Origin: Apostichopus japonicus | Taxonomy: Eukaryota; Echinodermata; Holothuroidea; Aspidochirotida; Stichopodidae | Assembly: GCF_037975245.1 (NCBI RefSeq) | Contig: NC_092568.1 | Span: 7,919,501 to 7,983,500, forward strand | Direction of reading: 5' to 3' | Length of the DNA: 64,000 nucleotides | In this document: piece by piece, positions 1-64,000 of the stretch | Layout of the letters: every line of letters starts with the position of its first letter | Numbering within the stretch: the first letter of the stretch is position 1 | Notes under the pieces: generated by a model | The model's input: the letters and a program-made list of their open reading frames with translations, nothing else | Told to the model about the DNA's origin: nothing | The model's database searches: none | Position numbers and translations under genes: made by a program

Positions 1-894
1 GATCGGACTCAGTCCAAACAGTGATCAAATGAGCCCAATCAGTCAATATCAACGTTATCTTCAACCCTGATTCTTATAAAGGCCTATATGCATAGTACAC
101 TATATGATTTTTCTAACCTTTTCAGAGTATTATCTGATCTTTTACGCGAAAGTATAGTTCTATGTGCTAGGTTGTTGATCCCTTTTTTTCACCGTTGACA
201 TACATTTTCGACCTTCGAAATGTCTGTTGTGACAAAAGTGCATGTTACCGAGAAACGACATGCCACAATATCTATATATATATATTCAATCATCTCGAGG
301 GTGCGAGAATTAACTCTAGAAACTGAATCAGTTTCTTAAATCAGGGGAACACATCAACGAGATTGCCACGTTACCTCTCAAGACGGACAGAAAGAAAGAC
401 TTTGTATAAGTTTAAATAACATGACCTAACCTTGACTGCACTGACACGGCTTATTGCTAGTACCAGGGAGTCCACCAGCTACCCGTATACTGAACTAGAC
501 GAATAAAAAGTATCGGTGTTGTATGATCTGCTAACTTGCCGTCACTGGTATAGGTTGAGAGGTGAAATCTTGGGCTCAATACCAGAGAGAGCCTGAGAAA
601 GCAAGTTAATAAAGGGTACGTCATTTCTCCTGTTTTGTATAGCAGTCACAACAAATTATGAAACCATAGCAACACGGCCGTATATAGTGTACAACTTCCG
701 GTTACTTGATGTAAATAGCCGTTTTTCAGTTTATTTGACTTGATATGATATGTAAATATATAACAACATGGAAACCCACCGCATATAAGTCATTAATGTC
801 ATGTATTTGTTTATACAGTTCCGTGTGTCCACTATACGTTAATAAACAATTGCTGTTGCATGGTATATATATGTAGGCTATATATATATATATA

Positions 895-985
895 TAAATG
901 AAAATCGTAATGAGTTGGAAAATCAAGAACAGTGAAAAAACTTTCAGCCTCCACCGGGATACGAACCACGGGCCTTCCGTGGTTC

Positions 986-1068
<83 letters not shown>

Positions 1069-1078
1069 AATATAATAA
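895..1078 (-). repeat. AT microsatellite with adjoining hairpin and possible SINE fragment
   Basis: A long (AT)n tract at about 988-1070 directly follows a hairpin with 13-bp arms, 959-971 and 977-989 (arm ATACGAACCACGG, loop GCCTT). Read on the minus strand, the segment contains GGTTCGTATCC, close to the pol III B box GGTTCGANTCC. This could be the remnant of a tRNA-headed SINE. Confidence 0.45.
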
Positions 1079-1490
1079 ATAAATAAATACATATAATAGA
1101 GTCAGTCGCGGCCCTCGTCATCATATGAAAGAATATTCTCATTTCTGCTTTACATTGTGACCGGAGCTTTCACATTTCTTTTCTGCGGCAGACTTGGCAC
1201 TGTTATTTCAGGGGGTCCATCAGTTCCGCTGTTTACCGATGCCTTTCAACACACCAAGTGAGCATCTTCTTCCAAGACCCACTGTACCCCCTTGTTTCGG
1301 TTACAGGCCACGAGACCGAAGGTCCGCGAGACCGAAGGTCCGCGAGACCGAAGGTCCGCGAGACCGAAGGTCCGCGAGACCGAAATTTAGAAAGGTCCGC
1401 GACACCGAAGATCTTCGAGACCGAGGTCCGCGAGACCAAATCTATTACTAGGCCCTCGAGACCGAAACTATTACTAGGCCTATAATAGTG

Positions 1491-1521
1491 GTAAGACCAG
1501 GGAACAACTCCCTGGTAAGAC
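1491..1521. mobile_element. 17-bp hairpin insertion with 7-bp target duplication
   Basis: The hairpin CAGGGAACAACTCCCTG occupies 1498-1514. The 7-mer GTAAGAC is present immediately before (1491-1497) and after (1515-1521). Its reverse complement differs by one base from the hairpin at 19306. Confidence 0.55.
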
Positions 1522-1655
1522 AAATATTTTGACCGGTTATATTACGTTGATAAAGCGTGTAATTAACAAGAACTTACAACCATTTCTTTTCATAGTGGAT
1601 ACCATTGACTTGCGCGAGGGGGCTGGGGCGGCTTGCATTGATACTAGGGCTCCAC

Positions 1656-1855
1656 CAGTAGCGTAACCAGAGGGGTTTTTGGGGGCTCGCCCCCACTCTC
1701 TCTGCAGCCCCAAAAGAAATTTTAGAATACAATATAACTTAATAATTAGATATAGCGAAACCCTATTTCAAACAATATTGTGCCCCCCCCCCTTGTCAAT
1801 ATCTTTGACCCCCTCTGAAGCCCCTCTAATGAAAAAGTCTAGTTACGCCTATCGA
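1656..1855. mobile_element. Possible degenerate hAT-type MITE
   Basis: It starts CAGTAGCGTAACCAGAGGGG, similar to the hAT-type terminus at 9468, and the right side near 1840-1855 has an inverted TAGTTACGCC. No target duplication is recognisable, so the borders are uncertain. Confidence 0.3.
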
Positions 1856-3209
1856 TGGAGCTTCCATAGACCATCGGTCTCGCGGGCCATCGGTTCGCGG
1901 AAATTCGGTCTCGCGGACCTTCGGTCTCGTGGAATTCCCCCCCCCCCCCTTGTTTCTCTCTTTTAAATTAAGCCCTGACGTTTAGGGAACCCATTCATTG
2001 TTAGCGCGTCGCTAGACTAGCGGAATAAATCAGTTGCCTGGTTTGCCCGATACGCATGTTGACTCCCATCTCTCTCTATCTAACTACATCTTTCGACATT
2101 GTGAAGTGACACTATACTAAAGGCAGCCTTTGCATATGTTTAGGCCACCTTTCATTTAACCTTTTGGTGTTTTATTTTCAGCAGAAGCTTCAATCACCCA
2201 TCAGTCTACAGCACGAGGCAGACCAGCTAGACCTTTGGTGTTATTTTTATCTTCTTTTTTTTTCTGTTCTCGAGTCGACAAATAACATCGTGCTTCTACG
2301 TACGGGGACTTCTGTGACATGTTAGGGATAAGGTTGCCAATAATACTCGAGCAGCAGAGCAAAGGAACACACCACTCCACGAGCATTGACGTATAAATCG
2401 CACTCTCTCCTACTGCGGGCAGTAAAAAGATTTTTTCAAAGTTTGCTTTGCAGCAAATCGTGTACACCTTTGCGTATCAACGTATTTCTGTATGTACAAG
2501 GATTTCGTATTTGATTAATTAATAAATTCTGTTTTTAAAAATATTTTTTAAATGTAAATTTTACGATACGGAATCATTTAATCAGTTTTCCTTTCCTGTG
2601 GTTTCTTTTTTGTTTTCTCACTGCAACATGTTACCGCTTAGCCCTACGGTTGTCAATGCGATATCTGTGAGTCTACAGAAGTAGTAGTCGGGCTTGGCGT
2701 GATGTTACATTCCTGTGCGGTGAAGTGAAACAGGGCTTATTCTACAAGCCGTGTGGACGGAACGAATCCAAGAAGCAAGCTGTGTGTTACATTTACTCAA
2801 GAGTTGGAACACGGAAAGGTTGTATGTCATACTGTTCTCATGTGCTTGTGTAGCTTTTCTTAAACAAGACCACTGGTTTGAAGAAGATGCCTTCACATGA
2901 CAAATTTGGATAATAATAATAATATCTTCCTGTTGGAAAATCCAGATCATTTCGATAAGGATGATTGTAAATGGAGTAGTGTATTTTTCATATGATTTAC
3001 CCCGAGCGGTAGATGAGACAATAAATATTTGAGTAAGTTTGATCTTGACCAACACATATTCTACTACAAATAAGATTTCACACACAGGGTGGTACTTCAA
3101 CGAAACATTTCGTGAACGATACCAGTACTATACCACTAGCCTATATATATATATATACAAATATATATATATTTTTTTATTGATACTTATAACTGGATGT
3201 ATTGTGATC

Positions 3210-41949
<38,740 letters not shown>

Positions 41950-44900
41950 CCAATCAGAGATTAGAATGAGATTTGAAATACTCTACATGCCAGGGTTATT
42001 CTGAGACGCAAAGTTTCTCAATGCCTGAGGTCGGATTCAAATGCATCATCACGTGACTGAATGAGATTGTATTCTCTGCATCTTGCCTTGAAGTACTTGT
42101 TTTTAAAAATTTAGGATTCTATTTGTCTTAGAATTCCTTTGGTTTATAAATTTATATTTGCTTAAGTTATTAAATATCAAGACGAGACTCGGCTCATTTT
42201 CGTTGACAAATCAGATTTGACTTCTGGAATCAAATTTTCTGATGAAATAGAGTTTTTCTACATAGTTTCTTCTCTTCATTAACAAGCACTGTTTACTCTC
42301 ACCTTGAAAATAATTAAAAAGATGGACAGAGAGGAGAAAAAAAAGTTTCACATTTCTCACAGAACTGTTGGGTTAATTACTTCTGGAAGATAATATAACT
42401 AACAGAGTAGTCACCACATTTATGTTCCTTTTTATTTTTAAACGTTAGTCTGAAGTTGTTTTTTTTTTTTTTGCATAAGTGTGGATTATGTTTCGGTTAC
42501 CCTGTTATTTACCTTATGGTAAGAAATGCTTGTTAAGTTGAGGTATTTTTTTTTTTTTAGTTTAAAGATGGCCCACCAAGCTGTGACTGATAAATTGCAA
42601 CTTTACTGCATTGCGTGACATGAAATGCATTGTTAAAATTAAAAGAAAAATGTACTAAATAGTTACTATGGAATCATACATTGAAAGTTCACCAAAACTT
42701 CAAGATGTATCATCTACAGCAAAAGTGCCGAGCTGAAAATGTTTGTTGTTTCATGATTTAGCTCACAAATGAAGCAAAGATAAGATTTATTGTACATCAT
42801 GTGTGTATCATGTTAGCATCATGTGTGCATCATGTGTGCATCATGTGTGTATCATTTGTGTATCATGTGTGAATCATGTGTGTAGGCAATAAGTGTGGTA
42901 GGATGTCAAGAACTTAAAACAGACACACAAAGGTACTCTTTGTATGTTATGCATGTATGCGTGTATGTATCTATGTGTGTACACGTGCGTGAATGTGTTT
43001 GTGTTTATGTATGTATGTTCATATGCGTGTGTATATGTTTCTGAATTGAAAGTGTGTACCAGCAAGTGAATGTGAGTCCTCAAAATACATATCAGACTTC
43101 CTTCACTTGAATGGCAGTTTTGTAAATATTTTTTTCAGTGGTTATATTTCCTTTTGCAGAACCAAACTTTTAAGCACAGTGTCAAATACATTGCACATTT
43201 TTATATGTGGCGGCATGAAATGCCAAGTTTCTGTACTATTTATAATATTTTCTGCAATTTTTTGAAAACTGCATTTGATTTTAAACTGAATCATTGTAAC
43301 AAATGAGCACAAAAACAAAACAAAAACACACTACCATATACTTATATATGTTGTACAGAATTCAAGGTGAATTGTGTTTTTGTTGGACGATCATAATCGT
43401 ATTTCAATCTATCATGAAATGTGAACGCCCACCATATCAATGATGCACCTGTTACATACAGTCATTGCATGCCATTACATAACGTGTACTTACAACTGCT
43501 TTGCTTTGGAATCTCAGTTATACACTAAAACAGATGAATCGACAACGGGCCGAGACACTCGAGCAGATAGTTACCATCGTGGTCTAAGGTCACGAGCATC
43601 TCGTGTGTAAAACAAAGGTCGATGAATTTGTGTGAGTTTCATTGGATTTAGATGTAAATATAGTAAATCCACATACATTAAAATAGTTGCTATAGCAACC
43701 ACTCATCCTATGCTAACAGAGTATGAAGCCATTGCCCATATGATTGGGTTAATTGGAAATCCAACAGAGAAAGATGGATCATGTGACACCCATGTTTTGA
43801 CCATTTTCTTTTAAATGTTTTTTTTTTCTTAGGAACATGTAATGGGGAAGTACACGAAATGTACAAACGGTTAAATTTGTGCCAGTGACAAAAAGTAAAC
43901 ATTTAAAAATTGTGCTTGCTCAGAGCAGAAGAATGTTGGTGTGTAATTGTTCTTTACTCATATGTTCATACTCTGTTTCTGTGTCAGCGTGGCTCGAGAA
44001 ATGTAAAATACTTCTTTCTCTGTCAGACAAAACTGGTCAATTTTAGATGCAAAGTAGATTATAGTAATGACAGGCAAAACAAAAAATTGAAACTATGTGT
44101 TCTGATTGTGACGAAGCTTGCAAGATCGTTAGCATTGATGTTGCATTATGCCAGATACTCTATTAGCAGTGTGCTGAAAAAGGAAGAAGAAATTGTTGTA
44201 TTTGCTTCAACTCATAAAGTAATTTATCTAGAAATATTTCTCAACTTCAAAGTTCAGATTCCTTTCTCATATGCAAGGCATAAAAACAAACAAAAATATT
44301 TAAAAAAATACAGTAAAAATGAGAACAATATTACACAAAGGGAAAATTAAAAAGAAAGATCAATGTTTTAACAATGCTTGAAAGTAACAAACAATACTAG
44401 AAATAAAGTATGTGTGACTTATGTGATATACCTTAATTGAATGTTTTCTTTTTAGTTTAACATTTTCGAAATGAAGCATAAAATTAGATAAGTTGTTGTA
44501 ATGATAATGGAAAAGAACTATATGTACAACAATGAATGTTTGGAAATCATTTTTTTATGGGCCATAGACTCAATTTTCATATTCAATGTTGTATACTTAC
44601 ATGAAATACATTTGAAAAAAATTAATGCAAGATTTGGAAAATACACAACAAATTGTTAGTAAAGGCATATGTCTATTAGTGGATATTAGAAGAAGAAAGA
44701 AGAGAAGTCAGATCTTCATATTGCAGGAATGGAATTTAATTTAGCATAAAAGGGTGACCTGTAATGCATGAAAGTTGGAATATTATTTTCAAATAGTCAA
44801 GAATTAAGAAGTTTCACATAAATATGTCATCAAAAATATGTCATCATAATATGTCATCATAAAACATGGTCGGGGTGAAAATTATCTTGAACTTGTGAAA

Positions 44901-46164
44901 GTGGAACATATTCTAAGGTTCTTAGTGAAATTTGCATCCAATTTCTATATATCGTTTGCAATATAACAGCATTTGAAATTTACACAACTTTGTGGCAAAA
45001 GTGAATTTGAAGCAAACAAGTGTGTGTGGTGTCACAGAAGCACATTGACAAATTGCTTTCATGTTTTTTTTGTCAAATTTTTCTACTTCAAATTGGGACA
45101 TGTCTTACTATGAATACATATAGTCATTGCTACTTGTTGGTACATTGTGAACTCATGTCCCTGTGGGTAAAGGCGAAACCCGGCCCTATCCAATGTCAAA
45201 ACAATAGAGCGGGGAAAAAAAAAACTATTTTGCTGTCGGCATGCAACTATGGCATCACACACTGTTTCCATTGTCTGGAAAACAACTTTTGCAGGAATTT
45301 CTAGCAGATTGCAGCAGGATGTTTAGCATATGTACCTCTTCCATCGGTCAAAAAGTCAAGTTTCAACATGATATGTCATTTTAAGAAAAGAATGATACAC
45401 TGCAGTATTTTAATGACAGAACCTTTTAAAAAGGTAGGGAACATTTATTTGAGACATTTAAGAGTTTGATACTGTGAGCAATAGTTTTTCATGCCATGAA
45501 AGAGTTTAAAACCTCTGAATTGATTGGAAGGACATTGGTTTATGTTTGATGAAAAATTCAGAATAATGCAAATGTTATTGGAATATAAGAAATGAATCTT
45601 CCATTTAATATTTTGTTTCTCCACGATATTATTTATTCTTAAGAAGTTTGAAATGCCCTTTTAATTGAACATCTTATTTTCTTTAGAATTGCTTGTAATA
45701 TTGTATTATATGTTACCATGGTTTCGTGGCTGATCATTTGAAAGTCTGGTTTAATATGTACTTCAAGTCTGCTAGAGAAATATTGGACGTTGAATTCTTC
45801 TTTTTTTTCTTTTTGCAAAAATGCTTTAATTTAAAAATTCAGTTTTAGTATATTTTGCCTTAGATATTTGTCTTAATATGAAAATTTGTTTCAAGTCTCT
45901 TTTCTTTCCTCTATTTCAACTGTACAATATAACTGAGATAAAATGAAATTAGTCTACCTGCATTTTCTATTTTCTATTTATTGAAAGAAAAAAAAGAGGT
46001 GTTAAACTTACAGCTCATTTTGTTAGTTTGCCTTAACAATAGAAACAAACCTACCCAATAAAAATTTTAAAAATTGTAAATTGGACAAAATTATAATATT
46101 TTTTCATCTACAGCCTGGCATGTTGTCAGGTAGGGATTTATGGACCAGTGAATGTAACATTGAT

Positions 46165-46165
46165 A

Positions 46166-46205
<40 letters not shown>

Positions 46206-46211
46206 TATATG

Positions 46212-46280
<69 letters not shown>
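46165..46280. repeat. AT microsatellite
   Basis: (TA)n with GATA and GTATA interruptions, about 115 bp. Confidence 0.85.
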
Positions 46281-46281
<1 letters not shown>

Positions 46282-46553
46282 AATAACGCGAAAAATGTTG
46301 CATTTAGAGAAAGGCTGGATCTCAAGTGAGATAAAATAATTAATTTTGGTAAGTGATTGGAAGTAAAACAGTCAATATTTGGTTTTTGCAGAGCTTTCGA
46401 GCAAAACTAGCTCTTCTTCAGTGCATAATCACCGAAAGTGAACATACCATATATATATATATATATATATATATCTAAAATGATCACTCCATTTTGCTAA
46501 TACCCATAGGCGCATCTCCGATCAATTTAATCTCAGTATGGAAGAAAAGTCAT

Positions 46554-46936
46554 ATAAAAGGCATTGAAGACTCGCCCCAAACCGCGTACAGCCATCTGAA
46601 AAAGTTAACTTTCCGTTGCTTGCAAGTGACGTTTTGTTTGTGTCGCTACAAAATGCAGACAGTACAGTAATGAAACGTGATACCTTGTTATCTTTAGCTG
46701 GACCTGAGATGTCCATCACTGTATTGTTTGTATGCTGTGCTGTGCTGTGGGTATTGACCGCAGCTGTATGTACTGACTGTACACTATAGTGTCTAATTAA
46801 CGATGGTAACAAGCTGTGCGTGTGTATTTTTTGGGATCGATGGTGGTGTCTAACACTTCTGTTACACCTCATTCGAAACTAGGTCAGATTACCGGCATCA
46901 GACGTTTCCTTTTGCGCGAGTCTTCACACCCTTTAA
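46554..46936 (+). mobile_element. TTAA-flanked MITE, copy B
   Basis: Starts (ATAA)AAGGCATTGAAGACTCGCCC and ends GCGAGTCTTCACACCCTTTAA. The left TTAA has mutated to ATAA. The open frame on the minus strand of this element is not a gene. Confidence 0.8.
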
Positions 46937-48544
46937 GAAGCAGAGCCAACAAAAGCTAAAATTCAATCAGCAAGTGTAGCGAGTCTGTCCGTCCGTCTAT
47001 CTATCTATAGAGGATAGATTATATACGTGGATTCAAGGTTTATAAAGCACGGGTGTTGTGGCTATGTCATTGAAGCGCATTCCTATGTATAGGGGGTCTG
47101 GGTCCTCCCCATGAAAAAAAAAGTGAAAATAAAAGTTGTCAAAAGGAGCTTTCAAGGCCATATTTAGACTGCAACGTAGAAGTTCTATAATAAGGTCTTA
47201 AGTTCTAAACACAATGTTGTGCTGATAAAATATTACATTTTTGTGTGAGGTTATCCAGCGGGTGCTCCGCCTCTGGGATGGTCTAATTCTTACTTGACTG
47301 AACGAAAAAAATCCGTACAACAAAGGTGGAGGTGACGGCCAGAGTAATGAGTTTTCATTTTGGAAAATTGCCCGAAATGCCAAAATGAATCAATGCCTCT
47401 TTCTCTATTTGTAAAGGGTGCCACCTAAAAAGCATACATGTGTCTGTTGAAATCGAGATAAGTGGTTGCATCCAGGGACTCGAGGTAGGATTCTCACGTT
47501 AGGAGACGGAATAGCGCCAAGGCCTAAAAAACATTCGCATCATTTACATTTAATGCGCCATCTTTTTACGTTGGGGCACCGCAAACAGCATTTTATCAAG
47601 TTCACTGACCTTCTCGTTATCTGGTAGGCCAAACGTTAGATCTAGGGTTATGTACGCTAGGTAGGCCTAACCTTAGAACTAACGTAACTAAGAGTAGACA
47701 GAGTAGACCTATCCAAGTACGAGTGATGTTAAACCCAAGTGTAGTGTGTTGCTCCCCTGCGAAGTGCGAGTAATACAATGCTGGTAGTTAAATACAAATG
47801 GCAGACGAACTAGCCTAAGGTAGCATACACGCCTACTAAAGCCCCAATGACTTACACACTAAGTCACAAAAGTAACGGGGTAAAGATAAAAGTTCACACT
47901 AGCTCAACGCTACCCATCACTCGATAGCTGAAGGAAAGGCCGGCACCATCAAGTTTTCATGACTGAAGATTTTTTGCTATGGGCACCTGAAGTTTTTGTA
48001 ACTTGTAAACAAGCCCCTTCACTCAGTAGTAAACATATTTCATAAGCTACTCCTGGGAGGCCATAATGGGTCTAAAACTGCCTTGAGTTGACCCAATTTT
48101 TGCACCATAGTACTTCCATAATATGTTCTTCATCATGCAAGCCACAGAAAACCAGATTTTGATTGATAACATATCAAAAGCGTTATTCTCCTACTGCATT
48201 TTGGCACTCAATATCGTAAGCTTTGTTTGTTTACCACTACAAAGATAAAGACTTAGCCTCAACTAACTAGTAAAGTTTACTCATTAATCTGTTTGAACTT
48301 AAAGTTAGCTTTAATGTCAAGAAACTATCAAAGTAGGCTATGGCTGCTAAGTGCTATGGGAACCCAGATCAAAGGTCACATGGTAATTAAGGTCAAGTGT
48401 TTTACAATGAGATATTTTATGGCCAGTTTACGTCTAGATGAGTCATATAGCAGAAGAACAGGCTTTTGAAGTTTTTTTAAAACTTTATTTACTTATTTTT
48501 GCAGTCTGTTTTAAATTCAGGTGGTCTTGAATATTGTTTGACTC

Positions 48545-48590
48545 TGTTTCTACTTTCTCATAATTTTTTTTCTCGATTTAGGCAGTCAAA
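48545..48590 (+). promoter_or_regulatory. Probable 5' UTR splice acceptor of MTARC
   Basis: A pyrimidine-rich tract ending TCTCGATTTAG at 48581, followed by GCAGTCAAA and the ATG. This implies at least one non-coding exon upstream, which I could not locate. Confidence 0.5.
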
Positions 48591-48817
48591 ATGGCTAATG
48601 GTCTAAAGAAGGAAATTGTTCTTGGCTCAGCCATAGCAGGAGCTGTTGGAGCGTTTGGTCTCTACATGTACATGTCCAATAAAAAGCAGAAGGAATACAA
48701 AAGGGTTGCCACGGTAGCAAAATTGTATTTGCACCCTGTGAAGTCTCTTAAAGCTATCGAAGTGGACGAAGGAGAAGTGACCAGCAGGGGCTTTAAAAGC
48801 AATGGCATTTATGACAG
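48591..48817 (+). CDS. MTARC: MTARC exon 1: membrane anchor and start of MOSC N-domain
   Basis: The ATG at 48591 has a strong context (A at -3, G at +4). Residues 1-76: a short basic start, hydrophobic VLGSAIAGAVGAFGLYMYM, then NKKQK and LYLHPVKSLKAIEVDEGEV. The donor GTGAAA splits the Arg76 codon. A pyrimidine tract ending TTTAG nine bases before the ATG looks like a splice acceptor. Confidence 0.92.
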
Positions 48818-51800
48818 GTGAAACAATTTTTTCTTTAAAAGCTGACTGCCTGTACAGTTGCTATCTATGATGGGGATATTTGTTATAATTCTATGATTAT
48901 TGTATTTTGTTTCTATTGGCCTGTGATGCTATATAACACATAAGTCAAACTATCATCATATCAGGAGTGCAAAAACCATATTAAAATTGGTAGAGGTCAA
49001 ATGAGGTCAACAGGTGGCAAAAGTCTGAAAACCTGTTCAACATGATAACTCCAAAATTAAAGTTATAATTAAACTATGAAATTTCCAATGCTATGATTTT
49101 CTTTTGGTGAACATAGTTTGGTCAAATTCAGTGCGGTTTAGTTTTGTGAAGGGGCTCTTCAAGTCTTCAACAAAACATACAGTCATCTAGGAAAGGAACT
49201 CTGCTTCAAGGAATCAATATTCTTGCTTTAACACACTCACACAGGCCTTAGCAGTTTCACCCTCTGAACTTCAAGAGATCAACAGGATATCTCCAATGGT
49301 GGAGGAGGGGGGGGGGGGTGGGGTGGCTTGAGGAGTTAACAGCTTATTTCAAATGGTCTGAAAATTGGCCATTTTCTCTATGATTTACTCTAGATGACTT
49401 TTGCTTTGGCAGTAGTGATAATATTTCACAGTGGATGGTTTGCTAGGTGGCAGAGCTGATTTGCTTGCTCAAAGTTGGTAAAAATAAATCATCCTTTTAT
49501 TCATACATTTATGTGCCTATATTTCACATAGGAAGACTTTCTGGATATTGAAGCAGATTTCTGTTTACTGTAAAATCCTTACCAGTGGATTAAATGGTTG
49601 ATGTCCACAAGGGAGCTGGACATCTCTGATCTTTTCTGGTTCTCACTTGAAGGCATTGAATACTCACCCCAAACCGTGTGCCGCCTCTGAAAAAAGGAAA
49701 CTTTTTGTTGCTTGCAAGTGAAGTTTTCTTCTTGTTGCTACAAAATGCAGACAGTAATGTAACGTGATACGTTGTTATCTTTTATCTGAACCTGAGATCA
49801 GGGAGTTCCATAACAACTCCCTGCTGAGATGTTCGTCGCTGCTATGGACACTGTTTTGTGGGTATTGACCGTATCTGCATGTATTGACTGTACACAAGTG
49901 TTTAATTACCGACGGTAGCAAGCTGTGTGTGTATTTTCTGGGATCGATGATGGTGTCTAACACTTCTGTTACACCTCATTCGAAACTAGGTCAGATTATA
50001 GGCATCAGACGTTTCTTCGTGCGCGAGTCTTCACACCCTTTAATTCTTGGACAAATTTAACTCACTTGCTCTACATTAGTCAGATAGGTATTTGAAATTT
50101 GGAGAAAATTGTATGGGAAGGAATCACAAAGCCAACTGGTTTTCTGGGTTTGTTGCAAGCAATGGATAAAATGCTGTTTCAAATGTGATTTGAATACCTT
50201 AGAACTATTTGAATGAATCTCTTCAGCGCTTCCCCATTTGTGTGTACTCAACTAGGCAAAGTTCCAAAGACTAAAATCACAACAGTATATGGACTGTCTC
50301 ACTAAATTCTGAGTACCCAAAGTGATAGTGTAATAGATCTATACAAAAGAAACCCTTCCTCCTTTCTTTTTGAAGAAGAATAATTGTTGATTGTAAACTT
50401 TGTTTATAAATCTGCAGTACCCAAAATAAGTGATAAACAACAAACTGTGGTAGTTTACAATGAGTCTTCCACAATTATTGCATTGTCTTCATCTGAAATT
50501 TATGCTATTCAAGCTGAACTTCAGAGCAGGGAACACATAATGCAAATTTCACAATACTTTTCAGTTTTGGAAGAGGGAATCAATGATAGATTCTGGAACA
50601 CAAATAAATGATGTTGTTGTTCAAGGACAAATGGTGCCAAAACAATTTCTACAGTGTATGCCATGAAATGCCCCCCCCCCCTCAACCCGTACATCTGCAT
50701 TGGTATAGTTTCTGGTTACCTACATCACAGAGGCCTTTAGTCCACTATTAGTAAATTTTGGTAGTAGACAATCATCATTCCACAGGCTTTTGTCCCATTT
50801 TTGAAAATATTTAGTTAATTTTATAAAAGCTAGAGAAGACATAATTTGATCTCTTGCTAGTTAGTATATATAAGCTGCCTAGAATTAATGTAAATGTGTA
50901 CCCTTGCTTTAAAATATTATAAATGCCCCTGATTTCTAGTAAAAGATGTCACTTTATTTGACTTTTTCCTTCATATGTTCAACATACTTTGATTATTTGG
51001 TTTCACCTAGCCTTCATGCTTTCTCATCATTTCGCCGCTAAAATGCACTTTAGATCTTTCATGGTGGTCGATGAAGAAGATCGCGCCATCACGGCCCGTA
51101 AATGCCCCAAGATGATCTTGATCGAACCAAGCTTTGCAGAGGACGAGAAACATCTGGTTCTCAGCGTAGAAGGCAAGGAAGACCTTTACATACCGTTAGA
51201 CCAACAAGGCACAAGAATTGAAAGCAGGTGAGAAACAACATGTCACAATATCTGCAAAAATTTTGTAACGTTTCTTTCAGTAGTATTAACACTTTCAAGA
51301 AAATCTTTACTCTGGATGTAGTACTTACGTGATAATGTGAAAATGACTTTCCACTGCCACTGGGAGACAAAAACGACAACTAAAAAGAAAAATTCTATGT
51401 TGCTGATTGAAAAACCTGTTTCAATAGCTGTACATTAGCCACATCGATACGTACGGTTTTCAATTTAGTATGCAAATGCTAGCTTTTTGAAATGTGGACC
51501 GAATATCTCGCTTGCAACTGCATTTTGTGAATTACATAGAGACCTGCTATCATATGGAGAGAGAGATACGTGTAATTCCAACTTGTTGTAACTTTCTAAG
51601 ATGCTTACCAGAAGTTACTGTCACAGATGTCTTTAAAGGATCACTCCAAGGCACAAAATTAATTTTAATTTGTCGTAGCCCGTTACAAAGCACTTGCTAG
51701 CAGGCCAGGTTATATTTCTATATAACCCTTTAAACATCTGAGGCTCATCAATAACAGCACATTTTTGTACCGCTGACCGTACAAGGTGTATCAATGTAAC

Positions 51801-54800
51801 TATTGTCCGTTTCTCTGCAGAGTCTGGGGTATTCCCGTATCAGGATATGACTGCGGGGAAGAGGTAGCCAAGTGGCTCTCAGACTATTTGGAGGGGACAT
51901 ACCGCATGGTTTTCTACAGTGAAGAGCTCCCAGCCAAGCTGTTGACAAAAGACGTCCGGTTCGGCGTACATATGAAAGACAATGAGACAGTAAGTGATAA
52001 ATCGCTCATCGCCGATTATCTTTACAGTGTAAACTTTAATCGCTGCCACGTATGTTAGATGATATTGGACATCAAACAGCTTTGCTCACTACTCTGGCTA
52101 TAACACTAGAAGGGTTACATTGTTGTGCTGACCCCCCCCTCCCTCCCTCCCAAGATCCCCTACCAATGCTGAGGGAAAGACCTGGTTACTGTACCAGTGC
52201 ATTTACTTTGCCAAGGTACCTACACTCAGGGATGTGTCCAGGATTTCCTGAGTGCCGGGTATACTGATCGCCGTCCTGGGTGAGGGGTCTAAGGGGAAGG
52301 GGGTGTCCCCCTCCCCTTTGAGAAATTTTTCGATTTTTGAAGGTGCTCAGATGCCAAATGCTGGCACTTGTGTAGCTTTTTAATCACATACACAAGTACT
52401 AGTTTTGCTATTAAACAATTTACATTTTTAAATTTTTTTTTAGTGAAATATATTACGTACCTGGTAAAAGTTCTTAGTTTGTTTCAAAGAGATTTTACAA
52501 GGGACCGATTGAGAGCCGTAAGTAATGTTTCTCGCATGCGGAACTGATGCATTATTAGTCCGTATGATTTTGGCTTATAGGCTAGGCCCAATTTATGTTG
52601 AATATATTGTTAGGAATGTCAGGAATTTAGATGAAAATAGTGCTGGGCGGGATTCACGATTTTTAAGACAGTGCTGGGAGGTAATTTTTAGTGCTGGGCG
52701 GGGCCGCCCAGTGCCGCCCAGCGTGGGCTCATCCCTGTACACTGTAAGGCACATCTTCATGGGTTTTTTATGGTTTCTCTTTTCTCTTTGCAGTCACTGT
52801 ACCAAGATTGCACGCAGTTTCTGATAATCAGCGAGGCATCTATGGAAGACCTTAACACTAGGATCGAAGAACCTGTTACAGAGAGGAACTTCAGGCCAAA
52901 CATTTACGTGACTGGCTGCTCAGCGTATGCAGAGGTATGATGATATCGATATCAACGTAGATATGAATTGGACCTGTTAGGGATCTAGCTTTGTCACAAA
53001 GTTCCGTTTTGGCTATTTTTTCTCCAATCCACCTTCTCGCTTTGATCTTTAGGTGTTAGATTCCAGTAAACTACAACAGTGCAGCAGTACATTCTCTTGT
53101 CTGGTTTCACTTTCATTTCAAACATAAAATATAATAGAAATTTTTTGAAAATTTTGCATTTACTTTCTGATTAATAAACTGAAGGTCAATGTGTGAGTGT
53201 ACCGGTAGATACTTTTGATTCTTTTCATGTATAGGTTTTAACATTTTATCATTTGAAATTGAAACTTGAGGATGTCAAGCCAATGATCCCGTGATTTAAG
53301 GTTTCAAATAGCATCGATAGATTTTATCAGTCAACTCTTAAAAAAGACTTTTTTTTCTGCAGGACGTAAAGATTTATACATATTTTGAGGCAAGCTAGCA
53401 TCAAAACAGAAAGGCCTTATGCTTTCATACATGTATAGCTCCAGCTATTATTCTACATGCATGCTAATTTTTTATTTTTTTTCGTTTTTTTATTCCATTT
53501 GCAGGACTTTTGGAAATACGTTAAGGTCGGCGAGGAAGCAGAAATGCGGTTTACTCACTTTTGCGGCAGGTAAGACCGGAAAAAGAAAAAAAATGTTTGT
53601 AAGGTTTGTGCAGCCATCGGTACTAGATGACAGAACTGTTTTCCCCTATCGTATGTCAAGATGGTAATGATTTGATGATTTTGAGCTTTTGTTGTTGTAA
53701 GTTTGATAAGACCATCTTATAAAGGGGGCTGGGCAGGGTGAGTGCATGCCATTACATCCTGTAGACCAAATGAGTCTTGGTTTCTCTTTTATAAGTCAAA
53801 TTAATCGTCCACAGGAGAAAAATTTTGGATAATATTATGTGTTATCCTTTGTTGTAATTGTCCCTGCAATTTTTACCCCTTATGCATATTGACATACATG
53901 TTTAGGAATGCTCTCAGTATACCATTCCATGTTCATGGGGTATAAAACTTATTTTTACTTTCAGATTCTGCCTGAAAGATTGCATTAATAACACCAGTCT
54001 GTGTATAATGATAAAAAATTACCTCTCAATTTATACTTTCAAGCTTATAAACTACTCAAAGCGATGTCATGCACGAAGCAATATGGTATTGTACAATATT
54101 TGGGAATAATCATTCCGCCATCAAATGTTGCATATATTTATCGATCATAGGATACCAATCATTCCAACCCCTCCCCCCCCTGCCAACCGCCCTTCTTTTG
54201 ATTGATGCAGAAATTAATTGAATTAAAGAACGATCTCTTCTGTGATTAAAAAAGAATGTTGATTTGATCCAAAGGTATTTTATATATTGGCTGCTCAGTT
54301 TCATTTTTTGGAGGATTTTTATCCTTTTTTTTTTCTCTTTTGTTTGTCCTTCTTCATATTTGGAAATTCATCAGATGTAAGATGACTACTCTTAACCATG
54401 AGACTGGTTCATTCATCTCGCTGGATCCCCTGAAGACACTCAAGGAGTGAGTCTTATGTACTATTATGGGCCCGTATTTACACCCTGGTTTCAAATCCAC
54501 CTAATAATTGGGGTAGGGTTGCCATGTCTTCCCATACATGTCCATCTTACTTAGTTCTTACCTGAATGTCTGGTTGGATGTACTAAACTTTGAAGTCTGG
54601 TTACTCTTTTAGATGCTGGTTGTGCTTCATAACAGTGTTTCCCTGCCAACTAAATTCACTTATGCAGTGATCTATACAAACATGGTTTAACCTCAAACAT
54701 GGCATAGCTATGATTGGTCTTGGGATGACTAGTTCCCTCCCCCCTCCCCACCCCCCCATCTAAATATACTATACTTTACTGTACTATCCACCTATATATG

Positions 54801-55586
54801 GTACTACACTGTACTATTCTGTATATATACTAAACTGTTCTATTCTGTACTTATCCTATACTGTATTAAACTATACTATTTCTATCATAGCTCCCAAACA
54901 TGCAGAACTAACAAGGAGTGATTTCGGTAGCGCATTACAGACTTATTACGTGGATCTGAAGGAGTTGAAAACAATTTTATGAAAGCAAATTCGAAGTTAT
55001 GTTCTTGTGCAATTTCATTTTTTTGCGGGTTTTTCAGAGGCTTGCTCTGGTCAGCGGGTCTGGGTGTCAAAATGTGGTGATAATAAAATAAGTGAAATGA
55101 GGGTAACTTGGGAGCTCTGTTCTTAACTGTACTAACTATCCTAATACTATCCTATCCTTTTCTATTCTACACAGTACCATACTTTGACATATGTCATGCA
55201 CACCACACAAATATGTTTGTACATTATAGTACCCAATATGTGGCTTTAGAAATTTCTATGCTGACATATTATGTTACACTTCATCAGACTGTAGTACACC
55301 AAACTACTCTCAGTGTACAGCAATATACTTTACCCTACTGTACTGTACCCTCCCAATACCCTGTACGGAACTGAACAAAACTGTAAATGTCAAACACATT
55401 CCTAAACTCACTCAACTCTGCAGATACCGTCAGTGTTACAGTTTCGTCGAGGACCGCAAGAGTTACGCTACCAGTCCAATCTTTGGTACGAATCTCAACC
55501 TGGAGAACAAGGGTGTGGTCAGAGTGGGAGATGAGGTCTTTGCCACGTACCAGTACCAGGAACATGCCGGAAACAAGTTGAATTGA
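48591..55586 (+). CDS. MTARC: Mitochondrial amidoxime-reducing component (MOSC domain), 7 exons, 336 aa
   Basis: Join 48591-48817, 51054-51227, 51821-51989, 52794-52934, 53505-53569, 54375-54446, 55424-55586. The total is 1011 nt with all junctions GT-AG and in phase; human mARC1 is 337 residues, so the model looks complete. Family function: a molybdenum-cofactor enzyme of the outer mitochondrial membrane that reduces N-hydroxylated substrates with cytochrome b5 and its reductase. Residues 8-28 form the N-terminal membrane anchor. Family motifs are visible in order: LYLHPVKSLK, DCGEEVAKW, LIISEASMEDLNTR, NFRPNIYVTGC, FCGRCKMTT and YRQC. Cys260 corresponds to the molybdenum-ligand cysteine (human Cys273). 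It cannot be assigned to MTARC1 or MTARC2, which are vertebrate paralogs. Confidence 0.92.
49647..50043 (+). mobile_element. TTAA-flanked MITE, copy C, carrying a hairpin insertion
   Basis: Starts (TTGA)AGGCATTGAATACTCACC and ends GCGAGTCTTCACACCCTTTAA. Relative to its sister copies it has a 32-bp insertion at 49799-49830, made of a 25-bp hairpin and a duplicated 7-mer. Confidence 0.8.
49792..49830. mobile_element. 25-bp hairpin insertion with 7-bp target duplication
   Basis: The hairpin spans 49799-49823 with 9-bp arms CAGGGAGTT and AACTCCCTG. CTGAGAT is present at 49792-49798 and 49824-49830. Sister MITE copies have a single CTGAGAT at the corresponding place (46554 and 59331 copies), i.e. 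the empty site. Confidence 0.7.
51054..51227 (+). CDS. MTARC: MTARC exon 2
   Basis: Residues 76-134. The DR-SFMVVDEEDRAITARKCPKM region matches the family's D-R-F-W-L-V pattern across the splice. Acceptor ACTTTAG, donor GTGAGA. The true exon begins at 51054; the open frame upstream is intron. Confidence 0.9.
51821..51989 (+). CDS. MTARC: MTARC exon 3
   Basis: Residues 134-190. Contains GYDCGEEVAKWLSDYLEGTY, the end of the MOSC N-terminal beta-barrel region, then a variable stretch. Acceptor CTCTGCAG, donor GTAAGT in phase 0. Confidence 0.92.
52221..52743. mobile_element. Non-autonomous DNA element with CAGGGATG termini
   Basis: Perfect 8-bp inverted ends CAGGGATG (52227-52234) and CATCCCTG (52730-52737), flanked by TACACT on both sides (52221-52226 and 52738-52743). 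The 511-bp interior has a GGGGTCTAAGGGG-AGGGGGTGTCCCC block shared with the hAT-type MITE at 9468 and several TGCTGGGCGG words in both orientations near the right end. No coding capacity. It sits in MTARC intron 3. Confidence 0.7.
52794..52934 (+). CDS. MTARC: MTARC exon 4: start of MOSC core
   Basis: Residues 191-237. FLIISEASMEDLNTRIEEPV and NFRPNIYVTGCSAYAE are among the most conserved family blocks. Acceptor CTTTGCAG, donor GTATGA. A transposable element ends about 57 bp before its acceptor. Confidence 0.93.
53505..53569 (+). CDS. MTARC: MTARC exon 5
   Basis: Residues 238-259. DFWKYVKVGEEAEMRFTHFCGR matches the family's D-x-W-x-x-x-x-I/V-G pattern. The donor GTAAGA splits the Arg259 codon just before the catalytic cysteine. 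Confidence 0.9.
54375..54446 (+). CDS. MTARC: MTARC exon 6: molybdenum-ligand cysteine
   Basis: Residues 259-283. The first complete codon is Cys260 (CKMTTLNHETG), the expected molybdenum ligand. LDPLKTLKE follows. The donor GTGAGT splits Glu283. Confidence 0.9.
55424..55586 (+). CDS. MTARC: MTARC exon 7: C-terminus
   Basis: Residues 283-336 and TGA at 55584. YRQCYSFVEDRK, SPIFGTNLNLENKG and VRVGDEV match the family's C-terminal blocks; the last 13 residues extend past the VGD-V motif. Acceptor CTCTGCAG. Confidence 0.92.
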
Positions 55587-56009
55587 GACACGTAACAGAT
55601 CATGCTATAACGATAACGATCATACAGGGTAATGAAAAGTATTGGAACAATTTTACATCAATGCAAATTTTGTTCTCATCTACAAGATATCTTTATTGGG
55701 ATATAATCAAATGCTATTTGCTTCAGGTACTACTGTAGACTTTCACAAACATAATCTATTGCTTAATCTATACAAACATTTCACTTTTGCAGAAAGTTGA
55801 AATATATCTGTATACTGATTGTGACATATTTCATTGGGTTTGGTTGGCATGAGGGCTGCCGATTTTGATCCCCGAGCCGGTAGCAATTTATGCCGCTGTC
55901 GGCCCCTGCATTATGAGTATGTAATTCAGTAAACAAAGAAACCAATCATAGGCATACTCAACAAACTTGGCTAACAAACGAAGAAGTTCCATGAATGTTT
56001 GAAGTATGT

Positions 56010-56590
56010 AGGTCTAACACAAGTATTCATACTGATATACAAGTATTCATACTGATATAGGCCTACAAGTGGTCATACTGGTAGTCATACTGATATACAA
56101 GTATTCATACTGATATATAAGTATTCATACTGATATATAAGTATTCACACTGATATAAAAGTGTTCATACTGATATAGGCCTACAAGTGGTCATATTGGT
56201 AGTCATACTGATATACAAGTATTCATACTGATATAAAAGTGTTCATACTGATATAGGTCTACAAGTGGTCATACTGGTAGTCATACTGATACACAAGTAT
56301 TCATACTGATATACAAGTGTTCATACTGATATAGGCCTACAAGTGGTCATACTGGTAGTCATACTGATACACAAGTATTCATACTGATATACAAGTATTC
56401 ATACTGATATAGGCCTACAAGTGGTCATACTGGTAGTCATACTGATATACAAGTATTCACACTGATATATAAGTATTCATACTGATATAGGCCTACAAGT
56501 GGTCATACTGGTAGTCATACTGATATACAAGTATTCATACTGATATATAAGTATTCATACTGATATACAAGTGGTCATATTGATGTACAA
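56010..56590 (+). repeat. Compound minisatellite, 20-bp units in blocks of about 80 bp
   Basis: Basic unit CATACTGATATACAAGTATT, with an inserted variant (ATAGGCCTACAAGTGGTCAT then ACTGGTAGT) that recurs about every 77-80 bp, six times. Confidence 0.85.
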
Positions 56591-56879
56591 GTTTTATAGG
56601 TACCTGTAAACTAGCCATGGGAATCCAAAAGTACTAACTATAACAAAAGGAAAAATATTATGGAAACTGGACAAACTTAGTTCAAAGACTGCTACAAGTT
56701 TAATACTTTAATGGATGCCAGTGTGTGACATGTAAACACAACCAACACAGTTGGTGCCTTACTATGAAGTCCCAGGAATGCTTTCTGTATAAACACCACA
56801 TACCTTAAAAGGTCAACATGTATTGTCCCCAAATTTTAGCATGCTAAGATTTGCTAGATGTTTCCAAAAGTACTTTTGT

Positions 56880-57365
56880 GGATTGAGTGTTGATGGTGTG
56901 GGTAACTTTTCTTAGAGTGGCAGTAAAATGCTTGTTGAATTGTGTGTTGATGAGTGTGGGTAACTCTTCTTAGAGTGGTTGTAAAATGCTTGTGGAGTGT
57001 ATGTTGATGAGTGTGGGTAACTATTCTTAGAGTGGCAGTAAAATGCTTGTGGAGTGTGTGTTGATGAGTGTGGGTAACTACTCTTAGAGTGGCAGTAAAG
57101 TGCTTGTTGAATTGTGTGTTGATGAGTGTGGGTAACTACTCTAAGAGTGGCAGTAAAGTGCTTGTTGAATTGTGTGTTCAGTTGATGAGTGTGGGTAACT
57201 ACTCTTAGAGCGGACGTAAAGTGCTTGTTGAATTGTGTGTTCAGTTGATGAGTGTGGGTAACTATTCTTAGAGTGGCAGTAAAGTGCTTGTTGATTGTGT
57301 GTTGATGAGTGTTGGTAACTACTCTAGGAGTGCCAGTAAAGTGTTTGTTTAATTGTGAGCACCGT
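56880..57365 (+). repeat. Minisatellite of about 57-62 bp, eight copies
   Basis: Unit contains GTTGATGAGTGTGGGTAACT, then ACTCTTAGAGTGGCAGTAAA and GTGCTTGTTGAATTGT. Some copies carry an extra TTCAGT before GTTGATG. Confidence 0.87.
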
Positions 57366-58374
57366 TGACCACTATCCTGGGGGTCAAACTGGTGACCTAA
57401 AAGTTATGTAATTTTAAAAACGTTTATTCTGTTTACCTTATCGCAGCCTTAACTATTGCCTTTTCATTTTTGTATGACTATTGTAACAGAAAAGAAAATG
57501 AATTAAATGATATTGATGTAAGTATTTATTTGGTATTTGAGTCAAAAGATTCTGGTGGGCATTACAGTTAATATTGATGTGTATTATTACTGCTATGATT
57601 TATATCATAACAAGAACCAAGATTTGAAAGGATAAAAATGTCTATAAGTAAAAGATGAAGTGAAGTTTTGTTTTAGAACACATTAATGGAAGGAACCTAA
57701 TGCCTTCTGTATAAATACAACATGGTAGCTATACCAAGTGCCTTCCCATTAAATTTAATATGAACATGGTAACAAGGAAATAAAATATATTTATGTATAT
57801 AAATATTTGGATCAAACCAAACATTTGGCATTTTGATTACTAATATTACTATATAATGCTGCTATTCTTGTAGCATATAATTCACTTCTATTATGTATAT
57901 GATATAGGGACCAAACTTGGTAGATTTAAAAAAACAAATTCTTGAATTACAAGACTATTGACGTATTGTTTTATTCCGCTCAAGAGTACTTTGAGAGGAT
58001 GCAAAATAGTTATTTAGGATGGATGGTTTACCCTGACAGTCATCCTCCACTTGGTGCAAATTATTTGGAAACAAATGCATGCTGGTGGTGACAAGGAACT
58101 TATACAGTTCTTTAAATCTGAAAACCTTGTAACTGTGATAATTTCATACTTAGTTTGTTGGAGACCTTTGTGAGTACAAGAAACATATTGTAATGTTGTG
58201 AGGGTAAAATGTCGTTTCATTTGAGGTCAACAGAGGTCAAGTCCCAAATGTTCCAAAAGCTAAGCTTGAATGAACTTCATACCCACTATGTGGATCTAGG
58301 GTGATGACAAGAACCCTATCACTTTTGTGGTGAGCAAAGGTCATCATCAAGTCTGAAAGCTTTTTACTAAGTTT

Positions 58375-58880
58375 TTACTAATTCATGTGCTAATTGCATA
58401 TTGTTAATCAAAATTAACAAACCATACTTGATATTTGTAGGAACAATCACTGAGGCTGCTGGTTCACAGGTTTACTAATTCATGTGCTAATTGGATATTG
58501 GTAACCAAACTTTACAAACCGTACTTGATATGTAGGAACAATCACTGAGACTGCTGGTTCTCAGGTTTACTAATTCATGTGCTAATTGGATATTGTTAAC
58601 CAAAGTTTACAAACTGTACTTGATATGTAGGAACAGTCACTGAGGCTGCTGGTTCACAGGTTTACTAATTCATGTGCTAATTGGATATTGTTAATCAAAG
58701 TTTACAAACCATACTTGATATGTACAAACAATCACTGAGACTGCTGGTTCTCAAGTTTACTAATTCATGTGCTAATTGGATATTGGTAATCAAACTTTAC
58801 AAACCGTACTTGATATGTAGGAACAATCACTGAGACTGCTGTTTCTCAGGTTTACCAATGTGTGTGCTGATTTATTGGAT
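58375..58880 (+). repeat. Minisatellite of about 97 bp, five copies
   Basis: Unit contains ACTAATTCATGTGCTAATTG, GATATTGTTAATCAAA, TTTACAAACCGTACTTGATA and AACAATCACTGAGACTGCTG. The last copy is degenerate. Confidence 0.87.
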
Positions 58881-59330
58881 ATTGTTAATCATACTTTACA
58901 AATCATATTTATTATATCTGAAATTATTAATATAAGATAGACTTACTCAGCAAAATTATACAAATCATCATGAAATATAAAATGGAAAAGTAGTTATGTT
59001 TATTTATGTTTTCATTATGAGATGTGGGAGAGTTGAAAAGCTTGAATTTATTTGATCGATATATCTTCCGTTATTGCTTGTTTTGATTTTTGGCAGAATT
59101 GGAATTCTTTTATTTCTCTCCCTACTCACTACCCATTCCCCAACCCCACCCCTATTCTCGGAAAGCTCAAGGTCAGCAAAGTGCTATAACAGTATGCGAA
59201 ACTGCTCGCTTGTCAAATTCATTGTGTGTGTTTGTTTTATCAAGTGATGTGTAAGGTACCATATCTGTGTGTGTAGAGATGCTGTCATGATAAGTGATTA
59301 AGCATTATTTTGATCATAAGACTATACATT

Positions 59331-59693
59331 TAAAGGCATTGAAGACTCGCCCCAAACTGTGTGCCATGCTCTGAAAAGTTAACTTTCCATTGCTTGCAAG
59401 TGAAGTTTTCTTCTTGTCGCTACAAAATACAGACAGTAATGAAACGGGATACCTTGTTATCTTTTATCTAGACCTGAGATGTCCACCTTGCTATGTACAC
59501 TGTGTTGTGGGTATTGACCGTAGTTGTATGTATTGACTGTACACTAGTGTCTAATTACCGACGGTAGCAAGCTGCATGTGTATTTTCTGGGATCGATGGT
59601 GGTGTCTAACACTTTTGTTACACCTCATTCGAAACTAGGTCAGATTACCGGCATGAGACGTTTCTTTGTGCACGAGTCTTCACACCCTTTAAT
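59331..59693 (+). mobile_element. TTAA-flanked MITE, copy D
   Basis: Best preserved ends of the family: TTAAAGGCATTGAAGACTCG on the left and CGAGTCTTCACACCCTTTAA on the right, both with TTAA. Its interior has a single CCTGAGATGTCC where copy C has the hairpin insertion. Confidence 0.82.
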
Positions 59694-60397
59694 ACTGCCA
59701 ATGCACCTTCCTTTGTTTGTAGGAACATGCTTACATTTACACTTGTGTATTCCATATCCATTTTTATGATCAGCCAGGAATATGGATCTAAATTGGTTCC
59801 AGCTTTGTGTTCATTGGGGAAATAACAACCCTACTGTCTCCCAGGCTCTTCTTGATCCATGACTCCTTGGAGTTAACTTTGGTTAGTGATCTGGAATATG
59901 AAAGGTTAAACAACCTTGTGATTTTGTGATCAATTCAAGTTCAGCAATGCCATTATAGAATAAAGAGGAGTATGGTATTCTGGCTGTATCCACTTTGACA
60001 ACTTAGTTGGTACATTAATTGCTTTTATTCCATGGTAGAATTCAGTTCCATGTTTTGTTTCACCAAACTAGAATTGTTCGTGTGTAAAGGAAACAGTCCT
60101 TGGGTCTTGATTGATTTCACAGATGAACGGATGAACTGCAACCCACATTCACACACAACTTACAGTGGCATACAGTCAGGGTGATTTTTCTTTAGCTTTC
60201 AGGGCCTAACAGACTTACAAACATCACTACAGAGGGGGGAGGGCTGGGGGACTGGGGGAGGGAAAATGTGGGGTTGGTGCGAATGGCTTTAAAGTATAAT
60301 CAGGCTCAATTTTAAGTATATCACTCCTGCATGCTAGCTCATGGAGAACAGTTTTTTTTCCAGTTGAATACTTGCAAGTGTGTATATTTCGGAGCAG

Positions 60398-60615
60398 ATA
60401 TATATATTTATATATAGATAGATATATATATATATATTTTCATGTATATATATATATTCATGTATATATATATACATGCATATATATATTTATTTATATA
60501 TAGAGATATATATATATACATGAATATATATATATATATATTCATGTATAGATATATATATACATGAATATATATATATATACATGAATATATATATATA
60601 CATGAATATATATAT
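60398..60615. repeat. AT / TATACATGAA microsatellite
   Basis: (TA)n interspersed with ATACATGAATAT and its complement ATATTCATGTAT, giving many small inverted repeats; ends next to a G-rich run. Confidence 0.8.
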
Positions 60616-62093
60616 TTGGGGGGGTGGGGGCTGTTGTTGAAAGAGGAGGCAGCATGACATGGGATTTTGAGGTAATGGTATAAATGAAATCAATAACACA
60701 TGTACGCAAACAGCAGGGTCAGCCGTGTTACTGAAAGCTGATATCTTTCCGAAAATGCTGAGGGGAGACATGTAAGCACCCTCCACTCACCCAAAAAGCT
60801 ATGATATTTATATTTTAAACCTATAACACTGCATGATATTTGAATAAAATTTTCCCTCGAATAATTTTCCTTTTCGTACACCTGAGCCATACACCTCATA
60901 ACGAGGAGGAAGTTGCAGTAATTTATAACAAATTAAGGTAGTCTTTCTCTTGGAGTCACGGAGGTGGTCGATTAGGTTTGGGAGGGAGGGGGGTACGTTG
61001 GGGAACGGTCAAGGGCTTGTTTGTGTTGATCAAACTCCATTCGTAAATCAGAGCAACTAATTGACCCCAAATAGTGTGGGGAAGGGGGGGGGGTGAAAAA
61101 TGAGCCTGAAGGGTATGTCTCCCTTTGAAGCATCAAGATTTATGAAGAAATACTAGTAAGCGTGTGTATGTTAACTTTGATAGAACTATGTGTGTGTTGC
61201 CGTAGTTATTCACCTAGCCCCTAATGCTGCGACATCAGTTGCAATATATACCCTTGTAGTGAACTCATCGACGGCTTGTAGGCCTAGTACGACTCTGGTA
61301 ATAAATTTGAGCAAAACATGCATTTGCAGCTCCATAGATATATTCCGTCATATAGCTCCTAGGCTGTGAAGATGTCTCTTGAGGGAATGACAATATGACA
61401 TGACATATTGACCAATGATGATCATGACTACTAAGATCATGGTTTATCGACATTGGGCCGTCGATATCTTGATTGGTCTGGCTGTTGCACATCAACGTGT
61501 TGTCGTTCACTGTAAACAACGTAGTAATGGGGACAACGGCGTTCCTAAGAAAATGGTTGCAATTCGAATCTCTGCGCCGTTCAACCTTGAAAAGAAGCAA
61601 TTTCATTGGCGAGTAGACGGGTCACATTTCATTCATTGTGTGTGTTATACATATGGAAGCCCTGGAAGAACATTTGCTTTTGGTTTGTTTTTGTCTACTT
61701 TTAAGTTTCATAAAATCAACTTTGGTGCCTTAAATATTCTATTTCAAGCCTTAAATAGTTACAATAATTGCTTTGACTTTAAATAAACACTTTCAAATAC
61801 TTAACCATCCATATTCATTTCTTAACTATCCACTCAAATTTCCTTCAATATTCACATTGACTTCTTATTAAAATAAAATATCCACACGAACTTCATGGGG
61901 TATCCATTTATTTATTATTATTATTATTATTTTGCTTACATCTAATGAAAATGTCTTAATAATATAATTCAGTATTTATTCAAAAGAAAACAGTCATTTT
62001 TCTTTTAAGACTTCCGTACTTCGGGGCTTCCATCGTGAATCACACAAACTGGCTGTCTGCCAAGGGTTCATCAGTTCATTCATACGCGAAGGT

Positions 62094-62300
62094 TATAAAC
62101 AAGGCCCCCAAAAGTAGGCGTGGTGCAGTTACTACGTAGATAGGATGTGCATGGAGGTCTTGTTGTAGCGAGCTCAAAACTGGAACAGCATAGAAGGGCT
62201 AAGAACGGATTAGGAAAACATTACACGTATATCGATCGCCTGCAGTTTCGCCATTATACTTTAAGGAGACGTTAGTGGATCACCACTCAAACTATTTCAG
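62094..62300 (+). promoter_or_regulatory. Possible TATA promoter, 5' UTR exon and splice donor
   Basis: TATAAA at 62094-62099, then about 200 bp of non-repetitive sequence ending TTTCAG|GTAAGT with the intron starting at 62301. The arrangement would fit a non-coding first exon of a gene continuing beyond the window on the + strand. No protein evidence supports it. Confidence 0.25.
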
Positions 62301-63235
62301 GTAAGTCAGCTTGTTCTAAAACCTAAAATATTTGATGAACGATCCGTTGCATGTTTTCTTTCGAATTAGTTTTCAGACCAAGACATACATCATTAATGTA
62401 TGAACTGTACACATTACAATATAGTGCTCGTCCACGAATAGACAAAGTAGGCTACTTGCTTGTACTGTACGTTCATACAATACGTTGGAATGTTTGCAAT
62501 GGTTGTTTCGAACGCTGGCAACCGGATTAGATGTGTTTTGAGCCTGTGAAAAAAGATCTTATGACTGGAATTTCGCTCATAATTTAATATTTCCATTAAG
62601 CATGGGATAGATTGCAGGTACATCCACATACTGTGCTAATCTAATGTAACTAAGAATTGTAGTGTAGCAATGCAAGGCGAACTTTGGTTAGTTTCTTTCA
62701 GTTGTACAATACGCGCACTACACAATGCAGTACACGTGTAGGCCTAAACATACTCTATAGCATAACTATGGAGATTGTTTTGATTGTACTTGTAGTAGTG
62801 TGGGTGTGACAGGGTGTCGTCCGATCAAGTTCACCAATGAGTGAAGCTCTTATCAACTGGATGTAGTGGATGTACGTATATGTTACAGCTCTCACAAGTT
62901 TACAGAAAAAGAAAGCGATGAAAGGTCTTTCTAAAATAGCATCCGTCTGTGTACCGTGTAGACCATAACAAATACAAGACTATACTGATCTGTGCACAAT
63001 ATCACGGAACTCGTATACGTGTGACCTGTTTCTTTGTTGCAACTGTTTGTTTTAACACTTTATTAAAAAGTGTTAGAAATGGTCGAATGGATCATAATAA
63101 GGTTTAAATTCATGCGGGTTCGATAATCTTTCATTGTCAAAGCCAGTTTTTTTTTTAAACCTGCAATAGGCAGTCAATTAACCTATGCAGTCAATTTAGC
63201 GTGTCTGTATAGTTATGTATGTATGTGACGCCCTT

Positions 63236-63820
63236 TAGCTTGTAAACACGATATCTCAAGATAAGTAACCTCTGCAGTTCTCAAATTTGGCATGTGGCTT
63301 CCCCATGCATAGGCCTAATTAGTACAATACCCCACATTTTGGGTAGAGGTCATTTTGGGTCAGCATGAGGTAAATGTGAAATATCAAAAGTGCTGTATCT
63401 CCAGAACCTGAACATCAAAGGAGCTCATATATGTCAAATAGGATGGAGCCTTATGTAGTGTAAAGACTTTACACAATTTGGGGTAGGTGATCAGAGTTCA
63501 TTTAAGGTCATCCGGGGGTCAAAACTTGAAATCCTTATAAACACGATATTTCTAGAGAGGAAACTTTATTGGCTCTCATATTTTGTACGTGGCTTCCCTA
63601 TAATGACGGCACAAGAACCTTACTGTTTTTGGTGGAATTCAAAGTATATGGGGTCAGCAAAGGTCACACTCCTTAAAGTCAACGCAAACCTTGTAAATAC
63701 GATATACCAAGATAGGTTACATCACAGCTCATATTTGGCATGTGTCTTTCTTATAGTGAGAACAAGAACCTCATTAAATTTTGAGTGGAGGTCAAAGGTC
63801 ATTTGGGGTAGGCAGAGGCC
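63236..63820 (+). repeat. Degenerate tandem repeat of about 145 bp, four copies
   Basis: Each copy carries AAACACGATAT-TC, then CTCATATTTGGCATGTGGCT, then GTGGAGGTCAAAGGTCATTT and GGGGTCAGCA. The copies are strongly diverged. The fourth contains a perfect AGGTCAAAGGTCA at 63789-63801. A related single block is at about 58200-58350. Confidence 0.7.
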
Positions 63821-64000
63821 CAAATATAACCGTGGGAGGGGTTTCTCTCTTGTTTGATTCAAGAAGTCATACAGCATAGCTTGTATCCCACAATTAGTTT
63901 TGTTGTGATTATTGGCTATTGAAAACATGTCATTTGCGGTAAATATGTTGATTACTATAGGTAGTCTTTTTATACTTATTAAACCTCAATTGGTCATTTT

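Follow-up and report, generated by a model that had tools for sequence, protein, structure and literature searches.

Short palindromes between 7-bp repeats in a sea cucumber genome as probable excision footprints of a P-superfamily transposon

Hairpins in the window

A 64-kb stretch of Apostichopus japonicus DNA (hereafter the window) contains palindromes of only 17–29 bp that begin with CAGGGA and end with TCCCTG, most of them set between short direct repeats. Are these hairpins mobile units in their own right, as a preliminary description of the window proposed, or were they left behind by something larger? The pattern occurs exactly where that description had placed it, at four positions (Table 1) and nowhere else in the window, compared with a mean of 0.05 and a maximum of 1 in shuffled sequence. 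Three of the four hairpins do lie between perfect, mutually different 7-bp direct repeats; the fourth, at 19306, has no flanking repeat and is either a decayed scar or a chance match. The half copy reported at 17719 is also real: it reads as a single stub, whose left flank reappears with one change (6/7) and runs into the stub end.

A scan that made no use of the hairpin sequence, searching for inverted ends of 6 bp or more bounded by 7-bp direct repeats in elements of up to 2 kb, with low-complexity sequence excluded, returned the three repeat-flanked hairpins and nothing else (order-2 Markov controls gave 0.1). Without the low-complexity filter the scan was overwhelmed by TA repeats, and relaxing the filtered scan to 4-bp inverted ends gave 13 matches of 60 bp or less, the majority inside tandem arrays. 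A search of Rfam gave no match.

Table 1. Hairpins, stub and copies of the host repeat in the window
Feature	Position	Strand	Composition
Probable scar, type A	1491..1521	.	GTAAGAC 1491-1497, 17-bp hairpin 1498-1514, GTAAGAC 1515-1521
Probable scar, type B	4971..5013	.	CTTCCAT 4971-4977, 29-bp hairpin 4978-5006, CTTCCAT 5007-5013
Probable one-sided scar, type A	17712..17737	.	GTGGTAT 17712-17718, stub CAGGGAGTTGTTATGG 17719-17734, ATGGTAT 17731-17737
Hairpin	19306..19322	.	CAGGGAGCTGTTCCCTG, flanks 3/7
Dispersed repeat, empty-site copy	38736..39110	-	ATGAGAT once
Dispersed repeat, empty-site copy	46558..46936	+	CTGAGAT once
Dispersed repeat housing the 49799 hairpin	49647..50047	+	
Probable scar, type A	49792..49830	.	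CTGAGAT 49792-49798, 25-bp hairpin 49799-49823, CTGAGAT 49824-49830
Dispersed repeat, empty-site copy	59327..59696	+	CTGAGAT once

Flanking repeats and empty sites

Genome-wide, the hairpin pattern was found at 4076 places, as opposed to 565 for the reversed control; together with the shuffles and Markov controls, this excludes chance as the origin of the hairpins. Flanks were compared in an unbiased sample, made up of 49 of the 50 listed places among the 4076 plus the four window hairpins and not selected on end sequence, in which the palindromes measured 14–40 bp. They agreed at six or all seven bases in 33 of the 48 distinct sites, i.e. above chance (2.8% for mismatched cross-locus pairs). 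Such flanks were present at 22/31 type-A and 11/12 type-B sites and at 0/5 others, while 9 of the 31 type-A sites had flanks agreeing at just 3–5 bases. The exact length of the flanking repeat was 7 bp in 43 of 79 cases, 8 bp in one and 6 bp in none. Double hairpins with a 7-bp spacer are also present, one of which (L092) lies within an outer 7-bp repeat (6/7).

The hairpin at 49799 resides in a dispersed repeat, and the three other copies of this host repeat in the window are missing exactly 32 bp, corresponding to the hairpin plus one 7-bp repeat. Twenty further copies comprised 12 empty ones and 8 with a hairpin. The 8 hairpin-bearing copies have one 25-mer in common, with point changes in four of them, which indicates that this scar is old and inherited; the sharing of a partly mutated 25-mer likewise rules out programmed DNA elimination in body tissue. 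Empty paralogous sites and genome-wide flanks thus bear out one part of the transposition signature originally read from the hairpins, namely transposon insertion with 7-bp target duplication, but the other part, the hairpin as the mobile unit, finds no support (see below). Another copy of the host repeat (L088) carries a different hairpin, a 32-mer, at the same target position; this could reflect excision more than once or a further insertion, and is decisive for neither.

Longer elements with the same ends

Four longer elements (C2, C3, C12 and C17; 4.5–13 kb) share their first 18 bases with the hairpin stubs and are flanked by target duplications (GTCTGAC, CTGAAAC, GTTTAAC and GGTAATG) that agree at 7/7 bases in 4/4 element pairs read. 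Their 33-bp terminal inverted repeats, CAGGGAGTTGTTATGGAATGGAGTTCTGTCTTC, show no differences in C3 and C17, while those of C2 and C12 contain one mismatch. Element ends were matched at 19 places, of which we read the 8 ends of the four pairs, C17:20911623 and the L178 locus described below. Two PF21787 matches, at C3:19630435 and C17:23631930, were found before the enclosing element ends and fall between facing ends. Reading frames of the C3 element match PF21787 (1.8e-29), PF12017 (2.1e-5) and PF21789 (3e-8), and the sole match of its transposase in a PDB search was 6p5a, a P transposase (1.3e-9). For the C2 and C12 elements (4.5 kb), there was no transposase-domain match among the matches listed. 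With terminal inverted repeats, target duplications of 7 bp, within the 7 or 8 bp looked for, and, in C3 and C17, a P-type transposase, these parents fit the P superfamily.

That elements of this size share their ends and 7-bp duplications with the hairpins argues against a mobile unit of 17–29 bp. It also bears on the suggestion that a hAT-like transposase makes and moves the hairpins, whose ends, starting with CAGGG, are reminiscent of hAT termini. The target duplication of hAT elements is 8 bp, a length seen here in 1 of 79 cases, and the transposase enclosed by the C3 and C17 parents is of the P type; we regard an origin by hAT as extremely unlikely. Nor did a proposed link to the larger element at 52227 stand, the latter having the ends CAGGGATG and CATCCCTG and a 6-bp repeat, TACACT, and only CAGGGA in common with the hairpins.

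Intact parents are few, compared with thousands of scars. Scanning about 3 kb on each side of seven P-transposase loci revealed no spanning ends; those of the C3 element lie beyond that stretch. Among the loci with CAGGGAGTTGTTATGGAAC that were read (30/1186, 30/89, 20/58 and 20/34 places, in overlapping sets), there was no full element, only hairpins, many of them decayed, or one-ended stubs. No type-B parent (the type of the window hairpin at 4978) and no facing pairs of type-B ends were found in the search. A transposase profile search of 14 control genomes gave no match, a result of little weight.

Stub anatomy and the excision of P-type elements

When type-A hairpins were set against the 33-bp end, which had been found independently, the longest stub was 18 nt in 14/31, 19 nt in 2/31 and longer in none. 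This 18-nt pile-up replaces a provisional type-A stub length of 19 nt, and a C at position 19 was rejected as part of the end, since the parents have TGG at that place; a provisional type-B length of 20 nt was likewise dropped. In the window, the 1498 hairpin decomposes into stubs of 6 and 12 nt with 1 base common to both, and the 49799 hairpin into stubs of 9 and 18 nt with 2 common bases; 11 of the 31 type-A hairpins need extra or changed bases for such a decomposition. Type-A hairpins have the anatomy of a footprint, a pair of joined end stubs bracketed by target duplications; for type B, the duplications were the part checked (11/12 at 6–7/7). The wider locus tally of junction classes is biased, many loci having been preselected by the 18-mer plus C, whereas the unbiased-sample counts are free of that effect.

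Stubs also occur singly: 11 of 20 one-ended stubs had a recurring flank (control 7.4%), three of them at 7/7, and 9 had none. Of these 11, L168 and L171 resemble two-ended scars that have decayed, and in some the flank overlaps the stub itself. At the extremes of size are a 14-bp hairpin with a flanking repeat at 6/7 and L178, a 68-bp locus that keeps all 33 bases of one end between perfect 7-bp repeats.

L178 is a product of the kind expected if the hairpins were internal-deletion derivatives from interrupted gap repair. Interrupted synthesis should, however, stop at any depth, yet no type-A stub in the unbiased sample exceeds 19 nt, and matches of 43–72 bp are scarce (122 against 11 in the control). 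The stub ceiling refutes gap repair as the main route, leaving it to account for single cases, and we judge it very unlikely as the general explanation.

Could the hairpins instead be micro-MITEs, mobile elements pared down to a minimum that the P-type transposase mobilizes in trans? Like MITEs, they are short and dispersed and have inverted ends and target duplications; identical 28-, 33- and 25-mers were found at 8, 8 and 6 distinct, unrelated sites, with 7-bp repeats differing in nearly all, as would be expected of a mobile unit too, and the double hairpins, including L092 inside its outer repeat, point the same way. MITEs, however, are single units with constant ends and a constant interior, whereas the present hairpins are 14–40 bp long with a variable centre, fall into 33 different structures among 56 sites with 7-bp-type flanks, and include one-ended forms, lone stubs between two 7-bp repeats. 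Moreover, the stubs end at position 18–19 of a 33-bp terminus, and a 14-bp hairpin is too small for two transposase sites; Drosophila P, according to the available part of one account, requires internal sites (PMC7776569). Finally, the recurrent classes are those predicted from two 18-nt tails joined with 0–2 shared bases. We thus hold it very unlikely that the hairpins are the mobile unit.

Joined stubs, one-ended forms, P-type parents with the same ends and the analogy with Drosophila P lead us to conclude that the hairpins are, very probably, footprints left by the excision of a cut-and-paste transposon of the P superfamily, neither micro-elements nor hAT products. An element of 4.5–13 kb with 33-bp inverted repeats would insert at [G/C/A]TNNNA[C/G/T] and duplicate 7 bp; insertion with such a duplication is shown for the four elements and, via the flanks, for most sampled scars. 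At each end, the transposase would later cut one strand at the border of the element and the opposite strand some 18 nt further in; every broken chromosome end would thereby retain 18 nt of the inverted repeat as a tail. Both this cut and this tail are suggested by the products and by analogy with Drosophila P, where the cut lies at 17 nt, and the 18–19 nt ceiling of the scars agrees with them. End joining, to which the junctions point, would then fuse both tails, often through a match of 1 or 2 bases and with some trimming or the addition of a few bases. Because the tails stem from inverted ends, the product would be palindromic and lie between two 7-bp repeats. As the scar would remain while the element moves elsewhere, scars could far outnumber elements.

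The closest known case, judging from the available parts of the reports, is the P element of Drosophila melanogaster, which likewise has a P-type transposase (PMC2895639, PMC7776569) and whose excision, with 17-nt tails and 8-bp repeats, yields by end joining scars of like shape and build: duplication, tail, small overlap or added bases, tail, duplication (PMC2895639). The differences lie in the dimensions (8 bp and 17-nt tails, as opposed to 7 bp and a putative 18 nt) and in the setting, the Drosophila footprints having been induced in the laboratory and those described here being natural and in the thousands. Galileo, a P-superfamily element of Drosophila, makes 7-bp duplications whose consensus, GTANTAC, is near that found here, but has long inverted repeats; solo-TIR and deletion copies are described, and short palindromic footprints go unmentioned, in the available parts of the two reports (PMC4168063, PMC3573991). 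Outside flies, the P-superfamily element Pdre2/THAP9 of zebrafish has short inverted repeats that also start with CA, but, as far as its report is available, an 8-bp duplication and 13-bp ends of other sequence (PMC10983969). Among titles and abstract openings, with few subscription journals covered, we found no genome-wide survey of P-type footprints; what is new here is the scale of the scars and the probable 18-nt tail.

We lean, with some reserve, towards a P-superfamily transposon that persists chiefly by moving from site to site, its few copies at any one time having left thousands of permanent scars as an archive of germline breaks and their joining, from which an 18-nt cut could be read. 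Each scar being shorter than about 40 bp, repeat annotation is likely to miss them, and it is easy to mistake short inverted repeats flanked by target duplications for a new kind of tiny mobile element. Natural breaks in their thousands, all starting from the same known ends, could reveal the end-joining route of an animal germline, and such scars would show the cut geometry of P-superfamily members that have never been examined in the test tube. Counts of intact copies can badly underestimate past transposon activity. Some scars may, in addition, have been reused as transposon ends, as would be suggested by the double hairpins set 7 bp apart, one pair of which lies within an outer repeat.

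Hairpins flanked by target duplications

The preliminary description had located four CAGGGA..TCCCTG hairpins in the window, correctly in every case, and CAGGGAN{2,30}TCCCTG matches these four only (0.05 expected from shuffles). It took them for transposed micro-elements: the marks of a transposon, with target duplications, are indeed present, but the hairpins are most likely scars left by a transposon rather than the mobile unit. Different, perfect 7-bp flanking repeats occur at three hairpins, the fourth (19306) having none, and a sequence-blind scan in which inverted ends (at least 6 bp, up to 2 kb, low-complexity sequence excluded) had to be bordered by a perfect 7-bp direct repeat returned exactly these three flanked hairpins, compared to 0.1 in Markov controls.

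Insertion is directly visible at hairpin 49799, which sits inside a dispersed repeat (window 49647-50047): the 32-base gap in three other window copies (see table) equals the hairpin plus one 7-mer, CTGAGAT being present once in two of them and ATGAGAT once in the third. Beyond the window, the best 20 further copies divide into 12 with an empty site, one of which has four additional bases, and 8 with this 25-bp hairpin, four of the latter showing point changes. Hence this hairpin was gained, then copied along with the repeat. The host repeat, some 0.4 kb long and with 2831 first-look candidates in the genome, has ends that look inverted (AAAGGCATTGAAGACTCGC .. GCGAGTCTTCACACCCTTTAA); it is perhaps a MITE of another family. 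The window also holds long TA runs and many minisatellite arrays with 20-95-bp units (e.g. 3873-4415, 41175-41754, 56019-56592, 58374-58902).

Genome-wide (671,581,487 bases, 35 contigs), the hairpin pattern occurs at 4076 places, versus 565 for the reversed control. Flanks were compared in 49 of the first 50 places listed (contig C1) plus the window's four, i.e. 53 hairpins, 48 of them distinct by flanks; C1:1310529, which carries the same 40-mer as locus L006, was excluded. The two flanking 7-mers are identical in 23 of the 48 and differ at one position in 10, while agreement at 6 or more positions is reached in 2.8% of control pairs made across loci. By stub sequence, 31 of the 48 are type A (CAGGGAGTTGTTATGG..) and 12 type B (CAGGGAGCTGCTACTC..), with 6 or 7 matches in 22/31 and 11/12, respectively, and in none of the remaining five; these, among them window 19306, have 0 to 3 flank matches and look like chance hairpins. 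The duplication is 7 bp long: in a larger set of 111 hairpins (79 distinct; some picked by end sequence), the exact direct repeat measures 7 bp at 43 distinct sites, 8 at one, 10 at one, and 5, 6 or 9 at none. The 43 perfect repeats, both strands pooled, yield the target consensus [G/C/A]TNNNA[C/G/T], its T and A each being present in 78/86. Galileo, a P-superfamily transposon of Drosophila, likewise has 7-bp target repeats, with the consensus GTANTAC (PMC4168063).

Joined and single stubs

At the 56 sites whose flanks match at 6 or 7 positions, 33 different hairpin structures occur. They differ in the hairpin middle, as though one sequence had supplied both ends and these had been fused at varying points. 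Stub length is limited: measured against the parental end, which is known independently, none of the 31 type-A hairpins (not selected by end sequence) has a stub of more than 19 nt; the longest stub measures 18 nt in 14 of them, 19 nt in two, where one extra base can match by chance, and less in 15. The common junction classes are 25 (18+9 sharing 2 bases), 28 (18+12 sharing 2), 29 (18+12 sharing 1), 33 (18+15) and 34 (18+16), the last two sharing none; this tally is taken from the larger set and biased by its end-sequence selection. Two-base overlaps are found in 10/31 type-A junctions, compared with a share of 13.6% among the full set of blunt joins (6 to 18 nt), and extra or changed bases are needed to explain 11/31.

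One-sided scars also occur. Locus L135 is a single stub between two 7-mers (GTTGTTC-CAGGGAGTTG-GTTGTTC), locus L169 has GTACTGT on either side, loci L161 and L157 have flanking 7-mers with one difference, and the window half copy at 17719 has the same one-stub arrangement. The flank recurs near the stub end at 6 or 7 of 7 positions in 11 of 20 one-ended stubs (control 7.4%), although in some of the 11 it overlaps the stub itself and two (L168 and L171) resemble decayed two-ended scars; the other 9 of the 20 show no recurring flank. A single-ended unit would not be expected to move.

Parent elements and their transposase

Loci where the first 18 bases of the type-A end are followed by C are hairpins (many decayed) or one-ended stubs. 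By contrast, an end near a P-transposase locus continues with TGG, as does L178, a 68-bp product flanked on each side by GTTCGAC. A genome search with CAGGGAGTTGTTATGGAATGG gave 19 places. A perfect 7-bp repeat is present at all four facing end pairs read (GTTTAAC, GGTAATG, GTCTGAC, CTGAAAC). The parental inverted repeats are 33 bp long, with a single internal mismatch in C2 and C12, and the sides diverge beyond.

Features of the window and facing parental end pairs
Feature	Location	Position or spacing	Remarks
Repeat copy, empty site	window	59327-59696	gap of exactly 32 bases relative to 49799 copy
Repeat copy, empty site	window	38736-39110	reversed; gap of exactly 32 bases relative to 49799 copy
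Repeat copy, empty site	window	46558-46936	gap of exactly 32 bases relative to 49799 copy
Element	window	52227-52737	ends CAGGGATG/CATCCCTG; 6-bp flanking repeat TACACT; outside footprint family
Exons	window	3210-3569, 35340-35600, 52794-52937	IGFBP, VWC, MOSC domains, marking an animal nuclear genome
Facing end pairs	C2 and C12	4.5-4.6 kb apart	
Facing end pair	C3	12.0 kb apart	
Facing end pair	C17	13.1 kb apart	
Possible fifth pair	C17	46.8 kb apart	candidate

Since P-transposase matches lie inside the C3 and C17 pairs (PF21787 at C3:19630435 and C17:23631930), the mover belongs to the P superfamily and not, as had been suggested, to hAT. A 625-aa frame on C3 matches PF21787 (1.8e-29) as well as PF12017 (above its cut-off, 2.1e-5), PF21789 (3e-8) is matched by a later frame, and the sole match of this element in a PDB sequence search is P transposase 6p5a (1.3e-9). 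PF21787 has 45 matches genome-wide; among seven P-transposase loci read, C3 and C17:23631930 only are tied to parental ends. The 45 are spread over many contigs, many being clustered on C16 and C17, and several contain long open frames, the longest reaching 789 aa. We infer that type-B hairpins derive from a parent too; the type-B end search gave 17 places, with no facing pairs among them.

Possible origin of scars and double hairpins

The staggered cut made by Drosophila P transposase is unusually long, at 17 nt (PMC7776569, PMC10983969). After end joining, such breaks consist of two tails that meet at a junction, with a target duplication on the outer side of each tail; small overlaps or added bases are frequent at the junction (PMC2895639). 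The hairpins have the same anatomy, but with a 7-bp duplication and 18 nt instead of the 8-bp duplication and 17-nt tail. They would thus have arisen by a presumed staggered cut within the parental ends, retention of a tail of putative polarity, and repair probably by end joining of the two tails. Because a cut-and-paste copy is transient and a scar permanent, scars count past hops and copies count the present; a low, steady copy number over a long time would plausibly suffice for the excess of scars over parents. This kind of scar is already known; host and scale are new as far as our limited literature searches show.

Double hairpins would be expected where the target duplication of one insertion received another, but they also leave the most room for hairpins that may themselves act as transposon ends. 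Two or more hairpins in tandem with 7-bp spacers are found at L019, L065 (the same 7-mer three times), L092, L101, C6:4264559-4264686 and C1:10246139, one case pairing type A beside type B. Matches of 43-72 bp are few (122 versus 11 in the control); many of those listed consist of two hairpins separated by 7 bp, others look like chance, and 11 are copies of one double hairpin on C7 (e.g. 2320336). The latter has the spacer CTATAAT/ATTATAG and stubs unlike types A and B, and perhaps represents a third subfamily.
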